A DNA stretch of 55,015 nt from a virus, in IMG/VR virus record IMGVR_UViG_3300023179_000134, positions 1-55,015 of that record; one strand, given 5' to 3'. The translations under genes were made by a program, and so were the position numbers. Positions 1 through 55,015 of this stretch are shown one piece after another. Every line of letters starts with the position of its first letter. Within the stretch, counting starts at the first letter, position 1. The notes below the pieces were generated by a model that saw only the letters and a program-made list of their open reading frames with translations, was not told where the DNA came from and ran no database searches.

Positions 1-500
1 TCACCGCCGAGAACGACACCGAGTACTTCGTGTAGCTTTTCAGCTAGATCACGAGGTAGTGTAAAGCTAACTTCTTCTCCGCCGACATCTTCACCAGTAT
101 CACCTGTAGGCAACCCGAGAGCAGCGGCGTCATTTGCCTCGGTATCTTCTGGCTGACCGGACATTACGTCCTCATATAGTTTATCAAAAATAGATTTGCT
201 CATAAAAGTATTTATTGTTTGTGTTTCTGTTTTTTCAAGATTTTGTGAGAATTTTTTAGGTTCATAAAAATTTTCTTTTTTAGCAGTCTTAGGATCAACA
301 GTATCTTTACTAAAACCATCTGCGTTTTCAGGCCCAGAATTCTTATTAATAAATGCATTCTTATCAGCCTGAGCTTCAACAGGCTTTTTATCTGTAGCAA
401 GCTTAAAAGTATTTTTAGGCGGAAATATAGACTTTTTTTCTTCAATAATAGATTTTTCATAGTGCTCACCCATTTCTACTAGCGTTCTGGTACCGTTCAT
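1..500 (-). CDS. Unknown protein, cut by left edge; two in-frame starts
   Basis: An open frame runs leftward from an ATG at 500 to the window edge without a stop (166 codons seen). Residues 1-99 are polar and Lys/Glu-rich, begin MNGTRTLVEMGEHYEK and look disordered. A second in-frame ATG at 203 begins MSKSIFDKLYEDVM and is followed by an acidic Gly/Glu-rich segment and a helical stretch (LPRDLAEKLHEVLG). Both ATGs have a late-promoter-like octamer just upstream (507-514 and 209-216), so both a long and a short product are plausible. It is divergent from the terminase gene with only 20 bp between start codons. The family is not recognised; a capsid or prohead role would be a guess from position only. 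The frame is sound; the start choice is open. Confidence 0.7.
   Translation of the reverse strand, partial: MNGTRTLVEMGEHYEKSIIEEKKSIFPPKNTFKLATDKKPVEAQADKNAFINKNSGPENADGFSKDTVDPKTAKKENFYEPKKFSQNLEKTETQTINTFMSKSIFDKLYEDVMSGQPEDTEANDAAALGLPTGDTGEDVGGEEVSFTLPRDLAEKLHEVLGVVLGG
209..216 (-). promoter_or_regulatory. Late-promoter-like AATAAATA, inside the gene
   Basis: AATAAATA lies inside the long frame and ends 5 nt before the in-frame ATG at 203, the same geometry as at other starts in the window. It suggests an internal transcript and a shorter product. Confidence 0.5.
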
Positions 501-506
501 ATTAAG

Positions 507-514
507 TATTTATA
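507..514 (-). promoter_or_regulatory. Late-promoter-like TATAAATA
   Basis: Perfect T4 late consensus on the minus strand, ending 6 nt before the ATG at 500. If it acts at -10 as in T4, transcription would start at or next to the start codon. Confidence 0.6.
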
Positions 515-520
515 TTATAT

Positions 521-2224
521 ATGCCTAAAAAACAAGAAAGTCAATTTTATTTAGGTAACCAGAATCTACCTACTGCAGATGCTACATTTGATTATGAAGC
601 ACACCCGGAATGGGTACAAGATATAGCAAGATGTAGAAAAAATATATTATATTTTTCAGAGAACTTCTTCTTTATTACAAATCTAGACGAAGGTAAGATG
701 AAGATCAAATTACATTCTTATCAAAAACGTATTTTAAGAAGTTTAAGAGATAATAGATTTGTTTGCTTATTGGCAAGCCGTCAAATTGGTAAAACAACGT
801 TGATGACAATATATGCATTGTGGATAGCCTGCTTTTTTGAAGATCAGCGTATTCTTATTGTAGCAAATAAAGAGCAAACAGCTATTAACATTTTTAAGAG
901 AGTCCGTTTAGCTTATGAGAAACTACCTAATTACTTAAAACCAGGAACTGTAGAATATGGAAAAACATCAATGTCGTTGGGAAACGGGTCTAGTATTGGC
1001 ATTTCGACAACCAGCAGTGATGCCGGTAGAGGCGATAGTTGTAATGTCCTTATCTTGGACGAGTTAGCATTTATTGACAACCATCTTGTTGAACAGTTTT
1101 GGAGTTCTGTATATCCTATTATTTCTTCTTCCAAAAAATCTAAAATATTTGTTGCTTCAACACCAAACGGTACAGGCAATCTTTTTCATGAATTGTATTC
1201 CGGGGCAATGGAAGGTAAGAATGATTGGCATGCTGAAAAAGTTGATTGGTGGGAATTCCCCGGACGCGATGAAGCATGGAAAGACAAAACAATTCGTACT
1301 TTAGGAAGTAGGGAAGTTTTTGATCAAGAGTTTGGTAATGTATTCTTACAAGCCGGTGAAAGTGCTTTAGATGAAAAACTTTTTGAAGAGATGAAATCCG
1401 AATGCATAGAACCTAATTTTATTTTTGAGGACGGAAAATATTTGATGTGGGAAGAACCAGATAAAGATCATTTGTATGTAGCCGGGGTTGACATAAGTGA
1501 GGGTGTTGGAGAGGCTGCAAGCGTAATTCAAGTTTTAGATATTACCGACCTAAGAGAAATAAAACAAGTTGCTATTTACCATGACCGTACAATAAGCCCT
1601 TACAATTTTACAACCAAGTTACATGAAATTTTAAAGCATTGGGGTTCGCCTCTTGCATTAATTGAAAGGAATAATTGTGGTGCGCAAGTAGTAGATCAAC
1701 TGAAAAATACCTTGGGGTACGAAAATATTGTTTCGTATGGTATAAAAGCTGGTCCTATTAATTTTAATAAAATAGGAGTACAAGCTCATACCAATACAAA
1801 ATATAAAGGAGTTATGAATATGAGATATTGGCTTTCAGAATTAAAAGTTTTAAAAATAAGAGATCTAAAAACACTTAATGAACTTAAAGGGTTTGTTAGA
1901 TATCCTAATGGTACGTGGGCAGCTAAGCAGGGGGTAGATAGTTGGGATGATAGGGTTATGAGCTTACTTTGGGGATTAATGATTCTTGAAAATGACTTAG
2001 TAGAAAAATATTTTGAAGTAGTAGAGTACGATTCAAATAGAAAACCATTAAAACTTAAATCATTAGATTACGGAGTCAAATATTTTGTAAATCCCGCTTC
2101 AATTTATAGCAATGAAAAACTAGGCGACGGATTACCACCTCTACCTATAGTTATACAGGGGGATAACTCTAATGAATTTGACGAAATAAAAGACTTAGAA
2201 TCTCAAGGTTGGCATAGACTTTAA
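521..2224 (+). CDS. 17: Terminase large subunit (gp17-like)
   Basis: DNA-packaging motor: an ATPase that pumps DNA into the prohead and a nuclease that cuts it. In 567 residues the ATPase half shows Walker A SRQIGKTT (86-93), Walker B VLILDE (176-181) and coupling motif ASTPNG (212-217). The nuclease half shows an acidic site with Asp324 in GVDISEG, Glu382 in LIERNN and Asp476/477 in SWDDR. Length is close to T4 gp17 (610). The start is 20 bp from the divergent gene's start. No Shine-Dalgarno sequence and no NNTAAATA at the usual spacing are present, which sets it apart from many late genes here. The small subunit candidate is far away at 16739-17203 on the other strand. Confidence 0.96.
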   Translation: MPKKQESQFYLGNQNLPTADATFDYEAHPEWVQDIARCRKNILYFSENFFFITNLDEGKMKIKLHSYQKRILRSLRDNRFVCLLASRQIGKTTLMTIYALWIACFFEDQRILIVANKEQTAINIFKRVRLAYEKLPNYLKPGTVEYGKTSMSLGNGSSIGISTTSSDAGRGDSCNVLILDELAFIDNHLVEQFWSSVYPIISSSKKSKIFVASTPNGTGNLFHELYSGAMEGKNDWHAEKVDWWEFPGRDEAWKDKTIRTLGSREVFDQEFGNVFLQAGESALDEKLFEEMKSECIEPNFIFEDGKYLMWEEPDKDHLYVAGVDISEGVGEAASVIQVLDITDLREIKQVAIYHDRTISPYNFTTKLHEILKHWGSPLALIERNNCGAQVVDQLKNTLGYENIVSYGIKAGPINFNKIGVQAHTNTKYKGVMNMRYWLSELKVLKIRDLKTLNELKGFVRYPNGTWAAKQGVDSWDDRVMSLLWGLMILENDLVEKYFEVVEYDSNRKPLKLKSLDYGVKYFVNPASIYSNEKLGDGLPPLPIVIQGDNSNEFDEIKDLESQGWHRL

Positions 2225-2231
2225 TTAAATA
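2224..2231 (+). promoter_or_regulatory. Late-promoter-like ATTAAATA
   Basis: Ends 5 nt before the ATG at 2237 and overlaps the terminase stop codon. Confidence 0.5.
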
Positions 2232-2236
2232 ATTAA

Positions 2237-3097
2237 ATGGCTGATGTAACGATATCCGGGTTAAATGATTTAACGCCCCAAGGTTCGCTTTATGTACCTA
2301 TTTCTAATGGTAGTACGACAGGAAAAGCAACTATAGCTTCTTTACAAGTTAATTATAACAATATAACAAATAAACCCACATTACCTATACCCGTTGTAAT
2401 GGATGTTTTAGTAGTTGGCGGCGGCGGCTCCGGCGGTAACGGATATCCTGATCAATCAGGAGCTGGTGGTGGAGGCGGCGTAATTAGCTATACAAACTAT
2501 AATTTGTACCCGGGTACCTATTACGTAATAGTAGGCAGCGGGGGTTATAGTATTGGAAATAGTTACTCTAGAAATAATGGTAGTAATTCAATGGTTTATG
2601 GTGGTAATCCAGCTGTAAATATAATAGCTTACGGGGGTGGAGCAGGAGCAGCTGCACGCAGTCAAACAGGAAACGATGGTGGTTGTGGCGGCGGTGGCGG
2701 CGACTTTAGCGGTGTTGGCGGAAAGGGGATTTTTGGTCAGGGATTTAATGGTGGTACTAGCGGTAGCGGCGGTGGTACAGTTGAGTGCCCCGGTGGTGGA
2801 GGAGGGGCTGGAGGAGCTGGAGGTAATTGCACTGGAGGGCTCGGTATTTTTTCTAGCATTACAGGTACATCATTGCAATATGCTTCGGGAGGGACAGCAA
2901 ACGCTTCATTAAATTATGCAGCTCCAAATACTGGAAATGGTGGATACAGCAACGGTACTCCTGGAGGAAGTTCTGGAGTCGTAATATTTGCATACCAAGG
3001 CACAGGTAAGGCAACCGGAGGAATTGTGAGTACAACTTCACGCCCAGGGTGGACTGTACATAGGTTTACAAGCGACGGAACCTTTATAGTAAACTAA
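2237..3097 (+). CDS. Glycine-rich tail fibre/adhesin-like protein
   Basis: 286 residues. The N-terminus (about 1-50) has the ISGLNDL...YVPISNGSTTGKAT pattern found at the head of many T4-like virion proteins. From about residue 57 there is a Gly-rich domain starting VLVVGGGGSGG with many GGGGG runs, ending in a beta-rich segment (VVIFAYQGTG, VHRFTSDGTFIVN). Gly-rich domains of this kind occur in phage receptor-binding tips (T4 gp38-type adhesins use Gly-rich loops), so host recognition is a reasonable inference. It sits between terminase and tail genes, away from the other fibres. The local GC rise comes from Gly codons. Specific receptor unknown. Confidence 0.7.
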   Translation: MADVTISGLNDLTPQGSLYVPISNGSTTGKATIASLQVNYNNITNKPTLPIPVVMDVLVVGGGGSGGNGYPDQSGAGGGGGVISYTNYNLYPGTYYVIVGSGGYSIGNSYSRNNGSNSMVYGGNPAVNIIAYGGGAGAAARSQTGNDGGCGGGGGDFSGVGGKGIFGQGFNGGTSGSGGGTVECPGGGGGAGGAGGNCTGGLGIFSSITGTSLQYASGGTANASLNYAAPNTGNGGYSNGTPGGSSGVVIFAYQGTGKATGGIVSTTSRPGWTVHRFTSDGTFIVN

Positions 3098-3101
3098 TTA
3101 T

Positions 3102-3716
3102 ATGTCTAACCTAGTACCATACACTCAAAGCCCATTTAATAAAGCTCGTAAAGACAAATTTTTAATGGTCTTAAATTTTCCTAAAGGGTTAAAAGACATT
3201 TCTAAAAAGCTAAACAGAGATAATTCTACAATTATTCCTGACGCTTTACAATTCTCAGTATTTGGTGCTGTAGTTCCTGAAATCGAAGTACCTGTTGTTA
3301 ATGTAAGATATGGTGGTCAGACACTTGCAACCTCGAGTCATTCGCGTGAACCTTACCCACCAGTTAAAGTAGATTTTACGGTAGATAATAGATTTAACAA
3401 CTATTATGTCATTTATAAGTGGCTAGATGTTTTAAACAGCTCTAAAACCAGTTTATATGATACAGATAATTTAACAGATTCGACAAAAACTAATAGTGGA
3501 GGAGCAGACAACTTACTATATAGATCTAATATATCTATTTTTGCATTAGACGAATATGATAAAAGAGTAGTTGAATTTATATATACAAATGCATTTCCTA
3601 TATCACTGGGAGCTATTAATTTTAATAATAGAGATGCCGGCGAAATAGAATCTTCATTCACATTTAGTTATTCACAACTTCAGGTTTCTTTAGTGGAATA
3701 TGTAGATAGTTTATAA
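3102..3716 (+). CDS. Tail-tube-like virion protein
   Basis: 204 residues. The pattern EVPVVNVRYGGQT...REPYPPVKVDFTVDNRFNNYYVIYKWLDVLN followed by a C-terminal strand-rich segment matches the layout of gp19-fold tube proteins: two strands, a loop, then an FxVDN strand and a helix. It is separate from the clear gp19 at 6071 and is probably a paralogue, or a baseplate/tail terminator protein with the tube fold. The start lies 4 nt after the previous stop, so it is likely translationally coupled to the adhesin gene. Exact position in the particle unknown. Confidence 0.6.
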   Translation: MSNLVPYTQSPFNKARKDKFLMVLNFPKGLKDISKKLNRDNSTIIPDALQFSVFGAVVPEIEVPVVNVRYGGQTLATSSHSREPYPPVKVDFTVDNRFNNYYVIYKWLDVLNSSKTSLYDTDNLTDSTKTNSGGADNLLYRSNISIFALDEYDKRVVEFIYTNAFPISLGAINFNNRDAGEIESSFTFSYSQLQVSLVEYVDSL

Positions 3717-3743
3717 AAAATTAAAAAGTTTTATCCAAAAAAA

Positions 3744-3751
3744 CATAAATA
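3744..3751 (+). promoter_or_regulatory. Late-promoter-like CATAAATA
   Basis: Ends 6 nt before the sheath ATG at 3758. The upstream 41-nt gap is AT-rich and holds nothing else that I can see. Confidence 0.6.
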
Positions 3752-3757
3752 CTTTAT

Positions 3758-6055
3758 ATGGCACGTACAATTCAAAGTCCCGGAGTTGAAATTAATGAGG
3801 TTGATTTATCGCTAAGAAATGCAGGGGCCCCTGCTACAGTAGCTTTTGTACCTGGATTTGCACCAAAAGGACCTACATCTGAACCTATTAGCGTAAGTTC
3901 GTTGTCAGAGTTTGAACAGATTTTCGGGCAACCAACAAATTCTGCAGAAAGATATTTTTATCATTCAGTTAAAGCAGTTTTACAATCACCAGCTAATCCT
4001 ATCGTTTACAGATTACCCTACGGTGAAGGCGCAGGTGTTGATACAAGTGATGAATATAGTGCATTAGTATTTCCTGTCAAAGCATATTGCCCTTCTACAG
4101 GATATATTGAAACAGATTTAACTAAGCCCGATTCAAGATACTTTTTCGGTTCACCCACACACCTTAAGCTCACACAAAATGAATACCTTTCAATTTTAAA
4201 GGGCGACGGTTTTAGTTGGGCAGCTGATACAGAAAACAGAACAACATTTAGTAGTGTTTCTGCACTTAGTGGTGCAGGTGTTATTATTCTCAATAAAGCT
4301 CAATCAACCATTAATACAAAGTTTGAAGGCGTTTATATTAGCATTGCAGATAATACTAATCTCAATCCTGCCACGCCCTTTAACGATATTAATTCTGTAT
4401 TGAGTGTAAATAATGAAACTAAAGCAATATTTGGAAACGGTTATGTAAGTATTCCTGATGTAAGGCTTAACTTCACACTTTCTGCAGATGCTGCGGGACT
4501 ACAAGGAAGCGTTTCTGAGGTATTAGAAAATATACCTACTTTCGATATTTCATCAAACCAGTATGACGATACAGTTACACTAGGCGTTTTTAAGCTAAGA
4601 CAGTCTGTATTTTCACCCGATACAATCGCATTAGATTATGTCCTTCAAGAAGGCTACACAGCATCGTTTGATGCACATAGACAGATTAATAATGTAAACG
4701 GCGGACCCGCAATTAGCTTTTTCTTAGAAATAGCTGATCAAAACTCTACAAATGTTACTACCATTATTAACCCTTATATTTCTAATAAGGGCGGCAATAC
4801 TTGGTTAGATACAAACGGTATACCAGCCAAGAAGGTTCGTTTCCTTAGTTCACAGCTTCTCACACCTCTAGCAGGTGAAACGAGCTCACAGTATACAACG
4901 CGCGTTGGTGCACCTTCTGGTGATGTCGCAACTCTCGCTGCACAGCTAGGCACAACAAACGCAATGTATGCTCTAGGAGATTACAGCGAGGAAGATCTTA
5001 CTACAAAAGTAATTGGCAACATACCCGCTAAGCTTACCACAGCTACTGAAAAGTTAGCTAACGTTGATCTTTATCCGCTTAATGTTTCAGTAGAAGCAGG
5101 TTTAGGAACAATCTATGCAAATTCATTTAATCCTTCAACATATTTGTATTTTGATGATAGCGTACCTTTCGATGGTTTAGTTGAAGAGCTAGCCGTACAA
5201 AACCCGGCTAATACACCTACATGTATACAACATTATAATGCTGTTATTGCACCGTTTATTAATCTAACTAATAGCCGTAAAGATCATTTGTTTATTGCTG
5301 ATCCATTAACAAACATATTTGTACAAGGTGCAAATTTAAAGACATTAGATATTCCTGGTAAAACATTCCCAACTGATATCTATTGGTCGTTAAAAAACCA
5401 GTTTGCAAGCCTCGATACTAGCTATGCATGCGTATTTGCAAATGTTGCTAAAGTTGCTGATATTGCAACAAACCAGCAAGTTTGGGTTCCGTTCTCTGGC
5501 TTTGCAGCAGCTTCAATGGCTTCAACAGATAGCAACTTCCAGCCTTGGTATGCACCAGCAGGGTTTACTCGGGGTGTAGTAAGCGGTATTGTTGATCTAG
5601 CAATGTATCCAAAGCAAAAGCATCGCGATCAATTATATCGTATTAATCTTAATCCGGTAACATTCTTTCCATCAGAAGGTTTTGTAATCTTCGGACAAAA
5701 GACATTGCAGAAGAAGCCTAGCGCATTTGATCGTATTAATGTACGTAGGTTGTTCTTGAATCTTGAAACTGCAACAAGAGATACAGTTAAGTACTTCTTA
5801 TTCGAACCTAATACACTCTTTACAAGAACACAGATTATTAATAGTTTAACACCTATCTATGATAATGCTAAGAATACACAAGGTATATATGATTATCTTT
5901 TAATATGTGACGAACGTAACAATACACCCGAAACTATTGATGATAATACAATCGTAATTGACGTTTATATTAAGCCAGTAAGAGCTGCGGAATATATCCT
6001 TTGCAACTTCTATTGCACTAGAACCGGAACAAACTTCCAGGAGATAGTAACATAA
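3758..6055 (+). CDS. 18: Contractile tail sheath protein (gp18-like)
   Basis: 765 residues, against 659 in T4. The N-terminus ARTIQSPGVEINEVDLS is the classic sheath start (SPGVEI.E.D), followed by AFVPGFAPKGP. The C-terminal domain contains FEPNTLFTRTQI and a final RAAEYILCNFYCTRTGTNF, matching the conserved sheath C-terminus. The middle region (about 100-420) is larger than in T4 and probably forms surface-exposed domains. Codon use is slightly more GC-rich than in neighbours, as often seen for highly expressed phage genes. It forms the contractile sheath around the gp19 tube encoded next. Confidence 0.95.
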   Translation: MARTIQSPGVEINEVDLSLRNAGAPATVAFVPGFAPKGPTSEPISVSSLSEFEQIFGQPTNSAERYFYHSVKAVLQSPANPIVYRLPYGEGAGVDTSDEYSALVFPVKAYCPSTGYIETDLTKPDSRYFFGSPTHLKLTQNEYLSILKGDGFSWAADTENRTTFSSVSALSGAGVIILNKAQSTINTKFEGVYISIADNTNLNPATPFNDINSVLSVNNETKAIFGNGYVSIPDVRLNFTLSADAAGLQGSVSEVLENIPTFDISSNQYDDTVTLGVFKLRQSVFSPDTIALDYVLQEGYTASFDAHRQINNVNGGPAISFFLEIADQNSTNVTTIINPYISNKGGNTWLDTNGIPAKKVRFLSSQLLTPLAGETSSQYTTRVGAPSGDVATLAAQLGTTNAMYALGDYSEEDLTTKVIGNIPAKLTTATEKLANVDLYPLNVSVEAGLGTIYANSFNPSTYLYFDDSVPFDGLVEELAVQNPANTPTCIQHYNAVIAPFINLTNSRKDHLFIADPLTNIFVQGANLKTLDIPGKTFPTDIYWSLKNQFASLDTSYACVFANVAKVADIATNQQVWVPFSGFAAASMASTDSNFQPWYAPAGFTRGVVSGIVDLAMYPKQKHRDQLYRINLNPVTFFPSEGFVIFGQKTLQKKPSAFDRINVRRLFLNLETATRDTVKYFLFEPNTLFTRTQIINSLTPIYDNAKNTQGIYDYLLICDERNNTPETIDDNTIVIDVYIKPVRAAEYILCNFYCTRTGTNFQEIVT

Positions 6056-6057
6056 TA

Positions 6058-6065
6058 GATAAATA
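6058..6065 (+). promoter_or_regulatory. Late-promoter-like GATAAATA
   Basis: Ends 5 nt before the tail tube ATG at 6071, just after the sheath stop codon. Confidence 0.6.
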
Positions 6066-6070
6066 ATTTT

Positions 6071-6619
6071 ATGGCAGACGTAAATCAATTAATCACAGAC
6101 TTCTACAGAGTAGCAACAAATCGCGAGTTCGCTCGTGATTATAATTTTCGCGTACTGTCGATTAATACCGGTGGTGCAAGCGATGTGACCTTTGATCAAG
6201 ACGACCTTGTATATGTTAAAACAGCATCTCTACCAGCTCGTCAGATCAAAAATGTTGAAGTTCCTTACATGGGGTTAAATTTTAATCTACCTGGTAATGT
6301 AACTTATCCGGGTTCAGATTCTTATGAAATGACATTTTATGCTGATGCACAATCTAAGATTCGTCAGAAGTTTGAACAGTGGTCAATCGACATCTTTAAT
6401 GATGCTAATTCAACAGGTAACTATTTTGCACCAAAGCAGACAGCTATTATTGATTTAGTACAGCTTGACAATCAGCTTAATAAAGTCGCGCAATATCAGT
6501 TAGTAGGCGTTTCAGTACGCAATGTAGGTCCTATTAATTACAGTATTGCCGCAGGTACTGGTGAGACGATTGAATTTGTAGCTACTGTTTCTTATCACTA
6601 CTGGAGAAATATTGGTTAA
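6071..6619 (+). CDS. 19: Tail tube protein (gp19-like)
   Basis: 182 residues, close to T4 gp19 (163). Visible signatures are FARDYNFRVLSI, the SLPARQIKNVEVPYMGLNFNLPG segment, the YEMTFYADAQSKIRQKFEQW strand-helix and the ending TIEFVATVSYHYWR. These match the tube-fold family. Many copies stack into the inner tube through which DNA passes. It follows gp18 as in T4 and has its own late-promoter-like octamer, fitting a need for high expression. Confidence 0.95.
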   Translation: MADVNQLITDFYRVATNREFARDYNFRVLSINTGGASDVTFDQDDLVYVKTASLPARQIKNVEVPYMGLNFNLPGNVTYPGSDSYEMTFYADAQSKIRQKFEQWSIDIFNDANSTGNYFAPKQTAIIDLVQLDNQLNKVAQYQLVGVSVRNVGPINYSIAAGTGETIEFVATVSYHYWRNIG

Positions 6620-6630
6620 TAGGTCTGGGC

Positions 6631-6638
6631 AATAAATA
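6631..6638 (+). promoter_or_regulatory. Late-promoter-like AATAAATA
   Basis: Ends 5 nt before the GTG at 6644 and supports that GTG as the true start. Confidence 0.6.
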
Positions 6639-6643
6639 ATTAG

Positions 6644-7552
6644 GTGAACAATCCGTTTACCAATGCCCTTAATGGTTTAGGTCAAAATTTTACAGGGCTC
6701 TTTACCGGTACTAACCCACCGTTCGCCCCGCAAGTAACAGATTTATTTGGGTTTAATATACCAGGCGTGCCTCTCATTTCAGTACGAGATTATTTTCTCG
6801 TGCAGATGGAATCATGGTTTACTGCGATTCCTAATTCTACGCAATGGATTATAGTTATTGATAGATATCCTTCTGCTCTAACATCTAGTGTTATTCAAGG
6901 GCTAGAACGAACAGATGGTAGCAGAAAAGGATTTGATATTAGTACAGCTAAAAATATTCTCGCAAGCTTTCCTTTGCAAAAAATTATAGGGTGTTTATTT
7001 GCACATGAAGTCACTATTCCAACAGAACAGTTTGAAGTGCAATTTGCTTCAGTAGCAAACAATAGAGGATTCTTGCCCGGAATTTTAGGGGGCGGTAGAA
7101 ACACCGAACCACCAAATCTCGTAATAGATTTTAGAGACACAAATACTTCTTTTATTGATTTTGTTGTACGCCCTTGGGTTATTCTAGGATCACATTTTGG
7201 TATGACAGCAAGACCTGGCGATACGGGTACAACACGTAGTTTTTATAACATGAAATGTAATATGACGCTTCTTAACTTTACACCTACTATTCAAGGAATT
7301 TCTATGATACCAAGAAAGGTATTTAGTTTTTATAATTGTATGCCTTTCCAGGTATCCGAACAATCATACGATTATACTGATGCAAAATTAACTACCTTTA
7401 ATACTAGATGGACATATTCACATTATACTGTAGAAAATAATTTATACTTGCCTATTGCTGATATAGTTAATAGAATATCTCAAGGTGAAATACCAAGGGT
7501 TACAAGCTTCCAAAACGGACTTAGCATTACTAATCCTTTAGGATTTTTATAA
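6644..7552 (+). CDS. Baseplate/tail-tube junction protein (gp54/gp48-like)
   Basis: 302 residues from a GTG start, chosen because AATAAATA ends 5 nt upstream. The C-terminal half (YNMKCNMTLLNFTPTIQGISM, KVFSFYNCMPFQVSEQSYDYTDAKLTTFNTRWTYSHYTVE) has the strand pattern of tube-fold proteins that seed the tube on the baseplate. T4 gp54 is 320 residues long, which fits. A central Gly-rich loop (GFLPGILGGGR) is not diagnostic. It follows gp19 and precedes hub-assembly genes, consistent with a tube initiator. Whether it is gp54 or gp48 cannot be settled by eye. Confidence 0.6.
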   Translation: MNNPFTNALNGLGQNFTGLFTGTNPPFAPQVTDLFGFNIPGVPLISVRDYFLVQMESWFTAIPNSTQWIIVIDRYPSALTSSVIQGLERTDGSRKGFDISTAKNILASFPLQKIIGCLFAHEVTIPTEQFEVQFASVANNRGFLPGILGGGRNTEPPNLVIDFRDTNTSFIDFVVRPWVILGSHFGMTARPGDTGTTRSFYNMKCNMTLLNFTPTIQGISMIPRKVFSFYNCMPFQVSEQSYDYTDAKLTTFNTRWTYSHYTVENNLYLPIADIVNRISQGEIPRVTSFQNGLSITNPLGFL

Positions 7553-8382
7553 TGTCTTTTTATTTAAATTATTTTGCACCAACATTACAAAAAAATTTAC
7601 ATCTTAAAGAGATAAATTTTTTACAGTATAAAACACTTAATAAATTTCTTATTAATAATAACAGTCAACATATACAGGAATACTTTGACATTATTTTAAA
7701 AGAATGTATAGTAGAAGATATTGAACTTACAAACTTTGATAAATTTTGCGCATTATTTTTGCTTAGATGTACTTGTATTTCGTCAGAAATCGAATTTTAT
7801 GTAGGTAACTCTACAAAAAAAGGTTCTTTAATGAATTTTCTTAAAAAATGTTTAGATTTTAAAACAGAATTTAATAAAAGAATAAAAATTGACGAAAATA
7901 TAGAGATAGTTCTTAATTTACCTAAAAGCTTTATTTTCGAAACCACATTTGATGCATTGTATGAAACTATTTCAGAAGTGTATTATAAAGGTAAAAAATT
8001 AATTTATAGTAGTAATAGCGAACTGATGGAGGTATTACCAGCTGATATTTTAAATCATCTTAAAGAATATAGTAAAAATTTAGACAAAGAATTTAAAAAT
8101 CTAGTATTAGACGTAGGTGTTAAAGAAAAAGATCAGTTTTCTATTTCTCCATTTAACACGTCTATGTTTGAAGTGCTAAGGGCTCTATTTAATTCAAACT
8201 TTAGAAATATATTAGAGCTGCAATATCTTTTAGTTAGCAAGTGTAGATATAATCCTGACTATATCGATAAAAATACACTATTAGAAAACTTAATTTTGGC
8301 AAATATCTACGAAGATGAAGTAAAGAAGATTAACGAAGAACAAGATAAAGCGTTGGAGAAAACAAAACCCGGTAATAAATAG
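7552..8382 (+). CDS. Baseplate hub/assembly protein, gp26/gp51-like
   Basis: 276 residues, mainly helical, charged, no signal or membrane segment. The block FDKFCALFLLRCTCISSEIEF resembles the 'D.eylfl.lR..S' helix of the T4-type baseplate hub assembly family (gp26 and relatives). The remainder has alternating Lys-rich helices. The ATG overlaps the preceding stop codon by one base, so expression is probably coupled. It lies between a tube initiator and the probable tape measure, where T4 also clusters hub-assembly genes. The assignment rests on weak motif memory plus position; a tail assembly chaperone is the main alternative. Confidence 0.5.
   Translation: MSFYLNYFAPTLQKNLHLKEINFLQYKTLNKFLINNNSQHIQEYFDIILKECIVEDIELTNFDKFCALFLLRCTCISSEIEFYVGNSTKKGSLMNFLKKCLDFKTEFNKRIKIDENIEIVLNLPKSFIFETTFDALYETISEVYYKGKKLIYSSNSELMEVLPADILNHLKEYSKNLDKEFKNLVLDVGVKEKDQFSISPFNTSMFEVLRALFNSNFRNILELQYLLVSKCRYNPDYIDKNTLLENLILANIYEDEVKKINEEQDKALEKTKPGNK
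8374..8381 (+). promoter_or_regulatory. Late-promoter-like AATAAATA
   Basis: Overlaps the stop codon of the previous gene and ends 5 nt before the ATG at 8387. Confidence 0.55.
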
Positions 8383-8386
8383 GTTT

Positions 8387-9139
8387 ATGGATAGTTTTTC
8401 TAGCGCCCTTACATCTTTAGATAATTTAGCCAAAATATATGATATATTTGTACCTTCCTTAAATAAGAAAGTTAAGTTTAAGGGGTTAACTACTAAGCAA
8501 CAAAAAGAAGCGGTTAAAACAGCTTTAGATAAAAATATTACAGGGCTTACTTTTTCAAATCTTTTAAACAAGATTATAGCGGAAAACTCTACAGAAAAAA
8601 ATACTTATCTTTTACCAGATAGAAATTTTATAGTAACGGCTTTAAGAGTTTTATCCCTCTCAAATAAGCTGCAAGTTGAAGATGAAGAAGTAGACCTTTC
8701 GTTTGTTCCTAATTTTAATACACCGTTACCAGAAGAGCTTAAAAAAGCTGAACTAATTGATGAAAATGTTTCTATTTCTGTTTCAATACCTACTTTAGAA
8801 AAAGATTCATTTGTTAATAATGAGACGAGAAAGAAGTTAGCTCCTCTACCTGATGATGATAATTTTGCAAAAGAATCTATTGGTGAAGTTTATGTAAATG
8901 AACTTATTAAGTATATTGACAAAGTATCTGTATCCGACGGGGCTAACGTATCTGTAGTTGTTTTAAATGAACTCAGTTTTGATCAAAAAGTACAGCTAGT
9001 TGAGAAGCTACCTCTTAATGTAAATTCTAAACTTGTTGATTATATTAATAAAGTAAAAGCCTTTGAAAAGAAATACTTTATAACACCTGCGGGACAAGAA
9101 TTAGACGTTAGTATAGACCCCACTCTTTTTACTGTCTAA
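8387..9139 (+). CDS. T4-type baseplate protein (gp26-like)
   Basis: 250 residues. The segment YDIFVPSLNKKVKFKGLTTKQQKEAV has the 'PS..k.v.frplt.keeK' pattern at the N-terminus of the T4 baseplate hub family (Pfam T4_baseplate, from memory). It is followed by an acidic linker (about 120-170) and a helical C-terminal part. Together with the previous gene it may represent a split or duplicated hub-assembly function. Position before the probable tape measure fits. Domain assignment is moderate; exact role in hub assembly is inferred. Confidence 0.5.
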   Translation: MDSFSSALTSLDNLAKIYDIFVPSLNKKVKFKGLTTKQQKEAVKTALDKNITGLTFSNLLNKIIAENSTEKNTYLLPDRNFIVTALRVLSLSNKLQVEDEEVDLSFVPNFNTPLPEELKKAELIDENVSISVSIPTLEKDSFVNNETRKKLAPLPDDDNFAKESIGEVYVNELIKYIDKVSVSDGANVSVVVLNELSFDQKVQLVEKLPLNVNSKLVDYINKVKAFEKKYFITPAGQELDVSIDPTLFTV

Positions 9140-9151
9140 CATAACTTATTC

Positions 9152-9159
9152 ATTAAATA
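9152..9159 (+). promoter_or_regulatory. Late-promoter-like ATTAAATA
   Basis: Ends 6 nt before the ATG at 9166. Confidence 0.55.
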
Positions 9160-9165
9160 TTATTA

Positions 9166-11088
9166 ATGAAAGATGACGGAACGTCTTCTATGCTTGGAGA
9201 CTCTACTTCTGTACAACAGCAACTGACTACTATTATAGGGTTACTAACTAAAAAAGGCGCTACTGAAGAGGCTATGAAACCGGGGCTACTCAAATCTCTT
9301 CAAGATAACTTGTTTCCCGAACAAAAGAGTGAAAGATCGTCATTTAGAAGATTAAAACAAAAACAAAAAACTTATCAAGGCGTGCCTATAGCAATTGATT
9401 CTATTACTCCTGATGGGAGAAGAGATATTAGGAAAGCATTTTCTAATGTTATTTCTTTTGATATAGATTACGATAAGCCTGAAAAAAAGAGCGGCCCGTG
9501 GTCTAAATTTTTCTTTTTCTTAGCATTGCTTTTTGGAGTTCTTACAGGTTTTGTAATGCAAGTAATAAAAGATGTTAAAAATATTTTTAAGTTTTTAAAA
9601 ACAAAATTTTTAAATTTATTTTCTTATTTAAGTAAAACTAAAATAGGACAGGTTGTTACCAGACTTTTCAGAAGTATAAAATTAAAATTTTTAAATGCAT
9701 TAAGAGCTTTAAAAAACCTTTCTATAGTAAAATCAATTAGATCGTTTTTTTCTTCTTTTAAAGCTAGTATTGCTAGTAAATTCAAATCATTACTATCGAT
9801 AGGAAAAGGAATATTTGATTCTGTAAGCAAGCGAGTTATGTCTATTTTTAATTCTGTAAAAGCATTTATAACAAAAATTAGAAACTTTTTTAAACCAATA
9901 ACCAGCTTTTTAAGCAAGTTTAAAGCAGGTAAAATATTATCTTTACCTATGAAATTATTTAAAAGCTTTATGGGGTTTTTTAGTAAGCTTTCTGGATTTT
10001 TTAAAATAGGATTAAAATTAGGTAGACTAGTAGGTAAGCTTTTATGGCCAATATTTGCTATTATAGAAACGGTTACAGGGTTGTTTAAAGCGTTCTCTGA
10101 CCCAAAGCTAAAAGATAAAAGCTTTTTACAAAAACTAGTAACAGGGCTTGTAGCTGGTATTGCAGGGTTTTTCGATATATTTTCAATATTTGGATTAGAG
10201 TTATTTGGGTTTGATGAAATTAGAGATAGATTTGATAAAATATTTTCCGCATTTAAGGAAGGTTTTTTTAAAGGCATATTCGAATGGGTAAATCAAATAT
10301 TTTCATACATAGTAAGCTTTTTTGGTAAAATAGTTGGCTGGGTTGTAGGGTGGTTTAATAAAGATGCTGGTAAAGCTATTACAGAATGGTCCAAAAACTT
10401 TGATTTATTTGAGGGTATTAAAAAGGTTATAGGCTCTATTGTTGGCTTTTTCAAAAAAATATTTTCGTTTGTCGACTCAGTAAAAGAATCAATCTCTAAA
10501 GCGTATGATAAAATAAAAGAATTTGCTACAGGGCTGTATGATAAAATAGTAAATTTTGTTAAAGGTATAACCGACTTTATTTCAAACCTGTTTAATTTTA
10601 GTAAAATTAAAGATTGGGTAAAAGATAAATTAGGGTTAGGCGATAAAACTAAAGAAGTTACAATAAACAGAACTACACCTGTCGGTGACTTGATGGATAC
10701 TGAAGAAAGAACGTTATATTCCGGAAGAGGTGCTTACAGGTTTGATAGACAAGATGAATTGCTTGCTGTTAAAAAAGATGGGCCTATAGCAGAAATTTTA
10801 GCTAATAGCAATAGAGAGTCTGTTACTGCTTTAAAAGCGCTTACCAATACTACAAAAAAAATAGGTGATGTTTTTGAGAAATTTTCAAAAACTGCAGTTA
10901 TAATGCAAGAAAAAGAATTAAGAATTCTTACAGAAAATTTAACACTTTTAAAAGAGTTAAAAGATAAGAATGTTGCGTCAAATGTAGTTGTACAAAATAA
11001 TTCTAATAGTAATATTTTTAGCGAAAAGACATCATCTAATATAGACCTAAGGAGAGACTTAGCTTTAAGAGGTAACTTCCCATTCTAA
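9166..11088 (+). CDS. Probable tail tape measure protein
   Basis: 640 residues. A soluble N-terminal part (1-105) is followed by a strongly hydrophobic segment (about 108-130, FFFFLALLFGVLTGFVMQV). After that comes a long run of amphipathic Lys/Phe-rich helices (about 130-480, motifs such as FFKPI, FFSKLSGFFK, VGFFKKIFSF) and a polar C-terminus (480-640) with a predicted coiled coil near 560-610. Length matches T4 gp29 (590), and the gene lies just before another tube/baseplate junction protein, as gp29 does in T4. Membrane-active helices fit a tape measure that enters the cell membrane during injection. No diagnostic motif is visible, so the call rests on composition, size and position. Confidence 0.6.
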   Translation: MKDDGTSSMLGDSTSVQQQLTTIIGLLTKKGATEEAMKPGLLKSLQDNLFPEQKSERSSFRRLKQKQKTYQGVPIAIDSITPDGRRDIRKAFSNVISFDIDYDKPEKKSGPWSKFFFFLALLFGVLTGFVMQVIKDVKNIFKFLKTKFLNLFSYLSKTKIGQVVTRLFRSIKLKFLNALRALKNLSIVKSIRSFFSSFKASIASKFKSLLSIGKGIFDSVSKRVMSIFNSVKAFITKIRNFFKPITSFLSKFKAGKILSLPMKLFKSFMGFFSKLSGFFKIGLKLGRLVGKLLWPIFAIIETVTGLFKAFSDPKLKDKSFLQKLVTGLVAGIAGFFDIFSIFGLELFGFDEIRDRFDKIFSAFKEGFFKGIFEWVNQIFSYIVSFFGKIVGWVVGWFNKDAGKAITEWSKNFDLFEGIKKVIGSIVGFFKKIFSFVDSVKESISKAYDKIKEFATGLYDKIVNFVKGITDFISNLFNFSKIKDWVKDKLGLGDKTKEVTINRTTPVGDLMDTEERTLYSGRGAYRFDRQDELLAVKKDGPIAEILANSNRESVTALKALTNTTKKIGDVFEKFSKTAVIMQEKELRILTENLTLLKELKDKNVASNVVVQNNSNSNIFSEKTSSNIDLRRDLALRGNFPF

Positions 11089-11094
11089 TAAGTA
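11087..11094 (+). promoter_or_regulatory. Variant late-promoter-like AATAAGTA
   Basis: One mismatch to NNTAAATA; ends 6 nt before the ATG at 11101. Spacing supports it, sequence is weaker. Confidence 0.35.
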
Positions 11095-11100
11095 ATTTTT

Positions 11101-12387
11101 ATGAATCACGTTTTTTCTATTAGCAGAACAACATCATTAAATGATTTTAAACAAAGCAACACAGTTGATGTTGAACCACCTATTTTAGTATCGCCTCAAA
11201 ATACACCATTAGGTGGCGGCATCGGGCAAAGCGCTGCTACCCCGCAAGGTAGTGTTGTTAATGTAGTGAGAGATTTTTATTGGACGCACTCCAAGCTTGT
11301 ACAATCACGAAAAGAAGTGCCAAGAATAATTTTATCTGAAAAAAGATTAAAAGCTAATGCATTAATATCACAGTTAAAATATGCATTCGGTGTAAGCGCT
11401 GCTGCAGCAGGTGAATTTGTAAACAATCTACCTGAAAATCTTAAATCTCCTTTACAAGCTTTTGGTAAAAAACTATCTGAAACACAAGTTGCACAACAAG
11501 CAGGCGATTTAGCTAATAGAATAAATGAAGGGCTAAATTTAGATGATAATAACAATGTATTTAAAGAAAATCCATTTCTCACACCCTACAGAAACTTGTA
11601 TATTACTGAGCCAACGGGGTGGGAGTTTATACTCCCTTATTTTGATAATTATAACAACGCTGCAGTAAATACCTTTTCTGATGATATAGGCCAAGCATCG
11701 GGGTTAAGCTTTTTAAAGGAGGGTGTCGATTTAGTTATGGGAGTAGCTCAAATGGCTAGTGTTCTAAGAGCACCTACACAAGTAACTTTCGTTGAAAAAG
11801 CGAAATTTTATAATTATCCTTCAGAAGGTGAAGAATTTACTTTTGGATTCCCATTAATTAATACAGGCTCAGCAACATTTAATGACGTTATAAAAAATTG
11901 GGAATTACTTTTCTTATTAATGTACAACAATAAGCCTTCTAGAAAAAACGTATCTGTTATCGACCCCCCTGTTTTGTATCAAGTAGAAATACCCGGTGTA
12001 AAGTTTCTCCCGTTTTGCTATATTCAAAGCATGACTGTCGACTTTCAGGGCTCAAGGAGAGAGATCGATTTTAATCTACAACTTATAGATAATATAAACG
12101 TCGATGCATCTACACCTAACGTACAAAACGGACCAGTTAGACCGGGAGAACAGCTGCCTGACAGCGTTGTTAGGTTTTTTAATAATCAAGTAACTAATAG
12201 AACAGTAAGTACAATTGTACCAGATGCTTACAATGTCAAAATAACACTAAAAAGCTTATTACCAGAAACTAAAAATTTTATGTATACTGTTTTAAATAAA
12301 AATAACATAGTTTCAGCAAGAACCTTAGGTGCAGGAGCTGAAGGCGCGCTAAATCCTATTGTAAATCCAAGCGGTGGTGGTTCTTAA
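11101..12387 (+). CDS. Baseplate tail tube cap/initiator (gp48/gp54-like)
   Basis: 428 residues. The N-terminal 130 residues are low complexity to helical. The C-terminal domain contains YQVEIPGVKFLPFCYIQSMTVDF followed by GSRREIDFNLQLID and PDAYNVKITLKSLLPETKNFMY, a pattern of T4-like baseplate-tube proteins in which a 'P.G..YIP.cYI...V.f.G.RR' strand pair precedes the last strand. T4 gp48 is 364 residues and follows gp29, as this gene follows the probable tape measure. It would cap the hub and nucleate the tube. Which of gp48 and gp54 it equals is uncertain. Confidence 0.62.
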   Translation: MNHVFSISRTTSLNDFKQSNTVDVEPPILVSPQNTPLGGGIGQSAATPQGSVVNVVRDFYWTHSKLVQSRKEVPRIILSEKRLKANALISQLKYAFGVSAAAAGEFVNNLPENLKSPLQAFGKKLSETQVAQQAGDLANRINEGLNLDDNNNVFKENPFLTPYRNLYITEPTGWEFILPYFDNYNNAAVNTFSDDIGQASGLSFLKEGVDLVMGVAQMASVLRAPTQVTFVEKAKFYNYPSEGEEFTFGFPLINTGSATFNDVIKNWELLFLLMYNNKPSRKNVSVIDPPVLYQVEIPGVKFLPFCYIQSMTVDFQGSRREIDFNLQLIDNINVDASTPNVQNGPVRPGEQLPDSVVRFFNNQVTNRTVSTIVPDAYNVKITLKSLLPETKNFMYTVLNKNNIVSARTLGAGAEGALNPIVNPSGGGS

Positions 12388-12394
12388 TATTTTG

Positions 12395-12402
12395 TATAAG
12401 TA
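12395..12402 (+). promoter_or_regulatory. Variant late-promoter-like TATAAGTA
   Basis: One mismatch to TATAAATA; ends 5 nt before the ATG at 12408. Confidence 0.4.
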
Positions 12403-12407
12403 TTCTT

Positions 12408-12773
12408 ATGGAAGGTACATTTCAAAGCGATATTGCAGGGTTGCCGATTTTAAAGAGCTATAGATATGAGAATATCTTTAAGTTGTACAAAACTAATTCA
12501 GATCAATACTACTATAATCTCATTCAGTCAGTATTTTTACCTGATAAAATCGATGAAGACTTTGTTTATTATCAGCTTGTTACCAAGGAGATGCCTTGGA
12601 CAGCAGTTAGTTTTAATGCGTATAAAACAATAGAGCTGTGGTGGTTAATATGTTTAACTAATAAAATTTATAATCCAATTAAATTACCAAAAGAAAATCA
12701 GCTTTTAAAAATTATTAAACCTCAATACGTACCTAATGTAGTAAACGAAATTACTGAAGCAATAAAATACTAA
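12408..12773 (+). CDS. 53: Baseplate wedge subunit gp53-like
   Basis: 121 residues, shorter than T4 gp53 (196). It carries the family signature: a Tyr-rich N-terminal half, then LVTKEMPWTAVSFNAYKTIELWWLICLTNKIYNPI, matching the 'W..iS...Y.t..lWW.I...N.i.nP' block. The remaining C-terminus is short, so this is a compact version of the family. gp53 links neighbouring wedges in the baseplate. It is followed 2 nt later by the hub gene. Confidence 0.8.
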   Translation: MEGTFQSDIAGLPILKSYRYENIFKLYKTNSDQYYYNLIQSVFLPDKIDEDFVYYQLVTKEMPWTAVSFNAYKTIELWWLICLTNKIYNPIKLPKENQLLKIIKPQYVPNVVNEITEAIKY

Positions 12774-12774
12774 T

Positions 12775-14406
12775 ATGGCTGAATATTCATATTCACTTAA
12801 CCCTAAAGTAGGGAAAGTACCTTCGCTTGGTTCTGAGAAAAGAACTACAAATATAATAAACAATAATCCATACAAGTTTAATGTAAGCTTAATGACTTCA
12901 GATGGTAGATATCAAGAATTAAGATTAGGATCTATTAATACACTGGTAATCGACGATACTTTTACTAATTTTTATCATAAAGGCTATATAATACTTAATA
13001 ATACGTTTGATGCTTTAGAGCGTATAACTGAAATGGAGGGCTCTAGAAATCAGTCTTCCGGAAATTCCACACAAACAACAACAAAATCGAGCGGTTATTT
13101 AATGAGAGGCGATTCTCGCGATTTATTAGTAGTTGATATTATGCCAATATTTGAAGAAGATGGTAAGGGAGTAGATAATTCAATTCAAGATGAAGACGGT
13201 AAAAAAGCTTTTTTAATCTCTATAGTTTTTAGTATTTATAATACAGAAGAAGTTATAGGTAATTCTCCAGGACAAAAATTTAAAAAACTTTATTTTTGGG
13301 ATATGCATTACGAGCTTTTAAGAGAAAAAAATTCGTACTATTCTACTTCACAAAATATAGACGGTGAATTAATATCAGCATTAGACGATAGTGAACGTGC
13401 AATTTATACCGGCGATGCTATTAAAACATTTTTGCTAGATTTTTTTAAAGAAGAGGATGGTTGGCCTATTAAGATTGATGAAGAAAATTTTGATCAAGGA
13501 TCAACAAAAGTATTTTTTTCTTCCCCAGCACGTTTTAAGGGTATCGATTGCTTAGAATATCTTTTAGCAAGACATACTTCTAGCATTAAAAATAACTTTG
13601 ATCAAGCTTTTTTAAGTATTGAAAGAAACTCTTCATTATTTACATTTAAAAGTTTAGCTGATATTTACAAAACAGCTTTAACAAATATATCTAACAATAA
13701 TGTTGTCATTGGTTCTAGTTATCTTGAAACGTTTAAGCTTGGAGCTTACTCTGAAACCTCCGGGACAGAGGAAACCATGACTCTAGAACGTGTAGATTAC
13801 ACACCAGCTGGTGCTTTATTTTTTGATAAATATGGCACAGTTAACAATTTTTCATACGATCCACTGCCAGGTGAAATTTCTCAGCAAAACATTGCACCAG
13901 TATTAGTTCACAGCTATGATCATGATTGTAAGCAATTTAATATAGATTTTTCTCTTAATAATATGCAAGCTACTCTCAGCGCGTTTAAAGAAAATTATGT
14001 AGACCCTTTTAAGAAAGCTAGCAAAACATTTACAAATGTATATGAAAATATATTTCCAGGTGAATACAGAAATTTAAATAAAAATGTTAGAAATACCTTT
14101 ACAATTATAGATGATCCCGCGCAAAGACTATCACAAGGTAGAAATAAAGTTTTATTTAATTCTATTTTTATGAATAATACTATAACGTTTAAAGTACCCG
14201 GGTCTACCCATAGACAAGCAGGTCATTTTATAGGGCTAAATTTTGACGGCGCATCTAATACTAGTGAATTTAATAAAAAGCTATTAGGCGTTTATTTTAT
14301 TATAAGCGTAAAGCACATATTTGAAAGTAATGAGTATTTTAACGAAATTAGGGCAGTAAAAACATATAATTATGAAGATTTATTGCTAAATAAGGATAGC
14401 AGATAA
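12775..14406 (+). CDS. Baseplate hub protein (gp27-like)
   Basis: 543 residues. The N-terminal beta-rich domain (GRYQELRLGSINTLVIDDTFTNFYHKGYIILNN) and the late segment NTITFKVPGSTHRQAGHFIGLNF, with a strand ending in KHIFESNEYFNEIRAVKTY, are typical of tail hub proteins. In that family a 'PG....GH.i.l' turn occurs in the second barrel. T4 gp27 is 391 residues, so this version has insertions. The start lies 2 nt after the gp53 stop, and the gene overlaps the next gene's ATG, suggesting coupled synthesis of hub parts. Fold assignment is fairly good; the exact T4 equivalent is inferred. Confidence 0.65.
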   Translation: MAEYSYSLNPKVGKVPSLGSEKRTTNIINNNPYKFNVSLMTSDGRYQELRLGSINTLVIDDTFTNFYHKGYIILNNTFDALERITEMEGSRNQSSGNSTQTTTKSSGYLMRGDSRDLLVVDIMPIFEEDGKGVDNSIQDEDGKKAFLISIVFSIYNTEEVIGNSPGQKFKKLYFWDMHYELLREKNSYYSTSQNIDGELISALDDSERAIYTGDAIKTFLLDFFKEEDGWPIKIDEENFDQGSTKVFFSSPARFKGIDCLEYLLARHTSSIKNNFDQAFLSIERNSSLFTFKSLADIYKTALTNISNNNVVIGSSYLETFKLGAYSETSGTEETMTLERVDYTPAGALFFDKYGTVNNFSYDPLPGEISQQNIAPVLVHSYDHDCKQFNIDFSLNNMQATLSAFKENYVDPFKKASKTFTNVYENIFPGEYRNLNKNVRNTFTIIDDPAQRLSQGRNKVLFNSIFMNNTITFKVPGSTHRQAGHFIGLNFDGASNTSEFNKKLLGVYFIISVKHIFESNEYFNEIRAVKTYNYEDLLLNKDSR

Positions 14407-16742
14407 TGGCAACAGTCTTTACAGGATCAAGAGATACAGCTACATCTACGAGCACAATTACTAACAAAGTAATTCAAGCTTTACCGCTACCCTATGAGCA
14501 GACTAAAGACTACAGTACTTTTTTGCAAGTGCTAGGAAGTCAAGCAGCACCATCACCAGGGCTAGGTACGGGGTCTAGTACAGGTACTTTTAGCCGATCA
14601 TCAGTTAATACTACAGCTTTAACAGTTAATAGCAGAGGAAAAGTAAGTACTTCCGCTGTTTATAACGCAATAAGAAATGAAATTGCTAATTCAAGACTAG
14701 CAGGCTTTGTCCCTGCAGATGCCAGAAAGTACGGGATAGATAGAGGTAACATAACAGATTCTTATTCCAGTCTTCTAACACAATTAGTAGGGTTTGAATC
14801 AGGATTTAATCCTACGAGAAAAGGCGACATAGGCAGATATTTAGGTGGTTCTAATGGTTTATTTCAACTTTCTCCAAATGACGCACTTACATATGGGTTT
14901 CAAAAAACGCCATTTACTATACAGCAGTTGCAAGATCCTAGTTTTAACATTAAGATTGGTGTAAAGATATTTGAGGCTAATGTTTTGAGAGATGGTGTTA
15001 TTTCAGGAATGAACCCTGGCAGTCAAAGACCGTATTTAGGCGGGTCTGCATATTGGGGACCGCTGAGACCGGATAGAGTAAATCAATTAAGACCTGTACC
15101 TGGTAAATTCACACCTATAACCCCTGTTGCAACAAGTATAGCGTCAGATAAAGTTCAAAAAATGAGCGAATTAGCTTGGGAATATAATAAGTCTGTATTT
15201 TCTCCGAATCCAATAGATTCAAAAATACAATTTTTTAAAAATTTTGATGAAAATGCAATTTTTTACGGGTTAGATAATAAACCTATATTTGATTATTTTT
15301 CTATTTATAAAAGCGAGTTAGATATAGTTAAAGATAGCCTTACACCAGAAATAGAAGGAGAAGATAGCTTTCTTGCTCCTCCAGGAGATTGCGTAGGGTT
15401 TTGGGCAACTAATGTAGGTCCAAAGTATACAGATAACGTAGCACCGTATTTTGATTTTAATAGTTTTGGCAGTATAACAGGAAACTATGCATTAGTTTTA
15501 AATGGTGAGGACTGGACTACTGAATATGGCGGCCCTTTTAACGTACCTGGTAGTACCCTACAAAAAATACCTGATGATGTTTATACTCTGACAGCAGACA
15601 TGAGTGATATTACTAAAAGCATTGAAAACTATAACTTTCAAAACTTGGTAAAACCGGATGCCAGTGCAGATTTATACGGAGGTACCGATCAAACACAATC
15701 TACAGAGTTAGTAGGCTCTACCGATTTACCTAGCTATTTAGATCATTATAACAATAAATCTTTTTATTTAGATGAATTTAAAAGTCAATTTCCTAATACG
15801 TTTGAATATATTTCGTTTTTTAATACGGTAAACGATAATCCCGGTTTTAATCCAAGAGATTATAAAAGTAAAAATCTTGAACAAATGACTGATTTTTATG
15901 CAGAACTTAATGTTGAGGGGCAGATAGTTAAAGTTGATATTTTACTTAAGAAGTACAAGGGGCAAATTAGTAATAGAAGTATTAAAAAATCTTTATGCTT
16001 ATGCGATGGTTGTAGTGAAGCAGAAAATGAGCAAGGGAGTAATGAAACGATAGATACAGCTACTATAAATAAAAGATTTTTAGAACAAGGAACAACAAGA
16101 GGTGGTTTAGAAAGTGCTAAAACAAAAGGTCTTCTTAATAATAAAATACCACTCATTGAACAAGCAGAATTAAAGTATCAGGAAGCACAGAACTTTTTAG
16201 CATTACCTGAACAAAAGGTAGCAGAGTTGGTAGCTAAAATTGATTCAGTAGGGATTAATAATTTACCAGGGCTTCAAGGTGTAACAGGCCCTTTAAATGA
16301 TATATTAGGCTCCGCTTCTGGGTTAACATCTATTTTACAATCGCCGTTAAATTTACCTAACGTACTACCTTCTCTAGACGCAGGGTCTTTCCCTCAAATT
16401 GCAGGTCTTTTAACAAATACTAACTGGAAAAATCTTGATGTAAATAGTACTATAGAAATTGCTAAACAGCTTAACACTATATTTTGTGACTTTAGATTAC
16501 CTATTATAGGTAAAATTAACTGGGATGATATTACGGACATAGATATAGGTGATTTTGGAGGAGAATTTGAAAAGCTAATTCAGGGAATGCAGAAAAAATT
16601 CGAAAAACTTTTAACTGACATAAGAGATAAGATAAAAAATCTAATACCTAATTTTATAGAAAACTTTAAGAGCTTCTTTAAAGATATATTTACTTGTGAT
16701 CAAAGCCCTAATGTAAAAGATTCAGATAATAAAGCGAGTTAA
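14406..16742 (+). CDS. Hub/tail lysin with lytic transglycosylase domain
   Basis: 778 residues. An SLT/goose-lysozyme-like domain lies at about 110-200: catalytic Glu131 in GFESGFNP, then GSNGLFQLSPNDAL (148-161). It would cut peptidoglycan during penetration. The rest includes a beta-rich middle, a CLCDGC cluster near residue 545, and a helical Lys/Ile-rich C-terminus (about 705-765, KKFEKLLTDIRDKIKNLIPNF). Position right after the hub gene is that of the T4 cell-puncturing protein gp5, which uses a T4-type lysozyme instead. The ATG overlaps the upstream stop, and the last bases overlap the convergent gene at 16739. Confidence 0.75.
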   Translation: MATVFTGSRDTATSTSTITNKVIQALPLPYEQTKDYSTFLQVLGSQAAPSPGLGTGSSTGTFSRSSVNTTALTVNSRGKVSTSAVYNAIRNEIANSRLAGFVPADARKYGIDRGNITDSYSSLLTQLVGFESGFNPTRKGDIGRYLGGSNGLFQLSPNDALTYGFQKTPFTIQQLQDPSFNIKIGVKIFEANVLRDGVISGMNPGSQRPYLGGSAYWGPLRPDRVNQLRPVPGKFTPITPVATSIASDKVQKMSELAWEYNKSVFSPNPIDSKIQFFKNFDENAIFYGLDNKPIFDYFSIYKSELDIVKDSLTPEIEGEDSFLAPPGDCVGFWATNVGPKYTDNVAPYFDFNSFGSITGNYALVLNGEDWTTEYGGPFNVPGSTLQKIPDDVYTLTADMSDITKSIENYNFQNLVKPDASADLYGGTDQTQSTELVGSTDLPSYLDHYNNKSFYLDEFKSQFPNTFEYISFFNTVNDNPGFNPRDYKSKNLEQMTDFYAELNVEGQIVKVDILLKKYKGQISNRSIKKSLCLCDGCSEAENEQGSNETIDTATINKRFLEQGTTRGGLESAKTKGLLNNKIPLIEQAELKYQEAQNFLALPEQKVAELVAKIDSVGINNLPGLQGVTGPLNDILGSASGLTSILQSPLNLPNVLPSLDAGSFPQIAGLLTNTNWKNLDVNSTIEIAKQLNTIFCDFRLPIIGKINWDDITDIDIGDFGGEFEKLIQGMQKKFEKLLTDIRDKIKNLIPNFIENFKSFFKDIFTCDQSPNVKDSDNKAS

Positions 16743-17203
16743 TCTACTATTTCTGCATCAATTATTTTTGCGCTCTTATTAGCACTATCAATTAACATTT
16801 TAAAAACCTGCTCTCTGGTCGCTAAAAGCTTGTTTTGATTGTCAGACTCTTTTAATTCATGCCTAGATTTAATGTCCATTTCCTTGGCTTTAATTAAAGT
16901 TTCATTTTTCTTATCTGTTACTATAATTTTATTAAGAGTTTCTATTGCTGTAGAAGTTGCAGCTATTAATTCCGCAAGAGACCCGACATCTTTACTTTCG
17001 GGCGCAGAAGAAATATAGTCTTTTACATTTGACATAACTTCTAGACTTTCCTCTACAAGTCTACCCGCTTTTTCGACTACAAATTTTTCCATGTTTTCTT
17101 TAGTCAAGGGTTCTGGCGTCTTTTTTACTTGTTCAATTTGCTTATTTGCATCTTTTAATTGCTCTAAAAGATCGCCAACCATTTCATTAAGCTCTTCACT
17201 CAC
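16739..17203 (-). CDS. Small terminase-like coiled-coil protein
   Basis: 154 residues from a GTG start chosen because a perfect TATAAATA ends 5 nt upstream. It is entirely helical and highly charged. Residues 64-80 (KDYISSAPESKDVGSLA) precede a helix rich in Ala/Ile/Leu (AELIAATSTAIETLNKIIV), then KAKEMDIKSRHELKESDNQNKLLATREQVFKMLI. This resembles the coiled-coil core of T4-like small terminase subunits as I remember them, and length agrees with T4 gp16 (164). A small coiled-coil scaffold is the alternative. It is on the opposite strand, 14 kb from the large subunit, which is unusual for a 16/17 pair. Confidence 0.45.
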   Translation of the reverse strand: MSEELNEMVGDLLEQLKDANKQIEQVKKTPEPLTKENMEKFVVEKAGRLVEESLEVMSNVKDYISSAPESKDVGSLAELIAATSTAIETLNKIIVTDKKNETLIKAKEMDIKSRHELKESDNQNKLLATREQVFKMLIDSANKSAKIIDAEIVD

Positions 17204-17208
17204 ACTAA

Positions 17209-17216
17209 TATTTATA
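17209..17216 (-). promoter_or_regulatory. Late-promoter-like TATAAATA
   Basis: Perfect consensus on the minus strand, ending 5 nt before the GTG at 17203. Confidence 0.65.
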
Positions 17217-17223
17217 GAGACTA

Positions 17224-17251
17224 TTGAATTTCTATAGTTATATACTATAAT
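17224..17251 (+). promoter_or_regulatory. Sigma70-like promoter for dUTPase
   Basis: TTGAAT (17224-17229), a 16-bp spacer, then TATAAT (17246-17251). Only 6 nt separate the -10 box from the dUTPase ATG, so this transcript too would have almost no leader. It points to early or middle expression by host-type RNA polymerase. Confidence 0.5.
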
Positions 17252-17257
17252 TTAAGT

Positions 17258-17728
17258 ATGTATAATATTAAACCGAGTGATGTTGACCCGAATATACAGT
17301 TTATTCCTAAGTTGAAATTTGAGAAAACGCATGTTTCTGCTAAACTACCTACAAAAAACCATGAATCAGACACGGGTTATGATGTTTATTCTATTGAAAA
17401 TAAAGTTATACCTGCAAAATCTAGTGCAGTGGTTAATGTCGGTCTTAAATTCGCATATATTCCTGAAGGTTATTGGGTTAAAGTGGAGTCACGTAGCGGT
17501 TTAGGGTTTAAACACGGTATTTTAGCTCATCCGGGTATTATAGACAGTGGATATAGAGGAGATGCCGGTGTAAAGCTTTATAATTTATCTGATAATGATT
17601 ATGAAGTCAAAGAAGGAGATAGAATTGCTCAGTTTGTTATATATCTTAACTTTTCAATGCCTGTAGAATGGGGTACCGTAGAGCAATCTGAACGAGGCGA
17701 AAAGGGATTTGGATCATCAGGCAAATAA
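17258..17728 (+). CDS. dut: dUTPase
   Basis: 156 residues, a normal length for trimeric dUTPases. It hydrolyses dUTP to dUMP and pyrophosphate, keeping uracil out of DNA and feeding dTMP synthesis. The five family motifs are visible: SDTGYDVY (37-44), ESRSGLGFKHGI (77-88), GIIDSGYRGDAGVKL (93-107), GDRIAQFVI (120-128) and RGEKGFGSSG (146-155). It overlaps the start of the clamp loader gene by one base, so the two replication-related genes form an operon, preceded by a sigma70-like rather than a late-type promoter. Confidence 0.95.
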   Translation: MYNIKPSDVDPNIQFIPKLKFEKTHVSAKLPTKNHESDTGYDVYSIENKVIPAKSSAVVNVGLKFAYIPEGYWVKVESRSGLGFKHGILAHPGIIDSGYRGDAGVKLYNLSDNDYEVKEGDRIAQFVIYLNFSMPVEWGTVEQSERGEKGFGSSGK

Positions 17729-18666
17729 TGAACAGTAATTTTGATAGTTTATGGGTAGAAAAATATAGACCCAAAGAATTAACAGACTTTATTATTAATG
17801 AAAATAACAGAGTATTAATTGAATCATTTAAAAACAAAAAAGAGATTCCTAATCTTTTGTTTATCGGTACACCCGGGCTAGGAAAAACCACTTTAGCAAA
17901 AATTATAGTTAATAGCATACTTGAATGCCAGTATCTTTATATTAATGCTAGCGATGAAAACGGAATAGATACTATTAGAACAAAAGTTACAAGCTTTGCA
18001 CAGACCAAAAGTATTGATGGTGCAATTAAAGTTATTATTCTAGATGAAACCGACGGGCTATCTATGGATGCTCAAAGAGCATTACGCAATACTATGGAAG
18101 AATTTGCTAAAATTACGAGGTTTATTCTTACAGCTAATTACAAATATAGAGTTATTAATGCATTACAAAGTAGATGTCAGGGTATTGACTTAACACCGCC
18201 CCTAGAGGGCGCAGTAAAGCGTATTGGTCATATACTTAAAGCAGAAAAAATCGATGTACCTATCCAGTTAAAACCTAAACTACTCGCATTTATTAAGGAC
18301 AATTACCCTGATCTGCGTAAAACAATTAACGAACTGCAAAAATTTTCAGTTACCGGTACGCTTAATTTATCTAATGTTGATAACAACGAAATATTATCTT
18401 TAATTTTTAGTGAAATTAAAAAGAACAATGTCTTGCAATTAAGAAAAGCGTTAATAGAAAACGAATCACAGTTTAATTCTGACTATGTAAACCTATTAAG
18501 AGCTTTATTTAACTATATTGATGGTAATGAAGTTGAAATAAATTTAAAAAAGCAGTATTTACTTACTATTGCTGAGCATCTATATAGAAGTAGTTTTGTA
18601 GTTGATCAAGAAATAAACTGCTACGCTTGTTTTATTGCGCTAGGTAATATTAAGGCAAGTATTTAG
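17728..18666 (+). CDS. 44: Sliding clamp loader ATPase subunit (gp44-like)
   Basis: 312 residues, against 319 in T4 gp44. It loads the gp45 clamp on DNA. The N-terminus LWVEKYRPKELTDFI is the RFC-family box II. Walker A is GTPGLGKT (47-54), Walker B is VIILDE (102-107), a sensor-1-like TANYKYR is at 135-141, and the arginine-finger motif SRC is at 148-150. In T4 the clamp also activates late transcription, which links this gene to the late-promoter-like octamers in the window. The 3' end overlaps the convergent unknown gene by 17 bp. Confidence 0.95.
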   Translation: MNSNFDSLWVEKYRPKELTDFIINENNRVLIESFKNKKEIPNLLFIGTPGLGKTTLAKIIVNSILECQYLYINASDENGIDTIRTKVTSFAQTKSIDGAIKVIILDETDGLSMDAQRALRNTMEEFAKITRFILTANYKYRVINALQSRCQGIDLTPPLEGAVKRIGHILKAEKIDVPIQLKPKLLAFIKDNYPDLRKTINELQKFSVTGTLNLSNVDNNEILSLIFSEIKKNNVLQLRKALIENESQFNSDYVNLLRALFNYIDGNEVEINLKKQYLLTIAEHLYRSSFVVDQEINCYACFIALGNIKASI

Positions 18667-19252
18667 CTGTATAACTTGCCGGATCTGCGTGACCAACCGC
18701 AGGTGAAGAAGGTATTTTAACGTTTGTGTTATTTAATTCTCTATCACCTTTACTTAACTTTTTGTTACCTACGTCAGAAAGCTTTGTTTGACCGGGTGAA
18801 AGAAAAGGAACTTCCTGATTTTCATCTTTTAGCTTTTTTGGTTTAATATTTGTTCTTCTACTAGGATCATCTTTCTTAAAAACTTCAGGAACATCAGGTA
18901 GATTAGGGTAAGAGCTCTTAGGTTGTACTAAATGTGCAGGTATTGTTATAAAATCCTTATATCTACCAGGAGCTATTTCGGAAGTAATGTCTAACACCAC
19001 TTCACCGTTGTTATAATCATTATTTCCAGCACCACCTACAGCAGGTAATATTGTTTTAACTGCAGAAACACGTAGATTTAAACCACTATTCATCATTTCC
19101 TTGATTTTTTCAACGGTATTAACGCCTTTATCCTTAAACCAAGGGTCCCTTAGTGCATTCTCTTTAAAGATAATGAGATCACCAGCTAGAAAGCCACCTA
19201 ACGTATAACGTTGCATCCAAGATTCGTATAATTTGACAAAATTACGGCTCAT
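18650..19252 (-). CDS. Unknown protein, late-type promoter
   Basis: 200 residues. The N-terminal part (FVKLYESWMQRYTLGGFLAGDLI, FKENALRDPWFKDKG) is ordered. A central region (about 65-110) has strands and ends with FITIPAHLVQ. The C-terminal 80 residues are Pro/Lys/Ser-rich and probably disordered. Proteins starting with a similar 'GGFLaGD...f...al..p' block occur in T4-like marine phages as far as I recall, without assigned function. It converges with the clamp loader and diverges from gp25. A perfectly placed late octamer suggests a virion or assembly role. Confidence 0.7.
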   Translation of the reverse strand: MSRNFVKLYESWMQRYTLGGFLAGDLIIFKENALRDPWFKDKGVNTVEKIKEMMNSGLNLRVSAVKTILPAVGGAGNNDYNNGEVVLDITSEIAPGRYKDFITIPAHLVQPKSSYPNLPDVPEVFKKDDPSRRTNIKPKKLKDENQEVPFLSPGQTKLSDVGNKKLSKGDRELNNTNVKIPSSPAVGHADPASYTAKYLP

Positions 19253-19258
19253 TTAAAT

Positions 19259-19266
19259 TATTTATT
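19259..19266 (-). promoter_or_regulatory. Late-promoter-like AATAAATA
   Basis: Ends 6 nt before the ATG at 19252 (minus strand). It faces away from the plus-strand octamer at 19310. Confidence 0.6.
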
Positions 19267-19309
19267 GTTTTGCATTGCTTAAAAACTGTTTTTAAAACAT
19301 AAAAACTTA

Positions 19310-19317
19310 CATAAATA
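19310..19317 (+). promoter_or_regulatory. Late-promoter-like CATAAATA
   Basis: Ends 5 nt before the GTG at 19323. An out-of-frame ATG at 19321 runs into a stop after three codons, so the GTG is the start. Confidence 0.6.
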
Positions 19318-19322
19318 TATAT

Positions 19323-19805
19323 GTGGCTACTATAAAAGTACAATCTATTGCCGAACCAAGTAAGACAGAAAGCGATTTCTTATATACTGATTTAAGATTA
19401 GACTTACAGTTAGACTATACAAGAAACAATGAATTTTTAAAAAGAAAAGAAATTAAAGATTTAAAAATAGATTATGATTATGCTGCAGTAAAAAATTCTA
19501 TTTTTAATTTGTTTACTACAATCCCTGGTCAGCGCATTTTAAACCCTTATTTTGGTCTTGGCCTACAAAAGTATTTGTTTAATCCTGTTGATGAAGATAT
19601 TGCCCGCTTGATCGGTAACGACATATTAAGAGGATTAACAAGATTTGAACCAAGAGTGAGAACTAATAGCATAGAAGTTGTTGCAGATGAGCTTAACCAA
19701 GAGTATATAATTACATTAATTATTTCTTTACTAACTATTGACCCTGTAACTGGTTTTAAGCTGGTAGGAATATTAAGTAATTCAGGATTTAACTTTACAA
19801 CATAA
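19323..19805 (+). CDS. 25: Baseplate wedge gp25-like
   Basis: 160 residues from a GTG start. The family signature is TIPGQRILNPYFGLGLQKYLF (about 63-83), matching 'PGeR.mnP.fGlgL..flF' of gp25/lysozyme-like wedge proteins, followed by the helix DEDIARLIGNDILRGLTRFEPRV and a final strand pair. T4 gp25 is 132 residues. In contractile tails this protein joins gp6 and gp53 to form the wedge core and contacts the sheath. It is followed by gp6 after one nucleotide, a conserved pairing. Confidence 0.93.
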   Translation: MATIKVQSIAEPSKTESDFLYTDLRLDLQLDYTRNNEFLKRKEIKDLKIDYDYAAVKNSIFNLFTTIPGQRILNPYFGLGLQKYLFNPVDEDIARLIGNDILRGLTRFEPRVRTNSIEVVADELNQEYIITLIISLLTIDPVTGFKLVGILSNSGFNFTT

Positions 19806-19806
19806 T

Positions 19807-21660
19807 ATGGCAACGTTTAATGACTTTACTCTTTCGAAAGATGGCTATGTAGCATTTGATGCTCTTAGCTTGAAGAGCCTTATTACTACCCGTTTAAATA
19901 CTAATAAAGTTTTTACTGATCAAAATTTTGAAGGTAGTAATCTTTCGTCTCTAATTGATATAATTGCATACGCATATCATGTTTTAATCTTTTATCTTAA
20001 TAGGTCTGCTGCAGAAAGCACCTTTACAACTGCAGAATTATACGAAAACATTAATAAGATAGTAAAAATTTTAAATTATAATCCTATAGGCAATCAAACC
20101 TCTATATTATCTTTTTTAGCTACAGGGCTCGCTTCCCTCCCCGCTAATACCTATACTATTCCAAGATATTCTTATTTTACTATTAACGGTGCATCATATT
20201 CTTTTAATCAAGATGTAACTTTTTCGAAAAATACCGCAGATAACGAAGTATTAACCAACTTACAAGAAAGTAATTTATTGTATCAAGGGAGCTACAATGA
20301 ATACCCCACATATATTGCAACAGGCGAACCTTTTGAAATAATTACTATGACATTAGTTAATACAGAAGGTCAAAACGTAATAATAGATCATTTTAATCTT
20401 GATGTTTACGTAAAAGATAGTTTAATTGAAAATGCAACCTGGGAAAAGTGGTCTCCTACTCAGTCTTTATTTTTAGAACGTTCTAACTCTAAGACTTATG
20501 AGGTGAGACTTAATGAAAACGGTAGATATGAATTTAGATTTGGCAATAATGTGACCGGTAAGCAGCTAAATGTTAACGACCAGGTTGCAATTTATTATCT
20601 TAAATCAGAAGGACAGAAAGGTGAGATAGGCCCAGGATTACTTGATAACAGTAAGCTATATTTTTACAATACTAATAGATTCAATCAAATAAAAGCAGAC
20701 ACTACCCCCTCAAACTTAACATTAATTACTGAAGCTCAAGCTAATTCAATATTATTTTCAAATATTGATGCATCTACACCTTTCGTAGAGAGAGAATCAG
20801 TAGATAGTATAAAATTAAATTCTCTTAATACCTTTAGAAGCCAATACAGGTTAATTACATCAGAAGATTTTACTAATTATGTTCTTAAAAATTATAGTAA
20901 TATTATTTCTTCTACGGTAGCTGTAAACAATTGGGATTATATTTCTGGTCACTTAAAATATTTCTTTGACCTTGGTGTTGAAAAGCCTAATTATGAAAGT
21001 AGAATACTGTTTAATCAAGTCAAGTTTGCTGATTCATGTAATTTTAATAACGTTTATATATATGCTGTACCAAAATTAGAAAAACTTACCAGCCTTACTA
21101 CTAGGACAAATTATCTTAATACAGCTCAAAAGCAGCTAATATTAAACGATCTTCAAAAAGTTAAGTTAACTACAGCAGAAGTTATTGTTAATGATCCTGT
21201 TTACATAGCAATAGATTTAGGTGTAAGATTTCCAAGCGAAATTTTATCCCCGTCAATTTCAGATAATACATTTTTAGAAATTCAAAGAGATATTACTGCT
21301 AAGAGAAATCCAGAAGCATTAAAACAGCAAATAGCTCAAATATTTAAAGACTATTTTTCAACGCTAAAAGACAATCTAGGCTTAACAATAAGTTTGACTG
21401 ACATTACAAATCAGATCTTAGCTATTGAGGGTGTAAAAGGTATAAACACAGTTAGAACAGAAGGAGATAATACTATCACTATACCAGGTATAAGCTTATT
21501 AATCTATAACCCTGTGTATCCTTTTAACGATATTAGAATTACCACTCAAGATGAGAAATTACCCTATTTTAAATTTCCATTTTTAAATAACCCGCTTGAC
21601 TTTAAAGATAAAATTAATGTCATAACGCCATCTATACAGACATTACAACGTGAGTTTTAA
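19807..21660 (+). CDS. 6: Baseplate wedge gp6-like
   Basis: 617 residues, close to T4 gp6 (660). The block LSSLIDIIAYAYHVLIFYLNRSAAESTFTTAELYENINKIVKILNYNP is the hallmark N-terminal helix pair of gp6/J-like proteins. The middle contains RYEFRFGNNVTGKQLNVNDQVAIYYL, typical of the beta domain with 'fG...G..p..g..v.i.Yl'. The C-terminal helices (about 480-560) end with a GVKGINTVRT segment. It forms the ring around the hub in the baseplate. Confidence 0.94.
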   Translation: MATFNDFTLSKDGYVAFDALSLKSLITTRLNTNKVFTDQNFEGSNLSSLIDIIAYAYHVLIFYLNRSAAESTFTTAELYENINKIVKILNYNPIGNQTSILSFLATGLASLPANTYTIPRYSYFTINGASYSFNQDVTFSKNTADNEVLTNLQESNLLYQGSYNEYPTYIATGEPFEIITMTLVNTEGQNVIIDHFNLDVYVKDSLIENATWEKWSPTQSLFLERSNSKTYEVRLNENGRYEFRFGNNVTGKQLNVNDQVAIYYLKSEGQKGEIGPGLLDNSKLYFYNTNRFNQIKADTTPSNLTLITEAQANSILFSNIDASTPFVERESVDSIKLNSLNTFRSQYRLITSEDFTNYVLKNYSNIISSTVAVNNWDYISGHLKYFFDLGVEKPNYESRILFNQVKFADSCNFNNVYIYAVPKLEKLTSLTTRTNYLNTAQKQLILNDLQKVKLTTAEVIVNDPVYIAIDLGVRFPSEILSPSISDNTFLEIQRDITAKRNPEALKQQIAQIFKDYFSTLKDNLGLTISLTDITNQILAIEGVKGINTVRTEGDNTITIPGISLLIYNPVYPFNDIRITTQDEKLPYFKFPFLNNPLDFKDKINVITPSIQTLQREF

Positions 21661-21662
21661 TA

Positions 21663-24600
21663 ATGGCTAATTTTGTAAATTATACTTATGTATATTTCTA
21701 CGTTACTAATTATACAGGGACAAATTCGTTAACTTCCTATACATTACCTAATACCCCATTAACCTTTTATCCTGATTTCACTACTTCTGCTATTTTAACA
21801 GCTACAGATAATATTTCAAACAAGATTATAAGATGGGATTTTGGTGATGGTACTTTTTCTAATCAATTAACCGCTACTCATCAATATGAGTGGCCTGGTG
21901 AATATAGCGTTAGATTAACTGTTTACGATAAACAAGGTAATAGTTTTGATAGTTCTTACAGACCGGTTGTAAAAATATATGATTATGTCTACGATCAATT
22001 ACAATTTAAGGATTATATTAAATTTATATATGACGTACCTGCTAGCAAAATTCAAGATCCATTAATTATCGAACGTCAGAATAGTTGGCAGTCATACAGA
22101 GCTTTAAGCGCTACTGGCTACACACTTAATTTATATGCTTCTGGGGCTAACGGTCAATATCAAAATATAGATAATTTTTATGATGATAAATGGTCTCATT
22201 TAAGAGCTCTAAGCAGATTTTATATTAAAGCAAAAATAGGGGACAATTTTGAATTTCAATCTGTTGATACTGTTAAAACATCTAATGAAGAAATTTATGT
22301 GCGTTTAAACAAAAATAAATTAGACCTTTGCAAAAAAAATGATTTAGGAGCAGTTTTAGCAGGAACAAAAGGCACAGCAGAGATTTATTATGTTGACGAT
22401 GTAGCCAAAAACTTTACAACACGCGAGCCTCCTATATTTGTGTTTGCTACTTTTGATAGTTCTAAATTTGAAGATTGGTATTCTATTCAACATAACTCAT
22501 TTCCTACTATAAATTACCCACCTTATGGTTTTCAAAACTTAAAACCCGCAGTACTTCCAATTATTAAAGTACGTCATAATGAGGCAACTAGACTGTCTAT
22601 TACTACAACTGGTATAGATGGTGAAGGTTATTTATCTGCTACTAATTTTAACATGCCTGAAATAAGCTGGCAAAATACAGAAATACCTTTTGTAGTGCGT
22701 ATGAAAGATAGGGATAATTTTACAACTAAGACTTATCCGCCATTATCCTCTTCAACAATAAATACATCTCTATCTACTCTTACTGCTTTTGATGTCAAAC
22801 TAGGAGTAATAAGGCAAGACAATACAGGTTTTAAACCTGTTAGTACTATAAAATTCTACGAAGACTTTAATTCTGAAATACCTCAAAGCATAGGTGCATT
22901 TTACAAAGGATACTTTGTTTCGCCTGAGACGACTTATAATTGTAAGCTAACTGCACAAATGACAATAGTCGACCCGCTAAATTTTCCGAAAGACTCTCTT
23001 ATAGGCTGGATAGCTGCACCTCAATATAACAAACTTTTAAGATTTTTTAGACAACAAATTTATAGTAACTGTCCAGGTTATTTGGTAGTTAATATTTCTG
23101 CTTCACGTCAGTATTTTAATTCTTATGAAAATAGAAACGTATATGCCATACAAGTAGCTCCTTCTGGTAACGGCCCAGGTAAAGATTATGAAACATGGTT
23201 CGCTGATGGTACTAGCGATAGAGTTTTTAAATTCAATGCTGAGGGTAATATTTTATTAGATATTCCACTTAATAATGCACCGACTTTACAGGGAACAACT
23301 GTTTCAAATGTTAATTACCTATCTCCTTCATTAAATAGTGCAGCTCCAGGCAGTATTACTTTGGATAGAAATGCTGATGTATGGGTAGCGTTGTTTGATT
23401 CTGTGTCTTGTATAAAAATAGACAGTACTTTTGGGTATGTAAAAGCAGTTGCATACCCACCATACAATAATATTGTTTTTAGTCTTAGTTCAAGTTATAA
23501 TCTACCTCAATTAAGTGGATTTGCTGGTGAAAATCTCTTATTACCGTCATCTGTTGATACAGATAGAGAAGATAATTTATGGGTTTCATATACTCACCCC
23601 GCATCCAACTTTTTAATAAAATATGATAAAAACGGTAACTATTTATTTACTGTTGATATGCCTACATTACATTCTCCTGTAGAAATAGTGGTAGATAGAA
23701 ATAGATTTGTGTGGCTCAGTACATATAATCTAACCACAAGCGGAACATCGCTTACAGCAAGAAATGATTATCTTTACAAATTCACATCAACAGGCGCTTT
23801 GGTAAGCGGATACCCGCTATCAGGATTTAAATTTATTGGAAATCTAACTGTTGACGGAAATCAAAATGCATGGGTTGTGCATAATAGGGACACTGTTACT
23901 CGAGTTAGCGGTGAAGATGGTACACGTACAGATTATATTGCAGGTTCAGGTAATTTTACTAGTTATGTAGGTAGTATTGGTGGAATAGCAGTAGATACTA
24001 GTTCTTATTGCTGGGTCATTAATAATATAGATCAGAGATTATATTTTATTGATACGTTATTACCACCTGCGTCTGCTCTTGATGATTATGAATATATAGA
24101 TTTAGAGTATCCACCTACCACACCAAGTAATGATCCATCTACTTTTGAAGATAAGCAATTGCAAGCCTATGGAGATTGGCTAGGAAGCAGATGGATTAAT
24201 AAACATATGCTAGCAGAAACCACAACAAGAGTAATTACAGGTGAATCAACTCTATTCAATATTTATCCGCTTTCAGGTGTTTATAATATTCAAAAAATTA
24301 ATGAAGATTTTGATGCTGAACAATTCTATAAGAGTTTTATATTTACAGAAAACTTAGAAGATAAAAAAATATTTTTTGATGACTTTTTAGGAACAATAGT
24401 AGGCGACAAAAACGCAATGCCATATGAATTAGGTAAAACTGTTTACGAAAAAATAGCTAATTATGTTAGTAATACTGCAGATATTGATATATGTAATCTA
24501 GATCAGCTACTTTCTTTTTGTGATGAGCTATCCGTACAGTTTGAACAATACAATTACCCGTTCCCACCGCAACTATTAAGGTTAATAAATATTCTTTCTA

Positions 24601-25094
24601 TAAAGCACAAAAAATTATGGGGTGATTTAAATCAATATGATATTTTATTTTTAAGAGATTCGTCAAAATTAACTGAGTATTCGACTTTAACCAGTTCAAT
24701 CTCTTGCGGATATCCTTTAGTAGCTAGAGAAATATTTTCAGACATCTATACTGTAGTTAACAGTAATATTATACAAGGTTTTAACTACGGCTACGTATTA
24801 CCTTTATCAAATTATACTGTAGATTGGGGCTGGGGATTAGTAGCTCCTACGGGGTTATCAGGTTATAGAATTTCTGATTATTATAAATTTTACGAATATA
24901 AACCTATATTAGATACAAAATATTATAATAATGTGATAGATTGGGATAACTCTTCTAATACCCTATCATTTACAAATAGCTCATTTAATGATTGGAAGAA
25001 AGATAATGGTATTATGCAAAATATATTAAGCTATGAATTAACTAAAGGATTAAGGTTGTTTTTAAGCGGTAGTAACATCGTATATAACAATTAA
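21663..25094 (+). CDS. Giant baseplate/fibre protein with PKD and beta-propeller domains
   Basis: 1143 residues, starting 2 nt after gp6, so at the position of gp7 (1032 residues in T4), though I see no gp7 motif. A PKD-type Ig domain lies at about 45-100 (IIRWDFGDGTFSNQLTATHQYEWPGEYSVRLTVYD). Residues about 490-830 hold repeated 'D...N.WV......' blades (ADVWVALFD, DNLWVSYTH, NRFVWLSTY, NAWVVHNRD, SYCWVINNI), indicating an NHL/Vgb-like propeller. The C-terminal 300 residues are Tyr-rich and mixed. Such domains often bind carbohydrate or protein surfaces. Wedge or fibre role is inferred from position. Confidence 0.65.
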   Translation: MANFVNYTYVYFYVTNYTGTNSLTSYTLPNTPLTFYPDFTTSAILTATDNISNKIIRWDFGDGTFSNQLTATHQYEWPGEYSVRLTVYDKQGNSFDSSYRPVVKIYDYVYDQLQFKDYIKFIYDVPASKIQDPLIIERQNSWQSYRALSATGYTLNLYASGANGQYQNIDNFYDDKWSHLRALSRFYIKAKIGDNFEFQSVDTVKTSNEEIYVRLNKNKLDLCKKNDLGAVLAGTKGTAEIYYVDDVAKNFTTREPPIFVFATFDSSKFEDWYSIQHNSFPTINYPPYGFQNLKPAVLPIIKVRHNEATRLSITTTGIDGEGYLSATNFNMPEISWQNTEIPFVVRMKDRDNFTTKTYPPLSSSTINTSLSTLTAFDVKLGVIRQDNTGFKPVSTIKFYEDFNSEIPQSIGAFYKGYFVSPETTYNCKLTAQMTIVDPLNFPKDSLIGWIAAPQYNKLLRFFRQQIYSNCPGYLVVNISASRQYFNSYENRNVYAIQVAPSGNGPGKDYETWFADGTSDRVFKFNAEGNILLDIPLNNAPTLQGTTVSNVNYLSPSLNSAAPGSITLDRNADVWVALFDSVSCIKIDSTFGYVKAVAYPPYNNIVFSLSSSYNLPQLSGFAGENLLLPSSVDTDREDNLWVSYTHPASNFLIKYDKNGNYLFTVDMPTLHSPVEIVVDRNRFVWLSTYNLTTSGTSLTARNDYLYKFTSTGALVSGYPLSGFKFIGNLTVDGNQNAWVVHNRDTVTRVSGEDGTRTDYIAGSGNFTSYVGSIGGIAVDTSSYCWVINNIDQRLYFIDTLLPPASALDDYEYIDLEYPPTTPSNDPSTFEDKQLQAYGDWLGSRWINKHMLAETTTRVITGESTLFNIYPLSGVYNIQKINEDFDAEQFYKSFIFTENLEDKKIFFDDFLGTIVGDKNAMPYELGKTVYEKIANYVSNTADIDICNLDQLLSFCDELSVQFEQYNYPFPPQLLRLINILSIKHKKLWGDLNQYDILFLRDSSKLTEYSTLTSSISCGYPLVAREIFSDIYTVVNSNIIQGFNYGYVLPLSNYTVDWGWGLVAPTGLSGYRISDYYKFYEYKPILDTKYYNNVIDWDNSSNTLSFTNSSFNDWKKDNGIMQNILSYELTKGLRLFLSGSNIVYNN

Positions 25095-25097
25095 ATA
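25090..25097 (+). promoter_or_regulatory. Late-promoter-like ATTAAATA
   Basis: Ends 5 nt before the ATG at 25103. Confidence 0.55.
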
Positions 25098-25102
25098 CTT
25101 AA

Positions 25103-28100
25103 ATGGTAGGTAATAATAGATATATAGATGAGAAGCTATCGGTTTCTATTACCTCTTTGGTATCCCCAGAAAACCCTGTAGACGAAATATCACCACTTTC
25201 TTTTCAAGATTGGCTAAAATATAACAATGCGTTGTTTACTAACGCAGATGACTTTTTAACCAGATATCAATCTTATCTAAACAATTGGTATGAAATTAAA
25301 AATACTTCTAAACCTGAGCAGGTGGCTATTACTAAATCACTTTACACTTTACTTATAAATGAAATAGTACTTTCCTTTACTTCAACAGATGAGAGAAGAT
25401 TTTTAAAAAATATTGATTTTAATAATAACAGAGACCTCGCCGTTGCAGTACCTTTTTTTGCAAAGAAGATTAAAGATATATGCTTATACTATAGTACATT
25501 ACGCGATGATGTAAAAACCTCCACTGTTCAATACAATCTTAAAGGATCTATATACGGTACAAAAAATTTAATATATAATCAAATTTCAAAATCATTAGAA
25601 ACTGAAGATTTAACCGATTTAATAAGAACCCTCAATATTTCTCTATCTGATATTCGTAACAATATGGTTGTGGATATAGAAGAATTATATGATATTAATC
25701 AAAACTACTATGATGTAAGCCCTTATCTGCCTGCTTCTGCATATGATGTTACAGATGGCGAACGAAAAAACTATTTTTCGTTTAATCAATATGATGTTGA
25801 TCCGGGATTATTTTTAAATTTTAATCAAACTATAATAAGCGCAATTACTTCATATCCTTTTTTTGCTATAGAGCTAGGTATAAACAATTTTTCTATAGAT
25901 TTACCTAACCTATCTTCAACCGACTTGCAGTACCTTAAAGATAGTGATTTTATTAATACTGTTAATACTGAAAATCAAAATAATTTAAATTTAAATGTAA
26001 AGTCTAATTTAATTACAAAATTTCTAGGAACAGATTTTTACTATATATCTACTAACTCTACCGGGGTAGATTATCTTTCAGGTAAATTATTCTCTGCTGA
26101 TAATAAATTCGCAAATTACATAAACAAACGGTACCCTACGGTAGCAGCCATACCATCTATCGATTTTACAAGGTCTGCTAAAGATATAGGGTTATTTTTT
26201 AAACCTGATAAAATTGGATTATCTAACTTTTATAGCTTTGGCTTAGCAACTACTATAAGCAAATCACGTTTAAGCGCAGATACAATTTATATATTTCCTG
26301 ATCCTAGTATTTACGGTGATATTACAAGCTTAACTGAGGAAGAATTTAATTCACCGATAATTTATACTGACCTTTCATACCTAACAAAAACAGATTTTTC
26401 AAATCAGTATAAATTTGGTGATTCTGTAAGCAGTCCTTATTTTCAAACATTACGAGCATATCAAGCAAGAGAGCAATCTTTAGGGATAGGCCTACAAGGG
26501 CTTTCTAGATATACAGACCCTCAAGATTTTTTCGAAGGATATAAAAAGAGCGTTTGGTCTAATAAAGACGTATTTCCTATTATTCCTCAAAATTTGTTTC
26601 CATTAGATAACAGAATTGAAAAACTATATTCAATAAACAAAACTATTACGCAATCAAAAAGTGATATTTACGGGAACGATTATGTATTGTATAAAGATGT
26701 TCATCCTAATAAACAGCTTTCAAATACACCTTCAAACCAAGGCGGTATAAAAATATATTATTGTACAACTATAGATGGTCATGTTTTTTATGATGCTGTT
26801 TCAGGATATAATTTTGATTATACTGTTTACGACCCAACTAAAAACTATACAGGCATTTTATTAAAAACCACAACTAATATTCCACCCGGTACGGGGTATT
26901 ATGTACAAGGCCCTAACTATCTTACGCCATCACCTCTGTCTGCATCGATGTATGATAATGGTATACCAGAGTTTACTCTCCCCGCACTAACTGCAATCAT
27001 AGTTTCTTATAGGTTTCAACCAGATACATTTTGCCCAGATGAAATATTGGTAAAATTTGACTGTAAAGTGATGGATGGTGAAACCTTTGTTTCACCTGTT
27101 AGCGGTCTCCTGCCTGATACTTCTTCTGATGAACCAACTTTTGACCCAACCATCGCAAACGTTTATTATGGTGAATTAGCTGATGGTGGAGTAAATGCTC
27201 AAGGGCCAGGATTTAGAGCGAATTTTATTTATCCAGGCGAATATACCTTTACGCCACCTACCTCTGTATTTAAAATTGTAGATGGTAGTATTTTTGCCTA
27301 CAATAGCGCTTCTCCTTGCGGTGATGAAAATGCATTTTCTGTTTCTTATATCGAAAAGAGTAATTTTATGAATTATAAAATACCTTTCAGAGATACACAA
27401 GTTATAGAAGGGTTATCTGGAATAGAAAATAAGAGAACTATATATGAAACTAATTTTATAGATTTTGGAAATTTATATTATAGAAATTCAAATTCTTCTA
27501 TAATAGGGCCTGCATCAGCTGCACTCAGCGGTATGTTTTTAAAATATAGCCCAGAGATAATTAACGAACTAAACAATAAACTAATTAATTTTGACATATT
27601 GTATGATACTATAGTATTTGAAACAGAAAATTATGTTTTAGCAGATAAAATAGTTTTTGATTATGAGCAAAATAAAAATATAGACATAACTAAAAATGAT
27701 TGTTATTTTAAGAGGGGTAATCATACGGAGTTAGAGAAAATTTCTACTGTTTGGTACAATGAGGATATAGACACGCTATTCTTCTGTAAAACTAGGTTAT
27801 ATAATGTATTAAGCGCTACTAATTATAAAATTATATATCCTGAAATTTATGCTATAAATTCTTCTAATTTAACTTTTAATAAAATATATCCACAAGTTAA
27901 TAATAATGAATTAACTTTTGATTATCTAAAAATGTTTTCTCTATCCGGCAGCGATATAGAAGTTAATATAATAAAAATTGATAAACCATTATTTAATTAT
28001 AATAACGAAACCGGTCTTTATACTATAACTTGGCTAGGCAAAGATATTGCAAACAGTTTTTATGTTTATAAGACATTCTTTAAATACATTAACGGTGTTA

Positions 28101-28246
28101 TAACTAATATAAGCAATTCTATGTTTAAGTTATTACCTAATGTCTTTACAGTCAATTTTACTGGCGCGCTTTCCTCCTACTATGCTACACAAAGTATTGC
28201 TGGGCCTGTAGGCCAAAACATAAACGGAGTATTTACCTTTAATTAA
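25103..28246 (+). CDS. Giant virion protein, baseplate-associated (function unknown)
   Basis: 1047 residues. The N-terminal 170 residues are helical ([32 protein letters not shown]; later [35 protein letters not shown]). The rest is beta-rich and Asn/Tyr-rich with few charged runs, typical of fibres or wedge arms. No catalytic motif is seen. It lies between the gp7-position protein and the lectin/P-domain adhesin, suggesting a baseplate arm or fibre attachment role, but this is positional inference. An intact gene with its own late-type octamer; next ATG 2 nt after its stop. Confidence 0.6.
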
Positions 28247-28247
28247 T

Positions 28248-30614
28248 ATGCCTACATTTTATCATGCAACTTCAGCTGATAGAGCTTCTGTGCTCTATGA
28301 CTACAAGACCATAGATACTTCTAAAGATATTGTATTTTCTTTTGATTATAATTGTTCAGGCGCTGGTCTTTCTGGTATAGATGGGTTTAGTTTATTTCTC
28401 ACCGAAAGTATTTCAGGACCCGTTGGCGGCGCTATTGGACCAGGTCTTGGCGTTACTTCTTTAAGCGCACTGTCAAATGTTAATTGTTTTACTAACCCTT
28501 TCCCGCCATTCGATATTATTTGTATAGGTACACCGGTATTATACGGCGGTGCAGAAAATAGTGTTCTTGCTATTGGATTTGATATAAGCGGAAGATTTGG
28601 GTCAGGAAACTATTACGGTCTTACTGGCCCTAGCGAAGAAGTGCCCAATACTATTTCTCTTAGAAGCGGTAAAGCCCAGAATTATGAATTTTTATACAAA
28701 ACCCCTCCGCTACACACATCTGCATTTGAAGAGCCTTTTTATCTTTATTCTACTCAAACAACAGGGTACAATACATTTAGAGCAAGACTAACTAACTTAG
28801 GTAAGACAATAATTTTGGATCACAAAATAGGTGAGGGTAAATATAATAATATATTTAAACAGAATATCCCCTACGATTTACCGCAATATATTTATGGCTG
28901 TATAGGGTTCAGTACAAACATTGATAAAGACACTATTAATTTAAGAGTTAAAAATTTTCATGAAAACGGGTTTTTTGTTACCCCTACAGTAACACCGTCG
29001 TTTACACCTACTGTTACCCCTACACCAACAGTAACACCTACCAAGACAGTAACACCTTCAGTAACGCCTTCAAATACAGTTACACCATCTATTACGCCTT
29101 CGAATACAGTTACACCATCTATTACGCCTTCGAATACGGTAACGCCTTCTATCACCCCTTCGAATACAGTTACACCATCTATTACGCCTTCGAATACGGT
29201 AACGCCTTCTATAACCCCTTCGAATACACCCACTAATTCTGAAACACCTACAAACACGCCTACACCTACGGAAACACCTACAAGAACACCTACAGCAACA
29301 GTTACAGTAACACCTACATTTACCCCAACTAATACTAGAACACCTACAGTGACACCTACATTTACTCCAACTAATACTAGAACACCTACAGTAACGCCAA
29401 CAAATACAAGAACACCCACTGTTACACCTACTGTTACACCATCTACAACTAAGATTAACTACAAGATGTATCCCTCCGATCAAACTAATATTATTATTAA
29501 TGATAATACAGTGGCAACGCCTTACCCGGTTGAATTTACTGTGTCAGGCATTACTAGAATAGTAGAAAAAGTAACTATTAAATTGCTTGATTATAATCAT
29601 CAATTTACAGGTGATGTAGCTATGTTACTAGTAGCTCCAAATGGCATATCAACTATTATTGCTGGAAGAGTTGGTGAAGATTCAGCTATTAATGTAAATG
29701 TAATGTTAGATCAAGACGCAAGTCAGCCCTGGAACGGATATACCTCAGGTACCTTTAAGCCTAATACAACCGCTGATGACTTCCCATTTGATAATATTAA
29801 TGGTTGCCCGGTAGGTCCTTATAATACTTCTCTAGATGCATTCTTCTATATGTCGCCTGGCGATGCTAACGGTACATGGAAGCTATATATTCAGGACTTT
29901 GCACCGGTAGATAGCGGTACAATGCAAAGTGCGCAATTATATCTATATCAAGTTTCACCATTTGCTTCACCAACACCTACAGCCACACCTACAAAGACAC
30001 CTACAGTAACACCGACTATTACACCTACGTTCCCATTACCTTCTAACAGCGCTACACCTACAGTAACACCTTCTCCTACAGTAACCCCTTCAATAACAGT
30101 TACACAATCCAATATAGATTATGTCTCTTACCCTTCATCTACAACTAATTTAATAATTATAGATGAAAGCATTGCATCGCCGTACCCCCTCGACTTTAAT
30201 GTATCAGGATTAGTCGGTACATATTCGAAGGTCACAGTTCAGCTTAGTGGATATTATCACGACTTTACAGAGGACGTAGTAATGCTTCTTGTTTCGCCAA
30301 CTAACACTACTTGCTTATTAGCAGGTAGAATAGGATTAAATTCTGCTATTGACACTTATGTAACTCTTGATCAGTATGCTGGTACGCCATGGGACGGGTA
30401 CAGCTCTGGATACTATAGGACCAACAGTACTTCAAATACATTTGCAATGAGTAGTAATAACGGCTGCCCTTCAGGCCCTTATAATACATCACTTTCAGTC
30501 TATAATAATATTAATGCAGCAAATGCTAACGGTACATGGAAGCTATATATTCAAGATTTTGCATTTAGTGACACCGGTAGTTTGTATAACGCTACATTAA
30601 GATTTCACAAATAA
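28248..30614 (+). CDS. Adhesin: lectin-like domain, Thr/Pro stalk, two P-domains
   Basis: 788 residues. Residues 1-245 look like an L-type lectin fold ([49 protein letters not shown]). Residues about 245-405 are a Thr/Pro/Ser array including five exact-length decapeptide units [10 protein letters not shown]. Residues about 405-570 form a P/Homo-B-type beta sandwich ([27 protein letters not shown]). A second Thr/Pro linker (about 575-620) and a second P-domain follow. Carbohydrate binding is expected for the lectin part; P-domains usually serve adhesion or stability. Directly upstream of the glycosyltransferase cassette. Confidence 0.8.
29068..29217 (+). repeat. 30-bp tandem repeat, five units, in frame
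   Basis: Five contiguous 30-bp units (starts 29068, 29098, 29128, 29158, 29188) encode [10 protein letters not shown]. Units differ only at synonymous or few positions, e.g. ACAGTTACACCA versus ACGGTAACGCCT. Units 1, 2 and 4 resemble each other, as do 3 and 5, which suggests duplication of a two-unit block. Confidence 0.9.
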
Positions 30615-30641
30615 AAAATATTGATTTAACCGCATTGGTTA

Positions 30642-30649
30642 TTAAAATA
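30642..30649 (+). promoter_or_regulatory. Variant late-promoter-like TTAAAATA
   Basis: An extra A relative to the consensus; ends 5 nt before the GTG at 30655, ahead of the glycosylation cassette. Confidence 0.35.
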
Positions 30650-30654
30650 TTAAA

Positions 30655-31923
30655 GTGAAAAACAGTAAAGACAAGATATTTATTTCTATTGCATCATATA
30701 GAGACCCCCAGCTAGTACCAACTCTTAGAGACTGCGTTGCCAATGCTAAATACCCGGAAAACTTAGCATTTACTATTTGCTGGCAAAAAGACGACAAAGA
30801 GTCTTTAGAAGAATTTGCAAATGACCCTAGAGTACAATATATAGAGATACCTTATAATGAGAGTAAAGGTACGTGCTGGGCTAGAAGCAAAATCCAGGAT
30901 AATTATAACAATGAAAAGTATTATCTTCAGCTAGATAGCCATCATCGTTTTGTAAAAGATTGGGATGAAAAATGTATAGGCATGGTAAAGCAGCTTCAAA
31001 AGAAAGGTCATAAAAAACCTCTCTTAACTGGTTATATTTCTAGTTTTAATCCTGACAACGACCCTGCAGAACGAATTCAAGTACCTTGGAAGATGAATTT
31101 TGATCGGTTTATACCGGAAGGCGCTGTTTTCTTTTTACCTGCATCAATTGACGACTATAAAGAAAGAATAGAGCCGCTACCAGCTCGATTTGTATCTGCG
31201 CATTTTATTTTTACTTTAGGTAAATGGGTAAAAGAAGTGCCCTACGACCCTAACTATTACTTTCATGGTGAAGAGATTAATTTAGCTGTTCGGTCTTATA
31301 CATGGGGATATGATTTATTTCACCCGCATATGGTGATAGCCTGGCATGAATATACTAGAAGAGGCAGAACAAAGCATTGGGACGATGTAAAAGATTGGGG
31401 CGAACTGAATAGGCTGTCACATCTTCGCAATAGAAAGTTATTTGAAATGGATGGTGAAGTTAATGATATTAAATGGGGTAAGTATGGTTTTGGCAAGGCC
31501 AGATCTTTACAAGATTATGAGAAATATTCTGGGCTTTGTTTCAAGAAGCGTGCTGTACAGAGGTGGACACTTGAAAATAAGTTAGCACCGAACCCAAACA
31601 ACGATCTTACACCTGAAGAATATGATAAATCTTTCTTAAAAATCTTTAAGCATTGTATTGATGTGGGATATGATCGTGTGCCTGAGAAAGATTATGACTT
31701 CTGGTGCGTTGCTTTTAAAGATAAAGAAGGTAAAGACGTATATAGAAAAGATGCTGATCGCGCAGAAATTGATAGAATGTTTAACGACCCAGACAAGTAT
31801 TGCAAAATATGGAGAGAGTTTAATGCTGAAGAACTACCTCATAGCTGGATAGTATGGCCCCATAGTGTATCAAAAGGATGGGCTGATCCTATCACTGGTG
31901 TAATTGGTAATAGAGTAAGTTAA
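30655..31923 (+). CDS. GT60-like (GlcNAc-transferase family) glycosyltransferase
   Basis: 422 residues from a GTG start. The N-terminus KIFISIASYRDPQLVPTLRDCVANAKYPENL, the block GTCWARSKIQDNY and YYLQLDSHHRFVKDWDEKCI (catalytic-type DxH, Asp94-His96) match the GT60/Pfam Glyco_transf_GlcNAc pattern. Characterised eukaryotic members transfer GlcNAc to Thr in mucin-like domains or to hydroxyproline. Later parts (VPYDPNYYFHGEEINLAVRSYTWGYDLFHP) fit the acceptor side. Cytoplasmic, no signal peptide. First of five tightly packed genes, just after a Thr/Pro-rich adhesin gene, so that adhesin is a plausible acceptor. Acceptor and sugar are inferred. Confidence 0.82.
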   Translation: MKNSKDKIFISIASYRDPQLVPTLRDCVANAKYPENLAFTICWQKDDKESLEEFANDPRVQYIEIPYNESKGTCWARSKIQDNYNNEKYYLQLDSHHRFVKDWDEKCIGMVKQLQKKGHKKPLLTGYISSFNPDNDPAERIQVPWKMNFDRFIPEGAVFFLPASIDDYKERIEPLPARFVSAHFIFTLGKWVKEVPYDPNYYFHGEEINLAVRSYTWGYDLFHPHMVIAWHEYTRRGRTKHWDDVKDWGELNRLSHLRNRKLFEMDGEVNDIKWGKYGFGKARSLQDYEKYSGLCFKKRAVQRWTLENKLAPNPNNDLTPEEYDKSFLKIFKHCIDVGYDRVPEKDYDFWCVAFKDKEGKDVYRKDADRAEIDRMFNDPDKYCKIWREFNAEELPHSWIVWPHSVSKGWADPITGVIGNRVS

Positions 31924-32706
31924 ATGAATAAGTTTTGCTTTGCAACAGAAGCTACTTATCCTAACTATACTCGTAGAATTAAAGAGAATATTTTAGGTGA
32001 TTATATTAGATTTGAATTAGATAAGAGAGAAATCCCATATATAATCTCAACTAATAGACCACAAGACTTTGATGAATTTAAAGGTCACCCTTTTATAAAA
32101 GTTTTTAGTATTGATGAATTGCGTAATGATGTAAAAGAGTCGTTTGAATATGAGCTCTACCCAGAAGACCCAAAAGGGTTATATCCTAGCAAATACCCAT
32201 GGAATGCAAGAAGATTTACTTTAAGAAAGGCAGCAGAACTTGGATGTAATTCTTGTTATTATTTTGAAGCTGATATGAAAGTTAATCATTGGTTAAATCT
32301 TTCTAATGAGGAGTTTTTTAAGATATTAAATGAAATTTATTCACCCAACACTTTAACAACTAATACAACAATCTTTAGATATAAAAACAAAAGACCTGAT
32401 GATGTTTTTAATTATCATGACAAATATATTGAAACGTTCGGATATAATTTTCAACCCGATCAATACGATACAGTAGACGGTACTCTTCAGTTTTATATGG
32501 GAGAATCGGTTGATGCTCTTATGAATTTTTATAAAAATTGGAATGAATTAGCTTTATTTGGATATAGAAATTCAGTTAATGGAGACTTTGGTTATAAAAA
32601 CAATGCACACGCTGTACTTTCTTTTGCTATACCTGCTTCAAATTTTACTTTAAGAGAACATGGGTTACCGTTTTTTCCTGAACATCATTTTGAAGAAAGA
32701 TACTAA
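31924..32706 (+). CDS. Probable glycosyltransferase-related protein
   Basis: 260 residues, starting directly after the GT60 stop codon. It has a Rossmann/GT-A-like beginning (NKFCFATEATYPNYTRRI, IPYIISTNRPQDFDEF), then ARRFTLRKAAELGCNSCYYFEADMKVN. There an EAD stands where GT-A enzymes carry DxD after a hydrophobic strand. The end (LREHGLPFFPEHHFEERY) is His/Glu-rich. No family name can be assigned. Context, between two transferases in an overlapping operon, supports sugar transfer. Alternatively it is a catalytically inactive partner. Confidence 0.5.
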   Translation: MNKFCFATEATYPNYTRRIKENILGDYIRFELDKREIPYIISTNRPQDFDEFKGHPFIKVFSIDELRNDVKESFEYELYPEDPKGLYPSKYPWNARRFTLRKAAELGCNSCYYFEADMKVNHWLNLSNEEFFKILNEIYSPNTLTTNTTIFRYKNKRPDDVFNYHDKYIETFGYNFQPDQYDTVDGTLQFYMGESVDALMNFYKNWNELALFGYRNSVNGDFGYKNNAHAVLSFAIPASNFTLREHGLPFFPEHHFEERY

Positions 32707-33362
32707 TGAATTTATTAATTAAATTCCCGACTAGGGGCCGTCCAGAAAAGTTTAAAAGCACCTTTAATAGGTACTATTCATTATTATCTAAGAAAAGGGA
32801 TGTGAAATTTGTATTTACTTTTGATGAGGATGATACAACCATGAATAATGATGATATAAGGTCGTTTTTAAGCCCATACTCTAATATATGCGAACTTAAT
32901 TATGGGCAGTGTAAGAATAAAATAGAAGCTATTAATGCTAATTTAGACGATAAGCAGTTTGATGTACTTTTACTTGCAAGTGATGATTTAGTTCCATATG
33001 CGCAGTCTTATGATGATAATATATTGTCGCATATGGAAGAGGCTTTTCCTGATACTGATGGTAGTTTACAGTATTACACACCCATGTGGGCAGATACTTT
33101 AGATATAATGTGTATTCTCGGATTTAAATATTATAAAAGATTTAATTATATTTATCACCCATCCTATAAAGGGCTGTTTTGTGATAACGAATTTACTGAT
33201 GTTAAAAAATTTTTAGGTAAAAATAAATTTGTTTGCGAGCAATTGTTTGATCATAATTATATACAAGGCGATCCTACAGCTTGTAGGAGTAATAATAGTG
33301 ATTTTCAACGCGATGACTGGTGTAATTACGAAGAACGTAAAAAAATTAACTACGGGTTGTAA
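32706..33362 (+). CDS. GT-A type glycosyltransferase-like protein
   Basis: 218 residues; its ATG overlaps the previous stop. LLIKFPTRGRPEKFKSTFNRYYSLLS at the start is typical of family-2-like transferases ('PTR.RP..l...l'). A DEDD (44-47) follows the second strand, and VLLLASDDLVPY (about 88-99) supplies the SDD metal site equivalent. The C-terminus includes HNYIQGDPTACRSN. Short for a complete family-2 enzyme but plausible as a compact one. The acceptor cannot be deduced. Confidence 0.62.
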   Translation: MNLLIKFPTRGRPEKFKSTFNRYYSLLSKKRDVKFVFTFDEDDTTMNNDDIRSFLSPYSNICELNYGQCKNKIEAINANLDDKQFDVLLLASDDLVPYAQSYDDNILSHMEEAFPDTDGSLQYYTPMWADTLDIMCILGFKYYKRFNYIYHPSYKGLFCDNEFTDVKKFLGKNKFVCEQLFDHNYIQGDPTACRSNNSDFQRDDWCNYEERKKINYGL

Positions 33363-33363
33363 T

Positions 33364-34884
33364 ATGTTTTCTATTTTAGGTACAATATTTGCAAATAAAG
33401 GATATTATATAAATCTAGACTCTTCCTTAGACCGCAAAGAACATATAGAGAATCAAATATTAAAGTATGATATAAAAAATCTTAAAAGGTTTTCTGCTTT
33501 AACAGATGAGCTTAGACAGTGCACTGCTACTAAAAGCCAAAAAGCTGTTTTTGAACAAGCATTAAAAGAAGACTATGAAGTTATTTTTGTATCAGAAGAT
33601 GATTTTGATATTTTAGATACTGTCATTACTTTAAATGGTCAAGAAGTGCCTATTAAGGAGCATTTAGCTTCTTTAAAAGCTGAATTAGACACTATAGAAT
33701 GGGACGTTTTTATGTTTGGATGCACACCTAAAACATTTCTTATTCCTTATACATCTAATATTAGCTTAATAAACAAAAGTACCGGTGCATGGGCCTATCT
33801 TATTAAAAAGAGAGCTATGCAGTACATACTAGACAACTTCAATTATAAAAGAGATTATCAGGCAATAGATGATATTTTGCCAATTTTAAATTTTAGAGGG
33901 TTTAAAACATATTGCGCCACGCCTATTACCATCCATCATGCAAAAGGGTTTGAGTCAACCTTAAACCCTCAAGGTCCCGTTAATTACGACAATATGATAG
34001 AAGGTAGCTATTACAAATACTTAAAAGATTTTATAAAGCCAAATTATTTAGATCAGTATGAAGTAGAGAGAAAACTCACCATAGTAGTAACCGGGCATTT
34101 TGTAGATAACTTTTTATACTATTTAAGATACCTTTTGCATAGCTTACCAGAAGAGATTAAAAAGTGTAGGTTTTTAATTTATTACGATCATAATCCTAAT
34201 ATAGAGAATCCTATACTACCTCTAATACATTATTTTTATAATAGAAATAATACTATTACTTACGATATTAAATTTGTAAAATACGGTCTTATTGATGCAG
34301 TAAAGACTTGTTTAGAAGATATTACTACTCCATATTTTATGTTCTTAGAACACGATTGGGTATTTCTTAAGAAAGATAATATAAACTTTAAATCTATTAT
34401 TAACGCTTTTGACAAATATAATTTTATTCATTCAGTTTACTTAAACAAGGATAATAACGTAATGAGAGGATTTGAAATATGTCAAGATGTTACTGGTCAA
34501 ACAACCCCGTATGAATTAGAAGAAAGAGTTAAAGAAATTAATCTTATTACTACATGTAGGTGGTCTAATAATCCTGCCATACATAGAACTAGCAAATATA
34601 AAGAGTGGTATAACACATATCTTGCTTCTGTTCATAATAACGTTGGACATGGTCAACACGATGTTGAGGAAGTCATGATACCTACCTACAGAGACATTAT
34701 TTCTAAGTCAAAATGGATTGATATTAGAGATAGTTGGGGTACTTATTTATATGGTAATATCGGCGATGGTCCTTATGTTGGCCACACAGATGCTTCGCGA
34801 AGATATCTTACATCATCAAGGTCTCAACCAGAAATCGATGGCGACGAATATATAAAGAATAATCCCTTACCACAACATGATTAA
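33364..34884 (+). CDS. Two-domain glycosyltransferase (GT25-like plus second domain)
   Basis: 506 residues from the ATG at 33364, which follows the previous stop by one base. An upstream in-frame ATG at 33229 lies inside the previous gene and is unlikely. Residues 1-230 resemble GT25 (LPS-type galactosyltransferase): GYYINLDSSLDRKEHI, the conserved Cys/Ser stretch CTATKSQKAVFEQAL, and the acidic SEDDFD (77-82). Residues about 235-506 look like a second GT-A domain (LTIVVTGHFVDNFLYYLRYLL; YFMFLEHDWVF with EHD). This would let one polypeptide add two sugars. Overlaps the next gene by 8 bp. Confidence 0.7.
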   Translation: MFSILGTIFANKGYYINLDSSLDRKEHIENQILKYDIKNLKRFSALTDELRQCTATKSQKAVFEQALKEDYEVIFVSEDDFDILDTVITLNGQEVPIKEHLASLKAELDTIEWDVFMFGCTPKTFLIPYTSNISLINKSTGAWAYLIKKRAMQYILDNFNYKRDYQAIDDILPILNFRGFKTYCATPITIHHAKGFESTLNPQGPVNYDNMIEGSYYKYLKDFIKPNYLDQYEVERKLTIVVTGHFVDNFLYYLRYLLHSLPEEIKKCRFLIYYDHNPNIENPILPLIHYFYNRNNTITYDIKFVKYGLIDAVKTCLEDITTPYFMFLEHDWVFLKKDNINFKSIINAFDKYNFIHSVYLNKDNNVMRGFEICQDVTGQTTPYELEERVKEINLITTCRWSNNPAIHRTSKYKEWYNTYLASVHNNVGHGQHDVEEVMIPTYRDIISKSKWIDIRDSWGTYLYGNIGDGPYVGHTDASRRYLTSSRSQPEIDGDEYIKNNPLPQHD

Positions 34885-37189
34885 TATACAAAAAATTCTC
34901 AATTTTGAAAATAAAAAATTAGATCCTTCGATTGTAAATAGTGATCAAATAAAATACATTGTTACATATCTTTCTGAGGTCATAGATAATAATCTCGAGG
35001 GCGATATTGTTGAGTTAGGTTGCTATTTAGGAGAGACAAGCAAATATATTTCTAAAACTCTTGAAGTTGCTAAATCTAATAAAAAATATTATGTTTATGA
35101 TTCGTTTGAAGGATTGCCTGATTTATCTAAATTTGAAGAAGGTACAGGTTGGAAGCCCCGAACTCTTAATACAACGGAAGAAGTATTGAGAGCTAATTTT
35201 GAATTGAATAATGTCAACCTACCTATTATAACAAAATCGTGGTTTAAGGATATTAAAGAAGAACAGCTTCCAGATAAAATATCGTTTGCATTTTTAGATG
35301 GTGATTTCTATACTTCTATTTTTGAAAGTTTAGAAAAAATATATAATAGAGTAGTAGACGGTGGATATATATTAGTACACGACTATAAAAGAAATGACCT
35401 TCCGGGTGTTGAAGCTGCTATTTTAGAATATTTTAGACTTAACAATCTTAAATTAAATATAATAGAAGTTTGTGAACAATTAGCTGTAATATGCAAGAAC
35501 AGAGAAATTAAAAAAATAGAACCTCAAAAATCTAAATTTACCATAGTTACAGGCCTGTGGGATATTGGTAGGGACAAGCTTAAAGATGGTTGGTCACGCG
35601 GCTATTCGCACTATTTAACTAAGCTCGAAGAGCTTTTAAAAGCTGATTTTAATTTAATTATATTTGGTGATGAAGAATTAGAGAAATTTGTATTTGAGCG
35701 CCGTGATCAATACAACACACAATTTATTAAGCGCGGTATTGATTGGATCAAGAATATGCCATTTTATAGTAAAATACAAGAGATTAGAACTAATCCCGAT
35801 TGGTATAACCAAGCCGGCTGGCTATCAGAATCAACACAAGCAAAGCTAGAGATGTACAACCCTCTTGTTATGAGTAAGGTGTTTCTTTTAAATGATGCTA
35901 AAATATTAGATAAGTTTGATTCTGAGTTTTTATTTTGGCTAGATGCAGGTATTACAAATACTGTACACCCTGGATATTTTACGCATGATAAAGTATTAGA
36001 AAAACTACCAAAATTTTTAGATAAATTTTTATTTGTTAGCTTCCCTTACCCTGATGGTGGTGAAATTCATGGCTTTACAAGAACAAAAATGAATGAAGTG
36101 GCGCAAACAGAGAACGTAGAGTATGTTTGCCGCGCAGGCTTTTTTGGTGGGCCAAAAGAATTTATTTCTGAAATTAATACTATTTACTATAGTTTATTAA
36201 ATAGCACTTTATCAGAAGGGTATATGGGTACAGAAGAAAGTATTTTTACTTTAATGACCTATCTTCATCCCCATCTTTTTACAAGAGTATCGATAGATGG
36301 AAACGGACTCTTGGGTAAATTCTTTGAAGATTTAAAAAATTTAGATCTTACTGAACATGAGGCTCAGCTAGCTAGCAGGGTATTATCAGGAGTGAGCTTA
36401 TATGTTATAACCTTCAATTCGCCAAAGCAGTTTGAGGTTTTATGCGAATCATATCTTAAGCACCCAGGTTTTATAACAGAAACAAAAAATTATCTTCTCG
36501 ATAACAGTACAAATGAAAAGACTTTTGAAGAATATAGCAAGTTATGTAAAAAGTATAAATTTGAACATATTAAAAAAGATAATTTAGGTATTTGTGGTGG
36601 TAGGCAGTTTATAGCCGAACATTTTAATGAAAGCGATTCGAAGTATTGTATTTTTCTAGAAGATGATATGACACTCTGTACAGAAAACACACCTGTTTGT
36701 AGAAATGGGTTTCCTCGCTATACAAATAATCTTTTCTATAAAATAGTTAAAATTATGGATAAAGAAAAGTTTGATTTTCTTAAGTTTTCTTTTTCTGAAT
36801 TTTTTGGAGATAATTCTATTCAATGGGCATGGTATAACGTTCCTCAGGTTGTAAGAGAAAAGTTTTGGCCAAATAATAAAAAACTACCTAAGATGGGCCT
36901 AGACCCTAATGCACCGAAGACACAATTTAAAAATATAGGTATATTAGACAGTCTAAGCTATATTACTGGAGACATTTATTACTGTAATTGGCCTCAAATT
37001 GTATCTAAAGAGGGTAATAAGAAGATGTTTATTGATACTAAATGGGCGTCCCCCTTTGAACAGACGTGGATGTCGTATATGTATCAACTTACTAAGGAAA
37101 ATAAACTTAACGGTGCACTTTTATTACTATCTCCTATTGAACATAATCGCTTTGACCATTACGCTAATACATTAAGAAGAGAAAACTGA
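34877..37189 (+). CDS. Three-domain methyltransferase/glycosyltransferase fusion
   Basis: 770 residues. Residues 1-210 form a TylF-type SAM methyltransferase: VELGCYLGETS (45-55), YVYDSFEGLPD, FLDGDFY (139-145) and ILVHDYKRND. Residues about 220-490 (FTIVTGLWDIGRDKLKDGWSRGYSHYL; FLFWLDAGITNTV) resemble HtrL/YibB-type glycosyltransferases. Residues about 505-770 (YVITFNSPKQFEVLCESYL; GICGGRQFIAEHF; CIFLEDDMTLC) form a family-2-like transferase. It ends the cassette. A fusion of sugar O-methylation with two transferases implies a methyl-capped glycan of several sugars. Domain types are fairly clear, specificities unknown. Confidence 0.75.
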   Translation: MINIQKILNFENKKLDPSIVNSDQIKYIVTYLSEVIDNNLEGDIVELGCYLGETSKYISKTLEVAKSNKKYYVYDSFEGLPDLSKFEEGTGWKPRTLNTTEEVLRANFELNNVNLPIITKSWFKDIKEEQLPDKISFAFLDGDFYTSIFESLEKIYNRVVDGGYILVHDYKRNDLPGVEAAILEYFRLNNLKLNIIEVCEQLAVICKNREIKKIEPQKSKFTIVTGLWDIGRDKLKDGWSRGYSHYLTKLEELLKADFNLIIFGDEELEKFVFERRDQYNTQFIKRGIDWIKNMPFYSKIQEIRTNPDWYNQAGWLSESTQAKLEMYNPLVMSKVFLLNDAKILDKFDSEFLFWLDAGITNTVHPGYFTHDKVLEKLPKFLDKFLFVSFPYPDGGEIHGFTRTKMNEVAQTENVEYVCRAGFFGGPKEFISEINTIYYSLLNSTLSEGYMGTEESIFTLMTYLHPHLFTRVSIDGNGLLGKFFEDLKNLDLTEHEAQLASRVLSGVSLYVITFNSPKQFEVLCESYLKHPGFITETKNYLLDNSTNEKTFEEYSKLCKKYKFEHIKKDNLGICGGRQFIAEHFNESDSKYCIFLEDDMTLCTENTPVCRNGFPRYTNNLFYKIVKIMDKEKFDFLKFSFSEFFGDNSIQWAWYNVPQVVREKFWPNNKKLPKMGLDPNAPKTQFKNIGILDSLSYITGDIYYCNWPQIVSKEGNKKMFIDTKWASPFEQTWMSYMYQLTKENKLNGALLLLSPIEHNRFDHYANTLRREN

Positions 37190-37217
37190 TTTACCACGTT
37201 TAAATACGTGTGATTTA

Positions 37218-37225
37218 AGTAAATA
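37218..37225 (+). promoter_or_regulatory. Late-promoter-like AGTAAATA
   Basis: Ends 5 nt before the GTG at 37231. Just upstream lies a 5-bp inverted repeat (CACGT at 37195-37199, ACGTG at 37206-37210) around a second TTTAAATA. Confidence 0.5.
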
Positions 37226-37230
37226 ATAAT

Positions 37231-38028
37231 GTGAATTATGTTAATTATGTATTGTCGAGTGTTCAAATCCCTGGGTACCCTTCAGTATTAAATCATTACA
37301 TTTTTTTTGATCCCGTTCTAGGTACAATTGACTACCCGGCAAGTGCAAATGGTAGTTATTTCTCAGAAACAACAGGTACTTTTGTATACCCTGCCACAGC
37401 TAACGGTGGATTATTTTTCCCATGGGGGTATTCCGTTGAAAATACTACACTTAGCGCTGACTTAGGTGTTTTTAAAGGACAAGTTACTCTATTAATTAGC
37501 CCTTCATCTATAGACAATACTTACTTTACCACTTTAAAGATAATTTATGATTTTAACGACAATGACGTTATTAATATTGAAAAGGGTATTGTAGAAAATA
37601 TTTTACCCGGTAACGTCGCATTTCTAGATGCTGGCAACCCAAATGATAAGAATATTTCTCACGTTTATACTTCTAAATCGTTAAGCGGTACAACTTATTA
37701 CCCCACAGTAACTGTTCTTAACGGGAACATGGCGTTAAATGTTTTTAATTTAAAAATTACATTACTTCCCGGTACAGTATTTGATTTTGAAGATTTTCAT
37801 CTTATTAATACATCACAATTATCGAGATTTGATACACCTGATTTCAAGTCTTTAGAAGTTTTTGAGTTAGATGAATCCGATGTTAACTATGTATCTAATT
37901 TTTTACTTATTAGTTCCTATCCCACACCTACACCTACAATCACCCCCTACCCGACACCCACACCATCTGTTACACCTACAGCAACAGTTACCCCCACTTT
38001 AACAAGAACCCCTACCCCATCACCTTAA
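37231..38028 (+). CDS. Virion protein with Thr/Pro-rich C-terminal tail
   Basis: 265 residues from a GTG start placed by the octamer 5 nt upstream. Residues 1-228 are beta-rich (GTIDYPASANGSYFSETTGTFVYPATANGG contains an internal tandem; later GQVTLLISPSSIDNTYFTTLKIIYDFND). The last 35 residues are a Thr/Pro array ([20 protein letters not shown]) of the kind seen in three other proteins here. It directly follows the glycosylation cassette. The function is not recognised; a fibre or decoration protein whose tail is a glycan acceptor is an inference. Confidence 0.6.
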   Translation: MNYVNYVLSSVQIPGYPSVLNHYIFFDPVLGTIDYPASANGSYFSETTGTFVYPATANGGLFFPWGYSVENTTLSADLGVFKGQVTLLISPSSIDNTYFTTLKIIYDFNDNDVINIEKGIVENILPGNVAFLDAGNPNDKNISHVYTSKSLSGTTYYPTVTVLNGNMALNVFNLKITLLPGTVFDFEDFHLINTSQLSRFDTPDFKSLEVFELDESDVNYVSNFLLISSYPTPTPTITPYPTPTPSVTPTATVTPTLTRTPTPSP

Positions 38029-38034
38029 TAAATA
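38027..38034 (+). promoter_or_regulatory. Late-promoter-like AATAAATA
   Basis: Overlaps the upstream stop codon and ends 6 nt before the ATG at 38041. Confidence 0.6.
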
Positions 38035-38040
38035 TTTACT

Positions 38041-41000
38041 ATGGATGTAATAACATTAAATGACACGAATTTTATAGGTTTATCTGCACGCTATAAAGAT
38101 GATGATGCTTTACAGTTTAATCAATCTATAATTTTTTCTGAGCAGAGCATATATCTTTCTTTAAATGATATTTTAAAAGAAATATACGACAATAAGATTA
38201 ACAATTATTCAAATCTTTTTTTAACTAGAAAAGAAGTTCTTTCTTCAGGATTTAACATAGAAAAGCTTGAGCCTTTAGAAGACGAAGGATTCTCAACATA
38301 TATTGCTGCTAATGCAGCTGGAACAATAGTTCCTACCACAAAGTTCTGGACTGTTGAAGAACCGGCAGTAAATGTAAATGTTGCTCAAGTTAAAGTCGAT
38401 GGTGAGTTTAGTAAAGTTAATAATTCTTATTTTTTTGATATTGAATTGCTTACTGAAAAATTATGTAAAATAACACACGAAAACAATAATGTAGTTAGAT
38501 ATCTTACTGTTGATTATACAGGCAATTTATCTTTTGCAAAAGATGCGGGGTTAGATATTATAGGGCCTTTGAGCCCTCAAATTTTCTATTACGTTTACGA
38601 TAGATCATACAACTACATAGTTCTTATAAAAAATATAAACGATATACCTAAATTCGTTACTTTTAGTGCAAATAATGAGGACCTGGCTTTAACAGATCCC
38701 ATAACAGGTACTAGTATTCCTTACTCTATTTCTTCTGTGTTTAGAGTGCGAGAACGAAATCCATTACCTAATAGAACTGAGCTTATTGACCCGTGGGTTA
38801 GCTACACAAAGAACTTTAAGACGAATTCTCAAGATATTAATATAGATAGAAGCTATGATAATATTAACAGTAATTACTTGCTTAATAATGAATATTATTC
38901 AATATCTGGAAACTATATAGATTTTAATGTATTATCACTTAAAAACGCTTTTACACCTGAATATAACATATCACGCGCAAACCCATTTTTTGACGAACTT
39001 AATGTAGAGTTTAGAGATTATCAGAAACTACATACAGGCTCTTATCAAAATTTAGGTTCAGACAATATTACCGCTGGATATGAAGCATACACAAATTCAA
39101 TTATATTAAAAAAAGATAAGGTAACGTACTTTCATATACCGCAAGTTTTTTACCCGTTTTTAAGGCTAAATATTAACGATTCAGGGCTTACAGATGCGGG
39201 CGCTATAGCAGGCGATCACCCGCTTAAATCAGATAAAATTTTTAAGAAAAAAGCAGATTATAAATATACTTCTAATTTTGGTGATACTGCAGAAGAAAAT
39301 TCAGGTGAATTTTTATGTGCGTGGCTTTCAGGTAATACAAATCCAAGCGTAAGACCTATATGGGTTGACAGATACTATAATCCAAAAAAGGTTTCAGGTT
39401 ATCAAGCGCTTACAGCTTCTGACTTTAAAGCTATAAAATATATTTCTAATTTTGATTGTTTAGTCGATAAAGCTTTCGAAACATTCGCTAAAGAAGTAGA
39501 CGTTTTTGATAAGCCTTCAGATTTAATTTTTGAAAAAGGAACATATTATGCCTACCATCACTACGGTCCTAGCGATGTCGACAAGTTTATAGAAACTCTT
39601 TCCACAGATTTAGTAGAAAAGGGTATTAATTCGTATAAGTTTTATAACGGCTCAGACGCTACATATTCAGCTATTATAAATGATAGTAATGAAATTTCTG
39701 AGTATATTTTTGACGGCACAATTTACGGCTCTACTTCAAGATTATCAGCAGTTCAAGATTCTAATCAATTTACACTAGTATTTGATGGCTACAGCTCTGA
39801 TTGGAATAAACCACTAGGAAACCAATTAGTTGGAAACTATGATCGTGATGGATTTGGTATATTTAATGAAAATTTAATAACACCTACTTTATTCATTCCG
39901 TTCTTAAGCGGTATGTACGTTACTAATTTAAATTATAATGTACTTAACACATTAAAGTTCGATAGTAATATTACTGGTATAATACGACTACAGGGTATGA
40001 ATGATTTTTATGGAATTTTCGAGGACAATAGCTTTAGAAGATTTAATTTAAATTATTCTGAAACTAGAAGAGCATATCCTTCTGATATAACTGATGAATT
40101 AGGAAAAGTTAGAGGTGTTGATTATAATGAAACAGATGCAAGGGCTTTAATAGGCGATGATCCAGGTATTAAAAAAATAATGAAACTAGATTTACTATCT
40201 CATGAAATTACTGATATTACTACAGGTACCTTTAATTTAACAAGATACCCTAGAAGAATATCTAGAGGGCTTAATATTAACTCAACAAACTCTATTGTTT
40301 TATATAATGGTGTGATGTATTTAACGCAGGGCAATAAAGCGGTGCGCGCTAAAGATACAATATTTTATAATTATCTAGACAAACAAATTTTACAATGGAA
40401 AGACATTACAAATTTAACAAGTACAAATCCAATTACAGCGTTTATTTCGCCTACTACTATAAATGATTTTTCCGTTGACTATAATAGTGATTTGTGGATA
40501 GTATTTGATAACAATAAATTTGCAAAATATAGTTATGACAGAGTATTTATTTTATCAGGGCAGTTCGTAGAAGACGACGATAAAAACTATACAAATTATA
40601 AAATCGATTTTACAGCAGATTTTAATTTAGGCATTTACAATCAGTATGCTGTAATAACTAGACAATCGTATGAAGGGGATAAAAAGAATCTTCAATTTAT
40701 AAAAATATCTTTAAGTGGTATTACAGTAAGCAGAGATTATTTTTCGGAATATTCGCCTCAAGGTAATAATTATATATGCAAAACCGTACTTTCTAAAGAG
40801 GTTTTTACAACCTCAACAACATTATCAAGTAAATATTCTAACGGTATTATAATAAATCAAATAATACCATTACAAGACTACACTTCAATAGTTGCATTTA
40901 GTGCAAACACATCAAATTATTTTTATCAATATAAAAATAATGCTTCTAATTTCTCTAATTCAAAATTCCTAACAACATATGTTAAAGACAAATATCCCGC

Positions 41001-41628
41001 AAATAGTATTAATGTAAAAGCTCAACTAACTAATATTTTTAATCAAAATGACACAGTATCAACAGAAATTATTTTTAATTTATCTGCTCTTGATCCAGGA
41101 TATCATAATTTTGCTGTTAGATTTGATGCAGATGGCGGATATATGCATTTGTTTATTGATGGGCAGCAGCAAGGTGTTACAGAATTTTCACCTAGAAAAT
41201 ATAAATTTAGTAATTTAATATATAGGCCTTTTCTTATAGGTAGTTCGAGCTATGCTTATTCTCTTCCTTTATTTTCTTATTTAAAAAATTCTTCGTTTTT
41301 AACATATGATTTTAGAGTTAAAAACTTCTACATATACGACACGCCGTTATTTGATTTTGATATAATGTTCCACGCGAGAAAAGGAATGAATATACAAGAT
41401 ATTGTCTTTGATGTCGCATGCGGCAGACGCAATTATTCAGAAGAAATAGAAAGATATTTTAAATTAGCTGTGCCTGGGTCTAAATCTACACAATATAATT
41501 TAGTTATTAAAAATTCAGGAATTAGAGATTCAGATCTTCAGTATGCTTTAGAGCAGAGAATTTATGAAATTATAAATAGCACAGCTCCTGTCTATTCAAA
41601 GTTAAATACTATAAAGTGGGTTAATTAA
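38041..41628 (+). CDS. Giant virion protein with LamG-like domain
   Basis: 1195 residues, beta-rich, Asn/Tyr-rich, no signal peptide. The C-terminal third has HNFAVRFDADGGYMHLFIDGQQQGVTEF (about 1022-1049), the strand-turn pattern of laminin-G/concanavalin-like domains, followed by FRVKNFYIYDTPLFDFDIMFHARKG. A central SDWNKPLGNQ region and an NDFSVDYNSDLWIVFDNN blade hint at a propeller-like part. Codons flow directly into the next gene, whose ATG abuts the stop. Probably a baseplate arm or fibre component; sugar binding by the LamG part is possible. Confidence 0.6.
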   Translation: MDVITLNDTNFIGLSARYKDDDALQFNQSIIFSEQSIYLSLNDILKEIYDNKINNYSNLFLTRKEVLSSGFNIEKLEPLEDEGFSTYIAANAAGTIVPTTKFWTVEEPAVNVNVAQVKVDGEFSKVNNSYFFDIELLTEKLCKITHENNNVVRYLTVDYTGNLSFAKDAGLDIIGPLSPQIFYYVYDRSYNYIVLIKNINDIPKFVTFSANNEDLALTDPITGTSIPYSISSVFRVRERNPLPNRTELIDPWVSYTKNFKTNSQDINIDRSYDNINSNYLLNNEYYSISGNYIDFNVLSLKNAFTPEYNISRANPFFDELNVEFRDYQKLHTGSYQNLGSDNITAGYEAYTNSIILKKDKVTYFHIPQVFYPFLRLNINDSGLTDAGAIAGDHPLKSDKIFKKKADYKYTSNFGDTAEENSGEFLCAWLSGNTNPSVRPIWVDRYYNPKKVSGYQALTASDFKAIKYISNFDCLVDKAFETFAKEVDVFDKPSDLIFEKGTYYAYHHYGPSDVDKFIETLSTDLVEKGINSYKFYNGSDATYSAIINDSNEISEYIFDGTIYGSTSRLSAVQDSNQFTLVFDGYSSDWNKPLGNQLVGNYDRDGFGIFNENLITPTLFIPFLSGMYVTNLNYNVLNTLKFDSNITGIIRLQGMNDFYGIFEDNSFRRFNLNYSETRRAYPSDITDELGKVRGVDYNETDARALIGDDPGIKKIMKLDLLSHEITDITTGTFNLTRYPRRISRGLNINSTNSIVLYNGVMYLTQGNKAVRAKDTIFYNYLDKQILQWKDITNLTSTNPITAFISPTTINDFSVDYNSDLWIVFDNNKFAKYSYDRVFILSGQFVEDDDKNYTNYKIDFTADFNLGIYNQYAVITRQSYEGDKKNLQFIKISLSGITVSRDYFSEYSPQGNNYICKTVLSKEVFTTSTTLSSKYSNGIIINQIIPLQDYTSIVAFSANTSNYFYQYKNNASNFSNSKFLTTYVKDKYPANSINVKAQLTNIFNQNDTVSTEIIFNLSALDPGYHNFAVRFDADGGYMHLFIDGQQQGVTEFSPRKYKFSNLIYRPFLIGSSSYAYSLPLFSYLKNSSFLTYDFRVKNFYIYDTPLFDFDIMFHARKGMNIQDIVFDVACGRRNYSEEIERYFKLAVPGSKSTQYNLVIKNSGIRDSDLQYALEQRIYEIINSTAPVYSKLNTIKWVN

Positions 41629-43245
41629 ATGAATATCTCATTAGAAATACAAAATGAAGGTTTAATTTACGATAGATATTTAGGTGAAGAGCTATCTTTA
41701 CCATACAATTTAGATGATATTAAAGTTCAAGCAAATGATACTGTATCATCTAGTTTAGTTAACTTAAAATTTAAGCATTTGTATGATAATTTCTTATATC
41801 TCTATAAAAATACTCTTCTCGCTTCTAATGTAATTCCCGTTTCATCTACAGCTATAGCTGGTATTACCGCGTCGTCTACTAATTTTACTTGGTATAGGGG
41901 GTTAAGTTCTAGAGAATTTAGAGCTTTAGCAAACAACACATCTTTACAAGGTGTTGATAATACAAAAGCAATGACATTAGTAAAAAATAGAGATTTTGAT
42001 AGATATTCATTATTCACTTCATCTGGAACTGCTATTAATATTTTTAACTTTGATTATAGCGCAACCTATATAGAAAAAGTCTTGACTATAACTCAACTTG
42101 ATCAAGGATACGGAGTACCTTTTAAAAGTGTGTGTGATTTTGAAATAAGCGGTAATAATCTTTTTGTTTTAGACTGCGATCTTAATAGGCTTATTAAATA
42201 CGATGCAAGCGGGTTTTTAGAACTTAACACGGTTTCTAACAATAGATTATTTTACATTGATTCAATTGGTAATTATGGAGATCAAAATGCTAAAACAGAT
42301 TTTTATGACCCTCAAGGAATTACCATTTTTGATAATTTTATTTTTGTATTAGACTCGGGTAACAAATGTATTAAAAAATATGATATTAATTTAAATTGGA
42401 AATTTACATACAGGCTTTATAAGGACTTTTTATCTGCATTTCCCGTAGACATTGCCAATGACAGCACTGGCAATTTGTTTGTTTTAACAGATAATAATAA
42501 GTTATTTATTTATAATAATGAAATTAGTTCTAAAAAAATTATTGATTTAGAACCGCTTAGAGAAGGTGACGAGCAATTTAAAAAACTAGTTTTTTCTAAA
42601 AGCGATTCGAATATATTTTATCTTTATTCAGATAAAAATGTTTATAAGAAACTAGTAAATAAGCCATACAGTACAGTTGGAAAATATTTGCTGTATTTAT
42701 TTAAATATGATGACCCTAATGAAATTATTAAATCATTCGCTTCAGCACCTACATTAGACAATAAAAGCGACACTAATATTTTATTTTCTGTCTCCGGTAA
42801 TATAGGTAAGTTTGGATATTTTTATGATAATTTAAATTTATTTGATATTTTAGCTGTTCGCGATTTTGATATATATAGCTTTGAAGAGAATAACTTTAGC
42901 AGTAATGAATATATTCAAAATTGGGTTTTTAATAAAAATATATCAAAAATTTTACTTGGCATGATGAGATTGAGAGATGAAATTATTGGAAAGTTTATTG
43001 CATCTAAAGACTACAAAGGCAACGTCACTTTTACTGGTACAAGGTACTTATTACCAACAGAATTAAATTCTGTTTATTTTGAACAGGATATGACTTTTTA
43101 TGTTGGTAATAATGAGCTTTTAACAAGTAGTATTATTAATAGACCTCTTATAAAGCTGTATAATATTCAAGAATCTCTTTTAAAAATTCTTGATGCTGAA
43201 ATTTTAAGAGTTCCTAACGACAACATCCCAATTTATTTAAATTAA
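41629..43245 (+). CDS. Virion protein with NHL-like propeller
   Basis: 538 residues, starting immediately after the previous stop. Residues about 150-330 contain propeller-type blades: [50 protein letters not shown] and [18 protein letters not shown], the 'D..G...V.D..n..i..yd' signature of NHL repeats. The N-terminal 110 residues and C-terminal helical part ([20 protein letters not shown]) are unassigned. Likely assembles with the preceding giant protein, given the abutting genes and the shared propeller theme with the protein at 21663. Confidence 0.6.
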
Positions 43246-43246
43246 T

Positions 43247-46200
43247 ATGGCAAAATATATTTTTAGACTTAACACAGGTAAAGGGCAGCCATATGTTCCG
43301 CCAGTACTGCCTTCTCCAACCCCTACTGAGACTGTAACACCAACAGTAACACCTACTATTACTGGAACATCTAATGTTGCGCAGTCACCCACACCTACAA
43401 CTACTGCAACACCAACAAAGACACCGACACCTTCAACTACTTCTACGAATACGCCAACCCCTAGCGTTACCATTACAGCTACACCAACATTAAGCATAAC
43501 CCCTTCAGCCTCTGTAACACCGACAACAACTACCACGTCGACAAATACCCCAACACCTACTACTTCACCTACAACAACAGAAATCAGTACACAAACACCA
43601 ACAATCACCCCTACTAATACTTTAACGCCTAGTTCTACTGTAACATCTACTGCAACATTAACGCCTACACCTTCAGTTACTGAAACAGTAACACCTACTA
43701 CTACACCCACCGAAACACCGACTTCTACAGTAACACCTACTACTACACCTACTGAAACACCGACTTCTACAGTAACACCTACTACTACACCTACTGAAAC
43801 ACCTACTCCGACAGAAACACCTACACCTACAGAGACTATAACACCGACAACTACAACAACAGTTACAATTACCCCCACAAGCACTAATAATCCCACGCCT
43901 ACCCCTACAGAAACACCTACAAATACACCTTCATCTACTGAAACATCTACACCTACTCCTACAGTAACGCCGACGATCACCCCTACTACTTCTGAAACAT
44001 CTACACCTACTCCTACAATAACACCATCTGAGACAGCTACAGTAACACCGTCAGTCACAGAAACACCTACTTTAACTGTTACACCTTCTATTACAGAAAC
44101 GTTAACCCCTACTAATACCCCCACATGTACTTTAACAGTAACACCCACAGAAACTGTAACACCGACGCCGACATCCACAGAGACGCCTACTCCTACCGTA
44201 ACACCAACAGCTACAGTTACCGTAACGCCTACAAGAACATCAGCTGAAACGCCTACTCCTACTGAAACAGTAACTTCTACACCGACTACAACATCAACCG
44301 TAACACCAACCGTGACACCAACAGTTACTGAGACTGCTACTCCAACTACTACAGAAACGCCTACACCTACCGTAACCACGTCTATTACAGAAACACCTAC
44401 TTCGACAGAAACCCCGACTCTCACTCCTACGGTTACACCTACAGTTACTAAAACTTTAACGCCAACCGCTACTTCTACAGAAACCCCCACAAACACACCT
44501 ACCTCTACACCGACAATAACACCTTCAAATACAATCGATTTAACTGCTACACCAACAACAACTTCTACACCGACCAAAACAGCTACGCCAACGCAGACAA
44601 CGACTGTAACACCTACTACTACCGTAACACCTACTACTACAGAAACGCCCACGGAAACACCTACCGTAACACCTACTATTACACAGACATCAACAGTGAC
44701 CCCTACTCCTACAGTTACCGTAACGCCTACAAGAACATCAGCTGAAACGCCTACTCCTACTGAAACAGTTACATCTACTCCTACTGTAACCCCCACTAAT
44801 ACTTCTACGGTAACACCTACTCCTACTGTAACTGAAACAGCAACACCAACCGTAACGCCTACAAGGACATCAGCTGAAACGCCTACTCCTACTGAAACAG
44901 TAACTTCTACTCCTACTGTAACGCCTACACCTACTGAAACTGTAACTTCGACACCAACCATAACACCTTCTGCAACGCCTTCTGTAACACCTACAAGAAC
45001 ATCAGTAGAGACACCTACACCTACTGAAACTGTAACTTCGACACCAACCATAACACCTTCTGCAACGCCTTCTGTAACGCCGACGAAAACATCAGCAGAG
45101 ACACCTACGCCTACCGTAACTGTAACTTCGACACCGACTACAACATCAACTACAACACCAACCGTAACACCAACCGTAACGCCTTCTAGAACATCAGCAG
45201 AGACACCTACACCGACACAGACAGTTACATCTACTCCGACGTTAACGCCTACTGTAACACCTACTGTAACGCCTTCTAGAACATCAGCAGAGACACCTAC
45301 ACCGACACAGACAGTTACATCTACTCCGACTACAACATCAACTACAACACCAACCGTAACGCCTACAAGAACATCAGCAGAGACACCTACACCGACACAG
45401 ACAGTTACATCTACTCCGACGTTAACGCCTACTGTAACACCTACTGTAACGTTAACACCTACTATAACACCTTCAATAACCTCTACTTCTAGACCTCTAA
45501 GCCTATGTGTTTCTGGTGCAGGCTTTACTGCCGTAAATGATAATTACAGCTTTAATTCATTAACTAATAGATGGGAATCTAGTTCAGGGACGTACAGATT
45601 ATATAGAATCGGAGGAAGCCAGTGGGTTATTCAATTACTTAGCGGTACCGCTATCTATTATCAAAATAGTAATACTAGCAGCATACCCCCGTCAACCGGT
45701 TGGACGGTAGGTACAAGCGGAACTGCTCCTGCACCCACAGTAGCACAAGAAATTTGTGCATCACCTACACCAACGCAGTCACCAACAGTTACATCTACGC
45801 CTACTATAACACCTACAGTTACACCTAGCGGTACTGCAGCATCGACACCTACACCAACACAGTCACCTACTATTACGCCTAGTGTAACCATAACATCTAC
45901 ATCTACGCCAACGCAAACACCCACACTGTTTGCATTAGCTGCTTTTGACGAAATTCAAAATTATATAACTGCTACGCCTAGCCCTACAGTTACATCTTCT
46001 CCTACAGTGACACCTAGCACTACAATTACCGCTTCGCCTTCACCAACAGTAACACCCTCCGTTACACCTTCTGTTACTGTAACACCTTCTGTTACTAATA
46101 CACCATCTATAACACCAACATTTACACCGACAAGAACTCTTACACCTACAATAACACCTTCTCAAACAAGAACACCAACACCAACAGATACACCGATAAA

Positions 46201-46531
46201 CGGATCGTATTGGACAACTAGTATTGTAACCGGTACCGGGGCAGGCAATATTTTATCGTTATGCACCGGTGAAGCCGGTATTAACCTTGTAATGACTACG
46301 GGAGCTCAGTTCCAAACTAACTGCGTAAGCGATGGCTCAGGTGATTTTGATTCAACATTAATACGCGTAAATGGTGTTGATTACGCAAATATAAGCTGGA
46401 ATAACAGATCTACAACAAACAGCTTATTTAGGTTTAGAATAAACTCTTCAAGCCCTTGGTATTATTGTTATTACAAGAGAGGACCAGGATTCCCAAATAT
46501 AGTTAATTTCCCTCAAGATAATCTTACTTAA
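43247..46531 (+). CDS. Mucin-like Thr/Pro stalk protein with two globular domains
   Basis: 1094 residues. Residues 1-23 form a short head ([20 protein letters not shown]). Residues 24-748 are an almost uninterrupted array of TPT, TPS and TETPT units including repeats of [16 protein letters not shown] globular domain follows (about 748-838: [35 protein letters not shown]). Further Thr/Pro arrays (838-905, 921-984) and a C-terminal domain (985-1094, [19 protein letters not shown], ending [13 protein letters not shown]) complete it. An extended, possibly O-glycosylated stalk presenting small binding domains is the natural reading. Starts 1 nt after the preceding stop. Confidence 0.75.
43319..45490 (+). 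repeat. Degenerate Thr/Pro-coding repeat array
   Basis: About 2.2 kb of 6-, 12- and longer-period repeats built on ACACCTACT/ACACCGACA-type units. Larger near-identical blocks occur in the last 0.8 kb, such as ACATCAGCAGAGACACCTAC repeated from about 45074 on. Codons vary freely at third positions in the first part but are nearly identical in the later blocks, implying recent duplications at the 3' side. The complementary strand is open for about 600 codons as a by-product. Confidence 0.85.
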
Positions 46532-46554
46532 ATCTAAGGATAATGTTCAAAATT

Positions 46555-46562
46555 AATAAATA
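46555..46562 (+). promoter_or_regulatory. Late-promoter-like AATAAATA
   Basis: Ends 5 nt before the ATG at 46568. Confidence 0.6.
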
Positions 46563-46567
46563 ATATT

Positions 46568-49500
46568 ATGGCTGGTAATGCAAGATTTCATAATAAATGG
46601 CATAGAAGAAATCATCACTCTTCACCATCAATAAATTACCCCGATTCAGCTACAGACCCTATAGCTTCTGCTGCAGAACCGTTTCAGGGTGAAATGGTTA
46701 TAAATGGTTATTTAAGCGCACATGGTGACGCTTTTATTGACGGTGATACGACAATTCAAGGCAATCTCTCTGTATATGGTGATTTATCTTATTTTGACAC
46801 ATATGTTTCCGTTACAAGCTCTCTAAGCGTTGTTAATACAGGACCTGGCCCTGCAGTGGTTGTCGAGCAATACGGTAATGAGCCTATAGCAAGATTTTTA
46901 GACCCAACCAATACAAGCGGTGGAACGAGGTATGCTTTTTCTATTGAAAATGACGGTTACATCGTTGCAAACGGTACTACCCCTGCTTTAAAATTTGATC
47001 AACAAAGTCAATCAGTACAAAAACAATTAGTTACAGTAAACGGAAATATTTACTCTAATAGAAGTGTTGTGTGGGAAACTCCTATGGCTAATACAGTCTA
47101 TGTCAGCACTACTGGATCAGATTTAAATAGCGGTTTAAATCCTTCACAAAAGGTAAAAACGATTAAAAAAGCCGCAAAAGTTGTTTTTGATACATATGGC
47201 CCTAATAAAGCAACCATTATTGTTGAGGCGGGAGATTATACAGAGAACAATCCAATTTATATTCCCGCAGGTACATCAATGATTGGTGAAGGGTTTTTAA
47301 GACGAGTAAATATTAGACCCTATAACAGACAACTTGACATACTATGGCTTAATAATGGATGCTACATCTGGGGGTTTACTTTCAGGGATCATCTTGACCC
47401 GAGCTCTGCTACTGCATTTCCTAATCTTTTGTCCGGAACGCCAGCTTATAAAGTTGCGTTTCAAACTCCAGGTTATGAAATTGATGTTACTCGTCCAGGA
47501 GGACCGTTTGGATTTCCTATAGTATCTAAACCGTATATTACAACCAGTCCCTACACACAGGGCTGTTCTTCTATTAATAGATTTTTGTATGTACCAATAC
47601 AACCCGATCTTTATAATAGCGGGTTTGTCTCAGGATCACAATCTTTTAATTACGCTTTAACAAATGGAGCGCTAACTACCGCCTATATTTTAAGCTCTTT
47701 TAATAACATTACAAGTATTATTGAATCCGGTTCAGCTGTTGCTCCTGCGCAAGTTAATTTTCCCGTGCCTACAGGAGCAGCTGCAGCAGTATCTCTTATT
47801 AATCTTAATAAAACAGCTATTCAACAAGGTACAGTAAATTATGTTAATGATAAATACCCAACTTTTATTTATAATCAAAGCAAATGTTTTAGAGATGTAG
47901 GGTTTATTCTAGATGCTATTACTTACGACTTGACTTACGGTACAAATTTAAGCTCTGTCTCTGCTGGTTTGTTTTATTATGCCGGTAATACTAGCTTAAT
48001 TGCAGGCCAAGAAAAACAGACAATAGATGCAATTAATTATGCAAACTTTTTAGTAAATTATGTTATTGCAAATTCAGCGGTACCTATTTACCATCAACAG
48101 TTTAATACCAGTTATACACTCGCTTCTACTCTTACTTCATACGTAACTATTTGCACGAATACGATTAATAATATTATTCGTAATGGTATAGGCACTCTCC
48201 CAGCACCAACTTATTGGACGCCTAGCGCTCTCGCTGCAGCTGAAGCTAATGATTTACTTAATATTAATAAACCGTTTATTGGTAAGACTGTAATTAATTT
48301 TGTTGACAAAAATTTTCCTGGGTTTGCTTATAATAGAACAAAATGTGAAAGAGATACAGGGTTTATTATAAACGCAATAGTAGGAGATTTAACTAACGGT
48401 AATAATTTAAGTTCTATTTATGCAGGTAGTCAATATTATTCAGGCTCAACAAGCTTAATTAAAGGTCAGGAAATTCCCACTATAGCTGCAATTCGGTATA
48501 TAGACTTTTTATCGAGAAATATTCTAACTAATACTATTGCAATTACCTCTCAATCATTTAACCCTTATCTCTCATCCGGAAAATTTTCAATATTAGATAT
48601 TGATAGATCAATAGATACTATTAACAAAATTATCATAACACAAGATATACCTGCTCCTGTTTATGATATGGACCAATATTATAATCTATCTCTTACTAAC
48701 GGTGGTAACACATCAGCGTTCTTACTAAGCACTTACGATACTATTGTCGGTGTAATAAGCTCAGGCCCTGCAGGCGCACCACCAATTATAGCTACACCCG
48801 CACCTGCTGGAGCATCTTCAGCAATAGCTTTATTATCTAATAATAGAACTTATATTCAAGAGCAGACGATAAATTATATAAATCAACAGTTCCCTACACT
48901 ACGCTATAACGAATCAAAATGCTTTAGAGACGCAGGATACATGGTCGATGCTGCAATTTCAGACTTAACTAACAATACTAATGCTAGTGCAGTTAACACC
49001 GGGCTATTTTATTGGCTTGGGACAAGCAGTGTAATTAAAGGTCAACAATATCAAACAATTTCTGCTATAGAGTATCTTAATAGCATGACTCAAGATGTAG
49101 TTACTAATACCCTTATTGATGCAAAAAGTAACGCTGTATGGTTACTTTCAGCTAACCGTACATTTATACAAAAAGAAGTTATACAGTATATGGATAAAAC
49201 TTATCCTACTTTTGTTTACAATAAAGATAAATGTGAACGCGATGTGGGTTACATTGTTGATGCTGTAATTCATGATATTACATATAGCACTAATGCAAGT
49301 GCGGTAAGTACGGGGGTATTTTATGTAGGCGGAGCAATTGCAGGTCAAGAAGTGCAGACTGTAGCTGCTATTAATTATGCAAGATATTTAATGAAAGACA
49401 TTGTACAAAATATTCCTGCAAGAAATATAGATGCAGGTTGCGGTATTAGAGTAGATGGTGAGCTTGCATTAGGATTTTTAAGAAGCTTTGTAACAGATTC

Positions 49501-50335
49501 ATTTACTCAATTTAATCAAGGCGGTAAGGGCATTCACGTTATTAATTGCGGATATGCGCAGCTAGTAAGTACCTTTACAATTTGTACAACAGAAGGCGTA
49601 ATGTGTGAAACAGGAGGTAATTGTAGTATCAGCACCTCCAACTGCTCGTTTGGCTTGTCAGGGTTAGTAGCAACTGGTAAATCTAAATTTCCTGTACTAA
49701 CTGGCTATCAATACATAACTACACCTCTTGCAGAAAACTTTTTAATAGTTCAAGATGTAACTCCTAGACCGTTATCTGCATTTGTACAAGCTTTACAAGC
49801 TGGAAGCGAGCTAGAAGGTATTCCTGTTGAAGAACCGTACAATGGATTACTTGTAAATGTTGATGACGACCCTGCTAGCGATTATGATATACTACTTAAC
49901 CCAGATGGTCTAACAAAATATCATGGTATTAAAGCGGTAAGTGCGCTTAGTACGCCTTACCCGCCATTTACATACAGATTAACACTTGAAAGAAATGTTC
50001 AGGCTCCTCTTACCGCCTCACAAACTAACCCAAAATATGTAGAGTTTTATCTTAGATCGCAAATTGCTTCAAGTTCTCACGCTTTTGAATATATAGGCAC
50101 AGGAATAGAACTTGAAAAATCAGTCCCTGCTTTAGGTGGTAAGGTTAATAATGATAATGAAGCCGTATATTCAGATAATGGAATAGTGTATTATTCAAGT
50201 ACTAACGAAAGAGGCGACTTTAAAGTAGGCGGTGGATTTACAATTAAGCAAGAGAAAGGAACAGTTGAAGGTGTTGACTTTAATAAGTCAATTCTTGCGC
50301 TAGTAACACCTTTAATATTGAGTCTAGATAGCTAA
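46568..50335 (+). CDS. Long tail fibre-like protein with four-fold module
   Basis: 1255 residues. The N-terminus (about 1-140) has fibre-type repeats (GYLSAHGDAFIDGDTTIQGNLSVYGDLS). Residues about 175-260 resemble a pectate-lyase/right-handed helix entry (VYVSTTGSDLNSGLNPSQKVKTIKKA, IIVEAGDYTENNPIYIPAGTSMIGEG). Four copies of an about 90-residue module follow (DNA at 47801-48070, 48257-48535, 48832-49110, 49141-49410), each with a pattern like 'YN.sKC.RD.G(F/Y)I.dAi..Dlt...N.Ssv..G..Y..g...I.GQe..Ti.AI.Y'. A helix-like region with CSISTSNCSFG and the C-terminal FKVGGGFTIKQEKGTVEG end it. Tail fibre role inferred. Confidence 0.75.
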   Translation: MAGNARFHNKWHRRNHHSSPSINYPDSATDPIASAAEPFQGEMVINGYLSAHGDAFIDGDTTIQGNLSVYGDLSYFDTYVSVTSSLSVVNTGPGPAVVVEQYGNEPIARFLDPTNTSGGTRYAFSIENDGYIVANGTTPALKFDQQSQSVQKQLVTVNGNIYSNRSVVWETPMANTVYVSTTGSDLNSGLNPSQKVKTIKKAAKVVFDTYGPNKATIIVEAGDYTENNPIYIPAGTSMIGEGFLRRVNIRPYNRQLDILWLNNGCYIWGFTFRDHLDPSSATAFPNLLSGTPAYKVAFQTPGYEIDVTRPGGPFGFPIVSKPYITTSPYTQGCSSINRFLYVPIQPDLYNSGFVSGSQSFNYALTNGALTTAYILSSFNNITSIIESGSAVAPAQVNFPVPTGAAAAVSLINLNKTAIQQGTVNYVNDKYPTFIYNQSKCFRDVGFILDAITYDLTYGTNLSSVSAGLFYYAGNTSLIAGQEKQTIDAINYANFLVNYVIANSAVPIYHQQFNTSYTLASTLTSYVTICTNTINNIIRNGIGTLPAPTYWTPSALAAAEANDLLNINKPFIGKTVINFVDKNFPGFAYNRTKCERDTGFIINAIVGDLTNGNNLSSIYAGSQYYSGSTSLIKGQEIPTIAAIRYIDFLSRNILTNTIAITSQSFNPYLSSGKFSILDIDRSIDTINKIIITQDIPAPVYDMDQYYNLSLTNGGNTSAFLLSTYDTIVGVISSGPAGAPPIIATPAPAGASSAIALLSNNRTYIQEQTINYINQQFPTLRYNESKCFRDAGYMVDAAISDLTNNTNASAVNTGLFYWLGTSSVIKGQQYQTISAIEYLNSMTQDVVTNTLIDAKSNAVWLLSANRTFIQKEVIQYMDKTYPTFVYNKDKCERDVGYIVDAVIHDITYSTNASAVSTGVFYVGGAIAGQEVQTVAAINYARYLMKDIVQNIPARNIDAGCGIRVDGELALGFLRSFVTDSFTQFNQGGKGIHVINCGYAQLVSTFTICTTEGVMCETGGNCSISTSNCSFGLSGLVATGKSKFPVLTGYQYITTPLAENFLIVQDVTPRPLSAFVQALQAGSELEGIPVEEPYNGLLVNVDDDPASDYDILLNPDGLTKYHGIKAVSALSTPYPPFTYRLTLERNVQAPLTASQTNPKYVEFYLRSQIASSSHAFEYIGTGIELEKSVPALGGKVNNDNEAVYSDNGIVYYSSTNERGDFKVGGGFTIKQEKGTVEGVDFNKSILALVTPLILSLDS

Positions 50336-50339
50336 AAGG

Positions 50340-50347
50340 ATTAAATA
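50340..50347 (+). promoter_or_regulatory. Late-promoter-like ATTAAATA
   Basis: Ends 5 nt before the ATG at 50353. Confidence 0.55.
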
Positions 50348-50352
50348 ATAAT

Positions 50353-50715
50353 ATGGCCGATATACCTTTAAATCATTTTGTTAGACAAGCTTTTACTTTA
50401 ACAAGCACTCCTAGCGCTTATTATATTGCACCGTTTGATAGGGCCGGTATTATATTAGGGTTATACGCCTCTAATACTACATCAACAGATACTAGTATTA
50501 CTGTTTCTATATCAGGTGTGGGCGGAGTATTTGTTCCTGTAAGACCGAAAGTCGATTTTATTAAAAACGTACTAGTTGCAGGAGGAGATACAACAAACCT
50601 AGCGCCAGCAAGAATAGTTCTTGAAGAATATGATGCTTTAATTGCATCTTGCTCCAATCCCGGTGCTATTACGTTAAATGTATCTATACTAGAAACAATT
50701 AACACGGTGGAGTAA
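50353..50715 (+). CDS. Small virion protein
   Basis: 120 residues, beta-rich. ADIPLNHFVRQAFTLTSTPSAYYIAPFDRAGIILGLYASNTT is a pattern I associate with small virion proteins of T4-like marine phages (entry 'iPL..f......lt......Y.aP....aii'). SISGVGGVFVPVRPKVDFIKN and LVAGGDTTNLAPARIVLEEYDAL follow, resembling an Ig-like or decoration sandwich. No enzymatic motif. It begins a three-gene run of fibre-related proteins ending at 52133. Confidence 0.6.
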   Translation: MADIPLNHFVRQAFTLTSTPSAYYIAPFDRAGIILGLYASNTTSTDTSITVSISGVGGVFVPVRPKVDFIKNVLVAGGDTTNLAPARIVLEEYDALIASCSNPGAITLNVSILETINTVE

Positions 50716-50719
50716 AAAT

Positions 50720-51613
50720 ATGGCTGATTCTATATCAACCATAACTGGAAAAGTAAAATTAAGAACGCCTACACAAGCAGAAGCCTTGTCATCGCGTTAT
50801 ACTTTTTTAAATCTACAAAATGCCGAGCCTAATTTAGGAATACCTACACCCCCAGGTGTTTTAAATGAATATCCTGGCGACCCAGGTATAAGATATGCAT
50901 TGCTTTCAAATAATATAAATGGGCTATCTAGTTGGAGAGTGTGGTCGTACGATAATCCAAAAATAGCAGCCCATAGTGTTGAAAATTCTATTGCATTAGG
51001 TAATAATTCAAACCCCGTAAATACCAACTCACTTGTTTATAGTAATTATACATATTCACAAAATAACATCTATAATAGTCAGTCTTTCAGTGACTATTCT
51101 TTTAACGTATTTGCTATTAGTGGAATATATCTTTTTGACGCAACTACTATCGGTGATCCATTAAGCGCAACAGCTTTTATAGTTACTGAAGATGGGTTAG
51201 TAGGTATTGGAACAGAAAACCCTACTGCACCGCTTACTGTACAAGGAAATATAAGTGCCAATGGTAGTTTCTTTTTAACCGACAATGCAAATCTTGGCAA
51301 TACTAAAAACGACATACATACTCTAAGAGGCACTGTACGTTTTGCAGATAGTTTTAGCGCCCCATTATTATTTGGCAATAATAACACTGGGTATGATGTA
51401 AACCTCTATCGTACTGCAGCTAATATATTACGAACTGATGATTCATTTGTATGTAGTAGTGTTAGCGCTGTTAATGCATTAACAGGCGCAGAGATAACGC
51501 TTACAAACTCACCGACTGTAAGCAGCACTGTAGTATCATTAACTGCATCTGAAGAGTTTTTAGCAATAAATATAAATGGTAAAAAAAGAGCTATAAGATT
51601 ATGGGATTATTAA
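50720..51613 (+). CDS. Tail fibre-like virion protein
   Basis: 297 residues. The N-terminus (ITGKVKLRTPTQAEALSSRYTFLNLQNAEPNLGIPTPP) is followed by a fibre-type segment GLVGIGTENPTAPLTVQGNISANGSFFLTDNANLGN, the widespread 'GIGt..P...L.V.G.i...g' motif of trimeric fibre shafts. The last 60 residues end in an amphipathic IDA-like strand pair (EEFLAININGKKRAIRLWDY). The final residues resemble the DKYIVININGIQSLVKY segment of the next protein, suggesting a shared assembly element. Confidence 0.65.
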   Translation: MADSISTITGKVKLRTPTQAEALSSRYTFLNLQNAEPNLGIPTPPGVLNEYPGDPGIRYALLSNNINGLSSWRVWSYDNPKIAAHSVENSIALGNNSNPVNTNSLVYSNYTYSQNNIYNSQSFSDYSFNVFAISGIYLFDATTIGDPLSATAFIVTEDGLVGIGTENPTAPLTVQGNISANGSFFLTDNANLGNTKNDIHTLRGTVRFADSFSAPLLFGNNNTGYDVNLYRTAANILRTDDSFVCSSVSAVNALTGAEITLTNSPTVSSTVVSLTASEEFLAININGKKRAIRLWDY

Positions 51614-51614
51614 T

Positions 51615-52133
51615 ATGAGCGAATTTATTAAACAACAACAAATATTTTCAGATGTTAATTTAAAAAACCTTACTTCAGATATTTATGTAGATGGCACAGA
51701 CAAATACATTGTAATCAACATTAATGGTATACAGAGCCTAGTAAAATATATACCACCGACGCCTACCCCCACAGTAACACCTACAAAAACACCTACTCCC
51801 ACGCCAACACCGACAATAACGCCCTCCATAACACCATCGTTTACACCTTCGCCAACACCTACTATGCCATTTCAGTTTTTAGTAAGCTCTACTAACCCTG
51901 TGTATGTAACATCATCTGTAGTACCTCCTGGTGTTTATACAAAAACATACAGCGGGACGATGTATTTTTATTCAGGTTATCTAGTAACATATTACGTTAT
52001 GCATAATGGAACTAATTGGGTTATAGCGGACGATAGCTATGTTCCAAATATTTACGACACTAACCCTTCAGCAACAAATCCAAATTATGTGCCTAGAACT
52101 GGTTGGACAAACGGTACTATAATTACAGCATAA
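51615..52133 (+). CDS. Small Thr/Pro-stalk protein with C-terminal domain
   Basis: 172 residues. The N-terminal 48 residues include DKYIVININGIQSLVKYI, similar to the end of the upstream protein. Residues about 51-83 are a Thr/Pro array ([20 protein letters not shown]). Residues about 85-172 form a globular domain with NWVIADDSYVPN and YVPRTGWTNGTIIT, resembling the GSQWVIQLL...[12 protein letters not shown] domain of the 1094-residue stalk protein. A miniature version of that architecture. Ends 5 nt before the convergent tmRNA gene's 3' end. Confidence 0.65.
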   Translation: MSEFIKQQQIFSDVNLKNLTSDIYVDGTDKYIVININGIQSLVKYIPPTPTPTVTPTKTPTPTPTPTITPSITPSFTPSPTPTMPFQFLVSSTNPVYVTSSVVPPGVYTKTYSGTMYFYSGYLVTYYVMHNGTNWVIADDSYVPNIYDTNPSATNPNYVPRTGWTNGTIITA

Positions 52134-52138
52134 AATCA

Positions 52139-52538
52139 TGGAGCTGGAGGGATTTGAACCCTCGTCTTGAAGAGTTTCATTTATAAGCCCTACAGGTTTA
52201 TCTTAATTTAAAGTTCATAATACTATAACTAAGAAAATTGTATTATATATGGTAATTTTATACGCCTGATACTAACTACCAGAACATTTCAGGTCAGGAA
52301 CTTGTAACACGCTTTACCTTACCAGCTCCAATCTACAGTAAAACGATCGAGTTAAACTAACTCGAGTTCGGCTTCAGAATCTACAAAGCCATGCTGAGCA
52401 AGGATTGCATCAGCCTCTTCTAGACTCATAGCCATGTCGAAGTTATCTTCGGCATTTAATAGTTTTGCTATTTTATACTGGACTGCCCCAGTACTTGCTC
52501 TCATAAACCACACTATTCAATCGAATCCAATCAGCCCC
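52139..52538 (-). ncRNA. ssrA: tmRNA (one-piece), atypical long tag
   Basis: The minus strand begins GGGGCTGATTGGATTCGATT, matching the tmRNA 5' consensus (GGGGCTGAttctGGATTCGAc). It ends with GACGAGGGTTCAAATCCCTC plus CAGCTCC and A. The acceptor pair GGGGCTG/CAGCTCC includes the G3-U70 alanine identity pair, and the T-arm is GAGGG/CCCTC. A P2-type helix pairs TTTATGAG with CTTATAAA. A TACTGG/CCAGTA hairpin stands at PK1, and CGAGTTA-GTT-TAACTCG (52348-52364) holds the tag stop as in P5. CCA is not encoded. About 400 nt. It rescues stalled ribosomes; in alphaproteobacteria this RNA is two-piece, here it is not. Confidence 0.9.
52352..52468 (-). other. tmRNA tag reading frame, 38 codons
   Basis: After ATA, a frame starts GCA AAA CTA (A-K-L) and stays open for 38 codons to TAA at 52352-52354. 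It encodes AKLLNAEDNF, a long acidic helical stretch, and ends ELELV. The two other frames stop within 8 codons of that point. Usual tags are about 8-20 residues ending in (L)AA; this one lacks that ending. The stop codon falls in a 7-bp hairpin, as expected for tmRNA. The exact resume codon is inferred. Confidence 0.7.
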
Positions 52539-52551
52539 ATGTCAAAGAACA

Positions 52552-52625
52552 TAGCGGGGGTTGGATTTGAACCAACGATCTCCTGGTTATGAGCCAGACG
52601 AGTTACCAGACTTCTCTACCCCGCG
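52552..52625 (-). tRNA. tRNA-Met(CAT), initiator type
   Basis: 74 nt, no encoded CCA. It aligns along its length with bacterial initiator tRNA: CGCGGGG acceptor, GAGA...ACTC D-arm with A11-U24, TCTGG-CTCATAA-CCAGG anticodon arm, GTTGG-TTCAAAT-CCAAC T-arm, CCCCGCT and A73. C1 faces U72, so the first acceptor pair is broken, the key initiator/formylation feature (C1-A72 in E. coli). Only two of the three G-C pairs of the anticodon stem are kept, with U29-A41 replacing one. It lies 13 nt upstream of the tmRNA on the same strand. Confidence 0.9.
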
Positions 52626-52638
52626 ATAAATATTTAAT

Positions 52639-52667
52639 AGTATATATACTAGCACTATATTATTCAA
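52639..52667 (-). promoter_or_regulatory. Sigma70-like promoter for tRNA-tmRNA
   Basis: On the minus strand TTGAAT (52662-52667), a 17-bp spacer and TATACT (52639-52644), then 13 nt to the tRNA 5' end. It shares the TTGAAT -35 box with the dUTPase promoter, so early expression is likely. Confidence 0.55.
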
Positions 52668-52668
52668 G

Positions 52669-52676
52669 CTTAAATA
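52669..52676 (+). promoter_or_regulatory. Late-promoter-like CTTAAATA
   Basis: Ends 5 nt before the ATG at 52682 and marks that ATG as the start of the SpeD-like gene; it overlaps nothing coding on the plus strand. Confidence 0.5.
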
Positions 52677-52681
52677 ATTTT

Positions 52682-53008
52682 ATGTTTATAAAAAAGAAAT
52701 CCTTCGTATTTAAGACTTTATCACCTATTAAAACAGTAAAAGAAAATGACAAATTTGTCAAGGATATTGCTAACCTTTTAGATATGAACATTATTTCCGG
52801 CCCACATAGTCAATATATATCTGATAAAGGTAACGAAGGTGTATCCTCAGTAACAATAATTAAAACTAGTCACATATGCGTACATTCATGGGATAGAGTT
52901 TCACCCGGTCTTATTCACTTAGATATCTTCTCTTGTAAAAATTTTAGTGTTAGTAAGATAAAATCATTTTTAAAAAAGAGATTTGAAATAGTCGGTAAAT
53001 TTAAATGA
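52682..53008 (+). CDS. S-adenosylmethionine decarboxylase-like protein (SpeD family)
   Basis: 108 residues from the ATG at 52682; an earlier in-frame ATG at 52589 lies inside the tRNA gene and is rejected. The core GNEGVSSVTIIKTSHICVHSW (50-70) then GLIHLDIFSC (76-85) matches the AdoMetDC core 'G.sGv..i.eSHi.iHtwp..gya.lDiftC'. Ser63 would be the self-processing serine, with Thr62 where Glu is usual; His68 and Cys85 are kept. Bacterial enzymes make decarboxylated SAM for spermidine, and phages also use this fold for SAM-related functions. It overlaps the oxygenase gene (ATGA), suggesting joint function. Confidence 0.75.
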   Translation: MFIKKKSFVFKTLSPIKTVKENDKFVKDIANLLDMNIISGPHSQYISDKGNEGVSSVTIIKTSHICVHSWDRVSPGLIHLDIFSCKNFSVSKIKSFLKKRFEIVGKFK

Positions 53009-53664
53009 AGATACATAAGTTAAATTTTAAGAAATATAAAAATATTTTTAACTTGTTTTTTTTAAACTTAGATATTGATTTAAACGATAAAAAACTCTAC
53101 GGTATTAAACCATTTAGAAGTAGAAAAATACTTTATACTTTTTTTAACGGTGAAACATTAACAGTAATAAAAAAGAAAGGATTTAAACAAAGAGTAAGCG
53201 ATGATAGAAGTAAAAAAAGAATATTTAAAGTATTTAAACCTTCCTCAATACAATTAAAAATACTCAATAGCATGATTTTAGATGTAATTGATTATTTAAA
53301 AACTAAAAAAATAAATATTACATCTAATTTAGATATTACTTTTCATTTTGTTTCAATTAAAGCGTCTGTAAAAGGTGAAACAAATTCTCCAGAAGGCATA
53401 CATAGAGACGGTTTTGATATTTTAATACCTTGTATTGTGACAGAAAGATCAAATATTACCGGCGGATATTCTAGATTTTTTATTAAAAAACATAACAATT
53501 TTAAGCTTGTTTTTAAAAATATTACTAACGAAAATTACGGGTTATTAGTTGAAGAAAACAAAAACAAAGAACTTTACCATGATGTTACACCAATAAGATT
53601 AAAAAATAAAAATAAACCCGGGTATCGAAAAATAATTGGTATTGATATTAATTTTATACCGTAG
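53005..53664 (+). CDS. 2OG-Fe(II) oxygenase (2OG-Fe_Oxy_2-like)
   Basis: 219 residues, Lys-rich. The block SPEGIHRDGFDILIPCIVTERSNITGGYSRFFI carries the iron-binding His133-x-Asp135 and the 'R.NI.GG.s' pattern of the 2OG-Fe dioxygenase family that includes free amino acid hydroxylases. YHDVTPI (191-197) supplies the distal His192, and KPGYRKIIGIDINF near the end gives the 2-oxoglutarate-binding Arg. Its ATG overlaps the SpeD-like stop. The substrate is unknown; a polyamine, amino acid or protein side chain are all possible. Confidence 0.75.
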   Translation: MKIHKLNFKKYKNIFNLFFLNLDIDLNDKKLYGIKPFRSRKILYTFFNGETLTVIKKKGFKQRVSDDRSKKRIFKVFKPSSIQLKILNSMILDVIDYLKTKKINITSNLDITFHFVSIKASVKGETNSPEGIHRDGFDILIPCIVTERSNITGGYSRFFIKKHNNFKLVFKNITNENYGLLVEENKNKELYHDVTPIRLKNKNKPGYRKIIGIDINFIP

Positions 53665-53693
53665 ATTTTTTTATTACCGTAGATTTTTTTATT
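53657..53693 (+). repeat. 18-bp tandem duplication
   Basis: TACCGTAGATTTTTTTATT occurs at 53657 and again at 53675, period 18 bp. Copy one contains the last Pro codon and the TAG stop of the oxygenase gene. The two T7 runs could also help end transcription. Confidence 0.8.
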
Positions 53694-53712
53694 TAAACAC
53701 GTAAATTAACTT

Positions 53713-53910
53713 ATGTCAACGCCAGCAAAAGTAGGTTCAGGTGCACCGGGTCATAAAAATTCTAAGCATAGGTTTAGATATTTAGGCGATAAAAAGGTAC
53801 AGCCGGTTATGACAAAAGGCGGCAAAATGATTGGATATATCGATGGGGAAGCTGTTGTCGATTCTAATGGAAGAGAGATACCCTTTAAAAAGATTGGTGA
53901 ATTACGTTAA
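53713..53910 (+). CDS. Small basic protein, unknown
   Basis: 65 residues. It starts STPAKVGSGAPGHKNSKHRFRYLGDKK and continues with a strand-rich part (QPVMTKGGKMIGYIDGEAVVDSNGREIPFKKIGELR). The N-terminus is basic and Gly-rich, the C-terminus acidic-basic mixed. No known motif; possibly nucleic-acid or SH3-type binding. An imperfect octamer-like CGTAAATT ends 5 nt before the ATG. Converges with the next gene with 3' ends overlapping by 4 nt. Confidence 0.6.
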   Translation: MSTPAKVGSGAPGHKNSKHRFRYLGDKKVQPVMTKGGKMIGYIDGEAVVDSNGREIPFKKIGELR

Positions 53911-54101
53911 GCGTCGTAAGGTATTGTTCTAAAAGCCCACTGGTCGTATATGTAATAACTAGTTAAAGCTGGTGTTATAGTTGAATCGACTGTTATAGAA
54001 GTTGTTGCTGGATATAGAGTACTATCTACATTGGTAAGATTTACAAACGATTGTGCAAACCTTGTTACAGGTGAATCCACTTTAACTACTTGAATTGCCA
54101 T
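53907..54101 (-). CDS. Small virion-like protein, unknown
   Basis: 64 residues on the minus strand, Ser/Thr/Val-rich (QVVKVDSPVTRFAQSFVNLT, then TTSITVDSTITPALTSYY), ending DQWAFRTIPYDA. Beta-type composition as in small decoration proteins, but no family recognised. A late-type octamer stands 5 nt before its ATG, which supports a real gene rather than a shadow. Divergent from the virion gene at 54148. Confidence 0.65.
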   Translation of the reverse strand: MAIQVVKVDSPVTRFAQSFVNLTNVDSTLYPATTSITVDSTITPALTSYYIYDQWAFRTIPYDA

Positions 54102-54106
54102 AATAA

Positions 54107-54114
54107 TATTTATT
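54107..54114 (-). promoter_or_regulatory. Late-promoter-like AATAAATA
   Basis: Minus strand, ends 5 nt before the ATG at 54101. Confidence 0.6.
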
Positions 54115-54134
54115 CTAATATAGTCGCTTTCTTT

Positions 54135-54142
54135 ATTAAATA
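54135..54142 (+). promoter_or_regulatory. Late-promoter-like ATTAAATA
   Basis: Ends 5 nt before the ATG at 54148; back-to-back with the minus-strand octamer at 54107. Confidence 0.55.
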
Positions 54143-54147
54143 ATGAT

Positions 54148-55015
54148 ATGGCCTATAATTCCGCAGTTTTTGGAACACCAGAACTACCTGAGGCCAATAA
54201 ATTTATTGAAATAACCAATGATTCTAGATTTCCCCCTGTTTCAGTAACAAGGTGGGATTATAGGGATTCAGGAACAGCATTAAGCTCAGTAGATGTTTTT
54301 TCAAAATACGGTATTATTACGTATTTAGCAAACGCAGCTGATATTAATTTAGTTCTTTCTGCCTCAGAAGTAGATATTGGTAATGTAGGTGTATTAGATA
54401 ACTCAACACTACCCGGTACCACCATTTATGCGCAAGTAGTCAACGACCAGCCTAACGGTGGTGGCGGTGCGTTAATGGGGTCTTTAAGAGTTAAGACACA
54501 AGATTACCCTCAATTAGATGCATTGACTGCAAAAGATTTTTCAACCGATACAACATTAAGAGCTTTAACTGCTGTAACTTATAATAATATAGTTACTAAT
54601 ACAGTTGCTATTAGTACAACACAAACGCTTCCCATATCAGGTTCTGTTACAGTTTTAAACCCGGTAACCTCAGTACAAGTTAATGGTTCAGTCGCTACAA
54701 ACTTTAACCCCACACAAGTTGATGCTTTTAATAGGTTAAGAATTTCTTCTCCTCTTACTTTGTTTGATTCTTCACACCGTTACCGAGATAATAATTTATG
54801 GTCAACATTATCAGCAGGCGGTGGTTCTGTTTCTTTCAATCTAACACAAGGTCTGGTAGATTTAAACGTTACAAATGCTGCTGGAGCGAGTGCATTAAGA
54901 GAAACTACCAAAGTATTTTCATATCAACCTGGTAAATCGTTGCTTGTATTGAATACCTTTGTGATGGCAGCTTCTGCTACCGGTTTAGTACAAAAGGTAG
55001 GTTATTTTGGTACCG
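54148..55015 (+). CDS. Virion structural protein, cut by right edge
   Basis: The frame is open from the ATG at 54148 to the window end (289 codons). It begins MAYNSAVFGTPELPEANKF and is Ser/Thr/Asn-rich and beta-type. The part DAFNRLRISSPLTLFDSSH followed by NNLWSTLSAGGG and FSYQPGKSLLVLNTFVMAAS matches a widespread phage virion family in which 'DAFGRLRvS.p..lFds' is followed by 'R....Y.pGKs.l...tf'. These are surface or fibre-associated proteins. The C-terminus is outside the window. Start fixed by the octamer 5 nt upstream. Confidence 0.8.
   Translation, partial: MAYNSAVFGTPELPEANKFIEITNDSRFPPVSVTRWDYRDSGTALSSVDVFSKYGIITYLANAADINLVLSASEVDIGNVGVLDNSTLPGTTIYAQVVNDQPNGGGGALMGSLRVKTQDYPQLDALTAKDFSTDTTLRALTAVTYNNIVTNTVAISTTQTLPISGSVTVLNPVTSVQVNGSVATNFNPTQVDAFNRLRISSPLTLFDSSHRYRDNNLWSTLSAGGGSVSFNLTQGLVDLNVTNAAGASALRETTKVFSYQPGKSLLVLNTFVMAASATGLVQKVGYFGT

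Follow-up and report, generated by a model that had tools for sequence, protein, structure and literature searches.

Characterised bacterial tmRNA tags are proteolysis signals. Among 97,179 curated tmRNAs, the commonest tag length is 10 residues (PMC11915505). Longer tags are also documented, for example in Mesoplasma florum (Mollicutes), where the tag exceeds that of E. coli in length and is read by Lon, so that re-addressing has already occurred in bacteria; the AAV tag variant is still degraded by ClpXP, at a slower rate, and a C-terminal valine alone does not exclude ClpXP (PMC9382460). In phages, tmRNAs have been listed in Bacillus phage G, Melnitz, huge phages and crAss-like phages (PMC4131195, PMC9004378, PMC7162821), that of Melnitz being a two-piece molecule (PMC9004378), and in mycobacteriophage Wildcat no lytic gene is expressed more highly than the tmRNA (PMC7474061). 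The tag of phage G (AKLNITNNELQVA) is short, while ET08, a Bxz1-type mycobacteriophage (NC_013650, 96883-97319), has an acidic tag that is long, with 25 residues (ATDTDATVTDAEIEAFFAEEAAALV), and closes in ALV. Long phage tags without Ala-Ala thus have a precedent, and the claim of the original prediction that no phage tmRNA of this kind had been described was not fully right. A literature search that reached few subscription papers found nothing on the function of such tags.

The window considered here, meaning the whole stretch of DNA that was analysed, is a 55-kb IMG/VR virus record carrying a one-piece tmRNA gene at 52139..52538 on the (-) strand, which counts 400 nt up to the discriminator A and does not encode the CCA tail. 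The Rfam model RF00023 matches 52136-52538 (-) over model positions 1-374 with 94.4 bits (cut-off 47; E 1.4e-35). The identification of a phage tmRNA in the original prediction is therefore confirmed for a full-length, one-piece molecule with the G3-U70 pair and a stop codon within a hairpin; the interval 52352-52468, which had been presented as the gene, covers the tag frame only. The same model matches 19 of 20 group records and further loci, with 82-107 bits in the relatives scored, and gives no match in one locus cut by the contig end (L224). ARAGORN misses the tmRNA in the window, yet reports it in relatives. With the bacterial one-piece tmRNA (ssrA, RF00023), the gene shares G3-U70, the T arm, helix 2, the pseudoknot-1 helix, an alanine resume codon and the stop hairpin. 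It differs in its tag, which has 33 residues and ends in LELV, whereas bacterial tags are usually short and end in Ala-Ala.

The acceptor stem is formed by GGGGCUG (52532..52538, (-)) and CAGCUCC (52140..52146, (-)), with the discriminator A at 52139 and G3 facing U70. This alanine identity pair is invariant in all 24 aligned genes, among which both partners have changed in acceptor pairs 5-68 and 6-67. The five pairs of the T arm, GAGGG-UUCAAAU-CCCUC (52147..52163, (-)), are formed in 24/24 genes and three of them have changed on both sides; in the pseudoknot-1 region, the helix ACUGG/CCAGU (52477..52492, (-)) likewise has all its pairs formed in every gene and two changed on both sides. Helix 5, a hairpin UCGAGUUA-GUU-UAACUCGA at 52347..52365 (-), contains the stop codon; its five outer pairs are formed in all 24 genes, two of them with changes on both sides. 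Helix 2, helix 5, the T stem and the pseudoknot-1 helix together supply 29 pairs; in these 24 genes, standard pairs fill 98.1% of their cells, and a shift of the partners by one column lowers pairing to ∼47%. Cells changed on both sides number 76, against 22.7 in shuffles, none of 500 of which reaches 76. Alignment to RF00023 is poor in the middle of the RNA, and for the four pseudoknots of the tmRNA family the check made pair by pair concerns one helix of pseudoknot 1. The covarying helices and the invariant G3-U70 make the RNA look functional, and the locus appears to encode a working phage tmRNA, for which alanylation, SmpB binding and trans-translation are predicted.

The tag begins at a GCC alanine codon (52451..52453, (-)), as indicated by the covariance alignments, by ARAGORN in relatives and by the loss of frame conservation upstream. 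ARAGORN begins the tag at GCC independently in three relatives (L204, L208 and L214). The stretch before GCC differs in length among relatives by one base and by two bases and contains an in-frame TAG in one of them (L326), while from GCC onward the frame is fixed. The tag frame, AEDNFDMAMSLEEADAILAQHGFVDSEAELELV, thus comprises 33 codons (52355..52453, (-)), conserved in 30 loci, and is closed by TAA (52352..52354, (-)); the stop is TAA or TAG in relatives, with a TGA one codon later in L311. Counting the alanine carried by the tmRNA, 34 residues would be added to a stalled protein. The original prediction had chosen this same, conserved frame and had given it 38 codons (AKLLN...), beginning five codons too early; the five extra codons are not kept in frame. 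The covariance alignments, which might have put the resume codon in another frame with a short tag, place it at GCC, in the frame first chosen and with 33 residues.

The stretch around the resume codon is single-stranded in ordinary tmRNAs. Here a hairpin, AUG-CCGAAG-AUAA-CUUCGA-CAU (52434..52455, (-)), is predicted to enclose the resume codon and tag codons 1-6, its inner pairs reaching probabilities of 0.98-1.0 in the folded 400-nt RNA. It is present and nearly invariant in most relatives and might affect resumption.

Relatives were collected in several ways. Of 21 matches to a degenerate pattern that spans tag residues 2-9, 19 are tmRNAs of this kind. A second probe, built from the 5′ end of the tmRNA gene only, was used to avoid selection by the tag, which matters because the first pattern fixed residues 2-9. 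This tag-blind probe brings back 24 group members, every one with this tag, including the variant beginnings AEENF, ADETF, AEVNF and AEDTF, and its few remaining matches are unrelated kinds of tmRNA with different tags. Two additional patterns contributed L355, L370 and L372, while the direct pattern GGGGCTGATTGGATTCGA recovered no relative and a broad 5′-end pattern returned mainly ordinary tmRNAs with ...ALAA tags. The total is 30 tmRNAs, that of the window and 29 from IMG/VR, all sampled contigs being fragments. Its recurrence in 29 further contigs shows that the frame is not a chance opening.

The long frame expected to be conserved among relatives is indeed kept in 30 loci, with 33 residues in 29 of them and 34 in L311, where the shifted stop gives ...LELVY. 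The long acidic tag without an Ala-Ala end, as described in the original prediction, holds throughout: LELV closes 29/30 tags, LELVY one, and Ala-Ala none. The tag therefore lacks the C-terminal Ala-Ala of the canonical ssrA degron and has 33 residues instead of ∼10. Both other frames are interrupted by stops in 25/25 distinct sequences. For these 25 sequences, which are related to one another, mean dN/dS is ∼0.18, a value that in the last codons and the first six cannot separate constraint on the RNA from constraint on the protein; over codons 10-33, outside the first search pattern, it is 0.20. Among 21 distinct tags, 19 of 33 positions are invariant, including Met7 and Met9. Part of this conservation acts at the RNA level, because some tag codons lie in RNA helices, namely the last ones in the stop hairpin and the first six in the possible resume-codon hairpin. 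The tag is nevertheless under purifying selection as a protein, and its conservation along the whole length indicates that something reads its sequence. An example peptide that can serve as a metaproteome query is DMAMSLEEADAILA.

AEDNF had been read as the beginning of an ordinary tag, and a complete ordinary tag with this beginning does exist. In a Cloacimonadota metagenome-assembled genome, the tmRNA (L373) likewise starts its tag with AEDNF and also has TTAAAT before the resume codon; its tag is the ordinary nine-residue AEDNFALAA, unlike the 33-residue phage tag. In the simplest picture, the phage gene would have kept an ordinary tag's opening residues and exchanged everything after them. 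With an exact degenerate pattern, the core of the tag was not found in the genomes of 84,980 species of bacteria and archaea. By tblastn, the tag has no match in 50,697 phage records, nor do the last 29 residues of a tag variant in 72,556 plasmid records; short queries of this type are unreliable, since a Bxz1 tag used as query found nothing although ET08 has the tag, the sequence of which was taken from the ET08 record. Copying of the tag from the end of a phage protein was considered and rejected: among 35,710 ORFs from four large phage contigs and about 100 relative loci, only tmRNAs match the tag profile at E <0.1. No credible relative of the tag was found in Pfam or the PDB, among families and solved structures. 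The helical middle segment proposed in the original prediction is reproduced with modest confidence by AlphaFold, which builds one helix over residues 11-20 (mean pLDDT 70). A prohead-protease site, [IL]xE[AG], occurs in 20/21 tags and also in 18% of shuffles, and is not claimed.

Long tags are found in other phages too, as exemplified by a 221-kb viral contig (L333) with a tmRNA at 748-1143 (-) (89.4 bits) and a 26-residue frame, GNVFNQGVSLFGGVMAPKAQMARLAA, ending in Ala-Ala. Another viral contig (L338) has a tmRNA at 9911-10311 (-) (90.2 bits) with a 27-residue frame, ANRLNELAALDFEFSLNGEAKTELALA, ending in Leu-Ala. Homology of the group's tag to those of ET08, phage G and these two contigs was rejected. 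In the case of ET08, a phage of another lineage and host, 71% of shuffles score equally well. The tag of Mesoplasma florum is bacterial and ends in NYAFA, against LELV in the group.

The carrier of the window is a T4-type myovirus. Its T4-type terminase and its tail sheath match PHROG families, and an S77 prohead protease of the T4 type is present in 9/20 group records, many of them fragmentary; terminase, tail sheath and prohead protease together place these phages in the T4 superfamily. No close isolate was found, the best matches of the sheath, including cyanophages and Pelagibacter phage Mosig, all lying below 60% identity, and the tmRNA carriers are a group of uncultured T4-like phages. 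A tRNA-Met gene (52551..52626, (-)), detected by ARAGORN and by RF00005 with 60.8 bits, adjoins the tmRNA on the same strand. It is adjoined and overlapped by an ORF at 52589-53008 of the window with similarity to S-adenosylmethionine decarboxylase (phrog_3125, E 1.6e-10), the real start of which is probably downstream of the tRNA. Directly beside the tmRNA on its other side, 51615-52133 encodes a short protein (phrog_15511, unknown function) that includes a stretch of Thr-Pro-rich repeats.

How such an RNA would work can be outlined from its parts. No SmpB gene was found in 20 phage records, many incomplete, so that host SmpB and host alanyl-tRNA synthetase are taken to serve the tmRNA. During infection, they would load the phage tmRNA, which would compete with that of the host, into ribosomes that have stalled; the ribosome would be freed and the truncated protein released with alanine and 33 further residues. 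The AEDNF-like beginning would be kept, and the Ala-Ala read by ClpX would be replaced by an acidic helical stretch and the -LELV end. In the least certain step, the tagged proteins would not simply be left unmarked but re-addressed to another receptor, either a different host protease or adaptor or a phage protein. Genes for ClpP, Lon and SspB were also not found in these 20 records, of which many are fragments, and the reader of the tag would accordingly be a host protein or a phage protein that has escaped recognition. That a working phage tmRNA both rescues ribosomes and directs the tagged proteins to a receptor other than ClpX, the second part being inferred, is the favoured reading and in our estimate an evenly balanced proposition. 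The more specific form, in which the conserved 33-residue signal is no ClpXP degron and either addresses truncated proteins to a particular receptor or causes them to act on the host, is put forward tentatively and is, taken alone, rather doubtful.

An alternative is plain degradation. Host ClpXP, ClpAP or Lon could recognise -LELV and destroy incomplete proteins as they do those tagged by the host tmRNA. Characterised bacterial tags act in this way, and the present tag is conserved as expected of a degron. The long tag of Mesoplasma is itself a Lon degron (PMC9382460), and the unrelated phage ET08 likewise ends in -LV. Against these precedents stand the absence of Ala-Ala, the main ClpX element, from the end of all 30 tags, and the fact that a degron needs few residues, yet 19/33 positions are invariant among 21 distinct tags; a plain degron is possible on these grounds but unlikely. 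The missing Ala-Ala and the acidic end would fit poor recognition by ClpX, as if the host degron had been swapped for a non-degron by which truncated phage proteins are spared while ribosomes are freed. Stability does not require 33 conserved residues, however, as an early stop would suffice, and so would a short frame, and a dN/dS of 0.18 is not what simple stabilisation calls for, which makes this explanation distinctly improbable. More generally, the strong conservation argues against the mere absence of a degron.

Conservation of the whole peptide could also be explained if the tag were functional in itself, for example by inhibiting a host protease, adaptor or defence protein or serving as its decoy, displayed on many truncated proteins. 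Its length, the AlphaFold helix at residues 11-20, its protein-level conservation and its phage specificity agree with such a role, whereas no credible similarity to Pfam families or solved structures accompanies them, and we consider it very unlikely. The invariant Met7 and Met9 might finally point to a separate small gene that overlaps the tmRNA and starts at an internal ATG, in which case there would be no tag. Conservation begins exactly at the resume codon, however, and residues before Met7 are kept too; moreover, the stop sits in a tmRNA hairpin and an ordinary bacterial tag shares the AEDNF start, so that a separate gene is improbable in the extreme.

In practical terms, these loci are a warning that ARAGORN, a common tmRNA finder, can miss or mis-start such genes. 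The reason why phages carry their own tmRNA becomes a testable question with a long, conserved and phage-specific tag that lacks Ala-Ala: if freeing ribosomes were the sole need of the phage, the host tag or nearly any tag would suffice. Identification of the protein that reads the tag would reveal a new signal of protein fate or a new way by which phages steer host proteolysis, and could give a new tag for controlled degradation. If re-addressing to a receptor other than ClpX is true, a phage lineage may have rewritten the meaning of ribosome rescue, with unfinished proteins being sent to a fate that is not the one chosen by the host.
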